Part shown: piece after piece, positions 1-64,000 of the stretch
Layout of the letters: each line of letters begins with the position of its first letter
Numbering within the stretch: position 1 is the stretch's first letter
From: Candidatus Kuenenia stuttgartensis
GTDB taxonomy: Bacteria; Planctomycetota; GCA-002687715; CAIWVZ01
NCBI GenBank assembly: GCA_945860915.1
Contig: CAMARR010000002.1
Span: forward strand, 1-64,000
Direction: 5' to 3'
Length of the DNA: 64,000 bases
Notes under the pieces: generated by a model
Told to the model about the DNA's origin: nothing
The model's input: the letters and a program-made list of their open reading frames with translations, nothing else
Database searches by the model: none
Translations under genes and position numbers: made by a program

Positions 1-95
1 GTCCCTAGGCCCCGAAAGTATGTCGGCACGGAGGGCAAAATGGAAGGAAACTTGTTCGTGAACTTCGCAAAGTTCCCGATAAGCGTCATTCATCC

Positions 96-899
96 CTAGT
101 TCCGAAAAAGCCGTGCCGCGATGACACGCACCCACCTTCTAGGTAACACGCGGACCGCAAGAGCCGTGATGTAATTCGCTATCCCACATACTCTAAATGG
201 ACGGCGCAGGCGCAATGCGTTGAGTGCTTCGTCCACGACCGTCTCCGCTGTCATCGGCCGGAATCGCATACTCGATTCATTCAGACCCGCGACGCGATGA
301 AATCCCGAAATCGTGTAACCCGGGCACAAAGCAAGGACTTGCACGCGTTGGCCTAGTTCGTGGTGCAGGGCTTCTGTAAACGAAAGAACAAATGCCTTCG
401 TGGCAGCGTACGTTCCGAATCCTGGGCAAGCCTGAAACGCGGCTGTCGACGCAACATTGATGATGCCTCCCCGGCCGGCGCAATACATGGCACGACCAAA
501 TCGATGGGACAACACCATGACCGCTTCCATGTTAAGGCGCATCATCTCCACGAGGCGCGACTCGTCTGAGTCCAGCGTGTCCGCGACCAGGCCAAATCCC
601 GCGTTATTGACAAGCAATGTCGGAACGCGCCCACCCTCAAATGCTGCGTGCGAGGTCGCATTCACTCCCTCGGCCGTCGCTAAGTCAGCACGAAGGACCC
701 GGATGGTCCGACCGTGCTTAGATCTCAGGTCCGCTGCGATGCCCTCGAGGCGCTCCACTCGCCGCGCAATCAGCAACAAATCGTAGCCCCGAGCTGCAAG
801 CTCTCGGGCGAAGGCCTCGCCGATCCCTTCTGAGGCGCCCGTCACGACGGCTTCTCCGAGTTCTGAGGTGGGTGGGTTGACGGGGCTCACGCGCACCAC
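96..899 (-). CDS. Short-chain dehydrogenase/reductase (SDR)
   Basis: A classical NAD(P)-dependent SDR of 267 residues; substrate unknown. The cofactor glycine motif TGASEGIG lies at residues 20-27, the NNAG motif at 98-101, the catalytic serine at about 151 and the YxxxK pair at Y164/K168, so the whole active site is present. The frame is open up to 974, but that longer start would overlap the divergent neighbour. I chose the GTG at 899 because GGGGGAG lies about nine bases ahead of it and it places the Rossmann motif at the usual distance from the N-terminus. The closest look is to the DltE/YqjQ-like subgroup of cytosolic SDRs, which is an impression rather than a test. It is divergent from the next gene with only 17 bp between the starts. 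Confidence 0.9.
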   Translation of the reverse strand: MVRVSPVNPPTSELGEAVVTGASEGIGEAFARELAARGYDLLLIARRVERLEGIAADLRSKHGRTIRVLRADLATAEGVNATSHAAFEGGRVPTLLVNNAGFGLVADTLDSDESRLVEMMRLNMEAVMVLSHRFGRAMYCAGRGGIINVASTAAFQACPGFGTYAATKAFVLSFTEALHHELGQRVQVLALCPGYTISGFHRVAGLNESSMRFRPMTAETVVDEALNALRLRRPFRVCGIANYITALAVRVLPRRWVRVIAARLFRN

Positions 900-916
900 G
901 ATAACGGACTCCCCCG

Positions 917-2155
917 ATGGCCAACGATTCTCGACATCCGACCTCTTGGATTGCCCCCGAAGCCGCCGGCGCATTCGGAGGGTTCATCGGGCCTCGCAAT
1001 CTGGTAGGCCTAGTTGCGTCGACAGCACCCTGGCTCTTCGACGGCACGTCTGCCGCATTCCGAGATCTCCCTCCGACAACCGGGCCTCGACTCTCCGACC
1101 ACGCACACCATCCGCTTGGGTGGTGGAGCGTCATTCGCCATGCGGACCTTCTGCCAACGGTCGAAACGCCTTCATCGGAGCAATGGACGGACTACTTCGC
1201 GCTGTGCGTCGCCTGCCACTTCGCGACAGTTGCGACCTACGTCCCAACGGACGTTGACACCAAAATCCGCGACCATCTCTGGTTCCTGAAACGACCGCCG
1301 ACAGAACGCGAGCGCTTCATGGGGGTGGTTGCGGCCGTCGCCACCTGGGATGTATCGAAGGTCAGCGCGCGCATCATCGACGTTCCTCGCGAAGGCCCAG
1401 TCTCCGGGCACGACGGCGAACGCCTTTCGATTCTCTGTGGCGGATTGGTCGGCCTTCGGTCCGTCGACGACCACGAAGGTGCCGAGGTCTTGGAAGAGGC
1501 TGTCGATGCCGAGCTTGCGCGTGAAGCGCGTGCCTTTGATCGAGTCGCAAAGATTCCCGGCAAAGAGCGGCAACTTCTGGTGCTCGCCGCAAGTTTGACC
1601 CATAACGCCGGCGACGTGGATCAGGGCCTTTCGGCCGGAGGCGGCGATCGGGCGTCTCCGCGATCTCGCGAGCGTTTCGCACGTCTCGCGCATGAGCGCC
1701 CGTCACGCTACGGGGGCGCATTCGGCCGCGCCGCCGCGCTCTATCGCGAGATTCTCGCGGCGGAAGGCCATCGACACTATCCCCTGCGCGAGCTGCGACT
1801 ACTTCGCTCCGACCCGGGCCTCCTCCTGCCCGTCGGACCCTTCTTGGACGCATGGGGCGCCAGAATTGCGACGTGGCCTAAATTCAATGTCGACCAAAAA
1901 GCTGAGATACTCAGCGGCATCGTAGACGGATGCCGAAAGGTCAAAGGCCAACTTGGCTATTACCGAGCAATAGCTGGATTCGCCGATGCATTCCCGGGTG
2001 GACTCGACGCGGCGCCGCTTCTCCGCGGCCTTTCCTCGTGGTCCAGAAAAGAAATTCGGGACCCAGATCTCAGAAAGCTCATCGCGGTTCGCAAGGACTC
2101 ATTCGAAGGAAGCCTCGCCAAGCGTGCCCGCGCAATCCTCGCACGAAGCGATTGA
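917..2155 (+). CDS. Conserved-looking protein of unknown function, 412 aa
   Basis: I do not recognise this family. The protein is soluble, with no signal peptide or convincing membrane segment, and is rich in Arg, Asp and Trp. A central HNAGDVDQG stretch (about residues 228-236) and a C-terminal half full of short helices (two GR..LYREIL-like segments and LLLPVGPFLDAWG near residue 300) look conserved in style and might be family signatures. It starts 17 bp from the divergent SDR gene and ends 2 bp before the convergent stop of the TPR gene, so it is probably a single-gene unit. Codon use matches its neighbours, which supports it being real. No function is assigned. Confidence 0.75.
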   Translation: MANDSRHPTSWIAPEAAGAFGGFIGPRNLVGLVASTAPWLFDGTSAAFRDLPPTTGPRLSDHAHHPLGWWSVIRHADLLPTVETPSSEQWTDYFALCVACHFATVATYVPTDVDTKIRDHLWFLKRPPTERERFMGVVAAVATWDVSKVSARIIDVPREGPVSGHDGERLSILCGGLVGLRSVDDHEGAEVLEEAVDAELAREARAFDRVAKIPGKERQLLVLAASLTHNAGDVDQGLSAGGGDRASPRSRERFARLAHERPSRYGGAFGRAAALYREILAAEGHRHYPLRELRLLRSDPGLLLPVGPFLDAWGARIATWPKFNVDQKAEILSGIVDGCRKVKGQLGYYRAIAGFADAFPGGLDAAPLLRGLSSWSRKEIRDPDLRKLIAVRKDSFEGSLAKRARAILARSD

Positions 2156-2157
2156 AT

Positions 2158-3618
2158 CTAGCGGTCGGCCGCGGTGGTCGGCACCTTGATTCCAAAGGCT
2201 TCCAAAAGAGCTGGATGAGGAAGCGCATTGCGCCCGATCAAGCCATTCCGTTCCGCGAGCAATGCCGACGCCTTGGCATCGGCGATGTCCCCCGCACGCA
2301 GTTGGACAATAGACAGGTGCGCAGGCAACGTCAGACTGCTCGGCCTGCTTGCTGCAGCCTCCGTGAGCGCCTTGGCGATCGCCTTGAAGTCGGCAGCGCT
2401 CTTCGGCCCACCTGTTTCCAGGAACTGAGTGGTTCCCTTAATCGAGTCATTGCGCAATGCGAATTCGGCAAGGGCTGCGCCCGCACCCGGCATGTCTCCC
2501 GACCTCGCCTTTGCAATCGCGAGTTCAAGCCACGCGGGCAGAAACACTGGGAAACTGCGCGCCGCCCTTTCAAAAAGTGGGGCTGCTTCCTTCGGGCGAT
2601 CAAGCAAGAGCAACAACTCTCCGGAACGAAACTGGGCTGGCCAACACTCGGCGTTGTGCTTCAGCGCCTGACCGTACGTCGCGAGGGCCTGCTCAATCAC
2701 ACGCCGAGCTGACTCGTCGATCGCAACGACCGCCGCCATCGGGTCAAGCTTCTCGGTTGCTGGCAATTCGTATCGTCTTGCGAGACGTACTACAACTCCC
2801 GCGTGGTTTGGATGAGCCTCGACCTGCTTTTCGAGCCCCTGAAGGTCCACGCCGGCGAATGCGCCAGGAAACGACGGCTCGCTCAATTTGTCCGCAAGAA
2901 GAGAACCGAAGGGATGACGGCCGCCGCTCCCAGTATCGCAGAGGCCTTCCTTCTCAGCACGATGGAATTCGGCCCAAGCGTCTTGGAAACGCCCTACCTC
3001 GCTCAAATAGCCTGCATACGCAAGGCGAATCAGCGTGGCATTGGGGCGTTCGGCGACAAGAGCGACCAATCCCTTTTCAAGCAGATCGCGAATCTTTGAG
3101 TTGGTGACAAGCGCAGAGATAAGACCCTGAGACTGAGCGAACGCTGGCATCCCCTGCTGTCGGAAGTTGTCCATCAGTAGGTCGATGGCCTCTGCTTCAC
3201 GTTGACTACGAACCAGAGCCTTCACCACAACGGTGGCCATCTCGGAGTCAGTCGGATCGGAGGCGAGCGCGCGTCTACCAAAGTCAATGGCCGCGCTCAT
3301 GTCACGCGCGTAGTAGGCATCGCGGGCGAGCGCCCGCAGCGGAATGAACGCTGCCGGGTTTGATGCGAGGCAGGCCTTCCAAAGTGCCTGAACCTCGGCG
3401 ATCGCAGCGGCCTTCTTGTCCGGGTGTGACTCCTCTTTCGATGCGAGGAGGATCGCCTGCGTAAGTCGGAGCTTGAGTCCGACATTGTCCGGATGAGCCC
3501 TCACTGCCGCCTGAAGAGAATTCACATCCGCTTTCGCGGTGCTCCCGGGAATCTCCTGCCCGATGACAAGTTTCGCCGCGAGAAGCAGAAGCACGAGAAT
3601 TGTTCGAATGGAATTCAT
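2158..3618 (-). CDS. Exported TPR-repeat protein
   Basis: A secreted protein of 486 residues. An N-terminal signal peptide (MNSIRTILVLLLLAAKLVIG, cleavage probably just before QE) is followed by helical repeats of TPR type. Recurrent signatures include LRLTQAILLAS, ALARDAYYARDMSAAIDFGRRAL, LIRLAYAGYLSEVGRFQDAW and LLLLLDRPKEAAPLFERAARSFP. TPR arrays act as protein-protein scaffolds, here presumably in the periplasm. The open frame continues to a GTG at 3636, but the ATG at 3618 begins directly at the signal peptide. It is the last gene of a minus-strand set that starts with an ECF sigma factor, 83 bp behind the VIT/vWA gene. That gap contains a perfect 9-bp inverted repeat (3624-3664). A partner role with the vWA protein is inference. 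Confidence 0.85.
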   Translation of the reverse strand: MNSIRTILVLLLLAAKLVIGQEIPGSTAKADVNSLQAAVRAHPDNVGLKLRLTQAILLASKEESHPDKKAAAIAEVQALWKACLASNPAAFIPLRALARDAYYARDMSAAIDFGRRALASDPTDSEMATVVVKALVRSQREAEAIDLLMDNFRQQGMPAFAQSQGLISALVTNSKIRDLLEKGLVALVAERPNATLIRLAYAGYLSEVGRFQDAWAEFHRAEKEGLCDTGSGGRHPFGSLLADKLSEPSFPGAFAGVDLQGLEKQVEAHPNHAGVVVRLARRYELPATEKLDPMAAVVAIDESARRVIEQALATYGQALKHNAECWPAQFRSGELLLLLDRPKEAAPLFERAARSFPVFLPAWLELAIAKARSGDMPGAGAALAEFALRNDSIKGTTQFLETGGPKSAADFKAIAKALTEAAASRPSSLTLPAHLSIVQLRAGDIADAKASALLAERNGLIGRNALPHPALLEAFGIKVPTTAADR

Positions 3619-3623
3619 AGGAA

Positions 3624-3664
3624 GGACGCCCGACACCGACTGAGGTCAGCCGACACGGGCGTCC
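3624..3664 (-). promoter_or_regulatory. Perfect 9-bp inverted repeat before the TPR gene
   Basis: The arms GGACGCCCG (3624-3632) and CGGGCGTCC (3656-3664) are exact reverse complements. The 23-nt spacer holds a nested CTGA-GG-TCAG. In the mRNA the distal arm ends 5 nt before the ATG at 3618, so the folded stem would cover the region where ribosomes bind. No T-run follows, so this is not a standard intrinsic terminator. It may be an mRNA structure that sets the translation or stability of the last operon gene, or an operator. Confidence 0.5.
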
Positions 3665-3701
3665 ATCTTAGACCGGACCGCACCCACTCAAAACCCTGCC
3701 C

Positions 3702-6104
3702 TCAGTCAGAGGGCCTGGATGCCGGCTTTGCGGGCAGAATCTGGACAACTCGGTCGCCGTCGATTGCGATGATGTTGCTCCCGAGCGCGAGGACTGCTCC
3801 CCACCCTGGACGCTTCGCGAGTTCGAACCACGCGGGCGACCATTGCTCAATAGCCACAAGTTTTCGGTCGAGATCTTCGGCCGGCAGATTGAGCGCTGCG
3901 CCTTCGATGAAGATTCCCGAACGTTCCCAGAAGACTCGCGACGCTACGTTGCGAATGGTCGCCTGGAGCTGCCCGCGGCGAGCCACATCGGATTCGCGAA
4001 GGTCCTTGAGCCTCAGCGAGAGGTTGATGTCTCCCGATTCGTAGAGCTTGCGGAATTCATCGCCGGCAGCATTCGCCTTGCTTTTCGCTTCTTCGAAAAG
4101 CTGCTCGCCCTCTTGATCAGGCAACTTCTTGCCTTCAGCGGAGCGCAAGCGGTCTCGAAGTCCGGACTCCAGTCCGCCTGTTGCATCGCGAGGCGCCGCA
4201 GCACTTGGGGCCGGCGCGCCGAGTGTCCCGGGTGCGCCTGCCGCATCACGCCTCACCCCACCGACGTCGAGACCACGTCCGCCCGTCTCACCTCGTGTCG
4301 CACCCCCGCCTCCCCCTGGTTGTCCACCACGCCAATGGCCAGGGTTCTGAGGTGGCTGCACACCCGCAGTCGGAATGTCCTCCGTAATGAGGAACGAAGT
4401 GTAGGGCGTCACAATTCCATGCCGGACCCCGAGCGAGACAATCTCATCACGGAGTTCCTTCGATTCACCGTTAAGGCGAATCAGGTCCATGAGCCAACCG
4501 ACTTTTCGGGTGGCCCAAAGACGCGCGACCGACGGTTGAACCGATGCAGAATCCACGGCGAATGTCCAGCTCGTCGCAAATGGCGTGGTGTTCACACGGC
4601 CTTCGAGATTCACTTTGACTGTTCCCTTGCCCTTCCACGATCCGGCGAGCGTCAGCTGCGTGCCTCGGAATAAGTCAGGAACATCCCTCGGGAAAACGTC
4701 CTTCACTTCAAGTCCTTCGAAGGTCACCTTGATGTCACTCAGTACGGGACGAGAGACTTTGGCGAAGAACGTCGAGACCTTGAGTTCAAGATCCTCGGAT
4801 TCCGCAACGTAGTCGCGCGTGCCGCGATTCTGCTCTGCCATGCGATCAAGGAGAGTCGCATTGACGTCTCCACCGATGCCGAACACCGAGAGCCTTACGC
4901 GCTTGGGGCACTTCCCTGCAATGTCCTTGACCAGGGACTCGGGATCGGTCAGCCCCACGGTGGGGCGACCGTCAGTCAGGAAGAGAAGTTGGAGCGGACG
5001 ATCGCCATCTCCGGAAATCTTCAGTGCTGCCACGAGAGCGTCGTGAATTGCTGTTCCACCAACTGGCTTTAAATCCCCGACGAACGACACCGCGCGCTTG
5101 ACGGATTCGCTCGAGACATCGGTCAGTTTGCCATTCAATGGCCGAGCCTCGGTCGAGAACGAAATCAGCTCAAATCGATCTCCAGCTTCAAGAGATTGCA
5201 GACATTGAATCAGAGTCTTGCGGAGCTGCTCCATCTTGACTCCGGCCATCGAGCCCGACGTATCCGCGACAAAGATGATGTCTTGGGCTGGTCGCATCGC
5301 AGCTGCGGGTTGCACGGCCGGCGCGAGCATCAGGAGGAAATTTCCGTGGTCGCCATCGCTGTGAGAAACGAAGGAAGCACCAACGTCTCCTTCGCCTTGG
5401 CCAATGTAGAGAACGAAGTCTGTGTCGGCCTTAGTCCCACGTTCTTCGAGCACAACTTTTGCGCTGCGATCGCCGCTACGAGTCACGGTGACTTGGTGGG
5501 TCGGCGAGTGAATCACCTTCAGTGCGCCTTTGCTCGCAATCTCGGCGACAATGGTCGTCTGACCTGTCGTTGGTGCTCCTCCGGCCTGAGTCTTCAGCGG
5601 GTAGCGCCATTCGAGCATTCCTGCGGTGGCGCTCAGCGTCTCTGAGTAGGTCAACTCGATGTCCATGGTCCCCGTGGCTGGAATGGGAAACACGCGAGCA
5701 CGAAAAAGTCGACGCCCCATGTACTCAAGGAGTCCCGGGTCTCGAGCCCGTGCAACGATCGCCTCGTAGATGCCGGCGGCCTTATCACGGTCGAGCAATT
5801 CGCCCGAGACCATCTTCCCGCCCATCGACATGGCAAAGCCCGAGATTGCGGCTTGGTCGGGGAGCGCAAACAAGTACGTCCCCTCAAGTTCAACTGCGTT
5901 GGGGTTGCGAAATGTCTGACGGACGGTTGTGGTCACCACGCCTTCTTCGACTTTCGCAGTAACGGCGTGACGCTCCGTGCTGAGCGGTGCGAGCGACCGG
6001 TGGCGAGCGGGGTTAACCACCACCTGACGGATGCTGAGTTCCGTTACGAACTGTGCCGAGACCAACGTAGACACGAACGCAAGAGCCAGTAGGAACCGCG
6101 ACAT
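3702..6104 (-). CDS. Exported VIT-domain/von Willebrand factor A protein
   Basis: An 800-residue secreted protein. A signal peptide (residues 1-17, LVSAQ end) is followed by a VIT (vault/inter-alpha-trypsin) domain at about 25-155, seen in VTTTVRQTFRNPNAVELEG and in YEAIVARARDPGLLEY. A vWA domain lies at about 275-450. Its metal-binding MIDAS motif DTSGSM starts at D281, with the later T in GGTAIHDAL and the D in FLTDGRP also present. The tail is Gly/Pro/Ala-rich and probably disordered, then charged and helical. VIT-vWA proteins bind partners or metal-dependent ligands outside the cytoplasm; the ligand here is unknown. The start was chosen at 6104 because GGAGGT sits at the normal distance, although that SD lies in a stem (6113-6136). 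It belongs to the sigma-factor operon. Confidence 0.93.
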   Translation of the reverse strand: MSRFLLALAFVSTLVSAQFVTELSIRQVVVNPARHRSLAPLSTERHAVTAKVEEGVVTTTVRQTFRNPNAVELEGTYLFALPDQAAISGFAMSMGGKMVSGELLDRDKAAGIYEAIVARARDPGLLEYMGRRLFRARVFPIPATGTMDIELTYSETLSATAGMLEWRYPLKTQAGGAPTTGQTTIVAEIASKGALKVIHSPTHQVTVTRSGDRSAKVVLEERGTKADTDFVLYIGQGEGDVGASFVSHSDGDHGNFLLMLAPAVQPAAAMRPAQDIIFVADTSGSMAGVKMEQLRKTLIQCLQSLEAGDRFELISFSTEARPLNGKLTDVSSESVKRAVSFVGDLKPVGGTAIHDALVAALKISGDGDRPLQLLFLTDGRPTVGLTDPESLVKDIAGKCPKRVRLSVFGIGGDVNATLLDRMAEQNRGTRDYVAESEDLELKVSTFFAKVSRPVLSDIKVTFEGLEVKDVFPRDVPDLFRGTQLTLAGSWKGKGTVKVNLEGRVNTTPFATSWTFAVDSASVQPSVARLWATRKVGWLMDLIRLNGESKELRDEIVSLGVRHGIVTPYTSFLITEDIPTAGVQPPQNPGHWRGGQPGGGGGATRGETGGRGLDVGGVRRDAAGAPGTLGAPAPSAAAPRDATGGLESGLRDRLRSAEGKKLPDQEGEQLFEEAKSKANAAGDEFRKLYESGDINLSLRLKDLRESDVARRGQLQATIRNVASRVFWERSGIFIEGAALNLPAEDLDRKLVAIEQWSPAWFELAKRPGWGAVLALGSNIIAIDGDRVVQILPAKPASRPSD

Positions 6105-6112
6105 GGAACGAC

Positions 6113-6136
6113 CTCCGAGGGAGCGAGCCCTCGGAG
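6113..6136 (-). promoter_or_regulatory. SD-masking hairpin before the VIT/vWA gene
   Basis: The arms CTCCGAGGG (6113-6121) and CCCTCGGAG (6128-6136) form a perfect 9-bp stem with a 6-nt loop. Read on the minus strand, the arm next to the gene carries the CGGAG part of the GGAGGT ribosome-binding site of the ATG at 6104. The folded mRNA would therefore hide the start site. There is no T-run. The geometry fits thermosensor-like or protein-controlled translation; this role is inferred from sequence only. Confidence 0.6.
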
Positions 6137-6170
6137 ATCGTAGACGCAGGCCGTTCAAGAAAGTTCCCGA

Positions 6171-7613
6171 TTACCGAAACGGGATCTCAACGGCAGGCGG
6201 AAGCAACCGATCCCATTGATCATCGATTTCGCTGGGCTCGACCATGTCAGGCGACAAAGTGGGATTCGTGGCCAGTCTCACGGCGGACTCAAAAAGCTTC
6301 GGGTAGTCCGCGGACGAAAGCGACTTGCCATCGCGCAGCAGCATAATGCCGGTGCGACCGCCTGATTCCTGTCGAAGCATCGGCACCAATCCGCGGCGTT
6401 GGCAGAACTCGGACAAATTATTCGGTATCTGAGCCGCGGGAGTCGTCCGTTGGATAACGCCCATACGGACGGCACCACCGAGTTGAGCCGTTGATGTGAC
6501 CTGTGCAACTCGGAAAATCATGCCCCCGGACGCATCCGTACCTCGAAGAATGACAAGAGGCTGAAGTGGGTCACAAGGTGACAACGACTCGACCGACTCC
6601 ATGTTGCACCGCTGCAGCGTCCCGAAGGCGCGGGCAAGATCGCCTCCACGATACAACGACTCCGCCATCATGTAGCGCGCAAGAGGCGCGAATGGAGATC
6701 GAGACATGTCGTGGTCGAAGCGCTGATAGCCAGCAACCGCGGCCTGGTAGCGGCCCTCTACCCGTGCCTGCTTGGCTCCGATGAACACCCGTTCGTCGGG
6801 ATGCAATGGCACAAGACGGGGGTCTTTGTCGACGCCCGGGAGATGCATGACCGAAGTTCCTGCAGCAAGCGACGCCACAACGGGACGCATGGGCTCGACA
6901 GCGCGAGCAACATCTGCGCGGCTTGCGATGTCATGCAAATCGTTGACGAGATTGGCCGACGTCGGCTGCGCCATGATGTTGCACAAGCCCGCCCGGAACT
7001 CATCAGCAGCTCTCAGGTATCGCGTGATCTGAACGCCATGCTCGGGATGACGCTCGACGCCCTGAGACCGAAGTTTCGCCGTCAGGAGATCGAGATCGAG
7101 TCGACCCATATCCGCAAGCAACACCGCCTTCGCGCGATCCGCTGCCGACTCGGGCATATAGAGCGCCGAACGAACGAGAAGATCTGTCGTATCGACATGA
7201 TCTCGAAGTGCTGAAGGCAGAAACGCTGATGCGAGCGGAGGCTCGGGAGTGACTGCCCCCGAGTTGCTGCTACGAGTAGCGCCGGTTTCACGTGCGTACT
7301 TGAACGTCATCGAGTGCGAGAGAACCAAGCCACCGAGAATCACAGCCGCTGCAGCCGTGCGCTTCCACCAAGGTGATGCCGCCGAGCGACGATCGCCGAC
7401 GCCTGGGAATTCGGCAGGAAAAACGAATTTAGGCGCGGGCCCTAAGCGAGGCTCGACCGACCTGAGTCGCCCGAAGAGCGCTTGGTACGCCGGCAGTTCC
7501 TTCGCGCACGATGCACACCGTTCCATGTGGGCATCAACCGCATCACGGGTCGCGCGACTCGCACGACCATCCAGAACTTCCGACCATTGACCACGACACA
7601 TCACGCAGTCCAT
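6171..7613 (-). CDS. Membrane zinc-finger anti-sigma-like protein
   Basis: A 480-residue protein starting with a zf-HC2 anti-sigma type module: C3/C6 and the HxxxCxxC pattern H29-C33-C36. A single membrane helix follows at about 86-104 (TAAAAVILGGLVLSH). The rest, some 370 residues, should lie outside the cytoplasm and includes a helical repeat-like stretch near QRFDHDMSRSPFAPLARYMMAESLYRGGDLARAF. In known systems the zinc module holds the ECF sigma factor at the membrane until a signal arrives. Its ATG sits 1 bp beyond the stop of the sigma gene, which implies coupled translation and a matched sigma/anti-sigma pair. The large sensor part has no family I can name. Confidence 0.88.
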   Translation of the reverse strand: MDCVMCRGQWSEVLDGRASRATRDAVDAHMERCASCAKELPAYQALFGRLRSVEPRLGPAPKFVFPAEFPGVGDRRSAASPWWKRTAAAAVILGGLVLSHSMTFKYARETGATRSSNSGAVTPEPPLASAFLPSALRDHVDTTDLLVRSALYMPESAADRAKAVLLADMGRLDLDLLTAKLRSQGVERHPEHGVQITRYLRAADEFRAGLCNIMAQPTSANLVNDLHDIASRADVARAVEPMRPVVASLAAGTSVMHLPGVDKDPRLVPLHPDERVFIGAKQARVEGRYQAAVAGYQRFDHDMSRSPFAPLARYMMAESLYRGGDLARAFGTLQRCNMESVESLSPCDPLQPLVILRGTDASGGMIFRVAQVTSTAQLGGAVRMGVIQRTTPAAQIPNNLSEFCQRRGLVPMLRQESGGRTGIMLLRDGKSLSSADYPKLFESAVRLATNPTLSPDMVEPSEIDDQWDRLLPPAVEIPFR

Positions 7614-7614
7614 G

Positions 7615-8262
7615 TCATCCCCTTAACGCAGCCTCAAGCGACGTATCGCCGAGGTAGTCCCTGAACGTTTCGAAAAAGCGATCACGCGCACGCGAAAGCC
7701 GTGATGACACGGTCTTCACTGGGCACCCAATCACTTCCGCTGCTTCCTCATACGACAACCCCTGCAAGGCGCAGAGGACGAATACTTCTCGAAGCTTGGG
7801 TGAAAGGGTGTCCGTCACCGCGGCCACCCGTTCCGCCAACTCACCCGCCAAGACTTTGATCTCTGGGCGCTCGAAGGACGGCACCGGTGGGTCGACCGAC
7901 GTGCCAAAATCATCATCCTCGTCAGCAGGACCAATGGGCACCAGTGCGATGCGCTTGCGCCTCAACCAGTCGATCGACGCGTTCCTTGTGACCGCGTAGA
8001 CCCACGTAAGAAATCGCCCCCGCGGATCGAACGACTTCGGCTGCCTATAGACTTTAAGAAAGACCTCCTGAAGGAGGTCGTCTGCAGCGTCGCGATCCCC
8101 AACAAATCGAGCGATGAAAAGCCTTAACCGTGCCGCATGGCGCTCATAGAGCGCATTGAATGCGGCGAGATCTCCGTCCATAAGACGGATCATGAGGACC
8201 TCATCGGTCTCCGCAGCGTCGGTCAGGGGGATCTCCCGGGGGACGGCTCGAAGGGTGGTCAT
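7615..8262 (-). CDS. ECF-type RNA polymerase sigma factor
   Basis: A sigma-70 family factor of the extracytoplasmic-function group, 215 residues from the ATG at 8262; a GTG at 8286 would add eight residues. Region 2 is clear (ALYERHAARLRLFIARFVGD, DDLLQEVFLKVY, FLTWVYAVTRNASIDWLRRK), and region 4 ends the protein (LREVFVLCALQGLSYEEAAE, then IGCPVKTVSSRLSRAR). There is no region 1.1 or 3. A short acidic linker separates the two domains. It heads the operon with the anti-sigma-like, VIT/vWA and TPR genes, so it probably directs its own operon as most ECF factors do. The 103-bp region divergent from hslO must hold its promoter; I could not define one. Confidence 0.95.
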   Translation of the reverse strand: MTTLRAVPREIPLTDAAETDEVLMIRLMDGDLAAFNALYERHAARLRLFIARFVGDRDAADDLLQEVFLKVYRQPKSFDPRGRFLTWVYAVTRNASIDWLRRKRIALVPIGPADEDDDFGTSVDPPVPSFERPEIKVLAGELAERVAAVTDTLSPKLREVFVLCALQGLSYEEAAEVIGCPVKTVSSRLSRARDRFFETFRDYLGDTSLEAALRG

Positions 8263-8365
8263 GTTCGTCTTGTGGCAAGCCGACACATGGCCTACCTAGG
8301 CCACCATACGGATCGACCCCTAGACTACTCCCCCGCGAGGGTAAGGATGTTAGGTTTCCCCCCGC

Positions 8366-9253
8366 ATGTCCGAGTCCCCTCTCCAAGGAACACCCTCTCC
8401 CGAGGCCCCATTTGGGGTGGATCGGATGATTCAGGCCATAATCGAGCCCGATGATGTCCGAGTCTTGGTTGCCGATGCCTCGGCGACGGCCTTTGAGAGC
8501 GAATATAGGCATCTGGCTGGGCGGCTTTCAGCGCAAGTGACGGCATCCCTCTGCGCCGGTGCTGTGCTCCTGTCCGCCGACTTAAAGCACGACGAGCGCC
8601 TCGCGTTTCAAGCTCGACTGACTGGTCCGCTCGGCGGGTTCCTATATGAGGTCGACCAGGACCTGAATTTCCGAGGCTCGACCCACAAGAAGGTGCTTCC
8701 AGACCACGACACGCGCGGAACGCCAATCAGCGAAGCCCTTGGAAAGGGCAGCCTTCAAGTTCTGCGTTCGACGTCGCAAGGGATCGTCTACCAAGGCATC
8801 ACGACGATGAATGCCGGAAACATCGCTGCCGATTTGGAGCAGCACCTGATGGATTCGCAACAAACTCTGTCGCGAGTTCGCCTTGATCATGGCTACTCCC
8901 ACCAACTGACCCACGCGATGGGGATTCTGATTCAAGCCCTCCCAACTGCATCGGAGGCTGGGTTCGAAAAGATCGCCAATCTGGTCTGTGATCGCGCCGA
9001 TGCCCTCCGACCGTGGCCCCGCAATCCCGCCGCCCTACTTGCGGATGTCACGCGGGGTCTTTCATGCCACACAGTGGGCGACCGAACGATTCAGTTTCGC
9101 TGCCGATGTACCCGCGATCGCGTGATCGCGATGCTGAAGTCGGTCGGTCCGCCTGAAGACGGATCGGGATGGCCCGAAGTGTCGCGCGTCGTATGTGCGT
9201 TCTGCGCGGACATTTTTGAAGTCACGCCGGATGAACTTACGCGCGGCGACTAG
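8366..9253 (+). CDS. hslO: Redox-regulated chaperone Hsp33
   Basis: A 33-kDa chaperonin of 295 residues, the usual family length. Family hallmarks are the GSLQVLRSTSQGIVYQG region, ADLEQHLMDSQQ and the C-terminal zinc switch with C246-x-C248 and C277-x2-C280. In characterised Hsp33 these four cysteines bind zinc when reduced. Oxidation forms disulphides, releases zinc and turns the protein into a holdase for unfolding proteins in the cytoplasm. All four are present, so the protein should be redox-switchable. It is divergent from the ECF sigma operon, and its stop overlaps the stop of the convergent gene by 4 bp. Confidence 0.95.
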   Translation: MSESPLQGTPSPEAPFGVDRMIQAIIEPDDVRVLVADASATAFESEYRHLAGRLSAQVTASLCAGAVLLSADLKHDERLAFQARLTGPLGGFLYEVDQDLNFRGSTHKKVLPDHDTRGTPISEALGKGSLQVLRSTSQGIVYQGITTMNAGNIAADLEQHLMDSQQTLSRVRLDHGYSHQLTHAMGILIQALPTASEAGFEKIANLVCDRADALRPWPRNPAALLADVTRGLSCHTVGDRTIQFRCRCTRDRVIAMLKSVGPPEDGSGWPEVSRVVCAFCADIFEVTPDELTRGD

Positions 9254-10194
9254 TGCGAGTCCGGAATCAAGTCTGGATGCGCCTTGGCAAACCCGGTCGA
9301 TTTCAGGCTTTCAACAACAGGCCTGTTGTTTTCGAGTGCAAGTGCACTTCGAACGCGACGATATCCGTCAGGCAACGCAACTAAGTTCTCAAGTATCCGT
9401 TCTGCCGTGACGAGTCCGCTGCCGTCGGGCCGTTCTATTTCGAAACAGAACTGTGCGAACCACCCAAAAAGCGGATCCTCTCCGATTTCCTCGGCAAGGA
9501 TCGCCGCACGCCGTGCTGCGGAGACAGCCTTGTCGAACTGCCCCCGCTGCCGATACACGTAACCCAAATTGACATGAGCAAACGCCTGTGCCCGTCGGCC
9601 GTCCTCATCAGGGTCTCGACATGCAAGCGTTCGGAGAAGGGCCTCCTCCGCCCCGTCAAGATCGGACTTCCAAAGACGAATCGCTCCGAGCAAATTCAGG
9701 GATCTAGGCAAATGGCGCGTTGCGACACGCGTCACCGACTCGCAGATCCTCAGAGCGACGTCGAGCTTCCGCTCACGTGTTGCCGTCGCGGAATCTAGAA
9801 GGTCACGAAAATGACCCATGTCTTGGCCCGCGACTTCCGAAGATCCGACCCAGTCCTCGGCATCGTCGACCATTTCAACGCCCTGCCGAGCAAGATCGCC
9901 GGCGGCACCCTCCGGCGCTGCGACGGGCACAAGGTTGTCTGTGTTCGCATCGGGCTCGTGGCGCTCACGGATGATCGCAAGAGCCAATCCATGCATGGCA
10001 AGCGCTAGCTCGTCGAGTGTCTCGCGCAGGAAGTCGCTCTGTGGAAGATCGAGAACGTGAAAAAAAGCCGAAAGCCGTTGCCCGCATTCGGCGCACGAAC
10101 TCGCATGCTCCGAAATGGCTTCAACGTCGAAACTCGCACGTCTTCCCTTGTCAAGGAAGACATCGAGATACGAGCGAACATCCGTGCATGTCAT
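9250..10194 (-). CDS. Soluble HxxxCxxC zinc-finger protein with TPR-like helices
   Basis: A 314-residue protein with an anti-sigma-like zinc module at its N-terminus (C3, then H30-C34-C37 in HASSCAEC). The second half carries TPR-like repeats, for example AFAHVNLGYVYRQRGQFDKAVSAARRAAILA. No membrane helix is visible, so unlike the anti-sigma-like protein at 6,171-7,613 it should be cytosolic. The start is fixed by an ATGA overlap: its ATG at 10194 shares bases with the stop of the upstream HTH gene, which implies translational coupling and probably physical pairing. By analogy with zf-HC2 proteins it could restrain the HTH protein; this is inference. No enzymatic motif is visible. Confidence 0.8.
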   Translation of the reverse strand: MTCTDVRSYLDVFLDKGRRASFDVEAISEHASSCAECGQRLSAFFHVLDLPQSDFLRETLDELALAMHGLALAIIRERHEPDANTDNLVPVAAPEGAAGDLARQGVEMVDDAEDWVGSSEVAGQDMGHFRDLLDSATATRERKLDVALRICESVTRVATRHLPRSLNLLGAIRLWKSDLDGAEEALLRTLACRDPDEDGRRAQAFAHVNLGYVYRQRGQFDKAVSAARRAAILAEEIGEDPLFGWFAQFCFEIERPDGSGLVTAERILENLVALPDGYRRVRSALALENNRPVVESLKSTGFAKAHPDLIPDSH

Positions 10195-11270
10195 GCAGGA
10201 ACGCGCGCGTGGTTGAGCACGAAACGCAGAGCCACTTCCCATTTCTCCACGAGTCGTCCCATCCCCTCACCCGTAGTGCTACGGAATCTCAAATCCTTCG
10301 CATCAACCACGTCGCGAATCTGCGAAAGCACGCGCGTGACATACCCACTTCGAGCATCCGGCCCGAGCATCACACGTGCGGACTCTGACAGCAGCGTGTG
10401 AAGTGCTTTCAGATACTCGCGTTTCGCTGTTTTTTCATTGAGATGGAGCCGCTCCGCAATCTCGGACCAACCAAGATTGCCGTGACCATCGAGCTCGCGA
10501 TTGAGCTCTGCAAGCATGTGGACGAGTGAGTCTTCCGAGCCGCGCGACGCTGTCAAGAGCGAGGCCGTCGCTTCTCCAGCGCGATTCTTTGCAAGATAGA
10601 CAAGCTGTTGGGTAGCCGAAAGCTTGTGCGCAAAAATCGACATCATGAGACCGACGCGATCAGATGGGTCAACTCGGTCGACTACGTCGGAAACAACTGC
10701 TTTCGCATTTGCGACGGCCGACGCGTGATCGAGAGCGTCCGCCGACCTGCGGTGTTCGGCGAACCAGGCCTTGCGTAGCTCGTTCAAGTAGTCGTAGGTC
10801 AGACAGAAGATCCGACCGTCAGCGATCTTCGCGGTTCCGCGTTCAACCATCGCCTTCATTCCTGCGCGACCAACGAACAAACCAAGAAGGTCTGCGTGGA
10901 CCGCGAGATAAGTGGCCGAATGAGATGCGAAGCGACGCTCGATCACTCTGAGTCCGTGGAAGTAAAGGCCAACCTGGAGGAACTCCGTGGTTTCGCGCGA
11001 AATCCACTGGGTTCGCACCACGGCATCGCCGACCACGTTCAAGAGATACGAAGGCTGCCAAAGAACCGTGTCGAGGCGACCCCATGCCGCGATCAAAAGA
11101 TCTGCGAAGGTGCTTGCTTTGGCACGAACTCGATCGGGTGTTGTCGGCTCAGCGATGAGATCGTCGACCGTCGCGCAAAGTCCAGCGAATCGGGAATGAA
11201 GGTCTCCCTTCTCTCCGAATTCATGCGCGATCGGGATCTCCGCCCGGAGCCGCTGCAGTTTGGTGAGCAT
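10191..11270 (-). CDS. Helical protein with C-terminal sigma-region-4-like HTH
   Basis: A 359-residue protein of unknown family, mostly alpha-helical. Near the C-terminus (about residues 267-295, LGWSEIAERLHLNEKTAKRE) it carries a helix-turn-helix resembling sigma region 4 or a related DNA-binding module. No region 2 for promoter melting is apparent, so it is not a complete ECF sigma factor. I chose the ATG at 11270; the frame is open to 11495, but that would run through the upstream gene. It overlaps the next gene by ATGA, and the HxxxCxxC protein it is coupled to resembles an anti-sigma factor. It may be a divergent transcription regulator. The function is unproven. Confidence 0.72.
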   Translation of the reverse strand: MLTKLQRLRAEIPIAHEFGEKGDLHSRFAGLCATVDDLIAEPTTPDRVRAKASTFADLLIAAWGRLDTVLWQPSYLLNVVGDAVVRTQWISRETTEFLQVGLYFHGLRVIERRFASHSATYLAVHADLLGLFVGRAGMKAMVERGTAKIADGRIFCLTYDYLNELRKAWFAEHRRSADALDHASAVANAKAVVSDVVDRVDPSDRVGLMMSIFAHKLSATQQLVYLAKNRAGEATASLLTASRGSEDSLVHMLAELNRELDGHGNLGWSEIAERLHLNEKTAKREYLKALHTLLSESARVMLGPDARSGYVTRVLSQIRDVVDAKDLRFRSTTGEGMGRLVEKWEVALRFVLNHARVPA

Positions 11271-11287
11271 GGCAATGACTCCGGTTG

Positions 11288-11881
11288 TTAGTTGACAGGG
11301 ATAAGTCCAGTCGGACCCGACGCAATGAGGACGAGCTCGGCACCCGGCGCAGTGACCGGAGGGACAAGCACGGCCCACGAATAGGCGAACAACGGCGACG
11401 ACGTCCCAGGAATCGGCAGCAACGCGCCACCGCCACCAAGCGACGTCGGAAATCCTGCTGCGCCTTCGGCATAAAGCAGGGATCGAACGCGCCATGGGCT
11501 GGCCGTGCGGACGGTGTTGGTTAAAGGATCAAGGGCCGCGACATGCACGTCGATGTGGAAATTCGTGCCAAGACTAAGAACGGAGAGCGGCACCACCATG
11601 CGCTGCATTCCGGTCGAGTCAAATTGGAAAGGAGTCAGGATCGTCGTAACCGGAACTTGGAGATTGCCGCTGTCATAGACCTCGAAGTACCAAGCGGCGG
11701 TACCGCCAACGTCACCCCATGCGGTCGCGGAGATCTCGGCGTGGGTGTAGTCCGTAACCAGTTGGATCACGGGCGTCGCGCCGCCGAGCTGCGGAGAACC
11801 CGAATACTCGGTGGCTGCGAGCGGCAATAGGCCCGACAACGCAACAAAGAGGGTTAGAAGGGCGATGAAGCGACGACCCAT
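11288..11881 (-). CDS. Small exported protein of unknown function
   Basis: A 197-residue protein with a strong signal peptide (MGRRFIALLTLFVALSGLLP, cleavage near AAT). The mature part is rich in beta-type residues and Gly/Pro, with few charges, ending in VPPVTAPGAELVLIASGPTGLIPVN. Such composition suggests a secreted or cell-surface beta protein. The ATG at 11881 is preceded by CGGAGGT at a good distance, whereas upstream ATGs lack this. It lies 17 bp ahead of the HTH gene on the same strand and may share its transcript. If so, this exported protein heads a set that also holds an HTH protein and an anti-sigma-like protein. No known family is recognised. Confidence 0.75.
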   Translation of the reverse strand: MGRRFIALLTLFVALSGLLPLAATEYSGSPQLGGATPVIQLVTDYTHAEISATAWGDVGGTAAWYFEVYDSGNLQVPVTTILTPFQFDSTGMQRMVVPLSVLSLGTNFHIDVHVAALDPLTNTVRTASPWRVRSLLYAEGAAGFPTSLGGGGALLPIPGTSSPLFAYSWAVLVPPVTAPGAELVLIASGPTGLIPVN

Positions 11882-11995
11882 AGGACGACCTCCGGCACGG
11901 GGACGATGCCCCATCATCTCTCACGACACCCCGAAATCGCGGCGCCGCCGAGGGATACGAGCAGTGTACTCCGAAGTAGGGGGGGTATTGCAACT

Positions 11996-12817
11996 CTAGC
12001 GGCGCATCGTGAGTAAACCGGCGAGGAGAAGTAGGCCGGCGATCGCAGGTGCTTGCACCTGAAGGACTTCGATCAACGACCACGAAGTCTTGCTGAGCAG
12101 AAGCACTGTACTCGTCGAAAACAACACGGCCGCCGCAAGGATGATCCCGCCAGCCGTCTTGGGCTCGTTCGCGGGCAAACCAAGGAAGCGACTCTGACTG
12201 CGTCGTCGGGCGGTCGCGAGGGATTTCCCGCATTCCTCAAGGGCGGCCGCCACGAGAGTGAGGGTGCGATCGAGATTCGAATGGGCCAGAGCGACCTCTG
12301 CCTGCTCGTCAGTCGAAAGGTATGCGTCCATGTCGAGGGTCGCGAGTTTCTCGTCCGCTTCCTCTTCAAGTCGTTCCGAGTCACGGTTATAGGAACGCTG
12401 CAGCTCGTCCCATCGATGTTCGACTTCTGAGAGTGCATCAGAGAGCCTCTCAAGTTTCGTTCGACGATCCTTCAACGACGCAGACTCTTCAGCCTCGCGA
12501 AGGTCCTCGGAAAATGCGCCTAGCGTCCGGTAGAGGGATTCGGCGCCCGTGGAGGCGCTCCCGATCAAACGAATCTGAGCACGAAACATCTCACGAACCA
12601 TGATCCTAGGATCAATCTCGAAAAGAGAAGGCGGCGCGGGGATGGCGTCGGGCGGTTCTTGCGATGCGGGTCGGCCTGGAGCTTCTTCCATCACATCAAT
12701 GGATGTAGGTGAGCGCTCCGGCACATGCTCCTGCCGGTGTCCACAGGACTCGCAAAAAAGGGCGAAGGCTCCGATCACGCTTCTGCACGACTCGCAAAAC
12801 CTGAGGCGCTCTTCCAT
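11996..12817 (-). CDS. Zinc-ribbon, coiled-coil membrane protein
   Basis: A 273-residue protein with three parts. An N-terminal zinc ribbon (C8-x2-C11 and C22-x2-C25) is followed by a long charged helical or coiled-coil segment around residues 90-200 (many E, R and L; LEEEADEKLATLD). Two hydrophobic segments close the C-terminus (GGIILAAAVLFSTSTVLLL and APAIAGLLLLAGLL). The zinc ribbon should face the cytoplasm, with the C-terminal hairpin in the membrane. The ATG at 12817 has AGGA upstream; an in-frame GTG at 12838 is an alternative. It follows moaE by about 30 bp on the same strand. No specific function is assigned. Confidence 0.75.
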   Translation of the reverse strand: MEERLRFCESCRSVIGAFALFCESCGHRQEHVPERSPTSIDVMEEAPGRPASQEPPDAIPAPPSLFEIDPRIMVREMFRAQIRLIGSASTGAESLYRTLGAFSEDLREAEESASLKDRRTKLERLSDALSEVEHRWDELQRSYNRDSERLEEEADEKLATLDMDAYLSTDEQAEVALAHSNLDRTLTLVAAALEECGKSLATARRRSQSRFLGLPANEPKTAGGIILAAAVLFSTSTVLLLSKTSWSLIEVLQVQAPAIAGLLLLAGLLTMRR

Positions 12818-12847
12818 GGACTGAGTTTCCTGATCCACAGAGCGCTG

Positions 12848-13276
12848 TCAAGGCGCTCCAGGTATTTGACCATCCTGCCATGTGCTCCCGTCAGGTGAAA
12901 CCTCACGCTTCCAGATCGGGACACGGCGCTTGATTTCATCGATCACGGCCAGACCGCAGTCGAACGCAGCGCGACGGTGGGCACTCCCGATCGCAACGAC
13001 GAGACTTGTTTCGCCGACCTCCACAGGTCCGACCCGGTGCAAGACCACCACCGCGCCAACACGGTGAGCGTCCATCATCTCCGAGGCAATCGCGAGAAGT
13101 TCCTGCCGCGCCATGGGTTCGTAGGCGCTGTAGTCGACGCGAATCACCTGTCGACCCTCGTGGTGGTCCCTTACGTTCCCATAAAACACTAGAACTGCAC
13201 CGTGGCCAGGCGACGCGACGCGAATCCGTGCGGCATCGGCGTCGAGCGGCACATTCGACAATTCGACGTGGATCAT
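12848..13276 (-). CDS. moaE: Molybdopterin synthase catalytic subunit MoaE
   Basis: The large subunit of molybdopterin synthase, 142 residues. With thiocarboxylated MoaD it converts cyclic pyranopterin monophosphate to molybdopterin in molybdenum cofactor synthesis. Conserved positions are visible: GNVRDH (R36), SAHRRAAF (H100/R101), and the two lysines K116 in DEIK and K123 in PIWK, matching the catalytic lysines of E. coli MoaE. Its ATG directly abuts the stop of moaD, so the two subunits are made together. The cofactor would serve the pao-type molybdoenzyme encoded 24 kb away in this window. No other moa or moe gene is present here. Confidence 0.95.
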   Translation of the reverse strand: MIHVELSNVPLDADAARIRVASPGHGAVLVFYGNVRDHHEGRQVIRVDYSAYEPMARQELLAIASEMMDAHRVGAVVVLHRVGPVEVGETSLVVAIGSAHRRAAFDCGLAVIDEIKRRVPIWKREVSPDGSTWQDGQIPGAP

Positions 13277-13525
13277 CTATCCCCCGCTGACGGGCGGCAA
13301 AAATGCCACGTCGTCGCCTTCCGTCAGTGCGCGGGTTCGCAGGGCAAACTGCTGGTTCAGCGCGACGGCCACATGCCCCCACGACGGCTCCAGTGCCGGA
13401 TATGCGTCCGTCAGAGCCCGCATAAGGTCCGCAACCGTAGAGCCCGCCGGAACTTCATAGTCCACCAATTCAGGTGGTGATATGTCGGTCAGCGAACCAA
13501 AAAAAAGAACATGAATCTTCAACAC
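13277..13525 (-). CDS. moaD: Molybdopterin synthase sulfur carrier subunit MoaD
   Basis: A ubiquitin-fold sulfur carrier of 82 residues ending in the essential Gly-Gly (FLPPVSGG), which is adenylated and thiocarboxylated to donate sulfur to MoaE. Typical features are the early hydrophobic strand KIHVLFFGSL, the DLMRALTDAYPALE helix and ALNQQFALRTRALTEGDDVAFLPP. The correct start is a GTG at 13525; an open frame extends to 13705 but gives an implausible N-terminus that overlaps the divergent gene. The stop codon directly touches the moaE start. A paired two-gene unit (moaD-moaE) is therefore clear. Confidence 0.93.
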   Translation of the reverse strand: MLKIHVLFFGSLTDISPPELVDYEVPAGSTVADLMRALTDAYPALEPSWGHVAVALNQQFALRTRALTEGDDVAFLPPVSGG

Positions 13526-13584
13526 ACTCTCCCACGGCGCTTGACGGCATCCCCTACTTCTGGTCATCGTACTCGCCCTGACGA

Positions 13585-13602
13585 GGTCCCCTAATGGGGG
13601 CC
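13585..13602 (+). promoter_or_regulatory. Small hairpin in the leader of the S9 peptidase gene
   Basis: GGTCCCC (13585-13591) and GGGGGCC (13596-13602) pair through a TAAT loop with one T-G wobble. The hairpin ends 15 bp before the chosen ATG (13618), within the roughly 90-bp divergent space between moaD and the peptidase gene. It may be a leader structure or a chance GC-rich palindrome. Confidence 0.25.
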
Positions 13603-13617
13603 CGGGAACGACTTCGA

Positions 13618-15846
13618 ATGACCACATCATTTGCCCAGCTCCGCTTCGCACTCCTTGTTTCGGTGACCTTTTGCTTCGGCTGCGCCGGGACAGCCCAAGA
13701 CCCACCTAATTCAAAGCCAAAACCGGTACCTGCGGCGCAGAGGAAGGTCACGCTCGACGACGTGCTCCTTCGCCCGGGACAGTTTGCTCCACGCCTCCCA
13801 CGCCAAGTTCAATGGCACCCGGACGGCGTCCGCGTCGTCGCGGTCGAGTCACGCAACGGCGGCGACGCCTTGGTGGCCAAGTCCACCGACGCCCCATCGG
13901 GAGCCGAGTCGGATGTACTTGCAACTTTGAAAGACATCGGAGCTGCCGTAGGTAATCCGAAACTCGCAAACATGCCCGCGGTCTCATTCGCCAAGAACGG
14001 CACTCTGGCATTCGATTTACCAGATGCCGACGCGAAGGAAGTGGTCCGATGGCACTTCGACATCGCCTCAAAGAAAGCCGTGCGATTCTGCGCCCTGCCA
14101 GCCGATGCGACTGCTTCCGTCATGACAGCGAGCGGAGATGCCGTCTACATCCACCACGACAACCTGTTCGTGAGACGAGCTCGGGGCACCGCGATTCAAG
14201 TCACTTCAGACGGCAGCGCCGAAGTCCGGTACGGCGTTTCCGTCCATCGTGAGGAATTTGGCATCAAGGACGGTCTATGGGCCGACCCGACCGGGCGAAA
14301 AGTTGCCTTCTATCGAGAAGACCTATCGCCCACTCTCCCACTCCCTCTCGTCGATTGGACGAAGGATCCTGCCGCCGCGATTCCCGGGCGCTACCCCGTC
14401 GCCGGAACCCCAAACTCCAAAGTGCGCGTCGGAGTCGTGGATTTCTCGCAAGCCGCTCCGAACTCCGTCACCTGGCTCGATTTCGGCGATGCGGATCGCT
14501 GGTACACCAACGTCACTTGGTCGCCAGACGGTGAAGCGCTCTACGTAGCCATCGTCAATCGCGAGCAGGATGCGATGGAGCTCACCCGTTTCAGCGCGGC
14601 CACTGGCAAACAGGACGCCGTACTTTTCCGTGAAACCGACCGCGAATGGGTCGAACCAGAACACGGACCCGTGTTCCTTCCGCAGGACCCGACGAAATTC
14701 CTTTGGCAATCAGAGCGCGAGGGCTTCGAGCAGCTCTACCTCGTCGATGTCACCGGGAAGACGCTCGTGAAGATCACACCGCGAGCCGTCGATATTTCTG
14801 ACGTCATCGGATTCACCGAAGGCGCGGTCATCGTCGCCTCATCGAACGACGATCCAAAAACGATGCATGCGTGGCGGGCGAACCTCGATGGGAGCGGTAT
14901 GACGCCCCTCACGGAAGGCAAAGGTCGGCACGCGCTGACGCTCAACCCACAGGGCACCCGGGCCATCGATGTTTGGAGTGCGATGGACGTCCCACCGCGA
15001 ATCGACACCGTCGATCTCAAACTGGGCAAATTGACCAACCTCGCTTCGAGTGAAAATCCACTCAGGGGTAGGGCGTTCGGAAGACAGGAGTGGTTTGAAG
15101 TCGAAAGTCCACATGGTGGAATGATGCAAGGACATCGCATCCTCCCGCCTTCCTTTGACGCGACAAAGAAGTATCCCGTGCTGTGGTACGTATACGGTGG
15201 GCCGCACAGTCAACTCGTCACTGACTCGTGGATGGCGGGTGCGAATCTCTGGCTCCATTTCATGGCGACACAAGGCTATGTCGTGTGCCGCATCGACGGG
15301 CACGGCACGCCCAATCGCGGCATCGCATGGGAGCAGTCCATTCACCGGCGCCTTGGCACTGTTGAAATCGACGATCAGTTAGCGGCCCTCGAAGCCGTCA
15401 AGGCACTTCCCTACATCGACGGCGAGCGTGTGGGACTGCACGGCTGGTCTTACGGGGGGTTCATGACAGCGTCGCTCATGACGCGTGCACCGAGTGCATT
15501 CAAATGCGGAATCGCAGGAGCACCGGTAACTGGATGGGACCTTTATGAGACCGGCTACGGCGAGCGTTACATGGACACGCCTCAAGAGAATGAAGTCGGT
15601 TACAAGGCATCGGATGTTCGAACGTACGTAAAGGATCTAAAGGGCGACCTGCTGATCATCCATGGAACGGCGGACGTCACCGTGGTGTGGCAAAACACGA
15701 TCCGTTTGCTCGACGCCTTCATCCGCGCGGGGCGTGAGGTTGAGACCATGGTCTATCCGGGCCAGTTGCACGGGCTTCAGGGTCCATCAAAGGTCCACCT
15801 CTATCGCAAGATGACGAAGTGGTTCGCAACGCGCCTCACTCCCTAA
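13618..15846 (+). CDS. Dipeptidyl-peptidase IV-like S9 family serine peptidase
   Basis: A 742-residue exported prolyl-oligopeptidase family enzyme. An N-terminal hydrophobic signal ends in CFGC, a weak lipobox, so the mature protein could be lipid-anchored. A DPP-IV type beta-propeller (about residues 60-470, with WHPDG, FYREDLSPTLPLPLVDW and YVAIVNREQDAMELTRF) precedes the alpha/beta-hydrolase domain. The nucleophile is the serine in HGWSYGGFM. The acid residue is in IHGTADVTV and the histidine in PGQLHGLQG, completing the triad. Family members cut N-terminal dipeptides after proline or alanine. The ATG at 13618 starts the signal; an upstream ATG at 13594 would add eight residues. Its 3' end overlaps the convergent gene by 11 bp. 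Confidence 0.93.
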   Translation: MTTSFAQLRFALLVSVTFCFGCAGTAQDPPNSKPKPVPAAQRKVTLDDVLLRPGQFAPRLPRQVQWHPDGVRVVAVESRNGGDALVAKSTDAPSGAESDVLATLKDIGAAVGNPKLANMPAVSFAKNGTLAFDLPDADAKEVVRWHFDIASKKAVRFCALPADATASVMTASGDAVYIHHDNLFVRRARGTAIQVTSDGSAEVRYGVSVHREEFGIKDGLWADPTGRKVAFYREDLSPTLPLPLVDWTKDPAAAIPGRYPVAGTPNSKVRVGVVDFSQAAPNSVTWLDFGDADRWYTNVTWSPDGEALYVAIVNREQDAMELTRFSAATGKQDAVLFRETDREWVEPEHGPVFLPQDPTKFLWQSEREGFEQLYLVDVTGKTLVKITPRAVDISDVIGFTEGAVIVASSNDDPKTMHAWRANLDGSGMTPLTEGKGRHALTLNPQGTRAIDVWSAMDVPPRIDTVDLKLGKLTNLASSENPLRGRAFGRQEWFEVESPHGGMMQGHRILPPSFDATKKYPVLWYVYGGPHSQLVTDSWMAGANLWLHFMATQGYVVCRIDGHGTPNRGIAWEQSIHRRLGTVEIDDQLAALEAVKALPYIDGERVGLHGWSYGGFMTASLMTRAPSAFKCGIAGAPVTGWDLYETGYGERYMDTPQENEVGYKASDVRTYVKDLKGDLLIIHGTADVTVVWQNTIRLLDAFIRAGREVETMVYPGQLHGLQGPSKVHLYRKMTKWFATRLTP

Positions 15847-16201
15847 TGACGCGCAGGCTCATCACGACGTACATACCAATCGCTGCAAGTCCCAGAAGCA
15901 GTGCGAGCAACCAAGGTCCGAGTGAGCCAAAATATATGCTGGACATGACTGCAACAACGATCATGAACATCGCGAAGATCTTGACGTGCAGCCGCACGCC
16001 GCGATGCGCGTACCAGTCGCGAAGAAAAGGTCCCAATAGCCTCGAATTGAGAAGCCATCGATAAAGGCGCGGAGAAGAGCGGACAAAGCAGCCGCTCGCC
16101 AACAGCAGAAACGGAGTCGTCGGCACGACAGGAAGCAAAACCCCTGCCACACCTAGCACGACAAACACGAGTCCTAAGACAACCCAAGCGGCTCGTAGCA
16201 C
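15836..16201 (-). CDS. DUF454 (YbaN-like) inner-membrane protein
   Basis: A 121-residue membrane protein with the DUF454 pattern: an N-terminal helix pair (WVVLGLVFVVLGVAGVLLPV), the signature VPTTPFLLLASGCFVRSSPR, then WLLNSRLLGPFLRDW and two more hydrophobic helices. DUF454 proteins such as E. coli YbaN are small inner-membrane proteins without an agreed function. The start is a GTG. The gene is convergent with the S9 peptidase (11-bp stop overlap) and 47 bp downstream of the metallo-hydrolase gene on the same strand. A functional link to either is not evident. Confidence 0.9.
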   Translation of the reverse strand: MLRAAWVVLGLVFVVLGVAGVLLPVVPTTPFLLLASGCFVRSSPRLYRWLLNSRLLGPFLRDWYAHRGVRLHVKIFAMFMIVVAVMSSIYFGSLGPWLLALLLGLAAIGMYVVMSLRVIRE

Positions 16202-16248
16202 GTCAACCCACCTCGTGACACATCGGGCGAACTTGGTTGGTTGCCGAC

Positions 16249-17112
16249 CTAGAGTCCGGTCGACTCGACGGACGCGGGATCTTCGGCCACCAATGGCAGC
16301 GGCTCTTCCTCATCCTTGGATCGCACGTCAACCACGGTGAAGTCGTTCGCGAGTCGGGTATTCGGGAAGATGTCACACGCGCCAATCAACATGCGCTCAA
16401 GTCGAATTTCGTCATAAGACGGATTGAGATGCCCAAGCACTAGGTCGGCCACTCCCGCCTCCTTCGCGATGCGAGCTGCTCCATGGCCAGTGCCATGACT
16501 GCGAAGGTCTGCGTGTCCACGAGCTTCGTCCTCTGCATCAAGCCATGCGTCGTGAATAAGGACCGAAGCGCCCTTCGCGAAGACTGCCGATTCGGGCCGC
16601 ACGATTGTGTCCGTGATGTAGGCGACATCGCGCACTCGAATGCCCGCCGAAGGATCGGTGTGCGGCTGACGAATGACCTCGACGGTTTCACCGGCGACCT
16701 TGTTGCGGCCTTCGCGTAGTTCGACGATCGAGAACCCCTTGCGGAAGGTGTTGGACCATGTCGTGATCGCTTGAGGGAGCAACGGTGACGACCCATACCG
16801 CGCCAAAACCGCCGCGCAGTCGAATCCGGTCACCAAGACTCCGGGCCCTGCGACCGTCACTTCATGATCCGCGAAGAAATGCGGCAGCATGTTGAGACCA
16901 GCAATGTGGTCGTGGTGATAGTGGGATAGGAGCACCAAGACGCGCGGGACTCGATCGATGACTGCTTTCATCATCGGATCAGACAAACGCGAAACACCGA
17001 CACCGCAATCCAAAAGGATCAAGGCGCGTCGCGTTTCAATCGCGTAGCAGTTGGTAGAGCGTTTCGGGGACGGCACCCAGCCGTTCCCCCCAAGCACATA
17101 AAGTCGGGCCAT
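16249..17112 (-). CDS. Metallo-beta-lactamase-fold hydrolase
   Basis: A 287-residue MBL-fold enzyme. The first metal motif is HYHHDH (in SHYHHDHIAG), with later candidate metal ligands D in YITDT, H and D in LIHDAWLD, and the final H in LVLGHLNPSY. The N-terminus (LYVLGGNGWVPSPKRSTNCYAI) and the HGTGHGAARIA region resemble the RNase Z / cAMP-phosphodiesterase-like branch that acts on phosphodiesters. The substrate is unknown, and there is no exosite arm to call it RNase Z with confidence. The ATG at 17112 was preferred; an ATG at 17139 adds nine residues. It is divergent from the Mrp gene and co-directional with the DUF454 gene. Confidence 0.85.
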   Translation of the reverse strand: MARLYVLGGNGWVPSPKRSTNCYAIETRRALILLDCGVGVSRLSDPMMKAVIDRVPRVLVLLSHYHHDHIAGLNMLPHFFADHEVTVAGPGVLVTGFDCAAVLARYGSSPLLPQAITTWSNTFRKGFSIVELREGRNKVAGETVEVIRQPHTDPSAGIRVRDVAYITDTIVRPESAVFAKGASVLIHDAWLDAEDEARGHADLRSHGTGHGAARIAKEAGVADLVLGHLNPSYDEIRLERMLIGACDIFPNTRLANDFTVVDVRSKDEEEPLPLVAEDPASVESTGL

Positions 17113-17220
17113 CGCGGAAAAACCTCGGTCTCCCTTCATAACACGGCGGGGCCGTGCTAGCCCTTACTCGCCCGGAAAGTCCGAAACCAAGGCGCTTCGG
17201 ACACGGCACACCTCCCTCCC

Positions 17221-18279
17221 ATGGCACCCACACAAGCATCGATTCTGGCAGCCCTCTCGAAGGTCATCGATCCGGACTTCTCGAAAGACATCGTTACCCT
17301 CGGGTTCGTCAAGGAGTTGACGGTTTCAAACGACCGCGTGTCATTCACGCTCGACCTCTCAACCCCCGCCTGTCCCCACAAGGACCAGTTGAAGTCAGAG
17401 TCCGAAGCCGCCGCCAAGTCGGTTCCTGGGGTGACTCAGGTGACCGTTACGCTGACCGCAACGGTTCGGTCGACCGTCGCAACGGGCCCGAACTCACTGC
17501 CCGGAGTTCGCAATGTCATCGCGGTTGCTGCGGGCAAGGGTGGCGTGGGCAAATCGACCGTTGCGGCGAATCTCGCAGCCGGACTCGCGCGCGAGGGAGC
17601 ACGCGTTGGACTCCTCGATGCAGACATCTACGGACCATCGATTCCGATCCTCTTCGGAACCGACGCCAAGCCTGTTGCCACCCAAGGCCCCGGCGGCAAG
17701 ACGCTCATCAAGCCTGTCTTTGCGCATGGCATCACCTTGATTTCGATGGGTTTCTTCGTTGATGCGGACAAGCCCGTGATTTGGCGTGGTCCGATGCTGC
17801 ATGGCGCTCTGAGACAATTCTTCCAGGACGTGACGTGGGGCGAGCTCGACTACCTCATCATCGATCTTCCCCCAGGAACGGGCGACGTTGCGCTTACTCT
17901 CGTCCAGACCGTGCCTCTGACAGGAGTCGTGGTTGTCGCGACGCCGCAGGCCGTCGCGCTGGCGGACGTGCGCAAGGCCGTCGGCATGTTTAAGCAAACC
18001 GGCATTCACATTCTCGGCGTCGTCGAGAACATGTCGGGTCCCGTCTTCGGCGAAGGCGGCGGCAAGGCTTACGCGGAGCAGAATGGATTCCGATTTCTCG
18101 GATCACTTCCGCTCGTCGGCGCGATACGCGAACTCGGCGACGCCGGTCAACCCCCTGTGCTATCGAACGACCCGGCTGTTGCCGCGCCGTTTAGGAAGAT
18201 CGTCGGCGCCGTTGCGTCCGCCGCTGCCATTCGTTGCGCCGAGGCCCCCCCGCAAGACCCGATCGTTCTCTCCGTCTAA
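17221..18279 (+). CDS. Mrp/NBP35-type P-loop ATPase with N-terminal DUF59
   Basis: A 352-residue iron-sulfur carrier-family protein. Residues 1-85 form a DUF59/MIP18 domain (SKVIDPDF, TPACPHK); the rest is the ParA-like ATPase domain. The deviant Walker A GKGGVGKS is at 105-112, followed by LLDADIYGPSIPILFG and IDLPPGTGDVALTL. Mrp/ApbC proteins load 4Fe-4S clusters onto apo-enzymes in the cytoplasm using a bridging CxxC. Here the segment after VVENMSG runs straight into PVFGEGGGKAYAEQNG, without a CxxC. This is an odd omission, so cluster loading cannot be assumed. It is followed 18 bp later by acpS and probably shares its transcript. Confidence 0.92.
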   Translation: MAPTQASILAALSKVIDPDFSKDIVTLGFVKELTVSNDRVSFTLDLSTPACPHKDQLKSESEAAAKSVPGVTQVTVTLTATVRSTVATGPNSLPGVRNVIAVAAGKGGVGKSTVAANLAAGLAREGARVGLLDADIYGPSIPILFGTDAKPVATQGPGGKTLIKPVFAHGITLISMGFFVDADKPVIWRGPMLHGALRQFFQDVTWGELDYLIIDLPPGTGDVALTLVQTVPLTGVVVVATPQAVALADVRKAVGMFKQTGIHILGVVENMSGPVFGEGGGKAYAEQNGFRFLGSLPLVGAIRELGDAGQPPVLSNDPAVAAPFRKIVGAVASAAAIRCAEAPPQDPIVLSV

Positions 18280-18297
18280 GACTTCACGAGTATTTGA

Positions 18298-18681
18298 ATG
18301 GCGATCTTTGGCATCGGAGTGGATTTAGTGGACGTCGCACGCATCGCCGATGCCATCGATCGTGGTGGCGCGCCATTCACAGATCGCATCTTCACGAAGG
18401 CGGAGCAAGCCTATTGCGTCGCCCAATACCAACCCAGTCAGCATTTTGCAGCACGATTCGCTGCGAAAGAGGCGGTGATGAAGGCGCTTGGTCAGGGGTT
18501 TGGAGAGGGCTCAGAATTCAACGAAATTGAGATCACCCGACCTGACGCCGGCCGCCCGTCGGTACAGCTCCACGGAACGACTGCCGCCAACGCTGCACGT
18601 CTTCGGATCTCGCGCATCCACCTCTCACTCTCGCACACTGCCACCGCCGCAACTGCCTACGCCATCGCCGAAGTCCGATAG
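18298..18681 (+). CDS. acpS: Holo-[acyl-carrier-protein] synthase AcpS
   Basis: A 127-residue phosphopantetheinyl transferase that moves 4'-phosphopantetheine from CoA to a serine of acyl carrier protein, switching on fatty-acid synthesis. Both metal-binding residues are present: D9 in GIGVDL and E58 in AARFAAKEAVMKALG. The LSLSHTATAATAYAIAE end is also typical. Length and position of motifs match the AcpS type rather than the Sfp type. It starts 18 bp behind the Mrp gene, with which it likely forms a two-gene unit. The downstream aldehyde dehydrogenase is convergent, with 83 bp between and no clear terminator. Confidence 0.95.
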   Translation: MAIFGIGVDLVDVARIADAIDRGGAPFTDRIFTKAEQAYCVAQYQPSQHFAARFAAKEAVMKALGQGFGEGSEFNEIEITRPDAGRPSVQLHGTTAANAARLRISRIHLSLSHTATAATAYAIAEVR

Positions 18682-18764
18682 TCCTCGGGGCTAGGCATAA
18701 GAATCGGTGGGACTCGATCGCCATCGCCTAATTCGCTCGCGCTCGTCCAATCCCCGCACGATTC

Positions 18765-20204
18765 TCACCACACAAGCACGCGCGGCTCGGTGTACCAGTC
18801 CATCGCATCTCTGGCGCCTTCGCGCCCCAATCCTGATCGTTTCACCCCGCCGTAGGTCATTGGGTCGAGTCTGAACGTCGGAATGTCACCGACGACTACC
18901 GCTCCGACTTCGACTTGATCATACAAAGCTCGAATTGTACGTAGGTCTGAAGTGAAAACACCGAGCTGCAAGCCAAAACGCGATTGAGCCAACCGCGCCA
19001 CCACGCCATCCACGTCTTCATATGAAGCGAGATCCACGTATGGGCCGAACGCCTCCGACGATCCGAGATTAGAATTGATCGGAACATCTGTAAGGACCAA
19101 GGGTGCCAGCCACCTGCCAACTCGTCGCCGAGCCTGTGACTTGTCTCCGCTCACCATGCTGGCGTCGATCGTGCCTTCAGCCACAACCCGCGCACCCAAT
19201 CGGAGCGACTCAAGGAGCCAAGCTTCCAAGCGATCCGCGTCGCGCTCTCGCAGCACAGGCCCGAGCAGAACGCCAGACTGATCAGGACGGCCCGTAATCA
19301 CCCGGCGCGTGATCGCGCAGAGTTCAGCCTCGAACTGCTCCCGCACCGACGCGTGGACGAGCACATGCTGGACAGCGATGCATGTCTGCCCGGCATATGA
19401 GAAGGCGCCGATCGCAACACGTTCGGCTGCGCGACGAATTGGAGCATCAGGCCCGATTACGACGAAAGCGTCACCGCCTAGTTCGAGCGCGACCGACTTC
19501 CCCCGCGCGCGATCACGGAGCGCCCACCCGACCGACTCAGATCCGGTGAATGACAGTCCTCTGATCAAATCACTTTCGACTAGAGGTGCGGCCAGCGAAT
19601 CGTCGGTCACGGCAAGGACACTGAGGCATTCTGTCGGAAGCCCGCAGCTCTCCGCTGCGTCCGCGATCAGATCTCCTAACGCGAGTGCCGTCCGTTGTGC
19701 ATCCGGAGATGGCTTCAGCAAGACGGGACACCCCGATGCAAGGCCTGGCGCGACCTTATGTGCCACCAGATTCAGTGGAAAGTTGAACGGAGTGATCGCG
19801 GCGACGACACCGATCGGAACCCGTCGCACCAAAGCCTCGCGTCCCGCGCCCTGTGGAACAGTGTCAAGCGGTACCAACCGCCCCTCATGCGTGGCGGTGA
19901 CCGCGGCCGCATCGCTGAATGTGCAGATCGCTCGGTCGACTTCCGCACGTGCAAGATCAATCGGCTTGTCAACTTCGCGCATGATCAGCTGCGCGAACGC
20001 CTCACGTTCTCGGCCAAGCGAACTTGCGACGGCAGCGAGTACAGCCATGCGCCTTTCGCGGGATGCACTGGCCAAAGATCCGCGGGCTGAATACGCAGAT
20101 GATATGGCCGCGGCCACCTCGACTGCGCCATCCGGGGTCACATGCGGCAGCTCGTTCCCATGGAGAGCCGCGCGAAGCGCAGACTTACCGAGCCCGGGCT
20201 GCAT
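18765..20204 (-). CDS. Aldehyde dehydrogenase family protein
   Basis: A 479-residue NAD(P)-dependent aldehyde dehydrogenase. It has the cofactor and active-site signatures: PFNFPLNLVAHKVAPGL (about 139-155), K164 in LLKPS, the glutamate base E241 in ALELGG and the nucleophile C275 in GQTCIAVQ. C-terminal QLGVFTSDL and GGVKRSGLGREG are typical. These place it among the broad non-phosphorylating ALDHs of succinate-semialdehyde or lactaldehyde type; the aldehyde is not determined. Its ATG at 20204 lies 20 bp inside the 3' end of dsbD on the same strand, so its translation is probably coupled to dsbD. The biochemical logic of that pairing is unclear. Confidence 0.94.
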   Translation of the reverse strand: MQPGLGKSALRAALHGNELPHVTPDGAVEVAAAISSAYSARGSLASASRERRMAVLAAVASSLGREREAFAQLIMREVDKPIDLARAEVDRAICTFSDAAAVTATHEGRLVPLDTVPQGAGREALVRRVPIGVVAAITPFNFPLNLVAHKVAPGLASGCPVLLKPSPDAQRTALALGDLIADAAESCGLPTECLSVLAVTDDSLAAPLVESDLIRGLSFTGSESVGWALRDRARGKSVALELGGDAFVVIGPDAPIRRAAERVAIGAFSYAGQTCIAVQHVLVHASVREQFEAELCAITRRVITGRPDQSGVLLGPVLRERDADRLEAWLLESLRLGARVVAEGTIDASMVSGDKSQARRRVGRWLAPLVLTDVPINSNLGSSEAFGPYVDLASYEDVDGVVARLAQSRFGLQLGVFTSDLRTIRALYDQVEVGAVVVGDIPTFRLDPMTYGGVKRSGLGREGARDAMDWYTEPRVLVW

Positions 20205-22932
20205 GACGACTCAAGGCGTCTTCGAGCTTGGACTTCCAGCTCTCGATACTGAGGTCGAAGGCCCAGGCTCCGTACTGACGCTCGTCCTTCGGGTCGATTA
20301 CCACGTAATACGGCTGCGTGATCGCTCGCACCATTCTCTCTTCGAGATCTAGGTGTTTCTTGGCCAAGGCCTCGGTCGGGTGATCGCAATGCAATTCGAC
20401 AACAACGAACTTCTCGAATAGTGCCTTGATCTCCTTATTGCGAAACACAACGGACTCTACGGTCCGACAGTTCTGACAGGTAAAGCCGGTGAAGTCGATG
20501 AACAGCGGCACGTTTGCCGCACTAGCTGCGGCTACTGCGCCTTCGTAGTCGTCTTTGAATCGCGCCTCCATCCCCAAGCGTTCGCCGTGAGCCCCCGACA
20601 TCGAGACGCGGGCTGTTCCGACGGATTTCTTGATGGCCTCGACCAATTCACTTTGGCGATGCTCTGGGTCTTTCTGAGCCTCGACCGCCGGAAGATAGCC
20701 GTCGATGAGCGGATTCAGCGGAGTACCGTCAAGTCCCGTGGCAAGGTAGAACGAAAAGGCAAATGCCGACATTGACAAGAACAGACCCGTCACTGGGGTT
20801 CGCTCGCGCAAACTGTCGTGCGGAAGACGATAGGTTCCGATCAAGTAGAGGCCCATCGCTAGAAACGCAGCGACGCAAATCACGATGCAGACGGTGCGCG
20901 GAAAAAGCGTGGGAAATCCGCCATTGAGAAACTTGGTCGCTGCGACGACTTCAATGAAACCCATCACCACCTTCACTTCATTCATCCACCCTCCCGACCG
21001 CGGGAGGCTCTTCACGAGCGAAGGGAACGCCGAGAGAAAGAAGAACGGCGCGGCTAGAACCGACGAGAAGACCACCATGCCGATCAACGGGCGCGTCCAC
21101 GAACCGGTCGTAGCGGCTTCAGCAAGCAACCCTCCGACGAATGCCGCGGTGCACGTGAAGGTGGTAATCGAGAACAACGCACCCATGAGCAGAATGCCGG
21201 CGGATCCCCCACGGGACTGGGCGGATCCCGCCATATTGAGCACCCAACTTGGCAGCTGCATTTCGAAGCCGCCGAACAGCGATGCGGCGAAGACGATGAA
21301 GAGAATTCCAATGGCAGCCTGCGTGATCCAGTGCTGAGCAAATACCGTCGCTCCCTGTCCACCGAGTGCTGATGTGAAGATGACGCCGATTAGAGTGAAC
21401 GACGCGACGATCCCGAAACAGTACAGAAGTCCGAGCCGGATCGGCTTTCCGCCCGACTGCTTAGTGAAATACGAAATGGTCACTGGAATCATCGGGAAGA
21501 CACACGGGGTCAATAGCGCAAGTCCCGCGGATGCGATGGCTAAGAAAATGAATCCCAACAGCGTCGAGAGAATCGCCGATCGTCCTGTGAAGTCGACCTT
21601 CACGCCGCCGACCTCGAGACGGCCATTCAGGTCGAATTCTGCCTCGCGGGCATCAGGGCTGACTTCAAGCGTCGCGACCACTTGGGTGTCGCCATTTGCG
21701 AGTTTGGTGAGCGACGGTGGGCCAACTACGCGAAGAAACGGAGCCTCCATTACGAGTGACGCAGAACCTGTTGGAAGCGCGCCCGGAATCGTCAACGTTA
21801 AGACGGTCGTCGCGCCGGGCTCGACGGTCGCCGTCGCGAGCGCAGCCGATCCGAATCGCGCTGGCTTCGTTGGCTGAGTTTCAGGCAGTGGGTTGGATAA
21901 GGGTGTCGAAGTGGACGCGCGCGTTGCGGGCTTCGACGTCGTGTTTGCATCCGGAGTCGGGGGTGGCGTTGGTATCGGAACCGCTGTGGAGGCTGCGACC
22001 TCAACTTCCATGTCATAAGTAAAGGACGCAGGGGGAAGGCACGATTTTGCGTCGCACGCCTGATAGCGGAACCGAAATCGCCACGTCTGCTTTCCTGCTT
22101 CGTTCGAAAGTACAGGAACTTTGAAAGTCACCGATCCTGTATGGCCAGAGTACGGCGACTCCCCCGTGTGGTCTTCGGGCAATGGCAGGGACATGATGCG
22201 TTCCTTGTCGACCTTCGCCTTCGGAGCGCCCTTGCCGGGTGTCTCAACGAGGTCAAACCGAGTTGGCGTCGCGATCTCGGTCTTTGGGTCGAGCGCATAA
22301 ATGTGCCACCCCTCATCAATCTCAACGTCGATCTCTACGAGACTCGGAACTCCGACGGTGCCAGTTTTTGTGTATGTCAGCGACGAGACTTTGACCGGGT
22401 CGTCGCTCCGCTTTGGTGTAGCCGATTCGGGGCTCGGGACTTTTGTAGAAACAGCCTGCGCGCCGGCGGGCGCAGTAGCGCCTGAGGCTACTACGTCAAA
22501 CGTCCACTCGACGAATGCCGGAGGCAAACAGCTCTCGTCGGTGCATGCGACGTAATCGACACGCGCCTTGACCTTGCCGGTTCCCTTTGCAACGAATGGG
22601 ATTCGAAATACAAACTGACCCTCGTGGTAGTCGTACTCCTGAACGTAATCCGACCCCTCGAAGGTCTGCTTCTTGTGCTTCGGTAGGGGCTCCTTGACTT
22701 CGCCCTGAAACGTTGCGGGACCGTCGACCACGGTGAATCTCGTCCGCGTCTCCTTGTCGCCGACGTTGACGGCATAGATATGCCAGCCGCCTTCGACGGA
22801 GACGGTGAGCACCACCTCGGCTCCTTCCACCTTCGCGGACTTCACCGAGACCTGAGTGTCTTGGGCAACGGCGGGGCCGACGAGCGCGGCAAAAAACGCA
22901 AAGAACAGGGTGATCAGAGTCGATGGGCGCAT
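20185..22932 (-). CDS. dsbD: Thiol:disulfide interchange protein DsbD, duplicated alpha domain
   Basis: A 915-residue protein that passes electrons from cytoplasmic thioredoxin across the inner membrane to periplasmic thiols. Order: signal peptide (1-23), a DsbD-alpha-like domain (about 25-148, C130/C135 in CTDESC), a second such domain (about 180-312, C293/C298 in CDAKSC), a Pro/Thr-rich linker, and an Ig-like domain (360-450). The eight-helix membrane core (455-735) keeps C477 in LTPCVFPMIP and C594 in FTCTA. A thioredoxin domain follows (about 790-915) with C819/C822 in FTCQNC. Characterised DsbD has one alpha domain, so the repeat is unusual. The frame is open to 23739, but the ATG at 22932 begins the signal peptide. 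It is divergent from an MBL gene. Confidence 0.92.
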   Translation of the reverse strand: MRPSTLITLFFAFFAALVGPAVAQDTQVSVKSAKVEGAEVVLTVSVEGGWHIYAVNVGDKETRTRFTVVDGPATFQGEVKEPLPKHKKQTFEGSDYVQEYDYHEGQFVFRIPFVAKGTGKVKARVDYVACTDESCLPPAFVEWTFDVVASGATAPAGAQAVSTKVPSPESATPKRSDDPVKVSSLTYTKTGTVGVPSLVEIDVEIDEGWHIYALDPKTEIATPTRFDLVETPGKGAPKAKVDKERIMSLPLPEDHTGESPYSGHTGSVTFKVPVLSNEAGKQTWRFRFRYQACDAKSCLPPASFTYDMEVEVAASTAVPIPTPPPTPDANTTSKPATRASTSTPLSNPLPETQPTKPARFGSAALATATVEPGATTVLTLTIPGALPTGSASLVMEAPFLRVVGPPSLTKLANGDTQVVATLEVSPDAREAEFDLNGRLEVGGVKVDFTGRSAILSTLLGFIFLAIASAGLALLTPCVFPMIPVTISYFTKQSGGKPIRLGLLYCFGIVASFTLIGVIFTSALGGQGATVFAQHWITQAAIGILFIVFAASLFGGFEMQLPSWVLNMAGSAQSRGGSAGILLMGALFSITTFTCTAAFVGGLLAEAATTGSWTRPLIGMVVFSSVLAAPFFFLSAFPSLVKSLPRSGGWMNEVKVVMGFIEVVAATKFLNGGFPTLFPRTVCIVICVAAFLAMGLYLIGTYRLPHDSLRERTPVTGLFLSMSAFAFSFYLATGLDGTPLNPLIDGYLPAVEAQKDPEHRQSELVEAIKKSVGTARVSMSGAHGERLGMEARFKDDYEGAVAAASAANVPLFIDFTGFTCQNCRTVESVVFRNKEIKALFEKFVVVELHCDHPTEALAKKHLDLEERMVRAITQPYYVVIDPKDERQYGAWAFDLSIESWKSKLEDALSRHAARAR

Positions 22933-22971
22933 TGGGAGGATCTTAACCACCTGCCGCGCTATCGTCCTGCC

Positions 22972-23616
22972 ATGCCATCCCCCCTTCTCATCGAGACCTT
23001 TCCCGTCGGAATGCTCGGGTGCAATTGCACAATTCTGGGCGATCCCGACACGGGGGACGCCCTGGTCATCGATCCCGGAGACGAGCCCGACGAGATCTGC
23101 GCCCGTTTGGACGCGCATGGCTTTCGGCCCGTCGCATTGATCCACACTCACGCCCATTTCGATCACATCGGCCGCTCTTCGGCGGTGTCTTCGCGCATGG
23201 GGTCCGGGATGCACCTTCATGAGGGAGACCTCTTTCTCTACGAGAATCTGGCCCAACAGGCCGAGTTGTTTGGGATGTCCGTGCCGTCGGGACTCCCGCT
23301 TGCGGGGTTCCTGTCTGACGCGCAGGTCATAGGGAAAGGGAGAGCATCCGTCGAAGTCTTGCATACGCCAGGCCACACTCCCGGCTCCGTTTGCTTCCGG
23401 CTTGCCGGGGAAACTCCGATGCTCTTCTCCGGGGACACGCTTTTTGCGGGCGGCATCGGTCGCACCGACCTCTGGGGTGGCGACGGCAGACTGATCGTCC
23501 GGTCGATCCGTAACCGCCTCTACACCCTCGACGGCGACATGACCGTCGTCCCAGGCCATGGGCCGCTCACCACAATCGACGAGGAACGCACAACGAATCC
23601 GTTCGTCACAGGCTGA
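22972..23616 (+). CDS. Metallo-beta-lactamase-fold hydrolase, glyoxalase II-like
   Basis: A 214-residue MBL-fold enzyme of the YcbL/glyoxalase II-like branch. Motifs are THAHFDH (metal sites 1 and 2), HTPGHTPGSV (third), LFSGDTLFAGGIGRTDL (bridging aspartate) and VVPGHGP (last histidine), so the full binuclear metal set is present. YcbL-type enzymes hydrolyse thioesters such as S-lactoylglutathione or related compounds in the cytoplasm; the substrate here is not known. Its ATG at 22972 is 39 bp from the divergent dsbD start. An open frame begins upstream at 22780, but that part lies inside dsbD and is not plausible. Transketolase follows 73 bp downstream on the same strand. Confidence 0.93.
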   Translation: MPSPLLIETFPVGMLGCNCTILGDPDTGDALVIDPGDEPDEICARLDAHGFRPVALIHTHAHFDHIGRSSAVSSRMGSGMHLHEGDLFLYENLAQQAELFGMSVPSGLPLAGFLSDAQVIGKGRASVEVLHTPGHTPGSVCFRLAGETPMLFSGDTLFAGGIGRTDLWGGDGRLIVRSIRNRLYTLDGDMTVVPGHGPLTTIDEERTTNPFVTG

Positions 23617-23689
23617 AGCCCTCCACGGAGAGGTATTTTGCGTATAGTCGCGCCGCGCGGTGAATGATGCCGTAGCCGAAGGGAAAACG

Positions 23690-25639
23690 ATGCTGCCGAT
23701 GCCGGGGATGAAATTCGACTGGAAGCAATCTGCCCTCACAGAAGTTCAACGAGCCACGCTCGCCGCAGCGCGCAAAGAGGCCACGGAGACGATTCTCGTC
23801 TCGACATCGCTCGCTGCATCCGGACACCCGGGCGGCTCGCTCTCGTGCATCGATCTCCTCTTCGGGATCTATGGCATTTGCAACATCAGCCCGAAGAATC
23901 TCCACGCCGACGATCGCGACGTCGTCATCATCAGCAACGGACACATCTCGCCCGGCGTCTATGGCACTCTCGCGCTGCATGACTTCGTCCAGAAGTCAGA
24001 TGTAATCACAGGGTTCCGCCGAGCGGGCTCGATGTTTGCAGGCCACATTGAAACCAAGGTCCCTGGAGTCGAGTGGAACACCGGAAACCTCGGCCAAGGA
24101 TTGTCGGCCGGCGCGGGCGCCGCACTCGCCCGCAAGTTACGGGGCCATGACGCATGGTCGTGGGTTTTGATGGGTGACGGCGAACAGCAAAAAGGCCAGA
24201 TCGCCGAGGCACGCCGCTTCGCCGTGAAATTCGGACTCAACAATCTCGTTTGCGTCGTTGACCGCAACTACCTCCAGATAGGTGGCGACACGCGTGAGGT
24301 GATGGACCAAAACGTCGAGGCTGATTTCGCTGCAGCTGGTTGGAATGTCTGCTCGATCGACGGCCACGACCATGGCGAGATATTCGAGACGTTCTCTCGC
24401 ATCCGCCGAGGCGAAGTCCCCGACCCGTCGCGCCCAACCTGCGTCGTCGCGCGCACCATCATGAGCAAGGGTGTGCCTTCGATGGAGAACAAGGCGCACT
24501 ACCACGGAAGCACATTGAACGAGGCAGATCTGCGCAAAGCGCTCGCCGAATGCGGCATCGAAGATCGCGTGGATCACTGGAAGGCCGCGCGAGCGACGGC
24601 CTCGCTCCAAACCGGAGTCCACGAGGATTGGCCGAAGTTCAACGGGATCGAAGTCGGCCCTGCGATCGTCCGAACGGCGGCGACTGATTGCCGATCCGCG
24701 TACGGCGACGTTCTTGAAGACCTCGCAAAGCGGAACAACTCCGGACCGGCACCCAAAGTCGTCGGCATCTCCAACGACCTCGAGGGGTCCGTCAAGATGT
24801 CCGGCTTTCGCAAGATCTCTCCGAAAGCATTTTTTGAGGGTGGCATCCAAGAGCACAACAATGCCGTCGTTGCAGGGCGCCTGGCACGCGAGGGGTTCCT
24901 CTCATTCTTCTCAACCTTCGGCGTATTTGGCGTCTGCGAGACTTATAATCAACAACGCCTAAATGACATCAACATGGCGGGGGTCAAGGTCGTCTGCACC
25001 CACCTCGGCCTCGATGTAGGCGAGGACGGGCCTACGCACCAAAACATCGACTATGTCGGCCTCCTCCTTGGCACGTTCGGCTTCGAGGTGTTTCTCCCTC
25101 TTGACCCCAATCAAACCGATCAGGTCATCCGCTACATCGCGACGTCTAGATGCAATTCCTTCGTCGGAATGGGCCGATCCAAGATGCCGGTCGTGACAAA
25201 GCCGGACGGGTCGCCATTTTATGACGCAAGCTACAAGTTCATCCCCGGCAAGATGGACGTAATTCGCGAAGGGACCGATGTGACCGTTATCACGATGGGT
25301 GCCGCTTCAACTTATGCGCTCGCCGGGGCAAAACTTGCGGCTGATAAGGGAGTTTCAGTTCAGGTTCTGGGGTGCGCGAGCGTGCGCCCATTTGATGTCG
25401 AAGGCGTGCGCCGGGCCGCGTCCACCCGAGCAATCCTGACCGTTGAGGATCACTCCGTGCAAACTGGATTGGGATCGCTTGTGGCGCAGGCGGTTGCAGA
25501 TCTCGGCCTTGTGACGCGACTGAAGCGACTCGGAGTTACACGTTACGGTTCAAGCGGCCCATCCGCAGATGTTTTCAAAGAACAAGGAATGTCGCCCGAC
25601 AACATTGCGGCGACCCTCATCTCTCTTGCTGCGAAGTAA
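23690..25639 (+). CDS. tkt: Transketolase
   Basis: A complete thiamine-diphosphate transketolase in one chain (649 residues). It moves two-carbon units between sugar phosphates in the pentose phosphate pathway. The N-terminal half has SLAASGHPGGSLSC and the ThDP/Mg motif GDGEQQKGQIAEARRFAVKF...N. The middle pyrimidine domain has EGGIQEHNNAVVAGRLA with the catalytic glutamate, and the C-terminal domain ends the chain (ADVFKEQGMSPDNIAATL). The N-terminal region resembles the short transketolases of archaea and some bacteria that are split in two; here the halves are joined. I chose the ATG at 23690, preceded by GAAGGG; a GTG at 23660 is the alternative. Confidence 0.93.
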   Translation: MLPMPGMKFDWKQSALTEVQRATLAAARKEATETILVSTSLAASGHPGGSLSCIDLLFGIYGICNISPKNLHADDRDVVIISNGHISPGVYGTLALHDFVQKSDVITGFRRAGSMFAGHIETKVPGVEWNTGNLGQGLSAGAGAALARKLRGHDAWSWVLMGDGEQQKGQIAEARRFAVKFGLNNLVCVVDRNYLQIGGDTREVMDQNVEADFAAAGWNVCSIDGHDHGEIFETFSRIRRGEVPDPSRPTCVVARTIMSKGVPSMENKAHYHGSTLNEADLRKALAECGIEDRVDHWKAARATASLQTGVHEDWPKFNGIEVGPAIVRTAATDCRSAYGDVLEDLAKRNNSGPAPKVVGISNDLEGSVKMSGFRKISPKAFFEGGIQEHNNAVVAGRLAREGFLSFFSTFGVFGVCETYNQQRLNDINMAGVKVVCTHLGLDVGEDGPTHQNIDYVGLLLGTFGFEVFLPLDPNQTDQVIRYIATSRCNSFVGMGRSKMPVVTKPDGSPFYDASYKFIPGKMDVIREGTDVTVITMGAASTYALAGAKLAADKGVSVQVLGCASVRPFDVEGVRRAASTRAILTVEDHSVQTGLGSLVAQAVADLGLVTRLKRLGVTRYGSSGPSADVFKEQGMSPDNIAATLISLAAK

Positions 25640-25717
25640 TTTGCGAGCAGCGCACTTCGCAACAATTTCTCTTTCGTCCGAACGCAGGGGTTGCGGTAGA
25701 ATTGAAACGAAGGCGCG

Positions 25718-26053
25718 GTGAAGATCATGGTCTATCAGGACCGGTATGACGTTTTGGTGAAGCAGGCGATCGGAGAGGTGGCCGTTGGCGACATGCCGAC
25801 CACTCCTGAGATGCTGGCGCGTATCCATCAAGACTTCGCGCAGCCCCTCGGCGATATCCTCTATCGCCTTTGCGTCGAGTATGGCATTGATTGGAATGAG
25901 TTCCGTGAATCCACAATCGATGCCTTGGTCCGACGGCCCTTGAAGGTAGGCGCGAAATCGAAGCGCCCGCTTGAGGGAATCGAGGTCTATCACGACCTCG
26001 TTCTGCTCGCCCTCGAGACTATGCCCGCCGACGAATTGGAACCCGGCTCCTAA
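25718..26053 (+). CDS. Small protein of unknown function, 111 aa
   Basis: An acidic, soluble 111-residue protein with no signal or membrane segment and no motif I recognise. It is mostly helical in appearance (LARIHQDFAQPLGDILYRLC, EFRESTIDALVRRPL). The start is a GTG at 25718 with GAAGG close upstream; an ATG three codons in is possible. It sits 78 bp after transketolase and 67 bp before the DapA-like gene, same strand, so it may be part of a longer transcript. Codon use matches real genes around it. No function is assigned. Confidence 0.6.
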   Translation: MKIMVYQDRYDVLVKQAIGEVAVGDMPTTPEMLARIHQDFAQPLGDILYRLCVEYGIDWNEFRESTIDALVRRPLKVGAKSKRPLEGIEVYHDLVLLALETMPADELEPGS

Positions 26054-26120
26054 AAGAAGCCCGCGAACTGGGTCGATTCAAGCACGACGGCTCGCCTGTC
26101 GCCGCCGTTAGCATGTCGTC

Positions 26121-26972
26121 ATGCTGAGTGGAACGCTCGCGGCCGCACTTACCCCCTTCACCCCAGGCGCCTTAGGGCTTGACCTTGGTGTCATTCCCCA
26201 CTACGCGAATTGGCTCCTAGCGCACGGCGCGCGGGGCGTCCTCTCTGCGGGCACGACAGGTGAATCCGTCCTGCTGAGCGAGGACGAACACATGCGCCTT
26301 GCCGAGGCTTGGCGCGCTGCGCTCGGCGAAAAAGGACTCCTAGCCGTCCATGCAGGCGCGCAGACCACCGCGCAGACCGTTCGCCTTTGTCGGCATGCAA
26401 AGGACATCCGCGCCGACGCCGTCGCCGTGATCGGCCCCCCCTACTTCGCACTCGACTCGGAGGAACTCTTGTTTCACTTCGCGTCTGCTGCCAATGCGTG
26501 CGCGCCGATTCCTTTTTATGTCTACGAGTTCGCAGCCCGTTCAGGGTATGCGCTTCCGATCCCGATGCTCGTACGCTTGAAGGAGATGTGCCCCAATGTC
26601 GTTGGACTCAAGGTCTCGGACGCGCCATTCGAGAAATTTGCGGCATATCTCATTCCAGGATGGGATGTTTTTGTCGGACCGGAAGCTTGCATCGTCGAAG
26701 GGCTAGCGAAGGGCGCGAAAGGAGCGGTGTCGGGCTTGGCCTCGTGTTACCCGGATCGCGTGTCATCGCTCGTGAATAAACCTGATCCGGCCAACGGAGC
26801 AGCCGTCGCGTCACTTCGAGCATCTCTCCAGTCCTTGCCATTTCATGCGGCGGCAAAGTCCATCCTTCGCATTCGCGGCGTCCCAATCGGCCCTGATGTC
26901 CGGCGTCCCCTGCGGGGATTGACGTCTGCCGAGCAAGTACGTGTCGAAGAAATCGCTCGCGCCAATCCCTAA
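26121..26972 (+). CDS. Dihydrodipicolinate synthase/N-acetylneuraminate lyase family aldolase
   Basis: A 283-residue class I aldolase-type enzyme of the DapA/NanA superfamily (TIM barrel). The family marks are GTTGES at 44-49, the tyrosine near 133-135 in PFYVYEF and the Schiff-base lysine K164 in VVGLKVSD. In dihydrodipicolinate synthase the tyrosine sits in a YNVP context; here it is YEF, so this is probably not the lysine-pathway DapA. Superfamily members also deaminate or cleave keto-acids, for example in hydroxyproline or sugar-acid breakdown. It is followed 4 bp later by an FAD oxidase gene, suggesting one catabolic unit. The exact reaction is open. Confidence 0.88.
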   Translation: MLSGTLAAALTPFTPGALGLDLGVIPHYANWLLAHGARGVLSAGTTGESVLLSEDEHMRLAEAWRAALGEKGLLAVHAGAQTTAQTVRLCRHAKDIRADAVAVIGPPYFALDSEELLFHFASAANACAPIPFYVYEFAARSGYALPIPMLVRLKEMCPNVVGLKVSDAPFEKFAAYLIPGWDVFVGPEACIVEGLAKGAKGAVSGLASCYPDRVSSLVNKPDPANGAAVASLRASLQSLPFHAAAKSILRIRGVPIGPDVRRPLRGLTSAEQVRVEEIARANP

Positions 26973-26976
26973 GACC

Positions 26977-28077
26977 ATGCGAGTTGCGATTGCAGGTTCA
27001 GGTGCGATCGGGGCTTCCGTCGGACTCGCACTGCAGACTTTGGGCGCGACAACATCGATCTTCGAACTCCGCTCTCTCGTGGCGGGCGCGTCCGGCCGGG
27101 CCTTCGGAGGCATCCGACAACAATTCACGGATCCCGCAGAGATCGAACTCGCCCAGCGAAGTCTTCCCTTTTTTGAATCGCTTCCCCGAGCACTCTTCGA
27201 TCCGGTCGGCTACCTCTATCTGGCGACCGATGACAGAACCGAATCCGAGTTGCGCTCGCGGTACCAAGTTCAGCGAGATCTTGGCGTCACCTGCGACTGG
27301 CTTGATCGAGAGTCCGTTGCTCGAACTGCAGTTGGAGTAGTGACCGATGATGTCCGTGGAGCATTGTTCGGCCCACGCGACGGCACAGCCGAGCCTAGCG
27401 AGATCACGCATCACCTTCTTCGCCAGTTCCTTCTTGCGGGAGGACAGATCCACGAAAGCTCGCCACTCCCAGCCGATGTCCTCTCACATTTTGATGCTGT
27501 CGTCATCGCTACCGGATGCGAGACACCGTCTATTCTCGATGGACTTGGAATTGCACGCACGGAGCTCGCAAACGCCCGTCTTCCAATCGCGGCATTGACG
27601 CGCTCGTTGGCTGAAACCACAATCGTCCAATGCCATGACCGACTACCTCTCGTGATCGAGACTCACGACGGATTTCACTTTAGACGGAGGGGCGATCGAA
27701 TTCGAATCGCCATCTCGGATGCGCCCCCGCGATGGACGACCGATCTCGATCCTGCCCCAAACTGCGATCCTCATTGGGGAAACGAACCGCTAGAACGGCT
27801 CCGCAGAAGGCTTCCGGCTGCGCGCACGGGTTCAATCGAACGCGTTTGGTCGGGGCTCTACGACGTCACTCCAGACTCAAAGCCGATTATCGATAAAGTA
27901 AGCGAGAACGTCTACGTTGCGGCTGGATTCTCAGGGCACGGGTTCATGATCTCGCCGGCCGTCGGCGAGGGCCTCGCGAAATGGATAACTTGCGGAACTC
28001 GTCCAGGGCTGCTTGCGTCGTTTGCTCTGAAGAGGTTTCATACCGGCGTCAGATACGAGTATCACTCTCCCCTCTAG
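26977..28077 (+). CDS. FAD-dependent amine/amino-acid oxidase (DAO family)
   Basis: A 366-residue flavoenzyme of the D-amino-acid oxidase/glycine oxidase/sarcosine oxidase type. The dinucleotide-binding motif GSGAIG is at residues 7-12, with SLVAGASGRAFGGIRQQF after it, a typical FAD-contact stretch. The C-terminal FAD part has WSGLYDVTPDSKPIID and YVAAGFSGHGFMISPAVGEGLA. These enzymes oxidise secondary amines or amino acids and release imino or keto products. The ATG at 26977 follows the DapA-like stop by 4 bp; an upstream start inside the aldolase gene is less likely. Tight coupling with the aldolase suggests sequential steps in degradation of an amino acid, possibly proline-like. The substrate is not defined by the sequence. 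Confidence 0.88.
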   Translation: MRVAIAGSGAIGASVGLALQTLGATTSIFELRSLVAGASGRAFGGIRQQFTDPAEIELAQRSLPFFESLPRALFDPVGYLYLATDDRTESELRSRYQVQRDLGVTCDWLDRESVARTAVGVVTDDVRGALFGPRDGTAEPSEITHHLLRQFLLAGGQIHESSPLPADVLSHFDAVVIATGCETPSILDGLGIARTELANARLPIAALTRSLAETTIVQCHDRLPLVIETHDGFHFRRRGDRIRIAISDAPPRWTTDLDPAPNCDPHWGNEPLERLRRRLPAARTGSIERVWSGLYDVTPDSKPIIDKVSENVYVAAGFSGHGFMISPAVGEGLAKWITCGTRPGLLASFALKRFHTGVRYEYHSPL

Positions 28078-28361
28078 GACTCAGTGACTTGCTTTTTGAG
28101 CTGCGGAACTCTGGCGGCACCGCACAGTTTGGAATCTATTTCCTTTCGATGTCTTTGCTCGTCAATCTGCAATTTCCTCTGCAAGCATTGAAATTGGATG
28201 CCGCGTCACCGAACGGCATTGCCACACTCAGTCGCGCCGCCCATACCGTCCTCGGATGATTAACGCCCTCGAATCCGATCAAGACTGAAGGCGAACATCG
28301 CGTCTGCTTCATCGTTGGAGGTCGGCCCCCTCACAACTCGTGCGCTCTCGAGCGATGCGGT
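28078..28361. other. Gene-free spacer between convergent genes
   Basis: About 280 bp between the FAD oxidase (plus strand) and the unknown gene downstream of icmF (minus strand). I see no convincing gene, hairpin with T-run or repeat. Short open frames here lack ribosome sites and look like chance. Confidence 0.4.
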
Positions 28362-29153
28362 CTATTGTCGTAGTTGATCGACCTCTTCTTGGCCGTCTTC
28401 GACGGCCGCATGAAGAAAGATCGCAGCCAACGCCACGTGTGACGGCCAAGATCCAGAGGGCAACGCGACGCGCACCGGAATCATCGCCCCCCAGGCCGCG
28501 GCAATGACAGGAACATGGTGCTGTACCAGACGCAGAGACCGAGAGATCGACGGCAGGATGCCTCCACGATCTAGTTCGCGACGAAGAAACGCGACGGTTC
28601 GGGCCGATGGATCAACCTCGACCAGACCGCCTGCGACTCTCGCAATGCGGTAGATCGCGGCAAGTACAAACAGCCTTCCGACTTCAGGTAGCCCAAGTCG
28701 CGCTAGCGCGTCGCGGAATGCGGGGACACCAAGCGAGATGGCTTCGAGTTCTGCGTGCTCCGAATGATCGAGTTCGTCGGCGACGAGAGTCGCCACGCGC
28801 TCAAAGTGCATTCGCTCGACATCGGCCTCCGAGAGGCCAGGATAAGGGTCAAGCCCAATCCGATTGCCTGCGACCAGCAGAATCTCCCACCAATTGCGGG
28901 GGCCAGCCAAAGGAATCATCGCACGAATGACTCCCTCGCTTCGGGCCTGAAGCCCCTTCACCGGCGTAGCTATCAGCAACCATGCCTCGCCAAATCGATC
29001 GCCGTGGGCCAACGCCAAATCGACACCGAGGATCGACGCAATCTCGCGCCGACCCTCCGCTGTCATTGTTGCGAGCAATGCAAGAGGTCGATGCGCGCCC
29101 TGCGTTCGGGCTTCCGAAATGGGATCACGAAAGGCGGGGTTGACGGTCGGCAT
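28362..29153 (-). CDS. Unknown protein downstream of icmF
   Basis: A 263-residue soluble protein with no signal peptide and no family I recognise. It is helical in appearance, with a central acidic stretch (DVERMHFERVATLVADELDHSE) and a hydrophobic end (HVPVIAAAWGAMIPVRVALP). The His-rich HFER...DELDHSEHAE segment could bind metal but matches no motif I can name. Its ATG at 29153 lies 10 bp past the icmF stop on the same strand, which strongly suggests co-transcription with icmF. A repair, chaperone or acyl-CoA-pathway role would be a guess. Confidence 0.65.
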   Translation of the reverse strand: MPTVNPAFRDPISEARTQGAHRPLALLATMTAEGRREIASILGVDLALAHGDRFGEAWLLIATPVKGLQARSEGVIRAMIPLAGPRNWWEILLVAGNRIGLDPYPGLSEADVERMHFERVATLVADELDHSEHAELEAISLGVPAFRDALARLGLPEVGRLFVLAAIYRIARVAGGLVEVDPSARTVAFLRRELDRGGILPSISRSLRLVQHHVPVIAAAWGAMIPVRVALPSGSWPSHVALAAIFLHAAVEDGQEEVDQLRQ

Positions 29154-29163
29154 GGCGCTTCGA

Positions 29164-32100
29164 TCACATGTTGCGGCGGTATTGGCCGCCTACTTCGAAG
29201 AGAGCCCGGGTGATCTGCCCTAGGGAGGCCACACGAGCGGCGCGCATGAGTTCATCAAAGAGGTTGCCGGATGGGTCGAGTGCGATCTCCTGCAATCGAG
29301 CCAAGGCCCTTGGCGCCTCGTCGGCGTGCGCCGTCTGAAAGGCACGCAAGTCAACCAAGCGCGCATTCTTTTCTTCATTGCTGGCCCTTGATAGCTCAAG
29401 GTTATCCATCGCGTTGGCGTGATCGGCGTGTTCATTAATGAACGTGTTGACTCCGATTATCGGCAACTCTCCCGAGTGCTTCATGTGTTCGTAGAGCTGC
29501 GACTCATCCTGAATACGCCGGCGTTGGTATTCCGTCTCCATCGCGCCGAGAACGCCTCCTCGTTCGTCTAGACGATCGAATTCGCGAAGCACCGCATCCT
29601 CGACCAGGTCCGTCAATTCATCCACAATGAATGAGCCCTGGAGCGGATTCTCGTTCTTCATGATGCCGTGTTCGCGATTGACGATGAGTTGAATCGCCAT
29701 GGCTCGTCGAACGGACTCCTCCGTAGGAGTCGTGATCGCCTCGTCGTAGGCATTGGTATGCAGCGAATTGCAGTTGTCCTGCAGCGCGATCAAAGCCTGG
29801 AGTGTCGTCCGAATGTCGTTGAAATCAATCTCCTGGGCGTGCAAAGAACGGCCCGATGTCTGAATGTGATACTTGAGCTTTTGACTGCGGTCGTTGGCGC
29901 CATAGAGGCGATCCATCGCAACGGCCCAGATGCGGCGCGCAACGCGGCCGATGACCGTGTACTCTGGGTCAAGTCCGTTCGAAAAGAAGAACGATAGGTT
30001 CGGGGCAATCGCGTCAATCGACATTCCCCTCGCGAGGTAATACTCAACGTAGGTGAATCCATTCGCCAACGTGAAGGCGAGCTGAGAAACCGGATTCGCT
30101 CCTGCTTCGGCGATGTGATACCCAGAGATCGAGACCGAGTAGTAATTGCGTACCTCGTGCTGAACAAACCACTGCTGGATGTCGCCCATCATTCGCAGGG
30201 CAAATTCCGTCGAGAAGATGCAGGTGTTCTGTGCCTGATCCTCTTTGAGGATGTCTGCCTGAACCGTTCCTCGCACCGTCGAAACCGTGGCCGCGACAAT
30301 CGCAGCGTGCTCCTCGGTGTTCGGAACGCGACCCTTTGCAGCGATGAACTTATCCACCTGCTGATCGATCGCGGTATTCATGAAGAATGCGAGGATCGTT
30401 GGAGCGGGTCCGTTGATCGTCATCGAAACAGAAGTGTTGGGATCGCAGAGATCGAACCCCGCGTACAAACGCTTCATGTCGTCGAGAGTGCAAATTGACA
30501 CGCCCGACTCGCCGACTTTGCCATAGATGTCAGGGCGTTCCGCCGGGTCTTCGCCGTACAGCGTCACCGAGTCGAACGCAGTGGACAGGCGCTTCGCTGA
30601 GTCATTGCGTGAGAGGAAGTGAAACCGCCGATTCGTGCGATCGGGACCACCCTCGCCCGCAAACTGGCGCTTTGGCTCTTCGTCCGCTCGCCGCAACTCA
30701 AAAACGCCTGCCGTGAATGGGAACCTCCCTGGGACATTTTCGGTAGCCACGAAGCGGTACAAATCCGCCTTGGATGAAAGTCGCGGCAGCGCGATCTTCG
30801 GAATTGATAATCCCGAAAGACTCTTGGTCCGAAGCGGTCGTCGGATTTCTTTATCGCGCACTTTCGAAACGAGCGCCTCTTCGCGATAGGTGGCGGCGAT
30901 TGCCTCCCATTCGTTCATCGACTTGCGGGTTGCCGGAAGGACGCGGTCGCGTGACTTGGCGGCCAACGCCTCGACCGCGGCCACCGCATCCTTGCTCGCG
31001 CCAGATGATCTCATCACACCAAGCGTTGTCTCCATCGCATCAACGTCGCCAAGGACTTTCGCCTGCTCTTCGACGACCTTGCGATAGCCGCGGCATGTAT
31101 CGGCGACTTCCGCAAGGTAGCGCTGCCTCTTCGCAGGGATGATTCGCGAACGCGCCGTCGACGCGTGTGACTCGGGAATCGCAAATCGCGACTTCCAACC
31201 GGCTTGTGTCTTGCGGTTGATCGCATCGACGATTCCGAGCCAACATGCGGTCACGCCCGGATCGTTGAATTGCGAGGCAATCGTGCCGTAGACCGGCAAG
31301 GTCTCATCGGATCCCTCGAATTGCTGGTGGCTGCGTCGCCATTGCTTCCGGACGTCGCGGAGCGCGTCAAGTGCCCGCGGGCGGTCGAACTTGTTCAGCA
31401 CGACCACATCAGCGAGATCGAGCATGTCGATCTTCTCAAGTTGGGATGCAGCGCCATACTCTGGAGTCATGACGTAGACGGATACATCGCACTGGTCGAC
31501 CACCGAAGATTCACCTTGGCCGATTCCGGATGTCTCTACGATGACGAGATCATGCTTAGCGGCCTTGCATGCTGCGACTGCTTCAGCAATGGCAGCTGAC
31601 ATGGACCCGCCCCCACGAGTCGCCAAACTCCGCATGTAAACACGATCGTTGTGAATCGCATTCATGCGAATTCGATCGCCTAGGAGCGCGCCTCCCGACT
31701 TGCGCTTCGTCGGATCAACGGAGAGCACAGCAACGGTGCGTGTCGCATCGTCAAGAAGGCACCGTCGCACGACTTCGTCGATGAACGAAGACTTGCCTGC
31801 GCCTCCAGTCCCCGTGATTCCGACGACCGGAGTCTTGTGCCCGATTGCGCGACGCTTCAACTCCGTGAATAGCGCTTCCTTCGCGCGGGGATCTGCCGCA
31901 CCGTTCTGTTCGGCAATCGTGATGACACGAGCAAGCTCCAATTCGGAGCCCCTCCCAGGACGAAGGGCGCCCATCGGCATGCTTGGGCTTGGTGGGAGGA
32001 AGTCTGCTTCCTTGACCATGAACCCGATCATTCCATCTAGGCCCATGCGCCGACCATCTTCGGGCGAGAAGATCTTCGTCACACCGCTCGCTTCGAGCTC

Positions 32101-32442
32101 CGCGATCTCACGCGGGACGATCGTGCCTCCGCCACCGCCAAAAATCCGCACGTGCTTTGCACCTCTGCGATCGAGGAGCTCGCGCATGTACTTGAAGAAC
32201 TCCATATGGCCGCCCTGATACGACGACAACGCGATTCCCTGAGCGTCCTCCTGAATCGCTGCGTTAACGATTTCATCCACGGACCGGTTGTGGCCCAAAT
32301 GGATGACTTCGACACCAAAGTCCTGCAGCAACCGTCGCATCAAGTTGATGGACGCATCGTGTCCATCAAAGAGCGATGCGGCGGTCACAAACCGAACGTG
32401 ATGAACGGGCTTGTAGCGGGCAACCGGGGCGGTCGTCGTCAT
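29164..32442 (-). CDS. icmF: Fused isobutyryl-CoA mutase IcmF
   Basis: A 1,092-residue adenosylcobalamin enzyme that rearranges isobutyryl-CoA and n-butyryl-CoA, fused to its own G-protein chaperone. The B12-binding domain comes first (DGHDASINLMRRLLQ at 26-40, with H28 as lower axial ligand). The MeaB-like GTPase follows (P-loop GTGGAGKS at 211-218; NKFD in VVLNKFDRP). The acyl-CoA mutase barrel fills the C-terminal half (RFPFTAGVF, FAGEGGPDRTNRRFHFLSRN, YSVSISGYHIAEAGANPVSQ, DEAITTPTEESVRRAMAIQL). The phenylalanine in FPFTAG and the AIQL context fit isobutyryl-type rather than methylmalonyl-CoA mutase. Domain order is that of bacterial IcmF. The unknown gene behind it is co-directional at 10 bp. 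Confidence 0.96.
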   Translation of the reverse strand: MTTTAPVARYKPVHHVRFVTAASLFDGHDASINLMRRLLQDFGVEVIHLGHNRSVDEIVNAAIQEDAQGIALSSYQGGHMEFFKYMRELLDRRGAKHVRIFGGGGGTIVPREIAELEASGVTKIFSPEDGRRMGLDGMIGFMVKEADFLPPSPSMPMGALRPGRGSELELARVITIAEQNGAADPRAKEALFTELKRRAIGHKTPVVGITGTGGAGKSSFIDEVVRRCLLDDATRTVAVLSVDPTKRKSGGALLGDRIRMNAIHNDRVYMRSLATRGGGSMSAAIAEAVAACKAAKHDLVIVETSGIGQGESSVVDQCDVSVYVMTPEYGAASQLEKIDMLDLADVVVLNKFDRPRALDALRDVRKQWRRSHQQFEGSDETLPVYGTIASQFNDPGVTACWLGIVDAINRKTQAGWKSRFAIPESHASTARSRIIPAKRQRYLAEVADTCRGYRKVVEEQAKVLGDVDAMETTLGVMRSSGASKDAVAAVEALAAKSRDRVLPATRKSMNEWEAIAATYREEALVSKVRDKEIRRPLRTKSLSGLSIPKIALPRLSSKADLYRFVATENVPGRFPFTAGVFELRRADEEPKRQFAGEGGPDRTNRRFHFLSRNDSAKRLSTAFDSVTLYGEDPAERPDIYGKVGESGVSICTLDDMKRLYAGFDLCDPNTSVSMTINGPAPTILAFFMNTAIDQQVDKFIAAKGRVPNTEEHAAIVAATVSTVRGTVQADILKEDQAQNTCIFSTEFALRMMGDIQQWFVQHEVRNYYSVSISGYHIAEAGANPVSQLAFTLANGFTYVEYYLARGMSIDAIAPNLSFFFSNGLDPEYTVIGRVARRIWAVAMDRLYGANDRSQKLKYHIQTSGRSLHAQEIDFNDIRTTLQALIALQDNCNSLHTNAYDEAITTPTEESVRRAMAIQLIVNREHGIMKNENPLQGSFIVDELTDLVEDAVLREFDRLDERGGVLGAMETEYQRRRIQDESQLYEHMKHSGELPIIGVNTFINEHADHANAMDNLELSRASNEEKNARLVDLRAFQTAHADEAPRALARLQEIALDPSGNLFDELMRAARVASLGQITRALFEVGGQYRRNM

Positions 32443-32792
32443 GGCGGTCCTGGCGCCGATTCAGCTCGGGTCGGTTGATCCCCGTGGGGGGTCGAGAATC
32501 GCCCGAGCATTGGAAGGGCGTTCGACCACTAAGTTACCCACCGCGTGAAGGGAGGAAAAACGGACAGCAGGGGACGGCACGGACTGCGAAATGGAGTGTG
32601 TGTGTGCCGTGCGGAGCAATCATGAGAGGAGGAGTTGTGTCAAAGCAAAACACCGCGCCGCCCCTTGCTGTTCATATGTAATGACAACTAGTGGGTCGAA
32701 AACGGCAAAAAAAGGGGCCGGCGAATTGAAAAATCTCGGCATCGCTGACTATCGTCCTTGAAGTGGCTCATAACTCCATATGCAACAAGTGG
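32443..32792. other. Gene-free spacer upstream of icmF
   Basis: About 350 bp between the icmF start and the HTH gene stop, both minus strand. It must hold the icmF promoter, but no clear -35/-10 pair and no cobalamin-riboswitch landmark were recognised. It has a short GT run near 32,595 and only weak 6-bp inverted repeats. No gene is supported; a 19-codon ATG frame near 32,625 is too short to claim. Confidence 0.4.
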
Positions 32793-33326
32793 TTATGCCA
32801 TCGGAGCCGGATTGGATTCGTTTTCGAAATCACGCAAGTCCGCGGCGAATCCGTTGCCGCCTAGGGCGCGATGCGGCCTGCGGGACGGTGCCGACGGTGC
32901 ATCGGCCGCGATTTCAGACGATGAGGCATGACGCCGACGCCAGATCTCAAACTCTCCGAGCAGGCCTCGCTCAGCCAAAAATGTGCTCGCTTCCCTGAGT
33001 TCGCGATGCGCCCGGCGCTCCCATAGCGACGCCGCCTCCAGCCAAAAACCGTCTCGTCCCCTCATTGCGATCTTGCTCAGGACCGCGGAACGGAGCAGCT
33101 CCTCAGTTGCATTGGCGTCAAGGCGTAGGACCTCGGCAATTTCGAGGACAGCTTCTCCCGACGGAATCAAGGTCCCCTTCAGCATCTGTGACACCGCACC
33201 AGCGGAACGGCCAAGGACAGCACCAAGAGCCCGGCCGGAGTGGATCCCGATAGCCGAAGCCCGTTCAGTAATGAACCTTCCCAAAACCAATTGGAACGGT
33301 GACGTATGTAAAGGGACCTTGGCCAT
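32793..33326 (-). CDS. HTH (XRE/Cro-like) DNA-binding protein
   Basis: A 177-residue protein. The first 75 residues look like a lambda-repressor-type helix-turn-helix: SGRALGAVLGRSAGAVSQML as the HTH core, then PSGEAVLEIAEVLRLDANAT. A charged helical middle follows (WLEAASLWERRAHRELREA) and a low-complexity Ala/Ser/Arg tail. Such proteins usually act as transcription regulators of nearby genes; the target is unknown. The ATG at 33326 has AGAGG at a good distance, better than the GTG one codon earlier. It is divergent from the M28 peptidase gene and co-directional with icmF some 350 bp downstream. Confidence 0.7.
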   Translation of the reverse strand: MAKVPLHTSPFQLVLGRFITERASAIGIHSGRALGAVLGRSAGAVSQMLKGTLIPSGEAVLEIAEVLRLDANATEELLRSAVLSKIAMRGRDGFWLEAASLWERRAHRELREASTFLAERGLLGEFEIWRRRHASSSEIAADAPSAPSRRPHRALGGNGFAADLRDFENESNPAPMA

Positions 33327-33419
33327 CACAACCTCTTTCGGCGAACGGAGCGGGTACGATCCCCCCGCGCAGTGTTCGTCTCATTCCGTCTAGACGCCCG
33401 ATCGGGCAGGACCGTCTCC

Positions 33420-35018
33420 ATGAAATTCAAGATTTCTTCCCCTGCTTTGTTCGTCGCCATCTTGGCAGGCGCCGTCTTCGCACAGGCCGGTGACAAGCTC
33501 CCCGCAGGAGTCAAGTCGCCTATCCAGGACCGAGCGACTGGCTTTGAGACCATCACTTCGGATGACTGCAAGGGCTGGCTATCCAAGCTCGCATCCGATG
33601 AGTTCGAAGGGCGCGGCACCGGTCAAGCCGGTTACCAAAAGGCGGCGGAGTTCGTGGCTGCCAACTTCAAAGAGTGGGGATTGGCACCCGTCGGCGACAA
33701 AGGCCCAGACGGTCAACCCACGTATTTTCAGAATGTCCCATTCGTCGGTTCATCGATCGACATCACGACTGCCGTTTTCAGCTACACCGGAGGCAAAGAG
33801 GTCATTCGCCTGAAGATGGGCGAAGGATTCAGCGCGAGCGGCTCGGGGAGCATTGATGGCGAATTCCCCATCGTCTTCGTTGCTGGCAAATCGACCGCAA
33901 AGGAACTCGGCTCATTGGACGTCTCGGGGAAAGTCGTGATCTTCATGCCGACCACGGAAACCGCGACAGGAACGCGTGGCAGCCGTCAATCACGCGGCCC
34001 GCGCGATCTCACGGCCAAAGCTGCAGTTGTTTTCACCATCAACGACGTCTCCGCAGCCCGTCTATCGGTCGCCTCCGGGGTGACGCAGAAATCCAGCGGC
34101 AGTGAACGAGGTGACGTCAAGCGGGCCCCAACAATGGCCATCACAACCGCCGCAGCCAAGCAATTGGCAGCTGCTGCAGGAGTCGACCTCGACAAACTGG
34201 CGACCGAAGGCGCTACTAATCCAGTGTCCAAGGCCGGGAAGGGAAAGCTCCAACTCAAGATCGAGAATCACGTCAAGGACATCCCGGTCCCGAACGTCAT
34301 CGGCTATCTCGAGGGTTCTGACCCTAAGCTTAAGGAGGAGGTCGTGATCATCGGGTCGCACTTGGATCACCTCGGTCGGTCTGCAACCGGCGAGATTTTC
34401 AACGGAGCAGATGATGATGGCTCAGGCTCCGCGGGCTTGCTCGCTGTCGCGCGAGCGTTCTCAAAGAATGGGACCCGACCACTCCGCTCGATGGTCTTCA
34501 TCGCCATGTGCGCCGAAGAGATGGGACTCCTCGGCTCCGCCTACTATGTCGAGCACCCGATCTTCCCACTTGAGAAGACTGTCGCCGAGTTCCAAATGGA
34601 CATGATCGGGCGCAATGAGGAGCACCATGCATCCGAGAATCCGACGAATGAGAAGGCCGAGAGCAACATCAATACGCTCCACCTGATCGGGTCGAAGAAA
34701 CTCTCGACGCAGCTTCATGAGATCATCGACAAAGTCAACACCGACCACATCGGGTTTGTCTTCGAGTACGACCAAGAGGGTGTCTACTTTCGCAGCGACC
34801 ACTACAACTTCGCAAAGAAGGGCATTCCAATTTCCTTCTACTTCTCGGGTTTCCATCCAGACTATCACCGTCCAACGGATGACGTGGAGAAGATCGACTT
34901 CTTGAAACTGTCTCGAACTGCGAAGCTGGTCTACCTCTCCGCATTTGAAGTCGCCAATCGTCAAGCACGAGTTGTTGTCGACAAGAAAAAAGAAGAAGAA
35001 ACGCCGCGCCGTCGCTAA
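33420..35018 (+). CDS. Exported M28-family metallopeptidase with PA domain
   Basis: A 532-residue exported aminopeptidase-like enzyme. The signal peptide (LFVAILAGAVFAQA) is followed by an N-terminal helical part, then a protease-associated insert (about residues 90-255), and the M28 zinc domain. Zinc-ligand motifs are GSHLDHLG, NGADDDGSGSAGLLAVA, MCAEEMGLLGS with the catalytic glutamate pair, MDMIGR, and the last histidine in FHPDYHRPTDD. M28 enzymes remove N-terminal residues from peptides in the periplasm or medium. The frame begins at 33372, but the ATG at 33420 starts the signal. It is divergent from the HTH gene and convergent with pckG, sharing the hairpin at 35052-35076. Confidence 0.93.
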   Translation: MKFKISSPALFVAILAGAVFAQAGDKLPAGVKSPIQDRATGFETITSDDCKGWLSKLASDEFEGRGTGQAGYQKAAEFVAANFKEWGLAPVGDKGPDGQPTYFQNVPFVGSSIDITTAVFSYTGGKEVIRLKMGEGFSASGSGSIDGEFPIVFVAGKSTAKELGSLDVSGKVVIFMPTTETATGTRGSRQSRGPRDLTAKAAVVFTINDVSAARLSVASGVTQKSSGSERGDVKRAPTMAITTAAAKQLAAAAGVDLDKLATEGATNPVSKAGKGKLQLKIENHVKDIPVPNVIGYLEGSDPKLKEEVVIIGSHLDHLGRSATGEIFNGADDDGSGSAGLLAVARAFSKNGTRPLRSMVFIAMCAEEMGLLGSAYYVEHPIFPLEKTVAEFQMDMIGRNEEHHASENPTNEKAESNINTLHLIGSKKLSTQLHEIIDKVNTDHIGFVFEYDQEGVYFRSDHYNFAKKGIPISFYFSGFHPDYHRPTDDVEKIDFLKLSRTAKLVYLSAFEVANRQARVVVDKKKEEETPRRR

Positions 35019-35051
35019 AATCGATTCACCGAACTCGGTCAAAAAAGTAGG

Positions 35052-35076
35052 AAGGCCACCGGAAACCGGTGGCCTT
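35052..35076 (-). terminator. Intrinsic terminator after pckG
   Basis: AAGGCCACCGG (35052-35062) and CCGGTGGCCTT (35066-35076) make a perfect 11-bp stem with an AAA loop. On the minus strand it is followed by CTAC and a run of six T, the classical pattern for a rho-independent terminator ending pckG (stop at 35101). It also lies about 34 bp after the M28 peptidase stop and could slow transcription from that side, though without a T-run there. Confidence 0.9.
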
Positions 35077-35100
35077 CGTCATAACCGGATCGACTACGAA

Positions 35101-36858
35101 TCAGCCGAGACGGGCAAGTAGCGTTTTGCGCTGATTCTCCATTTCGGCCGGCAAACGATCGCCGAACTTCGCGAAGAACTCAGCGACGTTTTCTGCTTCG
35201 GCCTTCCACTCGCCCTTGTCGACAGCAAACAGATCCGACTGGAGCGCGGGGTCGAGGTTGAGCCCCGACATATCGACGCCGCCGGGTGATGGCAACCAAC
35301 CGATCGGCGACTCAACCGCCGCACCCTCTCCGTGGCATCGATCGATGACCCAGCGCAGGACGCGAAGATTCTCGCCAAACCCGGGCCACACGAACTTGCC
35401 CGCAGCGTCCTGCCGAAACCAGTTGACGTGAAACACCTTCGGTGGAGCCTTCATGCGGGTACCCATGCGAAGCCAGTGACTAAAGTAGTCACCCATGTTG
35501 TAGCCACAGAAAGGCAACATCGCCATCGGATCGCGACGCACCACTCCAACCGCTCCGGTCTGGGCTGCGGTTGTTTCCGAAGCCACGGAGGCGCCAACGT
35601 ACACCCCGTGGTTCCAATCGCGGGCCTGATAGACGAGCGGCGCTGTCCGCGCGCGACGTCCGCCGAAGATGATGGCCGAGATTGGAACACCCTGCGGGTC
35701 CTCCCACTTGGGAGAAATCGACGGGCACTGGTGAGCCGGCGCGGTAAATCGCGCGTTTGGATGCGCGGCTTTCTCGGTGGATCCCTTGGCCCATGGATTC
35801 CCCTTCCAGTCGGTCAGGGACTCGGGGACGGGACCATCGATGCCCTCCCACCAAGGCATGCCGTCCTTCGTCACGGCGACGTTGGTGAAGATGGAGTCTT
35901 TCTTAAGCGACGCCATCGCATTCGGGTTCGTCTTCGAGCCCGTTCCCGGTGCCACGCCGAAGAAGCCTGCTTCAGGATTGATCGCCCAAAGGCGACCGTC
36001 CGGACCAACTCGCATCCAGGCGATGTCGTCGCCAACCGTCCACACCTTCCAGCCCTTTTGGCTTGCCGGTGGAACAAGCATGGCGAGATTCGTCTTGCCA
36101 CATGCCGACGGGAACGCGGCAGCCACGTACGTGGTCTCGCCCTTCGGGTTCTCAATGCCGACAATCAGCATGTGCTCGGCAAACCAACCCTCGTCACGGG
36201 CCTGCGTGCTCGCAATGCGCAACGCGAAGCACTTTTTGCCAAGCAGAGCATTGCCGCCATAGCCGGATCCGATGGACCAGATGAGCCGTTCCTCGGGGAA
36301 GTGCATAATAAAGCGGCGATCAGGCGAGAGGTCCCCGAGCGAATGGAGACCCTTCACGAATTCTGATGAATGCCCGAGCTGCCGCAGAGCGACTTCGCCC
36401 ATGCGCGTCATAATGCGCATGTTGACGACAACGTACGGAGAATCGGTGATCTCGATGCCAACCTTGGACGAAGGTGAGCCCGCAGGGCCCATGAGATAGG
36501 GCACCACGTACATCGTGCGCCCTTTCATGCAGCCCGCGTACAGACCGACGAGCTTGGCCTTTCCGTCCTCCGGCGACATCCAATAGTTATTGGGGCCGGC
36601 GTCGTCCTTGGACTTAGAGCATATGAAGGTCAGATGCTCCGTGCGCGCAACATCATTTGGATTTGAACGATGCAGATAGGAGTTCGGGTAGGCGTCATTC
36701 AGTTTGGAAAGAACACCCGACGCAAGCATCTCGTCGATGAGTCGCGTGTTTTCGGATTCCGAACCATCACACCAAACCACGTGGTCCGGCTTGCAGAGGG
36801 CGGCACATTCGTCGACCCACGACTTCAGGGCTGCGTTCACGGGCGATCTCGCTAGCAA
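35101..36858 (-). CDS. pckG: Phosphoenolpyruvate carboxykinase (GTP)
   Basis: A GTP-dependent PEP carboxykinase of 585 residues that converts oxaloacetate to PEP, the entry step of gluconeogenesis. GTP-type marks are the P-loop [13 protein letters not shown], the metal-site stretch [10 protein letters not shown], and the R/N-rich substrate region [17 protein letters not shown]-like (here [20 protein letters not shown]) with the conserved [26 protein letters not shown] is typical. The frame opens at a TTG (36858) with no clear SD; a GTG at 36840 is an equal candidate. An inverted repeat lies 5 bp ahead of the TTG. It ends at a strong intrinsic terminator and is divergent from the pao operon. 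Confidence 0.96.
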
Positions 36859-36862
36859 AGAC

Positions 36863-36881
36863 GATGAGACTAAATCTCATC
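36863..36881. promoter_or_regulatory. Perfect inverted repeat at the pckG start
   Basis: GATGAGA (36863-36869) and TCTCATC (36875-36881) are exact reverse complements around a 5-bp centre CTAAA. The repeat ends 5 bp before the pckG TTG and lies in the 244-bp divergent region with paoA. Symmetry and place suit an operator for a dimeric repressor. It could also be the transcription start or leader hairpin of pckG. No regulator is assigned. Confidence 0.4.
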
Positions 36882-36934
36882 TAGTTGCACCTTCAAAGGC
36901 ATCGGTAGCAACCGAACCTTCTCAAGGTGGGGAC

Positions 36935-36959
36935 CCCCCGATCTTGCCAATTTCGGGGG
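36935..36959. promoter_or_regulatory. GC-rich hairpin in the pckG/paoA divergent region
   Basis: CCCCCGA (36935-36941) and TCGGGGG (36953-36959) pair as a perfect 7-bp stem with an 11-nt loop. It sits roughly midway between the divergent starts. There is no T-run on either side. It may be an operator or merely GC-rich chance. Confidence 0.25.
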
Positions 36960-37102
36960 CACCCTCCAACGCACCCCAGGCCCGCAATCGGTGTGATTCA
37001 CAGAATCGCCTAACTTCACGGCCAGACCACTCGCCGCAAGTCCCTTCCCACTAGAATCTGGCGCACGGCGGATGGTGTCCCGCCGATTTCCCCGGAGTAG
37101 CC

Positions 37103-37729
37103 ATGGACGGTAAAAAGATCGAAGGCAGCGACGCGCTGTCTCGTCGCGGATTCCTCAAGAGTGCGGGCGTCGCTGCTGCGGCAACCACGCTCATCCATGA
37201 GACGCGAAAATCGCTTGAATCAACGATCCCCTCCGACGCGACGGTCATGCGGGGCGAATCCGAGCTGAAGTTCAAGCTGAATGGCAAAGAGGTGACTGCA
37301 AAAGTCGCTCCTTCCCTCACGCTGCTCGAACTTCTGCGCGAGAAGATGGATTTGACTGGAACCAAACAGGTGTGCGATCGCGGCGCCTGCGGCGCGTGCA
37401 CGGTGCACCTCGACGGACGGACGGTGAACTCTTGTCTTTTACTCGCGGTGGACGCCTCGGGCCGCAATGTCACCACCGTCGAAGGTCTCGCTCAGGGCGA
37501 ACAGCTCCACCCAGTGCAGCAAGGGTTCGTGGAGGAAGACGCAATGCAGTGCGGATTTTGCACTCCAGGCATGGTGATGTCTTGCGCAGCCTTGCTGGCG
37601 AAAAATCCGAAGCCGACGCGCGCCGACTGCGCAGAAGGAATCTCGGGCAACATCTGCCGTTGCGGAACCTACCTGAATATCTTCCGAGCCATGGATAGGG
37701 CGTCCGCATTGATGAAGGCGGGTAAGTAA
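37103..37729 (+). CDS. paoA: Aldehyde oxidoreductase [2Fe-2S] subunit, Tat-exported
   Basis: The small iron-sulfur subunit of a xanthine-oxidase family molybdoenzyme, 208 residues, closest in layout to E. coli PaoA (YagT). A twin-arginine signal (SRRGFLKSAGVAAAATT) indicates folded export of the complex to the periplasm. The plant-type 2Fe-2S cluster uses CDRGACGACTVHLDG and the following NSC; the second cluster uses QCGFCTPG and GNICRCGTY. Electrons pass from the molybdenum site through these clusters to the FAD subunit. CGGAG lies six bases before the ATG. paoC follows 1 bp after the stop. Confidence 0.94.
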   Translation: MDGKKIEGSDALSRRGFLKSAGVAAAATTLIHETRKSLESTIPSDATVMRGESELKFKLNGKEVTAKVAPSLTLLELLREKMDLTGTKQVCDRGACGACTVHLDGRTVNSCLLLAVDASGRNVTTVEGLAQGEQLHPVQQGFVEEDAMQCGFCTPGMVMSCAALLAKNPKPTRADCAEGISGNICRCGTYLNIFRAMDRASALMKAGK

Positions 37730-37730
37730 C

Positions 37731-40025
37731 ATGGAAAATCTGAACTCCCCGCTCCCCTCGGATCCACAAGACCCAGCAAACCGTCGCCGAGCTCGCAGTC
37801 AAGATGGCGCGAAAGGCGGAACCCCCTTCAAGTTCGGTCAGGCTGGCGATGTCAAGGAAGTGTCCGTTGTGGTCCCGCCTGATGAACCGCCTCCGTGGCA
37901 ATACGGCGACACCCATGCGGTCGTCGGTCACCGCACTCCACGACTCGATGCCGTCGCCAAGGTGACAGGCCGAGCGAAGTACGCGTACGACATCAACCTC
38001 CCTGGAATGCTCTGGGCCGCATTCGTGCGCTGCCCTCACGCCCGCGCCGTGGTGAAATCCGCTGATTACTCAGCGGCCCTCAAGATTCCTGGCGTTGTGG
38101 CTGCGAAGGAATATGGATCGAAGGAAATCCGCTACGCACTCCAACACTTCGGTGTCGTCGTTGCCGAGACCCATCAGGCCTGCCTTGAAGGTGTTCGCGC
38201 CGTGAAGGCAGAGTTTGAAGTTCTGCCGCATTCGGCGCGATTCGATCAAGCAATCGCTGACCAAGCGCCGCGTGTTCACTCCGAACGCCCGAACATCACG
38301 GGCGACGGATTCCGCCCAGAGAGCGAAGCGGTTGTGGATGCCGCCCTTAAGGAGTGCGACGCCGTCATTTCGGGAACAGCGACGACCGAAGTCCAGACAC
38401 ACATGTGCCTCGAGCCGCACGGTGTCACAGCCCGATTCGAGGCCCCCGATCGGGCCACCATCTGGGCTTCAACACAGGCAACTTTCGGCGTACGTGGCGA
38501 AGCGGCTCGCGTACTCAAGTTGCCTGAAGCCAACGTCACCGTTCTCACCCACTTCATGGGCGGTGGATTCGGCTCCAAGTTCTCGCTCGGCGTTGCAGGA
38601 GCTGCTGCGTGTGCCCTGTCGAAGGAACTCGGCAAGCCCGTCAAGCTGATGATGGAACGGCGTGCCGAACACGTACAGGGCGGCAATCGTCCTTCCTCCG
38701 TCCAAGAAATGACGCTCGGGGTGAAGAAGGATGGCACGCTTGCGGCATACCGGGTCAAGAAATCCGGAACCGGTGGAATCGGCGGCGGTGCCGGCGCCAG
38801 TAATCCGATGATCTACAAGTTCGGCTCGGTTTCAGAAGCGAACTTCGAAGTCGCTACCAACGCCGGTGCTGCGGCAGCCATGCGCGCCCCGCGACACCCC
38901 CAGGGTTCGTTCGCGATGGAGACCATTCTCAATCTTGCAGCAGATGCGATTGGGATGGACCCGCTCGAACTTCGCAAGCGCAATGACAGCAGTCCAATTC
39001 GCTCGCGGCAATATGTCGATGGAGCCAAGCGATTCGGCTGGGACAAACGGCAAAAGAGCGGCTCGGGAAAAGGCGTGGTCAAGAAGGGCATGGGCGTCGC
39101 ATCGGCCATCTGGTACGCGCTCGGTGGCCGAGGTGCCCAAGTACTTTGCCGAATTCGTAAAGACGGATCAGTTGAAATTCGCAACGGCGCGCAGGACATA
39201 GGCGTAGGGACGAAGACGATCCTCGCGATGGTTGCAGCTGAAGAACTCGGCCTTCCGCTCGCCCGCGTCACGCCATTCATCGGCGACACGAACGACCCGA
39301 TTGGACCGGGCTCCGGTGGCTCAACGACGGCACCTACGATCATGCCGGCGGCGCGTACCGCAGCCTTCATGGCAGGACGGTCTCTTCGCGAGCTCGTCGC
39401 CAAGAAGTGGGATTGCGCCGCAGCCGATTTGGCGCTTGCAAGCGGCAAGGTCATCCACCTCAAGGACAGAGGAAAGAGCATGAAGTTCGAGGATGCGTGC
39501 GCCATGATGCCAGGCGACGAAATTACTGAACTCGGAAAGCGAACGGGCAACTACGGAGCCTATGAGAGTCAGACGGGTGGCGTTCACTTCGCGGAAGTGG
39601 AAGTCGATACCGAGGATGGAACGATCGCGGTTACGCGATATCTCGCTATGCAGGACGCGGGCACCATCATCAATCCGATGACCTCCGAATCGCAGGTCAA
39701 CGGCGCCATCGTCCAAGGGCTTTCTTACGCGCTGTTCGAAGAGCGAATCATCGATCGCCAGCTCGGACAGCAGGTCAATTCGGACATGGACAATTACAAG
39801 TTGGCCGGGTCGAAGGACATGCCACATGTCGAGGTCATCCTGACGGATATCGTCAATGGCGCGAACAACGTGGGTGTTGCCGGCCTCGGCGAAGGGCCTG
39901 CGGTTCCCATCGCAGCGGCCATCGCGGGTGCCGTCCAGAATGCGCTCGGCTTCCCTGTGTGGGGCCTTCCAATGACTCCCGATCGGGTCCTTGCTGCGAT
40001 TGCAGCGAAGGAGAAGGGGCGATGA
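37731..40025 (+). CDS. paoC: Aldehyde oxidoreductase molybdopterin-binding subunit
   Basis: The large catalytic subunit (764 residues) holding the molybdenum cofactor, like E. coli PaoC (YagR). Family regions include RCPHARAVVKSADYSAAL, FMGGGFGSKFSLGVAG, AMRAPRHPQGSFAMET, GSGGSTTAP and QVNGAIVQGLSYALFEE. The catalytic glutamate is expected in GVAGLGEGPAVPIAAAI near the C-terminus. It oxidises aldehydes to acids with water as oxygen donor; the physiological aldehyde is not determined. It has no signal of its own and should be carried by the Tat signal of the small subunit. The start lies 1 bp after paoA, and the 3' end overlaps paoB by ATGA. Gene order A-C-B differs from E. coli A-B-C. Confidence 0.93.
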   Translation: MENLNSPLPSDPQDPANRRRARSQDGAKGGTPFKFGQAGDVKEVSVVVPPDEPPPWQYGDTHAVVGHRTPRLDAVAKVTGRAKYAYDINLPGMLWAAFVRCPHARAVVKSADYSAALKIPGVVAAKEYGSKEIRYALQHFGVVVAETHQACLEGVRAVKAEFEVLPHSARFDQAIADQAPRVHSERPNITGDGFRPESEAVVDAALKECDAVISGTATTEVQTHMCLEPHGVTARFEAPDRATIWASTQATFGVRGEAARVLKLPEANVTVLTHFMGGGFGSKFSLGVAGAAACALSKELGKPVKLMMERRAEHVQGGNRPSSVQEMTLGVKKDGTLAAYRVKKSGTGGIGGGAGASNPMIYKFGSVSEANFEVATNAGAAAAMRAPRHPQGSFAMETILNLAADAIGMDPLELRKRNDSSPIRSRQYVDGAKRFGWDKRQKSGSGKGVVKKGMGVASAIWYALGGRGAQVLCRIRKDGSVEIRNGAQDIGVGTKTILAMVAAEELGLPLARVTPFIGDTNDPIGPGSGGSTTAPTIMPAARTAAFMAGRSLRELVAKKWDCAAADLALASGKVIHLKDRGKSMKFEDACAMMPGDEITELGKRTGNYGAYESQTGGVHFAEVEVDTEDGTIAVTRYLAMQDAGTIINPMTSESQVNGAIVQGLSYALFEERIIDRQLGQQVNSDMDNYKLAGSKDMPHVEVILTDIVNGANNVGVAGLGEGPAVPIAAAIAGAVQNALGFPVWGLPMTPDRVLAAIAAKEKGR

Positions 40026-41029
40026 AAAACTTCGACTACGTTTTGGCCAAGGACGCGGCGGAAGCCGCGAAGGCCGCGCAAGGCAAGAACACACTCCTCA
40101 AGGGCGCAGGAACCGATCTTCTCGATCGCATGAAAGAGGGTGTCTCGCGACCTGACATTGTCGTGAACCTTCTGACGTGCACGGATCTTCGTGCTCCGAT
40201 TCGTGAGGAGGGAGGACGCATCATCATGGGCGCGGCTACCACGCTCACCGAGATTGCAGAATCTCCCCTCCTTCAAAAGGTCGCGCCGGGGCTCGCTGAA
40301 GCCGCTGGCGAGGCGGCCACGCCCCAACTCCGGAATCGTGGGACGCTTGCAGGGAACATCTGCCAGCGGCCACGATGCTGGTACTTTCGCAATGACACCT
40401 ACGCATGTTCCAAAAAGGGCGGTGAGACGTGCTACTCCATCGAAGGCGAGAACAAGTTTCACGCCATCTTCGAGAACGTCAGCTGTAACATAGTCCATCC
40501 ATCCAACCTCGCGCCCATCCTGCAAGCGTTGGGAGCGACGCTTCACGTTGTGTCGGCAAAAGATGACAAGGTCACCTCGAGCGACATCGCATTGAAAGAC
40601 TTCTGGGTGCGCCCTGAAGAGGACATCTCACGAGAGAACATCCTCGGCCCCGGACAAGTGATACGCGAGGTCTCGTTCGCAACGCCCGCAGCAGGGACTG
40701 GGTCGGCCTATGTCGAAACACGCGAGAAGGCCTCCTTCGATTGGGCGCTCACTTCGTGTGCAGCCGTCCTCCGCATCGAAGGTGGGATTATCGTCGACGC
40801 ACATGTCGTGATGTCCTCCGTCGCGCCAACACCTTTGAGCGTCGATGCCGTTGTGGCGATGTTGAAGGGCAAAGCCCCGTCGGAGAGCCTGTTCAAGTCC
40901 GCAGGAGCGAAGGCCACAGACGGAGCAACACCGATGCGAGACAACGGGTACAAGGTCACACTTGTGGCCGTCGCCGTCAAACGCGCCCTCGTGTCTGCGG
41001 CTGCAAGGGCCGTAGGAGGTGCAAAATGA
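40022..41029 (+). CDS. paoB: Aldehyde oxidoreductase FAD subunit with extra Fe-S cysteines
   Basis: A 335-residue FAD-binding subunit of the CO-dehydrogenase medium-chain type (GRIIMGAATTLTEIAESPLL, TPQLRNRGTLAGN). An insert carries four cysteines C114, C119, C129 and C137 (CQRPRCWYFRND and later), the place where E. coli PaoB binds a [4Fe-4S] cluster; C155 is nearby. This marks the PaoABC-like group rather than ordinary xanthine dehydrogenase. The start is fixed by an ATGA overlap with paoC; a longer open frame begins at 39959 inside paoC. Its own stop overlaps the next ATG by ATGA, tying in the small Cys-rich protein. Confidence 0.93.
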   Translation: MKNFDYVLAKDAAEAAKAAQGKNTLLKGAGTDLLDRMKEGVSRPDIVVNLLTCTDLRAPIREEGGRIIMGAATTLTEIAESPLLQKVAPGLAEAAGEAATPQLRNRGTLAGNICQRPRCWYFRNDTYACSKKGGETCYSIEGENKFHAIFENVSCNIVHPSNLAPILQALGATLHVVSAKDDKVTSSDIALKDFWVRPEEDISRENILGPGQVIREVSFATPAAGTGSAYVETREKASFDWALTSCAAVLRIEGGIIVDAHVVMSSVAPTPLSVDAVVAMLKGKAPSESLFKSAGAKATDGATPMRDNGYKVTLVAVAVKRALVSAAARAVGGAK

Positions 41030-41283
41030 GAGGCGATTCTCGTGACTCTGATTCAGTTGTGCCGTCGCGCCGTCTCGGGAGCCATGTCTGTCCAGACTTG
41101 CGCACCAAAACCATGTATCTCAACGAGGAGGCGCGCGGCGACGCAGATGAGACGGGGCAAGGCTGCTCCGCTGCATTCTGGTGCCTTAAGACGATGGATG
41201 CCATCGGCCCCGATGATCGTCCCATCGGCCCCGAGCTTTGCACCCGCGGCCGCGGGTGCTGCGGTCTACCTCCGCAAGCGTGA
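41026..41283 (+). CDS. Small cysteine-rich protein, last gene of the pao operon
   Basis: An 85-residue protein that is easy to overlook. Its ATG overlaps the paoB stop as ATGA and is preceded by AGGAGG, seven bases ahead, the best ribosome site in the operon. Cysteines are at 22, 47, 53, 72, 78 and 79, in the order CPDLRTKTMY, CSAAFWC, and LCTRGRGCCG. There is no signal or membrane segment. The spacing of cysteines suggests a metal or Fe-S site, or a small zinc-binding fold. Coupling to paoB suggests an accessory or maturation role, for example cluster or cofactor delivery; that is inference. No named family was recognised. Confidence 0.72.
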   Translation: MRGDSRDSDSVVPSRRLGSHVCPDLRTKTMYLNEEARGDADETGQGCSAAFWCLKTMDAIGPDDRPIGPELCTRGRGCCGLPPQA

Positions 41284-41297
41284 TGACTCTGCGCTCC

Positions 41298-43568
41298 TCA
41301 ACGGGTTGGGCGTGAGCTCGATCCGTTGGTGGGATCAGGCTTTGTCAGTGTGAGGAAGGCACCCGCGACCGGTCGTATCGACGAGCGTCCTGTTCCATCG
41401 TCAAGAACGAACTCGACGGCTACTCCACCTGCGTAGACCTCCCGCGCTGGAATGTCTACTTCTGTCTTGAGCATATCGAAGGACTTGCCCGAAATCCCCT
41501 CGGTTGGCTCGACATCACCCTCAGCCATCAACCTTCCGGAACGCGGATCAATCAAGCGGCACCGGACGCGAAATTTGAATTGACGCGGAGCAAGCCTGCT
41601 CTCAAAGACAAAGGTATGGCGACCTGGACTCATCATGAAGCGGCCGTCGCGCATTGAGGCTCCGTCGACGAGCTTCAAAATCGCAGCCGCTTCGCCAGGC
41701 GGAGGCAGCGGCCGAATCAAAGTAAGTGAAGACGTAACGATGGTCCCATCTTCGGCGCGCGCGGTGACGTCGACAGGCAACTCAAGACGATCGAGCGGCA
41801 TCTGTAGGAGAATGTCCTGCCCACCCTGTCTCGGGCTGACACCAACTCTCGCCGATTCCGGTGTCACCGTGATCTCGGGTGCTTCTCCCCCACCTAGGAC
41901 CGGAACGCGAGTTTGAAGATTGTCAACGGAGACCGTGAGTCGGCCACTCGGTGGGACTTCGATCCGACACGGATGGCGTCGAAGCGGAACGTCAAAGGAC
42001 GTCGAAGAGCGATTCCCGGCGCGATCACGCGCCTCGACGACCACCGTAGTGCCAACCAAGTCATGCAAAGGTCGCGAAAGCGCGCCCACGGAGGGGATGT
42101 CGTCGATCACGCGGCCCGATGCAATGAGTCGCAAGCCCACGGATCCCCCGGCATCGCCCACTTCGATGCGCAGTATCCCCACATCAAGGTCGTCTTCCGT
42201 GATTTCCCCAGTCGCTTTCCTGCGCCCATCCGGGAACGAAACAGCGGCCAACAGTTGTGGTGGCGCACGATCAAGTCTCCACGGTTCCTGATCAGCTACC
42301 CACTCCTCGCCGTCCGGCGTTCGGACAGACATGGAGAAAGGACCGGTAGCATTAGAGGGAAGCTCGATCGTCGCGGTCCGAATTGTTCCTGCGCGGGGGA
42401 TGAGAGCCGACGCGACCTCGCGATGCTCGCCATCTTTTTCGCGAAAAACGAGCAGGCTCCCAGGAACATGCGTCGCGTCCTTGATGACAAGGGTCAATGT
42501 AGGAGTCAGTGTCCGAAACAGGCGAACACTCCCGGCCTCCAGCCGGACTCCATCAACGGCGACTATCGTGACTTCGGGCTTGCCTTGTGCGTGTTTCCAT
42601 GTTCGTGGGGCAACCACCGCAATGACTCCCACGAGCAGCAGGACCGCCGCAACGTTACGCACACGGATCCCTCTTCGGCTTGATGCAGAGGCCGCAATCA
42701 GCCGTTGCTGAAAAATGCGGACCGACCCGGGGCGCCCCCCGGGGTCTTTGGCAAGGGCCTGCATCACGACGGCCGCGATCGCCGGCGCAACACCCGGGAC
42801 GCGCTCGGCAAGATTGACCGGTGTGCGGTGCAGAATCGCATATCGAACCGCGGCAGATGTTGCGCCCTCAAAGGGACGGCACTGTGCAATGTGTTCGTAG
42901 AGCATGACACCCAAGGCCCAAACGTCCACGAGTCTTGGATCTCGCTCCAAGGACACGTCGAACTCCTCGGGCGCCATGTAGGGCACGGTGCCATGGGTGA
43001 AAGTCGCGTCGGCGTCCTCCTGCGCGTCAAGACGACGCGATGTTCCGAAGTCGACAACGACGGGCATGCGCAATCTACCCTTGGTCGGCACGATGACGTT
43101 CTGTGGCTTCAAGTCATGGTGAATGACGCCCGCCTCGTGCGCAGCGGCAATGGCGCCAGCAATGCGCTCCATCATGTCGACCGCTTGGCGGGTTCGGCGT
43201 ACGGGATCCTTCGAAAGTTCGATCTCGGCCCATCGGCTCAGATCGACTCCCTCGACGTATTTCATGACGATGTACGGAACACCGTCGATCAAATCCGAGT
43301 CGAGGACCTCGACGATGCCGGGGTGATCGAGACGCCCTAGGTTCTCAACCTCGGTCTTCAGTCGCGCAACGAGAAGCGCAGAGTGACGCTCGGAAGTTCG
43401 GTAGAGCTTTATCGCAACTTGACGTCCAGAAATCTGCGGGTGCTCGCAGAGATAGACCGTTGCCATTCCCCCTCGGCCCAATTCGCGGATGACTCGGTAT
43501 CGACCGATGGTCTCCGGAGTCGTCGAGGATGCGGACGCTGCCGCGGATCTTGCCCCTACCGCTGACAT
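41298..43568 (-). CDS. Membrane Ser/Thr protein kinase (PknB type)
   Basis: A 756-residue Hanks-type kinase. The kinase domain spans about 23-285: glycine loop LGRGGMATV, ATP lysine K54 (VAIK), catalytic loop HHDLKPQN with D152 and K154, DFG at 173-175 and APEEF. The catalytic loop has His in place of the usual Arg before Asp (HHD), so it is a non-RD type that may not depend on activation-loop phosphorylation. A single membrane helix (AAVLLLVGVIAVVAP, about 310-325) leads to a long extracytoplasmic beta-rich region of some 420 residues with no PASTA repeats. It follows the HEAT protein gene by 19 bp and is convergent with the pao operon. Confidence 0.94.
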   Translation of the reverse strand: MSAVGARSAAASASSTTPETIGRYRVIRELGRGGMATVYLCEHPQISGRQVAIKLYRTSERHSALLVARLKTEVENLGRLDHPGIVEVLDSDLIDGVPYIVMKYVEGVDLSRWAEIELSKDPVRRTRQAVDMMERIAGAIAAAHEAGVIHHDLKPQNVIVPTKGRLRMPVVVDFGTSRRLDAQEDADATFTHGTVPYMAPEEFDVSLERDPRLVDVWALGVMLYEHIAQCRPFEGATSAAVRYAILHRTPVNLAERVPGVAPAIAAVVMQALAKDPGGRPGSVRIFQQRLIAASASSRRGIRVRNVAAVLLLVGVIAVVAPRTWKHAQGKPEVTIVAVDGVRLEAGSVRLFRTLTPTLTLVIKDATHVPGSLLVFREKDGEHREVASALIPRAGTIRTATIELPSNATGPFSMSVRTPDGEEWVADQEPWRLDRAPPQLLAAVSFPDGRRKATGEITEDDLDVGILRIEVGDAGGSVGLRLIASGRVIDDIPSVGALSRPLHDLVGTTVVVEARDRAGNRSSTSFDVPLRRHPCRIEVPPSGRLTVSVDNLQTRVPVLGGGEAPEITVTPESARVGVSPRQGGQDILLQMPLDRLELPVDVTARAEDGTIVTSSLTLIRPLPPPGEAAAILKLVDGASMRDGRFMMSPGRHTFVFESRLAPRQFKFRVRCRLIDPRSGRLMAEGDVEPTEGISGKSFDMLKTEVDIPAREVYAGGVAVEFVLDDGTGRSSIRPVAGAFLTLTKPDPTNGSSSRPTR

Positions 43569-43587
43569 GCAGGGGCCATTCTAGCAG

Positions 43588-45057
43588 TCAGTTTCCGCGG
43601 CCGCCCTCAGCCATCCGGCGCATGAACTCTTCGACAGCGTGGCGCTGAATCTTGTCATCCGAGTAGAGGGCTCCGATGGCTTTCCAGAAGCCCATCATGC
43701 CGCCCGCACCGCCACGTCGACCACCAAATCGTCCGCCGCGGCCACCGCCGCCGCCACCATCACCGCCGCCCGGTTCGCCGCCACCGAGCATGCTCTTCAC
43801 TCCGTCCGCTACCGACTTGAGCGTTGCGTTCTTCTCGTCCTTGACCATCGCGTCGATCACATCCGTAGTTGCGGGATCCCTGCTGTTGGTGAAGCCGTAG
43901 AGAATCGCTGTCTTTACCTTGTTCGATGTTTCGGAAGCGTAGGCCTTCTTTAGTGCCGTCTGCACGTCCGCATCGGCCGCCAAGTACCCAAGCGAAAGTG
44001 CCGCGGCAACGCGCATGTTTTCGCTTGCCGAACGGATGTCCTTAAGGAGGAGCTCCTTCACTTCTGGCTTGCCGCCGTTGCACGGGCCGAGCGCACGAAC
44101 GATGTCCTTCTTGACTTCGCTGTCTTTCTCCGTCTTTCGGAGCTCAAGAAGGCGTTCAACACAGGCAGGATTCGCCATTTCTTCAAGCGACACGATCGCA
44201 CAGTTTCGAGCGAACGTGTCCTTCTCGGCCAACGCTTCCATCATGGTCTTCACGGCAGCTGAGAATTCTGTATATCCTCCCGCTCGAATGATGACGCCCT
44301 TGTCTTTTGAGGCGAGGACTTGCTTTAGACCGTCCAGCCAAGCTCCACCACTCTCCGGATTCCCGCCGCGCAACAGGTCTTTCGAAGCCTGTTCCTTGAG
44401 CTCTGTGTTGCCTTTGATCAAGAGCGTCAAATTACGCTCGATATCAGGAGCGTACGTCGATTTCGACTTTGGTGCTTCTCCTGCGGGTGGCGCAGGCTTT
44501 GATGCCGCGCCTTCGTCCACTGGAGCCGACTCCGGCAGGATCGGGCGACCATCAAAAGCTGCTTTCGCGGTATCGAGCCACTTCATGTACCCGGTCTTCT
44601 TCATCTCGTACTCCTTGCGAAGTACTTCCTTGCCGTCTCCATTCAGCACGAGATGTTGAGGTGCGACGACGACGGCGTTTGGCTGAAATCTTTCGCGCAT
44701 AACGCGGTCGCACTTCTGGTGCTCAGCGCACTTCACGCCAGGAAACTGAGGACAGGTCGGTTGTTCGCCGGGAGCGGCGGGAACCTCGTCGTGCATGAAC
44801 GTGCTGCATGGGACGAGAATGAACCCCTTCAGTTTCTCCCTTACTTGCGGATCGCGGTAGATCGTGTTGAGCATTCGCGTGCAGGCGATCTCCTTGTCCT
44901 TCATGATGACGCAGAGCACGGGCTTCCCCGCCGCGCGCGACTCAGCAATCGCGACATCGATGTCAAGTGCCCACCCAAGACCGGGCCCCGCGGAGGGGCC
45001 GTCGCCCTGTGCGAAAACGGCAAGGGCGACGAAAGCGATGGTGAGTATTAGGCGCAT
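43588..45057 (-). CDS. Exported thioredoxin-like/HEAT-repeat protein
   Basis: A 489-residue secreted protein. After the signal peptide (LILTIAFVALAVFAQG) comes a thioredoxin-fold-like region (about 28-175, KPVLCVIMKDKEIACTRML, then KCAEHQKCDR with more cysteines). A HEAT-like helical repeat region follows at about 215-420 (KDIVRALGPCNGGKPEVKEL, AAALSLGYLAADADVQTAL, TAILYGFTNSRDPATTDVID). The tail is very Gly/Arg-rich. The cysteine spacing does not give a clear CxxC, so redox activity is uncertain. It is co-directional with the kinase gene 19 bp downstream, which makes it a candidate substrate or ligand of the kinase. Confidence 0.82.
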   Translation of the reverse strand: MRLILTIAFVALAVFAQGDGPSAGPGLGWALDIDVAIAESRAAGKPVLCVIMKDKEIACTRMLNTIYRDPQVREKLKGFILVPCSTFMHDEVPAAPGEQPTCPQFPGVKCAEHQKCDRVMRERFQPNAVVVAPQHLVLNGDGKEVLRKEYEMKKTGYMKWLDTAKAAFDGRPILPESAPVDEGAASKPAPPAGEAPKSKSTYAPDIERNLTLLIKGNTELKEQASKDLLRGGNPESGGAWLDGLKQVLASKDKGVIIRAGGYTEFSAAVKTMMEALAEKDTFARNCAIVSLEEMANPACVERLLELRKTEKDSEVKKDIVRALGPCNGGKPEVKELLLKDIRSASENMRVAAALSLGYLAADADVQTALKKAYASETSNKVKTAILYGFTNSRDPATTDVIDAMVKDEKNATLKSVADGVKSMLGGGEPGGGDGGGGGGRGGRFGGRRGGAGGMMGFWKAIGALYSDDKIQRHAVEEFMRRMAEGGRGN

Positions 45058-45143
45058 ATGGGGACCGGACTCCGCGTGAGTGTCTGCGTTGGGAGAGAAC
45101 GTAACGCTTGAGTAATACGAACTGCTCAGTATCCTATTTCGGT

Positions 45144-46592
45144 CTACTCGGGACTGCCATCAGAAACTGCGACGGACGCATCCTCAATCAGGGCATCAAG
45201 TTGCGCGTCCGTCGTGTACGGATTCAAGAAAAGGGTGCGCAGGATCCTTCGGCCCCTAAATTCGGGGCAAGACACCCACACTCGGCCTTGCTTGGCGATC
45301 AAGGCCTGAAGCATCGAGTGCCGAACCGAAATGGCCTCATTTGACTCGCCAGATTCCGTGCGAGTCCCCCAGCCGACGATGTTCATTTCGGGCTGATTAA
45401 TGGGCTGCAGCTCGGGCGAGGCTTCGAGGAGGTCAACGAATCGTCTTGCGCGTGCAATCTGATCGTCGACCAGCGATCCGAGAGCCTTAACCCCAAAGGC
45501 CCGAAGTCCCATCCAGAGTTTCAACACGTCGGCATGGCGAGTCCCCTGAACGGCATGATCGCCTAAGTTCACCGCGCCCGGAAGCGCAGGAAGCGTGTAG
45601 GGTGCCTTTGCGTGCAGCATGCGGCGCGAACCTGCGAGATCCCTAACCAGCAGCATCGCGCACGCCTTGGGGATGTACATCCACTTTTGCGGATTGAAGG
45701 TGATGCTGTCAGCGTGTTCGATTCCCGACAGCGCGAAACGGTGGGTCTGTGACAGAATCAAGGTTCCACCGTATGCGGCGTCGACGTGAAACCAAAGGCC
45801 CTCGCGACGCGCGATTTCACCGAGCCGCGGGAGTGGGTCGATGCTCCCAACAACCGTCGTCCCCGCTGTCCCGACGACCGCGATGGGGCATTCGCCCCTG
45901 CGACGCGACGCAATGACAGCGTCTTCCAGCGCTTGCGGATCGATGCGATGCTTAGCATCAACGGCCACCCTGATGAGGCGCTTGCGCCCGAGGCCGAGCG
46001 TAATGGCCGCCTTCTCGAACGAGACGTGTGCGAGCTCGGAGACGAAGATGGTCATCACAGGCGCGCCTGCGAGCCCATCCTCATCACCGCCAGGCCAAGC
46101 GCGTTGGCGCGCAAGGAGCATCGCGGTGAGGTTCGCTACCGTCCCGGCTGTGGTCAGCATTCCCCCCGCCCCACCCGGCATTCCAAAGCGTGTCGCGAAT
46201 CCCTCCATGAGCTCGGACTCTAGGCGAGTCAGAGATGGCGACTCTTCGAAGAACAAGGGATTGTTGTTGAGACCCGCCGATAGGAGGGAGGCGAAAGTCG
46301 GAATGGCACCCGCGATCGTGTCCATGTGCCCGAGGTAACCGGGATGGGAAGCATTCATGGCGCCCGGCACGATGTGAGTCCGAAAGTCAGCGAGAATCGT
46401 GTCGAGCGCCACAGGGTCGTCCGGTAGCTCGATGGCGTCGGGAAATGGGCCCGAATTGCCGAGATCAAGGGGAACCCGCGAGGCCGAGGTCCCGAGTGCT
46501 TCGACGAGGGTCGCGACGAAACGCGCACCTAGGGACCGCATCGCATCCCTGTTTTCGCCGTCTGGACTGATAAAGGCTTCGTCGCGATGCAT
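45144..46592 (-). CDS. Group II PLP-dependent decarboxylase family protein
   Basis: A 482-residue pyridoxal-phosphate enzyme of the aromatic-L-amino-acid/glutamate/tyrosine decarboxylase fold. The PLP-binding aspartate is in FHVDAAYGG and the Schiff-base lysine in NPQKWMYIP, where many members have DPHKW. Other family marks are SHPGYLGHMDTIAGAIPTFA, TTAGTVANLTA and GTAGTTVVGSIDPL. The precise amino acid substrate is unknown. The ATG at 46592 lacks a clear SD; a TTG at 46607 is the alternative. It lies 96 bp downstream of the fliL stop on the same strand, after a hairpin, and is probably not part of the flagellar function. Confidence 0.9.
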   Translation of the reverse strand: MHRDEAFISPDGENRDAMRSLGARFVATLVEALGTSASRVPLDLGNSGPFPDAIELPDDPVALDTILADFRTHIVPGAMNASHPGYLGHMDTIAGAIPTFASLLSAGLNNNPLFFEESPSLTRLESELMEGFATRFGMPGGAGGMLTTAGTVANLTAMLLARQRAWPGGDEDGLAGAPVMTIFVSELAHVSFEKAAITLGLGRKRLIRVAVDAKHRIDPQALEDAVIASRRRGECPIAVVGTAGTTVVGSIDPLPRLGEIARREGLWFHVDAAYGGTLILSQTHRFALSGIEHADSITFNPQKWMYIPKACAMLLVRDLAGSRRMLHAKAPYTLPALPGAVNLGDHAVQGTRHADVLKLWMGLRAFGVKALGSLVDDQIARARRFVDLLEASPELQPINQPEMNIVGWGTRTESGESNEAISVRHSMLQALIAKQGRVWVSCPEFRGRRILRTLFLNPYTTDAQLDALIEDASVAVSDGSPE

Positions 46593-46631
46593 AGCGTTTG
46601 CGGGCAACCCGCGTGCCGCATGCTAACGACG

Positions 46632-46659
46632 CGACTCCGCCGGCCAACCGACGGAGTCG
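46632..46659. terminator. Hairpin after fliL, possible terminator
   Basis: CGACTCCG (46632-46639) and CGGAGTCG (46652-46659) form a perfect 8-bp stem with a 12-nt loop, 30 bp after the fliL stop (46689, minus strand). A smaller GCCGG/CCGGC stem lies beside it. There is no T-run on the minus side, so termination is uncertain; it may instead reduce read-through or protect mRNA. Confidence 0.35.
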
Positions 46660-46688
46660 TGATTCAGGGCATCCGCCGGCCTAACCGG

Positions 46689-47204
46689 CTACTGGACGAC
46701 GATCTCTTTGATAAAGACCTTCTCGATACGACCCAGTCGTTCCGGGAAGACCGCATCTTCAAGCTCGTGGCGAACCTCTTCCTTCAGACGCTTCTTGTTC
46801 TCGAGACCCTCGATATCGCCGACTGTCTTGTTCGAGAGTAGAAGGTTGAGGCGATCTTTGATCTCAGGCATCGCTTTGTCGAATGGCGTCACCGGACCCG
46901 CACCCTTGGCACCGCCGTGGCCGCCTGCGGCATCGGCCGCTGCGGGTTTCTCATTGACGAGCTCGGCACCCAATCGGTATTCAACGGCGAGAGACAGCTT
47001 GAGGAAACGACCCTCGCCCTTGAGGTTCACCGTCATGGTCGGCAAGTCAAAGTACTGTTCCTTACCGGTGTAGTAACCATCCGTTCCGCGACGCGACTTC
47101 CAATCCACGTCCGCGACCACGACAGGCGTCTTGCCGGCGACTACAACCGCTGCGCCGCCCAAGAGGAGTACGCAAACGCCACCGATCACGAGAACTTGCT
47201 TCAT
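46689..47204 (-). CDS. fliL: Flagellar basal-body protein FliL
   Basis: A 171-residue single-pass inner-membrane protein. The N-terminal membrane helix (VLVIGGVCVLLLGGAAVVVA) is followed by a periplasmic part with the FliL pattern: YFDLPTMTVNL, LKLSLAVEYR, and the C-terminal LKEEVRHELEDAVF ... KVFIKEIVVQ. FliL sits around stators and modulates torque and stator engagement. The ATG at 47204 starts the helix; an open frame extends to 47252. It closes the stator part of the flagellar operon. In many bacteria fliM follows fliL; here a decarboxylase does. Confidence 0.92.
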   Translation of the reverse strand: MKQVLVIGGVCVLLLGGAAVVVAGKTPVVVADVDWKSRRGTDGYYTGKEQYFDLPTMTVNLKGEGRFLKLSLAVEYRLGAELVNEKPAAADAAGGHGGAKGAGPVTPFDKAMPEIKDRLNLLLSNKTVGDIEGLENKKRLKEEVRHELEDAVFPERLGRIEKVFIKEIVVQ

Positions 47205-47310
47205 TGCAACACCGAATCCCCAGCGAGTGTCGGAATTCCCATCACTTCGCATGTGGAGTATCGGCAGGATTGCCCTCGGGGGCTAACCGACCTATCAACG
47301 CACATTCGAA

Positions 47311-48042
47311 TCAGCTTGATGCGATTTGAAAGACGCGGGCAGAGGACGATTGAGGACCGCATCCGACCATGACGCCATAAGTAGCCCCCCGCGTGACATT
47401 GAGCTCCGTCGAAGCGGGAAGAGGCAGTGCGACCTTCATCACGCGATGTGCATTCGAATCCGACGTGATCACATCCGGCGCCGAGACAACGCCGGATTTT
47501 CCCGGGACGAAGGATGCCCGATAGACGAGCGTGCCCTCCGCGTCGCGAATGGTGACATCAACTGAAGTTGCACCGATAGGAATCCAGGCCGAAACGACCC
47601 GCGGGAAGTCGGATATCGCGCCATTAGGTTCGATGACCCAAGGATTGCCCGCAACAAGGGCCGCCTCAGCGATGGAGTTCTCGGGAACAACTTTCGACTT
47701 CGCCTTCCCTCCACTCGACATGACGAAAAGTACGACTACCCCAAGTCCTACAGCCAGCATGAGTGTTCGACTTCCGCCTGGCGACACGGACTTTGAAAAC
47801 CACCCGCCGACGCCCAGCGGACGGGGCGAGCGCAGTGCATTCGCCGCCTCGGATGCCGGGCGCAATTCCCGACGTACGTCTCGAGCACGAGATTCAACAG
47901 TCTCTCTGCACCAAGCACAGTGGCGCAGATGCGAAAGGCTCTCTTTTTGCTCACTTCCCTCGAGGTTCCCGTGCAAAAGCTGCCACGTACGGTCCTCGTG
48001 CCCACAGCCCCACCCCGAGTTTTGTGCGTCGGTTTCGTCCAT
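47311..48042 (-). CDS. Anti-sigma-like zinc-finger membrane protein in the flagellar operon
   Basis: A 243-residue protein with an HxxxCxxC module (H38-C42-C45 in HLRHCAWC, with C13/H15 upstream), as in zf-HC2 anti-sigma factors. A single membrane helix (about 91-108, LMLAVGLGVVVLFVMSSG) follows. The C-terminal part, some 130 residues, should lie in the periplasm and is rich in beta-type residues. It lies between motB and fliL, 5 bp after the motB stop, and has no sigma gene beside it. It may sense stator or envelope state and act on an unlinked sigma factor such as FliA; that is inference. It is distinct from FlgM, which has no such finger. Confidence 0.78.
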   Translation of the reverse strand: MDETDAQNSGWGCGHEDRTWQLLHGNLEGSEQKESLSHLRHCAWCRETVESRARDVRRELRPASEAANALRSPRPLGVGGWFSKSVSPGGSRTLMLAVGLGVVVLFVMSSGGKAKSKVVPENSIAEAALVAGNPWVIEPNGAISDFPRVVSAWIPIGATSVDVTIRDAEGTLVYRASFVPGKSGVVSAPDVITSDSNAHRVMKVALPLPASTELNVTRGATYGVMVGCGPQSSSARVFQIASS

Positions 48043-48047
48043 GGGTT

Positions 48048-48929
48048 CTAGTCCAGAAGTGTAATGAGAACGCTGCGCCTTCCCATGCGCTCTTGCGGGA
48101 TGGGCGGGTCTGCTTTGCGCTCAGGATCACCCATGCGAAGAACGCCGTGGCCGCGCCACTCGACTCGCGCGCGACTGACACCGCGCGCAATCAGGGCATC
48201 AGCGACGTTGCGAGCGCGGCGCTCGCTAATCTCCCAGCCATTACGGACGGTACCACCCTCTTCGAATGCGTATCCGTCGAGGCGGATCCGTGACCTCCCT
48301 GATGCCAGCGCTTCCGCGAGCATGTCCAGGAACGAAATGTGCCCCGGAGAAAGATCTGAGCCGTCAACATCAAATAGGATAGGCGTGGGGAGCATTGCGC
48401 GTCCCGGCTTCGCGAGCGCGTCAATCAAAATCCGCCGGAGCGAATCGCGATTGCCATCTGTGATCTTTCCGTCTTCCTTGACCAGAGTCTTGGTGTTGAT
48501 CGGTGTCGCCCCGCGATAGACGACGCGTCCGGCATTGAATTGTGCAGGAACGGTTTGCCCATTGAGGTGCCCAGAGTTCCCCGCAATCGAGATCTCTTCT
48601 TTGATTGAACCGAGTCCGTCCTCAAGCCCTAGGCCCTGTTGCTTCATTGAGAATGCAGACAGCAAAATGAAGAAGCAGAGGAGATTGGTCATCATGTCTG
48701 CAAACGACAGAAGCCAAAGCGGAGCCGACGGAGGCTTGTCTTCGGGCTCATGCCCCTTGTGGGCGTGTCCACCGTGGCCGTGCCCGCCGTCTGAGCCGTG
48801 CGCGGTTTCTTCGTGTCCTGACTCTACATGCTCGTGCGAGGGTAGCGTTGCATCGCCATGAGTCGTCTCGTGCACGGTCGCGCCATCCTCGGGAGTGTTG
48901 GGATGGACCTCGATCGGAGACGTTGTCAC
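48048..48929 (-). CDS. motB: MotB-type stator protein, His-rich N-terminus
   Basis: A 293-residue MotB/OmpA-domain protein. A long His/Glu/Gly-rich cytoplasmic start (residues 18-60, HGHGGHAHKGH) precedes the single membrane helix LWLLSFADMMTNLLCFFILL with the ion-carrying aspartate D78 in FADMM. After a short linker, an OmpA-like peptidoglycan-binding domain follows (FDVDGSDLSPGHISFLDMLA; ERRARNVADALIARGVSRARVE). It starts at a GTG overlapping the end of the preceding motB-like gene by 4 bp. With MotA it would form an ion-driven stator anchored to the cell wall. The His-rich tail may bind metal. Confidence 0.9.
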   Translation of the reverse strand: MTTSPIEVHPNTPEDGATVHETTHGDATLPSHEHVESGHEETAHGSDGGHGHGGHAHKGHEPEDKPPSAPLWLLSFADMMTNLLCFFILLSAFSMKQQGLGLEDGLGSIKEEISIAGNSGHLNGQTVPAQFNAGRVVYRGATPINTKTLVKEDGKITDGNRDSLRRILIDALAKPGRAMLPTPILFDVDGSDLSPGHISFLDMLAEALASGRSRIRLDGYAFEEGGTVRNGWEISERRARNVADALIARGVSRARVEWRGHGVLRMGDPERKADPPIPQERMGRRSVLITLLD

Positions 48930-49642
48930 AGGCGCTCTCTAACTAAGATCTCAATCCGTCGGTTCTTTGAGCGACCTATTGCAGTCTCGTTGCTCTCGGC
49001 AGGCCGCGATGAACCAAACGATGCGATGGATACGCGCGGCGGAGAGATGCCGCAATTGCCGAAGAGGTGATCCGCAACCGACATGCCGAGCTCACGCGAC
49101 GCCTCAAGATCACTCGAGGCGCCGAGCTTACGCCACGTCTCGCTGTCGACGTGCGACTCAATGGTGAAGTCACAGTCCTCTCCACGAAAGAAATTTCCGA
49201 TCTCTTCCAGGAGAGTGCGTCCGGTTTCTGACAGGCTCCAGGACCCCGGAATGACCAGCCGGTCCTCGTTGATGCGGATCCTAATGCCGTCCTTTAGTCG
49301 GTCGATGCCGGGACGAACGTCATACGACGCATCCTGGGCGAATTGGTCGTATCGCGAATCAGACGCGACTTCCGATCGACGTGCAGGAGACTTCATGCCA
49401 TCGCCGTAGCGTGCGCCGGCCTTAGGACTTCGTGCTACGTGGTCACGTCGATCCGAGCTCCCTTGATTGCCCAACACCCCTGGCGGATTCGGCTTGCCAC
49501 CACCTGGATCGTCAGTATCTCCGGACGTCTTTGATGCGAACGTCGCCATCAGGATGAAGAAAATAACCAAGTTGGAGATCATGTCGGCGAACGACACGAT
49601 CCACAGGGGACATCCCGGTCCATCTCCTCCGCCACCGTTCAT
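48926..49642 (-). CDS. motB: Second MotB-type stator protein, short N-terminus
   Basis: A 238-residue MotB-like protein directly after motA. The membrane helix (PLWIVSFADMISNLVIFFIL) starts almost at the N-terminus and keeps the ion-site aspartate D20 in FADMI. The periplasmic linker is long and polar (GGGKPNPPGVLGNQG), then an OmpA-like domain ends the protein (LSETGRTLLEEIGNFFRG, SRELGMSVADHLF, SIASFGSSRPAESN, RSKNRRIEILV). Its stop overlaps the start of the His-rich MotB by GTGA. Two MotB-like genes behind one motA are unusual; they could form a mixed stator or serve alternative conditions. Confidence 0.9.
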   Translation of the reverse strand: MNGGGGDGPGCPLWIVSFADMISNLVIFFILMATFASKTSGDTDDPGGGKPNPPGVLGNQGSSDRRDHVARSPKAGARYGDGMKSPARRSEVASDSRYDQFAQDASYDVRPGIDRLKDGIRIRINEDRLVIPGSWSLSETGRTLLEEIGNFFRGEDCDFTIESHVDSETWRKLGASSDLEASRELGMSVADHLFGNCGISPPRVSIASFGSSRPAESNETAIGRSKNRRIEILVRERL

Positions 49643-49645
49643 CGA

Positions 49646-50437
49646 TTAGCCCGCCGCCGCGGTCTGCGGCTTCGCCGGCTCTCGGAGTACTCGACGGTTC
49701 GGCGACAAGAACGCGAGGAGCTTCTCCTTCAGTACTTGAGGCTTGTCGCCCTTTTGAACAGAGAGAATTCCCTCGATCATGAGTTGGCGAATCAACGCCT
49801 CTTCCTTCGTTCGAATGTCGAGCTTGGAAGCGAGCGGGATGAGCCACACATTGGCGACAGCGGCGCCATAGAACGTCGCGAGCAACGATACGGCCATGGA
49901 TGCACCGATCGTCGAGGGGTCGTCGAGTTTCGCCAACATGCCCACAAGGCCAAGCAGCGTACCGACCATTCCGAAACCTGGGCCGTAGGCCGACATTCCT
50001 TCAATGACCTTCTTCGCGATGAGGTGGCGTTCCTTCATGCGCTCAAGATCAACCTCCAGAATCGATCGCACGACGTCGGGCTGAAAGCCGTCGACGACGA
50101 GCGAGATTCCCTTAGCCATGAAGGGGTCCTTGACGCCTTTGACCTTTTCCTCAAGTCCGAGGAGCCCATCCCTCCTCGCAACCACGGCGAATTCGCCAAG
50201 ACGCTCAATTTCCTCCTCCGGTGATGGAAGCGGATAGATGAAGCACTTCTTAATGGCGCCTGGAATGGTCTTCATCGCCGACATCGGATACGAAAGGAAG
50301 GCGGCCCCGATGAGGCCTCCACCCACGAGGATGAGGCCTGGTCCATTGACGAAGAGCATAATTCCGCCCTCATGCTCCATCATCCAGAGCATGATGCCGG
50401 TCCCCGCCACAAATCCGATGATCGTCGCAATGTCCAT
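49646..50437 (-). CDS. motA: Flagellar motor stator protein MotA
   Basis: A 263-residue MotA/PomA with four membrane segments: near the N-terminus (MDIATIIGFVAGTGIMLW), GPGLILVGGGLIGAAFLSYP, and a C-terminal pair in GFGMVGTLLGLVGMLAKLDD and ASMAVSLLATFYGAAVANVW. Between them is the cytoplasmic domain that contacts FliG, with conserved charges (KERHLIAKKVIEGMSAYGPG). Length and the ATFYG segment resemble PomA, the sodium-type stator; ion choice cannot be read reliably. The ATG at 50437 starts the first helix; the frame is open to 50461. It follows motE by about 120 bp that contains a repeat. The short-N MotB starts 3 bp after its stop. Confidence 0.93.
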   Translation of the reverse strand: MDIATIIGFVAGTGIMLWMMEHEGGIMLFVNGPGLILVGGGLIGAAFLSYPMSAMKTIPGAIKKCFIYPLPSPEEEIERLGEFAVVARRDGLLGLEEKVKGVKDPFMAKGISLVVDGFQPDVVRSILEVDLERMKERHLIAKKVIEGMSAYGPGFGMVGTLLGLVGMLAKLDDPSTIGASMAVSLLATFYGAAVANVWLIPLASKLDIRTKEEALIRQLMIEGILSVQKGDKPQVLKEKLLAFLSPNRRVLREPAKPQTAAAG

Positions 50438-50451
50438 CTCAAGGCCACCCC

Positions 50452-50476
50452 TGCCCGGCAATCTGAATGCCCGGCA
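50452..50476. repeat. Tandem palindrome repeat upstream of motA
   Basis: TGCCCGGCA occurs twice, at 50452-50460 and 50468-50476, 16 bp apart in the same orientation. Each copy is itself an odd palindrome (TGCC-C-GGCA). They lie 15 bp and 31 bp before the motA ATG, in the 118-bp gap after motE. The spacing of about one and a half helix turns would suit paired regulator binding or an mRNA structure near the ribosome site. Confidence 0.4.
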
Positions 50477-50555
50477 TCTCTCACCCTTATCGGACGCCTG
50501 TCGGCAGGACTATCAACTCACGTTGGGCGCGGACTCTATGGCGCGCGGTCGCGCA

Positions 50556-51284
50556 TCATTGAGGTCGAGACGTTGGAGCGTCGGCATCGGTGAGCGTTTT
50601 CATTCGGCGGGTCACCGCGACCGCACGGGGAGTCTCTAGCGCGCCAAGCACCTTGCCGGCCTTGCGCTCCGACATCCGAGATACGAGCTTCGCTGCGGTG
50701 TCGTCGTCCATAAGAGCGAGACGGGTCGCAGCCTCCTCCGGAGACATGGCTTCGTAGATACTGGCGAGCGACTTGAGATTCTTCTCTTCAGATCGCCTAA
50801 TGAAGGCGCGCTCGCGCTCGAGTTCATCTCGAAGTCCCAAGAGCTCCTTCGATCGTCGATCGAGGTCAGTGGCACCGACCAAGAGTTCCTGCTTCTGATT
50901 CTCAAGATCAGCGCCGACCCGAGTTAATCCGGCACGCTCTTCATCAATGCGCCGCATACTTGTGAGATGTTGCTCACGCGCATCCTTGAGGTCACGCACA
51001 AGCTTGCCGATCTCTTCGGTGGTGTACGGAGCCGGTAGCGCAACGTCTTTCGTCGCCGAATTCAGCCAATCGATGGCCTTCTGGTTTCGTACTTCCTCTG
51101 GGGTCGGAGGCGGCACCGTCGGGACATGCTTCGGGAAGAAGCCGCCCACAACCGGCCAATCATGGAACTGCCCAATGACCTCGGGGTTGTGCTTTCCCGT
51201 TGCCGCAAGGATGCCGTGAAGCATGCCGACAAAAACGAGAAGGGCGATCAAGAGCCCACCGAATGCTTTCAGCACGTTGCCCAT
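50556..51284 (-). CDS. MotE-like flagellar chaperone / FlbB-like protein
   Basis: A 242-residue protein with an N-terminal membrane helix (GGLLIALLVFVGMLHGILAA), a Pro-rich stretch, a long coiled-coil (about 90-165) and a C-terminal MgtE-N-like module (SIYEAMSPEEAATRLALMDD, then DTAAKLVSRMSERKAGKVLGAL). This matches the MotE/FlbB group, which assists stator or motor assembly in the periplasm. It follows fliJ by 5 bp and has TGGAG ahead of its ATG. The position between export genes and stator genes supports a motility role. The precise partner is inferred from family only. Confidence 0.82.
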   Translation of the reverse strand: MGNVLKAFGGLLIALLVFVGMLHGILAATGKHNPEVIGQFHDWPVVGGFFPKHVPTVPPPTPEEVRNQKAIDWLNSATKDVALPAPYTTEEIGKLVRDLKDAREQHLTSMRRIDEERAGLTRVGADLENQKQELLVGATDLDRRSKELLGLRDELERERAFIRRSEEKNLKSLASIYEAMSPEEAATRLALMDDDTAAKLVSRMSERKAGKVLGALETPRAVAVTRRMKTLTDADAPTSRPQ

Positions 51285-51289
51285 AGTTG

Positions 51290-51742
51290 TTACTCCAGCG
51301 TGCTGCGGCCGTGCCGCAGCGAAGCAGATTCATCGAGGAACATCTGCTCCTCTACCTTGGCTGCGTCGAGATAGGCGACGCGAGCCTGTGACTCCAGTTC
51401 CTCAAGCACGCGCCGCGCCTTTCGACACGCATCAAATTCGCTACGCGTCCCATCAAGGACGCATTTCGCTTCGTTGCGTGACTTAAGTGCGACAGCAACG
51501 GCCAACTCAAGTCGGCGAGCGTGTTCGGCCATGCGTGACGGCCACGCGGGATCCCGTTCGCCCTCGTGGATCGAAGCGTGCAGCGCACCGATAGCGTCCG
51601 TTTGCGCGTCGAGGGCCATGTTGTAGACCGCGTCCGCCAACGTATGGGCGATGTTCGCCGAGGCAAGTGCGACATGTGCTCGCTCCTCCTCGACTTTCCT
51701 AAGCCGAAGCACCTGCGCGAGTCTGAAGGAGAATCGTTTCAT
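51290..51742 (-). CDS. fliJ: Flagellar export protein FliJ
   Basis: A 150-residue all-helical coiled-coil protein typical of FliJ: a short positively charged start (MKRFSFRLAQVLRLRKVEEE), then two long helices with heptad spacing and the RAR/EQ-rich end. FliJ escapes chaperones, contacts FliI and FlhA and helps couple the export ATPase to the gate. The ATG lies 3 bp after the fliI stop. In the usual fliF-G-H-I-J order this is the expected place. The gene that often follows, fliK, is absent; motE follows instead. Confidence 0.9.
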   Translation of the reverse strand: MKRFSFRLAQVLRLRKVEEERAHVALASANIAHTLADAVYNMALDAQTDAIGALHASIHEGERDPAWPSRMAEHARRLELAVAVALKSRNEAKCVLDGTRSEFDACRKARRVLEELESQARVAYLDAAKVEEQMFLDESASLRHGRSTLE

Positions 51743-51745
51743 GGG

Positions 51746-53056
51746 TTACTCCGCCTTGGCGGAAATCTCCTCCAACTTCGCCACGGTGTTCGCAAAAGTC
51801 CGCCCAGCACCTGTGACCTGTGTCAGCAGTGCGTCAACCTCGGGCATGAGCTTGACCGAGCGATCCACGCGTGGATCTGCGCCCGGTTTGTAGGCACCCA
51901 CGGCAATCAGGTCTTTCGCATCCTCGTATGTTGCGAGTACGCGCCGCACTCGGCGCGCCGCTTCCACATGTCCGCGTGACACGACGCGGTCCATCGTTCG
52001 CGAGACACTCCCCGCCACGTCCACGGCTGGGAAGCGCTGCCTCGCTATGCTCCGTGACAAGACGATGTGACCATCGAGCAATCCGCGCAGCGTATCGGCG
52101 ACGGGGTCGTTCATGTCGTCGCCATCAACGAGCACCGTGAAGAGGCCCGTAATGGACCCGACTTTACCCCTGCCGAGACGCTCGACGAGGCGCGGGATCA
52201 TCCCGAAGAACGACGGAGGGTACCCCTTGACGGTGGGCGGCTCTCCGAGCGCGAGACCCACTTCGCGGCAGGCCGCCGCAAAGCGTGTGACTGAATCAAA
52301 CATGAGCATCACGTCGCGGCCCCCATCACGGAACCACTCGGCCATCGCCACGGCGGTATAGGCAGCCTTGATGCGCAGAAGAGGAGGAGAGTCGCTTGTG
52401 GCGACGACCACGATGGAGCGTCGCATTCCATCCTCACCGAGGACGTCCTTGATGAAGTCGCCCACTTCGCGTCCACGTTCGCCAATAAGGGCTATCACGT
52501 TGACGTCAGAAAGTGATTCCCGCGAGATGTCGCCAAGCAACGTTGACTTGCCGACGCCAGAGCCCGCGAAGATGCCGACACGTTGCCCCCGACCAATGGT
52601 GAGGAAAGCGTCGATCACCGACACCCCAGTTTCGAGAGGCGTGTCAATCGGGAGTCGATCGAGTGGCGACGGTGCGTCCCGAAGGAGCGGGACTTCCACA
52701 GTGGGTCCAAACGACCCCTTTTCGTCGAGCGGGCGCCCAAGGGCGTCGACCACGCGGCCGAGAAGTCCCTTGCCGACAGAAACACCGACTTTCCGGTGAA
52801 GGGGTTTCACGCGGGCGCCGGGGACTAGACCGTCCGCATCACCGAGAGGCATCATGAGGGCCGCGCCTACTTTGAAGCCCACGATCTCTGCAAGAAGGTC
52901 ACTCATCCCCTCGCGTTCAATTGCCACCAATTCGCCGATTGGAGCCGAAATACCGCGCCCCTCAATGGTCAATCCAATCACCCTAGCGACCCGTCCAATG
53001 ACGGAGCCGACCGGTACCGCGAGTGCGGCCGCAAGGAATGAAGTGGATTCAAGCAC
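51746..53056 (-). CDS. fliI: Flagellum-specific export ATPase FliI
   Basis: A 436-residue F1-beta-like ATPase that drives flagellar type III export. The Walker A GSGVGKST is at 165-172, followed by the ALIGERGREVGDFI, DVMLMFDSVTRFAAACRE and GYPPSFFGMIPRLVERLGR blocks diagnostic of the FliI/SctN family. The N-terminal barrel is present (VGSVIGRVARVIGL). The start is a GTG at 53056 which overlaps the fliH end by 8 bp, so synthesis with its regulator FliH is coupled. FliJ follows by 3 bp. Confidence 0.96.
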   Translation of the reverse strand: MLESTSFLAAALAVPVGSVIGRVARVIGLTIEGRGISAPIGELVAIEREGMSDLLAEIVGFKVGAALMMPLGDADGLVPGARVKPLHRKVGVSVGKGLLGRVVDALGRPLDEKGSFGPTVEVPLLRDAPSPLDRLPIDTPLETGVSVIDAFLTIGRGQRVGIFAGSGVGKSTLLGDISRESLSDVNVIALIGERGREVGDFIKDVLGEDGMRRSIVVVATSDSPPLLRIKAAYTAVAMAEWFRDGGRDVMLMFDSVTRFAAACREVGLALGEPPTVKGYPPSFFGMIPRLVERLGRGKVGSITGLFTVLVDGDDMNDPVADTLRGLLDGHIVLSRSIARQRFPAVDVAGSVSRTMDRVVSRGHVEAARRVRRVLATYEDAKDLIAVGAYKPGADPRVDRSVKLMPEVDALLTQVTGAGRTFANTVAKLEEISAKAE

Positions 53057-53681
53057 GGTTGGGGTCAGCCTTGGCCTTAAGGGCTAGCGACATGGCGTCT
53101 AGCCTCTTTCTTAGATCGGCGTCCACTTCAGCTCCGCCTGAGAAAACCTTTACCGATCCGCGGGAAAGCGCAGCATCTCCGAGCAGTTGGACAGGGAGGC
53201 CTGAACCCAAGGGGTGCGTCGCCATTCCGGCTTCGAGACGAATCAGGTCGTCTGGGTTCATCCGAAGGGTCACGGGGGCCCCGGCCGCAGACGGCAACGC
53301 CGTTTCAAGCGCGAGGTCAACCAGGTGCCGGACGTCGTGGGTGTTCGTAGCCAACGCCGACCCGACGAGTTCGCCGGCGATTCCGACTCCCAACTCGACC
53401 CCGAACTGTGCAAGTGACTGGCGTTCCTTGGCACGATCTTCCGCAAGGCCGGTGGCCGAGCGTTCGATTGCGACGAGAAGGGCACCGAGTCGTGTGGCAG
53501 CGTCAGTTTGGCCCACCTCGCGCCCGCGATCGAATGCGCGCTGCTGAAGGGCCTTCATTTCGGCAAGCGAGAGAGCAGGGGTCTTTGAGACGACCTCGCC
53601 TGCATGGGTAGCCCCGATCGAGTTGCGCCGATATCGGAATGCAACGACCCCTTGAGGGAGGTGGACGGTATCACGCCACAT
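53049..53681 (-). CDS. fliH: Flagellar assembly protein FliH
   Basis: A 210-residue FliH-like regulator of FliI. The centre is an Ala/Glu-rich helical region (ALSLAEMKALQQRAFDRGRE; RLGALLVAIERSATGLAE). The C-terminal domain has the typical VTLRMNPDDLIRLEAGMA and VQLLGDAALSRGSVKVFSGG pattern. FliH binds FliI as a dimer and ties it to the C-ring. The ATG at 53681 with AAGGAG upstream is preferred; it overlaps fliG by 11 bp. A GTG at 53699 is possible. It overlaps fliI by 8 bp at the other end. Confidence 0.9.
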   Translation of the reverse strand: MWRDTVHLPQGVVAFRYRRNSIGATHAGEVVSKTPALSLAEMKALQQRAFDRGREVGQTDAATRLGALLVAIERSATGLAEDRAKERQSLAQFGVELGVGIAGELVGSALATNTHDVRHLVDLALETALPSAAGAPVTLRMNPDDLIRLEAGMATHPLGSGLPVQLLGDAALSRGSVKVFSGGAEVDADLRKRLDAMSLALKAKADPNRA

Positions 53682-54702
53682 AGACCGACTCCTTGCCACG
53701 ACGTGGCGTGATCTCCCCCTTGGAGATCAGCTCACGAATGCCGGTCAGTATCGAGCCCTGCGCCTCGAGCACTTCCTTCAACGGCACAGAGCCAAGAAGA
53801 TCGCGTTCTTCCTTGATCATCTCGGACGTGCGTTGCGAGACTGACCCGAGAATCTGGTCACGAACCGCATCGTCACATCGCTTGAGTGCTAGGGCGAGGA
53901 GCCGCGTGTCGACCTCTGCAAGCACACGCTGCATCGTGCGTTTGTCGAGACTGGAAAGATCCGTCCACTCGAACATGCGTTCACGAATACGCGTGACAAG
54001 ATCCTCGCTCTTCTCTGCCAGGACGTCGAAAATCCGCTTGTCGGTGCCTGACGGTGCATTCAGAAGGATTTCAGCGATGGTCTCTAATCGCGGATCCGGC
54101 GCATCTGGGTCGCGCTCTTCGCCGCGCTTGAGGCCCCGGCAACGCTCGGTGATGTCTGCCGCGACCTGCTTGAGCAGGCGTGTCGATGGTTCCTCAAGGT
54201 TCGCCATTCGGATCACGAGAGGTGGGCGGACCTCCTCGGGGAACCCCTCGAGCACGGAGCCTGCTTGTTCGGGGTCCAAATGCGCCAGAACAAGCGCCTG
54301 AACCTGAGGATGCTCGCCCATCAGGACCCTCGCGAGATCAGCAGGTCGCAATCCACGTAGGGCGCGGAACGGAAAGGTCACCTTCGCCTCTTCCTTCATC
54401 TCCGCAAGGCGACGACGAGTCTCGTCAGCGCCATAAGCCTTGTTGAGAACTTCAACCAACGTCTTTTCAAGGTTTGGAATGGCGCTGCCTCCCGACGCGA
54501 GAAGTGAACGAAAATCCTCAAGGGTCGCGTGAATGGACTCCTCATCGAGTTCCATGTCCTCGAGCTCGTGCATCGCCTTCATGATGGAGGCTTGCTCGTC
54601 GAGCTCGAATTGCTTGAGTAGTCGCGCGGCCATGTCCGCGCCAACCAGCGCCATCAGAACCGCGACCTTGTGAATTCCCGAAAGGGTGATGTCTACAGCC
54701 AT
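53671..54702 (-). CDS. fliG: Flagellar motor switch protein FliG
   Basis: A 343-residue switch protein on the cytoplasmic face of the MS ring. It shows LSGIHKVAVLMALVGADMAA at the start, the EHPQVQALVLAHLDPEQAG motif of the middle domain, and the torque-forming C-terminal domain with FEWTDLSSLDKRTMQRVLAE and DTRLLALALKRCDDAVRDQIL. The charged residues (E, D, R, K) that face MotA are present, so the motor is likely functional. The ATG at 54702 has GAGG six bases upstream; an earlier start at 54714 overlaps fliF. Length is normal. Confidence 0.96.
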   Translation of the reverse strand: MAVDITLSGIHKVAVLMALVGADMAARLLKQFELDEQASIMKAMHELEDMELDEESIHATLEDFRSLLASGGSAIPNLEKTLVEVLNKAYGADETRRRLAEMKEEAKVTFPFRALRGLRPADLARVLMGEHPQVQALVLAHLDPEQAGSVLEGFPEEVRPPLVIRMANLEEPSTRLLKQVAADITERCRGLKRGEERDPDAPDPRLETIAEILLNAPSGTDKRIFDVLAEKSEDLVTRIRERMFEWTDLSSLDKRTMQRVLAEVDTRLLALALKRCDDAVRDQILGSVSQRTSEMIKEERDLLGSVPLKEVLEAQGSILTGIRELISKGEITPRRGKESVYVA

Positions 54703-54710
54703 GATGAACC

Positions 54711-56204
54711 TCAATTCCTCGAAGCTTCGTAGAGCCAGTTGCGCAGGAGTCGACCGACCGCCTGTGCATCACGATCAAGTTCCCGCGTGATCTCTTCCCG
54801 CGGATCCGGAGCACGACGCTCATCGCGAGCCGAAGGTTCCGTCACGCTCGAAGCCAAAGAAGCCCTCACGGACTTCATTGTCCGCATGGCATAGAAGAGG
54901 ATCGCAATCGCGATGATCGCGGTCACAGACCACTTGACGATTTCGAGGATTCGCGACCAGTCAGTAAGCGGAATCGTCGTTACTTCGGGAGTCGAACTCA
55001 CTTCTGGCCTCGCCGCAAACGGCACAAGCGTCACCTCGATGAAGTCTCGGCGGGTCTCATCAAATCCAACCGCACCCTTGACGATCTGACGCACCATGTC
55101 CGCGTCGATTTTGGGTTCTGCAGTGGCGTCGAGGAGGACGCCGATCGTCAGTCGCCGAATGCCACCCGACTCATTAACGGTACGCGTCACGGTGCGGTCG
55201 TATGCATACTCCGACTCGAGATCTTCAGTCGACGCGCCTTGGCCTCCCGTGCCGCTTGCGCCCGCAACGGTCGCCGCCGCAGATGGACTCCCGGAAGAAC
55301 CAGACCCTGACTTTTTCCCAGATCCGGACGTCGATGACGAAATGCGCTCCTTCGTCACAACTTTCGACTCCGGCTTGACCTCTTCTTTGCGAGTCTCGAC
55401 TCGGTCGAGATCAAGCATCGCGTCGACTCGGACAACGGCATGATTGCTGCCTAGTGCCGCGTCGAGGGCGGACTGGGCCTTGTCCTGGAGCCAACGTTCT
55501 CGCGCACGAGTCTGGGCAAACGCCCCTGCGCTCGACGCTTCCTCTCCACCACGTGACAAGAGATTGCCCTGAGTATCCGTGATGATCACATTCGCAGCGA
55601 GTAGGCCGCTCGCCGCATTCGAGACGATGCGCGCCATCGCATCCGCGGCCCCAGGATCCATCACTCGCCCCGGCTTCATTCGCAAGACAACAGAGGCCTT
55701 GGCTGGCGACGAGTCTCTACGGGTGTACGACCTTTCAGCCGTCACGAGGTGAACTTTCGCACTCTCAATCACGTCGAACTGCTTGAGTGTCCGGGCGATT
55801 TCTTCTTCAGTTGCGACACGGATACGAAGCTTCTGCTGCTCTTCCGTCATTCCGAAGGACATGCCATCGAGGGCCTTGTAGCCCGCGCCACCCTCCGCCG
55901 GAAAGATCTGATCTTTTACGGCGGTCGCCTGCGCACGGTCGTAGTCCCGTGTGTCGACGAGGATCGAGCGTCCTCCGTCCGCAACTTGCCATCGCACCCC
56001 GGCCTCGTCGAGTCGAGCGAGTGCCTTCGATGCCGTCTCGGCATCGAGGTCGGACTTCAGCAATCTCCATGAGGGCTGCGCCCCCATGAATGCAGCAGTG
56101 CCGACGCCGATCGCAACAAGCACGACAAGCGCGATTCCGAGGGCCTTTTGGCCGACTGCCATCTTGGACCAGATATCGCTTAGTTGTTTCAACATGTTTC
56201 CCAT
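54711..56204 (-). CDS. fliF: Flagellar MS-ring protein FliF
   Basis: A 497-residue MS-ring protein with a membrane helix near the N-terminus (ALGIALVVLVAIGVGTAAF) and a second near 420-440 (KWSVTAIIAIAILFYAM). Between them the periplasmic ring domains are typical (GVRWQVADGGRSILVDTRDY, EEIARTLKQFDVIESAKVHL, ANVIITDTQGNLLS). A Ser/Gly-rich linker (about 285-330, including SSTSGSGKKSGSGSS) interrupts the second half. The cytoplasmic tail that binds FliG is at the end (LLRNWLYEASRN). At just under 500 residues it is slightly short for the family but complete. It follows fliE by about 30 bp. Confidence 0.95.
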   Translation of the reverse strand: MGNMLKQLSDIWSKMAVGQKALGIALVVLVAIGVGTAAFMGAQPSWRLLKSDLDAETASKALARLDEAGVRWQVADGGRSILVDTRDYDRAQATAVKDQIFPAEGGAGYKALDGMSFGMTEEQQKLRIRVATEEEIARTLKQFDVIESAKVHLVTAERSYTRRDSSPAKASVVLRMKPGRVMDPGAADAMARIVSNAASGLLAANVIITDTQGNLLSRGGEEASSAGAFAQTRARERWLQDKAQSALDAALGSNHAVVRVDAMLDLDRVETRKEEVKPESKVVTKERISSSTSGSGKKSGSGSSGSPSAAATVAGASGTGGQGASTEDLESEYAYDRTVTRTVNESGGIRRLTIGVLLDATAEPKIDADMVRQIVKGAVGFDETRRDFIEVTLVPFAARPEVSSTPEVTTIPLTDWSRILEIVKWSVTAIIAIAILFYAMRTMKSVRASLASSVTEPSARDERRAPDPREEITRELDRDAQAVGRLLRNWLYEASRN

Positions 56205-56233
56205 GTGACTTCAATTCTCCCCGTATCCGGGGA

Positions 56234-56545
56234 TCAAACTTGCATCCTCATGACTTCCGAATAGGCGTCCATGAGTTTGTTTCGAACTTCAAGCATCATC
56301 CGGAAGGACAGGTCAGCGCGATTCATCGCGAGCATCACCTGGTGCACATCCGAGATGTCCCCTGTTGCGAACTTCTTGACGGCCGTGTCCGAATCTTTTT
56401 GGAGTTGATCCGCCTCGCCGACAAGATTGTCCATCATCTTGCCGAAGCCCTCGGCGGACTTACCGGCATTGCTATTCCCCGACGTCGCGCCCGCGAGATT
56501 CGCGGAATTAACTTGAGGGTCTCTTATGTTGTAAATGGGATCCAT
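56234..56545 (-). CDS. fliE: Flagellar hook-basal body complex protein FliE
   Basis: A 103-residue protein that joins the MS ring to the rod. The C-terminal half has the strongly conserved FliE pattern (DVHQVMLAMNRADLSFRMML followed by EVRNKLMDAYSEVMRMQV). The N-terminus is polar and variable, as expected. The ATG at 56545 follows GGGGAGG by about seven bases, the best ribosome site in this set, which suits a protein needed early. flgC ends 3 bp before, fliF starts 29 bp after. Confidence 0.95.
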   Translation of the reverse strand: MDPIYNIRDPQVNSANLAGATSGNSNAGKSAEGFGKMMDNLVGEADQLQKDSDTAVKKFATGDISDVHQVMLAMNRADLSFRMMLEVRNKLMDAYSEVMRMQV

Positions 56546-56548
56546 GAA

Positions 56549-56962
56549 CTACCTCCCCAGCTCGAGCGCGCGTTCCGACATGTCTTTCAACATGCGCGAC
56601 ACTTGAAGGTTGGCCTCGTAGGATCTCGAGGCCGACACGAGGTCGGTCATCTCGAAGACAGGCGACACATTGGGCATCGTCACAAAACCGTCTTTGTCGG
56701 CATTTGCGTGACCCGGCGCGTGAATGCGTTGCATCGGAGTACGCGTGTCCTCAGCGACGCTCTTGACGCGGACCAGCTCATTGCCTGCGCTATCCAGAGC
56801 CGACTCGAAGATGACTTCCTTGCGGACATACGCCGTGCCGTCACCTCGATCGGAGTCCTGCGCGTGGGCGATATTGGAGGCGATCACGTTCATGCGCGCG
56901 CGCTGCGCTGCCATGCCGCTCGCACTCACCGACATCCCACCAAAGAGTCCATCAATTCCCAT
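56549..56962 (-). CDS. flgC: Flagellar proximal rod protein FlgC
   Basis: A 137-residue rod protein. It shows the rod/hook N-terminal motif (SVSASGMAAQRARMNVIASN followed by IAHAQ) and the C-terminal one (DLVSASRSYEANLQVSRMLKD), which fold together into the rod helix bundle. Both ends are complete. AGGAGA lies about seven bases ahead of the ATG. Order flgB-flgC-fliE matches many bacteria. Confidence 0.95.
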   Translation of the reverse strand: MGIDGLFGGMSVSASGMAAQRARMNVIASNIAHAQDSDRGDGTAYVRKEVIFESALDSAGNELVRVKSVAEDTRTPMQRIHAPGHANADKDGFVTMPNVSPVFEMTDLVSASRSYEANLQVSRMLKDMSERALELGR

Positions 56963-56979
56963 TTTTTGTCTCCTGACGA

Positions 56980-57336
56980 TCAGCGGCCGTTGATGGCCGC
57001 GCGCATTTGTGCCTGACGCATCTGAGAGACGGCCAGAAGTGTTTGAAACGCCATAGCTGTCTTTCCCATCTCCGCGAGTTCTAGATCGACGTCGACGGAG
57101 TTCCCATTCGACTTCGTTGGGGTGTCGCGCTCGACGGTCTGTAACTGGCTAGATGCGTCGCTCGGCGCCGTTCCGTCTAGCATCGCGCGCTCGAGTTCCT
57201 TCGGAAACTCCAGCGACTTTGCCTTGAATCCGGGTGTGTCAGCATTCGCAATGTTCGTTGCAAGCACGCGTTGACGCCGCGCCGCGGCATCGAGCAGTGT
57301 TGCAATGAGTGCGCCGTTTCCTCCGATGCCTTCCAT
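56980..57336 (-). CDS. flgB: Flagellar proximal rod protein FlgB
   Basis: A 118-residue rod protein. The start resembles other FlgBs (LIATLLDAAARRQRVLATNI followed by ANADTPGFKAKSLEF) and the end has ELAEMGKTAMAFQTLLAVSQ. A GGGAG site lies in the 3' end of the upstream response-regulator gene, whose stop is 2 bp before the flgB start, showing that regulator and structural genes share one transcript. The length is on the short side of the family but both conserved ends are there. Confidence 0.92.
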   Translation of the reverse strand: MEGIGGNGALIATLLDAAARRQRVLATNIANADTPGFKAKSLEFPKELERAMLDGTAPSDASSQLQTVERDTPTKSNGNSVDVDLELAEMGKTAMAFQTLLAVSQMRQAQMRAAINGR

Positions 57337-57338
57337 GT

Positions 57339-58715
57339 TCAGGCTCCCATCTCAGAAAGGTGGCCCTGCTCCCGATAGGTGCGGACCTTGTTGAACAAAG
57401 TGCGGGCGGTGATCCCGAGGCGTCGAGCAGCCTCGGAGCGATTCCCGTGTGTTGCTGCGAGCGTCTCGATGATGACCTCGCGTTCGATCTCTTCGAGTGA
57501 TCCAGTCCGGCATGACTTGGGCTGCGGGCTCGCCACATGGCTTTGATTCGTTGCGCCAAGCGCCAAGTCCTCAGATGTGATTGACTCGCCTGACGCCGAC
57601 AACAGGCCGCGGGCAATCACATTCGAGAGCTCGCGTACATTGCCGGGCCACTCGTAGGACTCGAGTGCAACGAGGGCGTCCTGGCTAATCGACTTCGCCG
57701 TCCCGCCCAACGTAGGACGGTGCTTCGCAAGGAAGTGGTTCGCGAGCATCCGAATATCGCTTCGTCGCGCCCGAAGGGGTGGAAGCGAAATCGGCAGGAC
57801 GTTGAGTCGATGGAAGAGGTCCTTGCGGAAGGAGCCGAAGGCTATCGCCGATTCGAGGTCACGATTCGTGGCAGCCACAACTCGAACGTCAACCTTGAGG
57901 GTGGTTGTTCCGCCCACGCGTTCGAATTCTCCAGATTCGAGAACACGAAGGAGTTTTGCCTGAACATCTTGGGCGACCTCGCCGATCTCGTCGAGAAACA
58001 GCGTTCCTCCGTCTGCGAGTTCAAAGCGTCCGGCGCGACGCATCGTCGCACCCGTGAACGCTCCGCGCTCGTGTCCAAAAAGCTCGGAACAAAGGAGGCT
58101 CTCGCTTAGCGCGGCGCAGTTCAACTTAATGAATGGAGCCGCAGAGCGCGGACTGCGCGCGTGAATGAGTGCGGCGATGAGCTCCTTACCGGTTCCTGAC
58201 TCTCCTCGAACGAGTACCGTCGCAGGTGTACTCGCGACTCGGACGGCAAGGTCAATGGCGGCTTTGATAGAGGGTGCATCACCCACTAACGCAGCATCAC
58301 TCGATGCCGTCGCCACCTCGACACGCGCTTTGAGTACGGCGTTCTCGGTGCGCAAGGTACGGGTTGCTTCGAGGCGCACAAGCGATGCTTCGAGGATCTC
58401 TGGCGCAACTGGCTTGATTAGGAAATCAAAGGCACCGTCGCGCATGGCGCCGACCGCGGTTTCGATCGCGCCGTATGCGGTCATGACGATGGCATCTGCT
58501 CCTGACTTCTTCGCTTCACGCGTCACCTCAAGGCCGTCGGCATAGGGCATTCGGACGTCCGTTATGACGAGGTCATAGCCTCGGGATCGGAGTGCTTCGA
58601 TTGCAGCGCGTCCGTCTGTCACGACGTCAACAAGGCGACCTTTGCGGGAGAGGACTTCGGACATCCACTCGCGAGTGAGTGCGTCGTCATCAGCCAATAG
58701 GATTCGGTCGATCAT
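57339..58715 (-). CDS. Sigma-54 response regulator of FlrC/FlgR type
   Basis: A 458-residue regulator. The receiver domain (1-115) has the acceptor D53 in ITDVRMP and the lysine in FLIKPV. The AAA+ sigma-54 activation domain has GESGTGKE, the GAFTGA loop ([14 protein letters not shown]) and [12 protein letters not shown] Fis-type HTH ends it ([20 protein letters not shown]). Together with the kinase upstream it forms a flagellar two-component pair like FlrB/FlrC. The start at 58715 forms ATGA with the kinase stop; the frame is open to 59066 but overlaps the kinase. It should activate sigma-54 promoters of the flagellar genes. Confidence 0.94.
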
Positions 58716-59947
58716 CCGACGCTCCCTTCCGAGAGGCTGCGAGGCGGAAGAACAACCACGAATCGTGCGCCACCGAGGGAGCCCGCGCGCAGCGTGAGTT
58801 CTCCTCCATGCACTTCCGTCAGCTTTCTTGCGATGGCGAGGCCGAGCCCAGTGCCCGTGGGCTTTCCGGAAACAAATGGAACGAAGAGCCGGGCCCGAAT
58901 CTCGTCTGGCACACCGGGTCCGGAGTCCTCGACCGAGAGTGTGGGCGATGAACCCTCTAGGCACGCCCCCACTCGGATTCGGCCGGACTCTCCGGATGCC
59001 TCGACGGCATTGCGCAACAGGTTGCTGAGCACAATCCGCAGCTTCACGCGATCCGCAGCCACGCACAGGTGATGCCCCGGCAGGATGGTCTCGACGCTTC
59101 GTGCAGACTTTAATTCACCGACGGCCTCCACAACCAGCTCTCTTAGGTCGAATACCGACTTAGCAAGTCGCTCAGGACGCGCCCACATGAGCAGGCTCGT
59201 GATAATGCTGTCGACGTCATTTACGCCCTTGCGAATGCGATCGGCATAGCGAGCGAGATTCGCCGTTTCGCAAGTGCCATCGGCAAGGCCCTGCTCGAGA
59301 AGCGCTGCGAACCCTGAGATTCCGTTCAGCGGATTGCGAACCTCGTGAGCGATCCCAGCTGCCATCTCACCAAGAGCCGCGAGCGTATCGAGGCGGTTGA
59401 GTTGGGTGCGCAGATGCGCCACTTCCGTGAGGTCGTTGAGGACTTCCAGGCGTCCCCCTTCGGCTAACTCAGAGACCGAGGATGAAACGCGGCGGCGCGA
59501 TCCTTCGAGAGACTCGAATTCGCGCTCCGACGGCATGGACTGAGGTTCATCAGCCGCAAGCCGCAAGAGAGCTCCGCCGTCGCGTCCACGCAGCACGCGT
59601 GCGTCGCGACCGACGAGTTCTTGGGCTGGACGGCCAAGCAGCCGCTCAGCGGCGCGGTTGACGGAAATGATGTGGAATTCTGCATCGGTCGTGACCACAC
59701 CCGATGGAATCGCGTCGAGGACTCCGTGAAGATGGCTTGTAACCTGATGCAGCTCACCGATTTTTGACAACCAGCGTTGGTTCGACTCACGAAGGCGCCC
59801 ATCAACCTCTTCCGCCCTGCGACGGAGCCGATCATAGGCCGATTCGAGATCGCGCGTGACACGATTAAACGCTTCGAAGTTCGCGTTGAGTCGCCCAATC
59901 TCAGCGGGGTCCGACGACGGCGGTACAAGTGTTCCGAGCGGAGTCAC
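58712..59947 (-). CDS. PAS-containing sensor histidine kinase of FlrB/NtrB type
   Basis: A 411-residue soluble kinase with no membrane helix: an N-terminal coiled-coil (18-70), a PAS-like domain (LDAIPSGVVTTDAEFHIISV), then the phospho-acceptor helix with His in GIAHEVRNPLNGISG and the HATPase domain (VDDRI-like DRVKLRIVLSNLLRNAVEAS, VEDSGPGVPDEIRARLFVPF, GTGLGLAIARKLTEVHGG). It overlaps the next regulator gene by ATGA and begins with a GTG that overlaps the upstream gene. Cytoplasmic, motor-linked kinases of this type sense flagellar assembly state; the signal here is unknown. Confidence 0.94.
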   Translation of the reverse strand: MTPLGTLVPPSSDPAEIGRLNANFEAFNRVTRDLESAYDRLRRRAEEVDGRLRESNQRWLSKIGELHQVTSHLHGVLDAIPSGVVTTDAEFHIISVNRAAERLLGRPAQELVGRDARVLRGRDGGALLRLAADEPQSMPSEREFESLEGSRRRVSSSVSELAEGGRLEVLNDLTEVAHLRTQLNRLDTLAALGEMAAGIAHEVRNPLNGISGFAALLEQGLADGTCETANLARYADRIRKGVNDVDSIITSLLMWARPERLAKSVFDLRELVVEAVGELKSARSVETILPGHHLCVAADRVKLRIVLSNLLRNAVEASGESGRIRVGACLEGSSPTLSVEDSGPGVPDEIRARLFVPFVSGKPTGTGLGLAIARKLTEVHGGELTLRAGSLGGARFVVVLPPRSLSEGSVG

Positions 59948-60789
59948 TTGGTGGCTCCCTTCACAGGCGACGCGCCCATTCGGTCCTTCGCAGCATCGCG
60001 CTTACTCCCGAACTCGAGCATCCATTTGGCTTGGCGACCCCAGAATCCATCCTTGTCGGCGGCGACGACGGCCTTATAGACCGGTTCGGCGTCCTTGAAT
60101 CGGCCTAGGCGATCTAAAGATCTCGCCTCGCGGTATCGCATTTCTGGCACCCGCTCTGCGACTGCGACTCGGTTGATGGCTACGACGCAACCTTCCAAGT
60201 CTCCTGCTTCGAAAAGAGCTCGCGACAACCCGTCCGGGTCGATTGCTTGCTTGATCGCGTCAATAGCCATGCCACTCTTCGGCGTAGGGACATCGACAGG
60301 GACATCGAGAAGGGCGTCTGCAAGAGAGGTCGCTTTGGCGACCACTGGACGGGATGCCGCCGCAGGGGCGACACGCGCCTCATTCAGGAGCTTTGCTCCG
60401 TCACACTCGCGGCGCAGGTTCTCTAGTGCCGTTGCCAGAGCCGTGACTTCGGCTGCCGATGCGCGGGGCAGCGGAGGAAGCGGGACATCGACGAGCACTC
60501 CTCCTCGCACCTCGCGAAGCCACCCCTCGACCGCCTTGAGCTCACGTTCGCTTTCGCGGAGCCGTGCGGCCAACGCATACGCCGAGCGACGGTCGATCTC
60601 GCGCAGTCGAGAGAGCGTATCTCCGAGCAATTGATCGATGGTTGGCGCCTCGGATGATCCTTCGAGGCGATCGAAGTCGTGCAGCATCGATTCAACCGTA
60701 GTGCGATCAGGCGCCCCGGCATTGCGGAGACCTTGAGCCCCGGCAAGTGCCGTGAGCACGGCCGAAGCAAGCAGAATGCGAGGATTCAT
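59944..60789 (-). CDS. Exported helical protein in the flagellar operon
   Basis: A 281-residue protein with a signal peptide (MNPRILLASAVLTALAGAQG). The mature part is helical and charged, with a TPR-like C-terminal end (RYREARSLDRLGRFKDAEPV, then AVVAADKDGFWGRQAKWMLE). A short proline-rich hydrophobic insert (VLVDVPLPPLPRA) sits near the middle. It overlaps the genes on both sides by 4 bp (ATGA/GTGA), so it is firmly in the operon. No known family is assigned; periplasmic TPR-like proteins near flagella often act in assembly, which is inference here. Confidence 0.75.
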   Translation of the reverse strand: MNPRILLASAVLTALAGAQGLRNAGAPDRTTVESMLHDFDRLEGSSEAPTIDQLLGDTLSRLREIDRRSAYALAARLRESERELKAVEGWLREVRGGVLVDVPLPPLPRASAAEVTALATALENLRRECDGAKLLNEARVAPAAASRPVVAKATSLADALLDVPVDVPTPKSGMAIDAIKQAIDPDGLSRALFEAGDLEGCVVAINRVAVAERVPEMRYREARSLDRLGRFKDAEPVYKAVVAADKDGFWGRQAKWMLEFGSKRDAAKDRMGASPVKGATK

Positions 60790-62300
60790 CGCGATTTCTC
60801 CGGGCCGCCCTCAAAGGCACGCGCGGCCTTGATCGGGTTGCCGAGTTTCATGAGGCATTCACCACGCAGTCGCGACGCGGCATTGGCCAGTGAGGTTGGG
60901 ACCTTTGTTGATCCGTCGTCAATGGCATCGAGGGCGACCATGGCGGCCGTAAGATTTCCAACGCGGGCCTCTAACTGCCCGAGCCGCAGAAGCGCATCGG
61001 CGCGGAAGGCCGCCTTGCGTGTAAGTGTGGTCAACGCGGCGCGGGCTTCATCGACACGCTCTAGCGCTACGAGTGCCTTGGCCAGCACCGAAAGCGCGGC
61101 GTTTGCCTCCGGCGTGGCCGTGGTCGCTCGACTCAGCACTGCCAACGAAGTCATGAACGCCTCGGCGTGGAGGCCGTTGAGTTCCTCGAGTTCCGCGCAA
61201 AGGACGGATGCGCGTTCGAGCTCGTCTTGTTCCGGCTTTGCTGCAAGCCCCTGGCGAGCCCACAACAGTGCGTTCATCGGATGGCCGAGCTTAAGCAGGA
61301 CACCTGCCGCGACTCGCGCCGTGCGAGACTTGTCATTGGGAGTCGTCGTGCTTCGGGCCGCCACGCGCACCTGCAAGAGGGCGCTGTCGTGTGCGTTGAG
61401 CCGATGGAGACAATGCCCGATCCACATGGGAATGCGAGCCGCAACATCCGGTGCCGCAGCAAGTGCATCGGCGTCGAGTGCCTCAAGTTCGGCCACGACA
61501 CGATCGAAGTTGCCATCGATCCACCAGCCCTCCGCAGCAAGGACGCGTGCGAGAGTTCGAGACCTCGGGGTATGCCCATCACGTGAGGCCGTCGTCGCAC
61601 GGAGGACCGTTCCATCGGCGTCGTCCAGCGCGAGACTGGCACGCGCCGTGACGAGATCCGCATTCGGAAGTTCCGGTACTCCACCATCTCGTGCTTCGAG
61701 ATCTACGAGAAGTCGGCGTATCGACGCTTCGTCTCTAAGCGATATGGCTGCGTCCAATGCAAGAACACGGGCTGCCGGGGCGTCAGCGTGGTCGGCCCAT
61801 TCCGTTGCGAATGACTCAAGCGTTCGACGCCCGTCATCCGTATGTCCCGATGCGAGATCGAGACGTCCTTTGTAAAACGACATCGTCGATCGCAGGGCGG
61901 GTGACGCGTCGCCCGTAATCGCCAACTCGAGCGCATGACGGGCCACTTCCATTCGTGCCACATCCAATGCCCTTCGCTCAATGGGCCATGATGAGGCAGA
62001 GATGCGTTCCTTCGATACCGTAATGTCGCAATCTGTCTCGCCGCCAATCAAGAGCCCGAGTTCCTCCAACGTGATGAAATCTCGCTCAATCGAAATGCGG
62101 TTCTCGGTCAGAGTGCCCAACAGCCCCGGATCCACTTTGAGAGGAATGCGCGTCGCGGACGACGCTTGCGCGAGCACGTCAATCGCAGACACGGCTGATG
62201 CGCGAATGCGCAACGCCTGCGATCCCTGCGCGTTGATTGACTGGACCTGCCCTTGCAGATGAATCGCGGCGAACGCGATGGCTACGAGAAATCGCTTCAT
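60786..62300 (-). CDS. Exported STN-like/TPR protein in the flagellar operon
   Basis: A 504-residue exported protein. After the signal peptide (RFLVAIAFAAIHLQGQ), residues about 30-105 look like a secretin/TonB short N-terminal (STN) domain (IDVLAQASSATRIPLKVDPG, then LEELGLLIGGETDCDITV). The rest is TPR-type helical repeats (LRLGQLEARVGNLTAAMVAL; RGECLMKLGNPIKAARAFEG). A perfect GAGGAGGT ribosome site precedes the ATG. Overlaps with neighbours are 4 bp on both sides. STN domains occur in outer-membrane export or uptake machines; its presence in a flagellar operon is unusual. Function not known. Confidence 0.75.
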   Translation of the reverse strand: MKRFLVAIAFAAIHLQGQVQSINAQGSQALRIRASAVSAIDVLAQASSATRIPLKVDPGLLGTLTENRISIERDFITLEELGLLIGGETDCDITVSKERISASSWPIERRALDVARMEVARHALELAITGDASPALRSTMSFYKGRLDLASGHTDDGRRTLESFATEWADHADAPAARVLALDAAISLRDEASIRRLLVDLEARDGGVPELPNADLVTARASLALDDADGTVLRATTASRDGHTPRSRTLARVLAAEGWWIDGNFDRVVAELEALDADALAAAPDVAARIPMWIGHCLHRLNAHDSALLQVRVAARSTTTPNDKSRTARVAAGVLLKLGHPMNALLWARQGLAAKPEQDELERASVLCAELEELNGLHAEAFMTSLAVLSRATTATPEANAALSVLAKALVALERVDEARAALTTLTRKAAFRADALLRLGQLEARVGNLTAAMVALDAIDDGSTKVPTSLANAASRLRGECLMKLGNPIKAARAFEGGPEKSR

Positions 62301-62896
62301 CGCGATACCTCCTCAAAGCGAAGTCGGGGCTCCGATAACGTGATGGCGCCGAGGGAATCCACCGCGACCTGACCAAGACAGAGAGCGTGGCGTGCACGAG
62401 CCCAGGCGAGGTGATCCGTCGGATCGATCGCGCCGGTGTTGGGAATGAGAAGAAACGCGGCATACGATTTCCGTGCATCATTAAAACGGCGCGCCCGAAA
62501 CAAGGCGTCGGCCGCTGCGAGTGCGGGAATCTCGACGTATGTGGGAACGACGGTCTTGGCAGCTTCGATCTCGCGGCCTTCCTCCGGTTTTTGAGACGAC
62601 TGTTCTTTCTCTTGGTGAGGAGCCACAGGCTCTTGACCAGTCTCGTGCCCTTCGTCAACGCTGGGTGCGTTGGGGGAATTGTGATTCGCTTCACCCTGAG
62701 GCCACATGCGCCACACCAACGCTCCAAACATCACCGAACCGGCTACCAAAATCGCAATGTGCTCCCGGCGAAGCCGGCGCAGTAAGTTCTGCCCACGAGT
62801 CTCGGCGATCGATTGGTTCGCCACGGCAGGGGTAGCCCCAATCGCAGCCTTCTGAGCAGCGGTTTGGGGTTTGGGTGCTTCGGTGGTGGTCGTCAT
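62297..62896 (-). CDS. Single-pass membrane protein, first gene of the flagellar operon
   Basis: A 199-residue protein with an Ala/Thr-rich cytoplasmic start, one membrane helix (HIAILVAGSVMFGALVWRMW, about 46-65), a long Glu/His/Pro-rich spacer and a helical C-terminal domain (LAAADALFRARRFNDARKSY, TPR-like). Its ATG is the first start after the candidate sigma-54 promoter at 62925-62938, and its stop overlaps the STN/TPR gene by ATGA. It probably anchors the other two periplasmic proteins at the inner membrane. No known family is recognised. Confidence 0.75.
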   Translation of the reverse strand: MTTTTEAPKPQTAAQKAAIGATPAVANQSIAETRGQNLLRRLRREHIAILVAGSVMFGALVWRMWPQGEANHNSPNAPSVDEGHETGQEPVAPHQEKEQSSQKPEEGREIEAAKTVVPTYVEIPALAAADALFRARRFNDARKSYAAFLLIPNTGAIDPTDHLAWARARHALCLGQVAVDSLGAITLSEPRLRFEEVSR

Positions 62897-62924
62897 GTTC
62901 AGAGTTCCGTGTGACAGGACACTT

Positions 62925-62938
62925 GCAACGTTCGTTCC
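62925..62938 (-). promoter_or_regulatory. Candidate sigma-54 (-24/-12) promoter of the flagellar operon
   Basis: On the minus strand GG at 62938-62937 is followed 10 bp later by GC at 62926-62925. The bases between read AACGAACGTT and the element ends TTGCA, giving a match of GGAACGAACGTTGCA to the sigma-54 consensus TGGCACG-N4-TTGCA, with the invariant GG and GC correctly spaced. The predicted transcription start near 62,913 lies about 17 bp before the first ATG. Two sigma-54 activator genes flank it, which strengthens the call. Confidence 0.6.
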
Positions 62939-63030
62939 CTATCGATTTGTTGCGATCTCAGACAATTCAGCGGCTATCTGGCGGCTTCACTGTCTGAATC
63001 TGCAGCATGTAGGGAGCCGGTGTCGCTTTC

Positions 63031-64000
63031 TTATCCAACCGCGGCAGCGCCGACCATTGCCTCGTCTGTCTCAAGTCCATACGCCTTCATCTTGGCGTAG
63101 AGAGTGGAGCGGTTGATTCCGAGTTGCCGCGAGGCACGGCTAATGTTGAATTTTGTCTCTGCAAGAACAAGTCGGATTAAGTCCTCTTCCACGCTGCGCA
63201 ACGATCGATCGCGAAGCGGAAGCAAGGATCCGGACGGTGACGCGGCGACCGGGGCACTTGCCGAAACCGTGACCGAAAGGTCGGCCCGGGTCTCGGGCAG
63301 TGCAAGGTGGCGTGGCTCAACCGTCGTTCCATCACACACGATGACGGCGTATTCACAGGTGTTGCGAAGCTCTCGGACGTTGCCTGGCCAGTCGTGGGCC
63401 TCGAGCATGCGCATCGCATCTGGAGAGAAGACCGATACTTGTTTGCGTAGATCGATCGCAAAGCGGCGTAGGAAGTGATCTGCAAGCGCCTTCACATCTT
63501 CGCGACGTTCGCGCAAGGCGGGGACACGGATCGGCATGACATTTAAGCGAAAGAAGAGGTCCTTGCGAAACGACCCGCGCTTGACGTCATCCCAAAGTTC
63601 TCGATTGGTCGCCGCGATGATGCGGACGTCCACTCGAATGTCCTTGACCCCTCCGACTCGCTTGAAGCTGCTTTCCTGAAGGAAGCGCAGGAGCTTCGCC
63701 TGGAGACCTGGCGACATTTCACCGATCTCGTCGAGAAATACGGATCCCCCGTCGGCGGACTCAAGGAGTCCCTGTTTGCCGTTGGCATTGGCTCCGGTAA
63801 ACGACCCGCGTTCATAGCCGAAAAGCTCTGCCTCAAGAATGTTCTCGTTGAGGGCCGCGCAGTTGATGGCCATGAATGGGCGCTTTGCGCGTTTTCCGTC
63901 GAAGTGAACCGCGCGGGCAACTAGTTCCTTGCCGGTGCCGCTCTCGCCTTGAATAAGGACCGTCGTCGAGGGCGTGTTGGCCACACGTGCGATCTGATCA
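63031..64000 (-). CDS. Sigma-54-dependent Fis-family regulator, cut by window edge
   Basis: The C-terminal 323 residues of an AAA+ sigma-54 activator; the frame runs off the window at 64000, so the sensory N-terminus is not seen. Present are the Walker A GESGTGKE, the GSFTGA loop ([15 protein letters not shown]) where the first A of GAFTGA is replaced by [21 protein letters not shown] and a Fis-type HTH ([20 protein letters not shown]). It lies 134 bp upstream of the flagellar operon, same strand, and is a likely master regulator (FleQ/FlrA-like or NtrC-like), to be settled by the missing part. Confidence 0.93.

Follow-up and report, generated by a model that had tools for sequence, protein, structure and literature searches.

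The window, i.e. the whole stretch of 64,000 nucleotides analysed here, was assigned to the Planctomycetota on the basis of named relatives of the small gene described below and of genomes of the same phylum. Direct reading revealed four closely packed genes on its forward strand (37103-41283), arranged in the order A, C, B and X (Table 1). The junction between paoC and paoB also consists of an ATGA overlap, and a convergent open reading frame (ORF) resembling protein kinases ends 14 nt downstream of X. No Rfam elements were present in the A-C-B-X operon.

Table 1. Genes and translation signals of the A-C-B-X operon in the window.
Feature	Position	Strand	Basis
paoA-like subunit, two [2Fe-2S], Tat signal SRRGFLKSAG	37103..37729	+	Family matches, motifs
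paoC-like molybdenum subunit, GLGE motif	37731..40025	+	Family matches, PDB relatives
paoB-like FAD subunit, [4Fe-4S] loop cysteines RC..AC..TC..SC	40022..41029	+	Pfam, PDB
AGGAGG ribosome-binding site within the paoB 3′ end, 6 nt before the ATG of X	41014..41019	+	Read directly
ATGA start/stop overlap of paoB and X	41026..41029	+	Read directly
X, small four-cysteine protein, 85 aa; invariant C22, K28, C53, G61, C72, R76, C78	41026..41283	+	Homologues, selection

The first three genes resemble those of E. coli PaoABC(D) (PDB 5G5G), in which A contains two [2Fe-2S] clusters and a Tat signal, B contains FAD and a [4Fe-4S] cluster, and C contains molybdenum: in the window, both [2Fe-2S] motifs and the signal are present in A, and a FAD domain with an inserted [4Fe-4S] loop is present in B. 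The GLGE motif of the C subunit contains the catalytic Glu of this family. The product of the gene upstream of X, named paoB in the initial annotation, is indeed a PaoB homologue, matching the Pfam families FAD_binding_5 and CO_deh_flav_C as well as chain B of 5G5G (E=2e-30), and the best PDB matches of both B and C include E. coli PaoABC (5G5G/5G5H). The NCBIfam equivalog cut-offs were missed by A (170 of 322 bits for PaoA) and by C (332 of 1180 for PaoC); judged by these scores, the host enzyme is a group related to, but separate from, the PaoABC equivalogs, and “PaoABC-type” is therefore used here as a structural statement from which no substrate is inferred. The gene order differs as well (A-C-B-X here versus A-B-C-D in E. 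coli), and the XdhC/PaoD gene is encoded elsewhere here, unlike in E. coli, where paoD is the last gene of the operon (PMC3909100). The genes described for E. coli paoABCD do not include X (PMC3909100).

The window is rich in GC and contains 156 ORFs of at least 85 aa starting with ATG, so that the length of X is in itself no proof of a gene. The initial annotation had described an ATGA overlap with paoB, a consensus AGGAGG site and 85 codons with six cysteines, all of which were found on direct reading, the cysteines being located at positions 22, 47, 53, 72, 78 and 79. Homologues of X occur in both other genomes of the genus (79-80% identity within the genus), in eight of nine of the order (39-49% identity) and, at much greater distance, in further genera and families of the phylum, with an intact reading frame, for which the initial annotation had asked, and with the position behind paoB maintained. 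Comparison of the window with genome G002 identified 51 synonymous and 26 non-synonymous changes in X (pS 0.82, pN 0.135), and dN/dS between genomes G001 and G002 was 0.024; in the remaining two frames of the region the ratios were 1.9 and 2.8, a strong synonymous bias being found in the frame of X only. X is a genuine gene subject to strong purifying selection, and the alternative of a fortuitous ORF across the 3′ end of paoB, suggested by the GC content and the many long ORFs of the window, is refuted by the homologues found at the same place throughout the phylum, the dN/dS value and the invariant cysteines.

A profile built from 18 members of the X family was searched against 392 Planctomycetota genomes, resulting in 102 matches in 101 genomes. 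Among 56 distinct members of 68-103 aa, C22, K28, C53, G61, C72, R76 and C78 never vary, and L25, T56, P62 and D63 are nearly constant. Four of the six cysteines of X in the window are therefore invariant (C22, C53, C72 and C78), in the spacing C-x23-36-C-x18-C-x5-7-C, with x18 in 56/56 members. The previously proposed layout CPDLRTK / CxxxxxC (47-53) / CTRGRGCC is present as described, and the expectation that the cysteines would be conserved in relatives with the same operon was borne out for these four, but C47 and C79 are not features of the family. Members in family f26 share an additional cysteine in a GPDxxxC motif. The N-termini of X proteins are hydrophilic, and no signal peptide was recognised by eye.

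No match was obtained for X in Pfam, NCBIfam or PHROG, nor for the 18 aligned members in Pfam, and the X profile returned only antibody-chain and other noise from the PDB sequences. Ferredoxin-type matches were absent from the Pfam and PDB profile searches, no XdhC_C or XdhC_CoxI domain was matched in Pfam by X or by the 18 aligned members, and the known Tat chaperone families (NapD and TorD-DmsD) showed no sequence match to X in Pfam, NCBIfam and PDB, or to the 18 members in Pfam. We know of no Fe-S motif that fits the cysteine spacing of X (x23-36, x18, x5-7). AlphaFold2 models, based on 8 alignment rows each, had a mean pLDDT of 50 for X of the window and of 59 for a compact relative, and gave no confident fold. 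A weak match on contig C8 of the window's own genome (L002), which was missed by the profile, contains a stop and was rejected.

The positions of the X matches were compared with those of the B homologues in the same 392 genomes. In 100 of the 102 matches X is located downstream of a PaoB homologue on the same strand, 99 of them within 170 nt, and a 101st match (G235) proved to lie directly behind B once the DNA was read. The only match without linkage to B is a weak one (G085), rejected as short and frame-broken by a stop. The order A-C-B-X is found in all 38 loci (38/38) with the A gene in view, while one short contig (L089) starts inside C and does not show A, and an ATGA overlap of -4 between paoB and X is present in 10/38 relatives for which the junction was read. 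In one genome (G094, locus L142) approximately 0.8 kb (about 840 nt) of other DNA, comprising a tandem duplication and a GxxExxY-like ORF, separates paoB from X. A fusion of B and X was sought and none was found.

Among the 109 testable Tat-type operons, i.e. those with a B gene of this clade and DNA beyond it (three further B genes end at contig edges), X is present in approximately 100. It is absent from nine similar operons (G014, G030, G012, G304 and five of genus g104) spanning five families (f66, f6, f22, f4 and f77), which indicates that this enzyme type can work without X. In the five loci of g104 (L109-L113, family f66) paoB is followed by a different ORF of approximately 95-120 aa, mutually similar among these loci, e.g. 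MKIQFANPAQVTLLGYIFASLLRRGLADAG... A second, more distant A-C-B paralogue (C approximately 27% identical) is encoded in the same genomes and is accompanied by X in no listed case. In the tree of B proteins this paralogue forms one fully supported group, and the distribution of X requires three changes, either two gains and one loss, for instance, or a single gain followed by more losses.

PaoA of every X-containing operon that was read carries a twin-arginine signal, including a few missed by the pattern of our script, which show the RR pair (e.g. SRRDILRG, TRRALFKG), and the signal is absent from PaoA of 11/11 paralogues read. The same signal was found in 6/6 X-lacking operons of the clade, and X thus occurs only with exported enzymes, while some lineages do not require it for export. 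X was absent from the paoABC operons of Rhizobium and Fibrella that were read, and no relatives were found on plasmids or on viral contigs. A peptide-pattern scan of all genomes, for which the first broad X alignment offered no sufficiently conserved stretch, yielded seven confirmed X loci, all in Planctomycetota; as the pattern is narrow and fits a minority of the family, confinement of X to this phylum does not follow from the scan.

X has an obligatory operon partner in the exported molybdenum enzyme, and with near certainty serves this enzyme as a dedicated additional part or helper; a dedicated role alongside the PaoABC-type complex is strongly supported by the linkage of X to the B genes. 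The enzyme type is already known, but neither the fourth protein nor the A-C-B-X arrangement seems to have been described, and no description of X was found in the open-access papers searched. The presence of X marks, in one phylum, a version of the xanthine-oxidase-family operon with four genes (A-C-B-X), and a tightly conserved partner of a well-studied enzyme family seems to have been overlooked, perhaps owing to its small size. Given its four cysteine positions and strict co-occurrence, the role of X can be tested directly.

The explanation that we tentatively place first, with somewhat less than even confidence, is that X, with a four-cysteine metal site, forms a dedicated fourth component of a PaoABC-type molybdenum hydroxylase exported via Tat, and is most likely a co-exported subunit. 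In its favour are the position of X behind paoB in the order A-C-B-X, its confinement to Tat-type operons, the four invariant cysteines with their constant x18 spacing, the persistence of X with these cysteines in operons that have lost two of the three Fe-S clusters of the enzyme, and the separate encoding of XdhC. X would be produced together with the FAD subunit by translational coupling and, lacking a signal peptide of its own, would fold around the site formed by the four cysteines (C-x23-36-C-x18-C-x5-7-C), which would most likely bind Zn or an Fe-S cluster. X may then bind the A-B-C complex in the cytoplasm and probably stay bound while the Tat signal of A directs the folded complex to the periplasm, where X could act as a small fourth subunit, either stabilising the enzyme or providing an electron-exit site. 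PaoB and PaoC of E. coli, which lack signals, are exported with PaoA via Tat as an assembled complex (PMC4273604), so that an extra subunit without signal could be exported likewise. Against a fourth component stand the nine operons without X, the Rhizobium and Fibrella operons without it, the low confidence of the AlphaFold2 models, and the lack of any B-X fusion.

The main rival, which we regard as possible though doubtful, is that X works in the cytoplasm as a factor for maturation or Tat quality control, binding either the signal peptide of PaoA or the apo-complex until all cofactors have been inserted and then being released, as the small protein NapD does for NapA. The restriction of X to Tat-exported complexes would be expected of such a factor, and so would its small, hydrophilic nature without a recognisable signal peptide. 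However, some Tat-type operons lack X, XdhC already covers Moco insertion in the same genomes, and NapD, TorD and DmsD are not known to possess four strictly invariant cysteines. A precedent is available in NapD, a small chaperone that serves a Tat-exported molybdoenzyme from the cytoplasm; X resembles NapD in being small, operon-linked and associated with an exported molybdoenzyme as client (PMC4159696), although it differs in its four invariant cysteines and in having no sequence match in Pfam or PDB. The location of X at the end of the operon, like that of paoD in E. coli (PMC3909100), is also in line with a maturation factor.

A stronger form of the preferred explanation, i.e. of X as a fourth component, is that it is an electron-exit subunit, in which a four-cysteine Fe-S cluster passes electrons to a membrane or cytochrome acceptor and replaces clusters lost from the enzyme in families f26 and f69. 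Such losses were found in seven X-containing operons (L064, L073, L076, L078, L079, L081 and L095), which form one well-supported group and lack the [4Fe-4S] loop cysteines of PaoB. In four of them (L076, L078, L079 and L081, families f69 and f26) all four plant-type [2Fe-2S] cysteines of PaoA have been lost as well, with the proximal [2Fe-2S] motif, the FAD motifs and Moco retained; the genomes concerned are of high quality, one of them being a single 7.7-Mb contig. All seven operons maintain X with its four cysteines. The loss is limited to the PaoB [4Fe-4S] cysteines in L064, L073 and L095, and in several operons of family f32 (e.g. L067, L071 and L085) just the fourth cysteine of the B loop is changed to Ser. 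A lineage that has dropped two of the three Fe-S clusters yet kept X represents a natural experiment on electron passage in such enzymes.

The persistence of X where internal clusters are gone, its occurrence with exported enzymes only and the further shared cysteine of the f26 members (GPDxxxC) are consistent with an electron-exit role. We nevertheless consider this role unlikely, since the cluster is a predicted one, and since X is also found alongside enzymes in which none of the three Fe-S clusters has been lost and is missing from some Tat-type operons. In its fullest version, which we judge quite improbable, X would be a new kind of Fe-S subunit of approximately 80 aa that has no signal, passes through Tat by means of PaoA and provides the periplasmic molybdenum hydroxylases of planctomycetes with their electron-exit cluster, replacing in f26 and f69 the lost distal [2Fe-2S] and [4Fe-4S] clusters. 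If true, a textbook electron-transfer chain would have been rewired in these two families.

The four invariant cysteines beside an operon for an Fe-S enzyme could also indicate a cluster donor or scaffold for the [4Fe-4S] cluster of PaoB or the plant-type [2Fe-2S] cluster of PaoA, but this is very improbable, as X remains intact in the seven operons without the PaoB [4Fe-4S] cysteines, including the four that lack the PaoA plant-type cysteines too, and as X does not accompany the cytoplasmic paralogue, which contains the same types of cluster. At most, X could be a donor for the proximal [2Fe-2S] cluster that remains in these operons. Among the three roles proposed in the initial annotation, an additional subunit and a maturation factor are still compatible with the data, and the cluster donor is disfavoured by these cluster-loss operons.

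Replacement of the Moco chaperone XdhC/PaoD by X was likewise disfavoured, because XdhC is separately encoded in the same genomes: it was found in 40/41 genomes tested, and the genome of the window carries it on a different contig. X is similar to XdhC/PaoD as an accessory gene at the operon end of the same enzyme family (PMC3909100), and differs in its size (approximately 70-100 aa), its four cysteines and the absence of a match to XdhC_C (PF13478), XdhC being present in addition. In one genome (G199, contig C175) an XdhC gene (3898-4326) precedes the PaoB gene (7757-8692) by a few kb on the same strand and thus lies just ahead of the operon, in support of XdhC being the Moco chaperone for this enzyme. 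Finally, a role of X as connector of A and C was rejected, as two loci of family f56 (L061 and L072), in which PaoA and PaoC are fused into a single reading frame that begins with the Tat signal, still keep X. A further locus (L140, genome G304) possibly presents a PaoA-PaoC fusion too.
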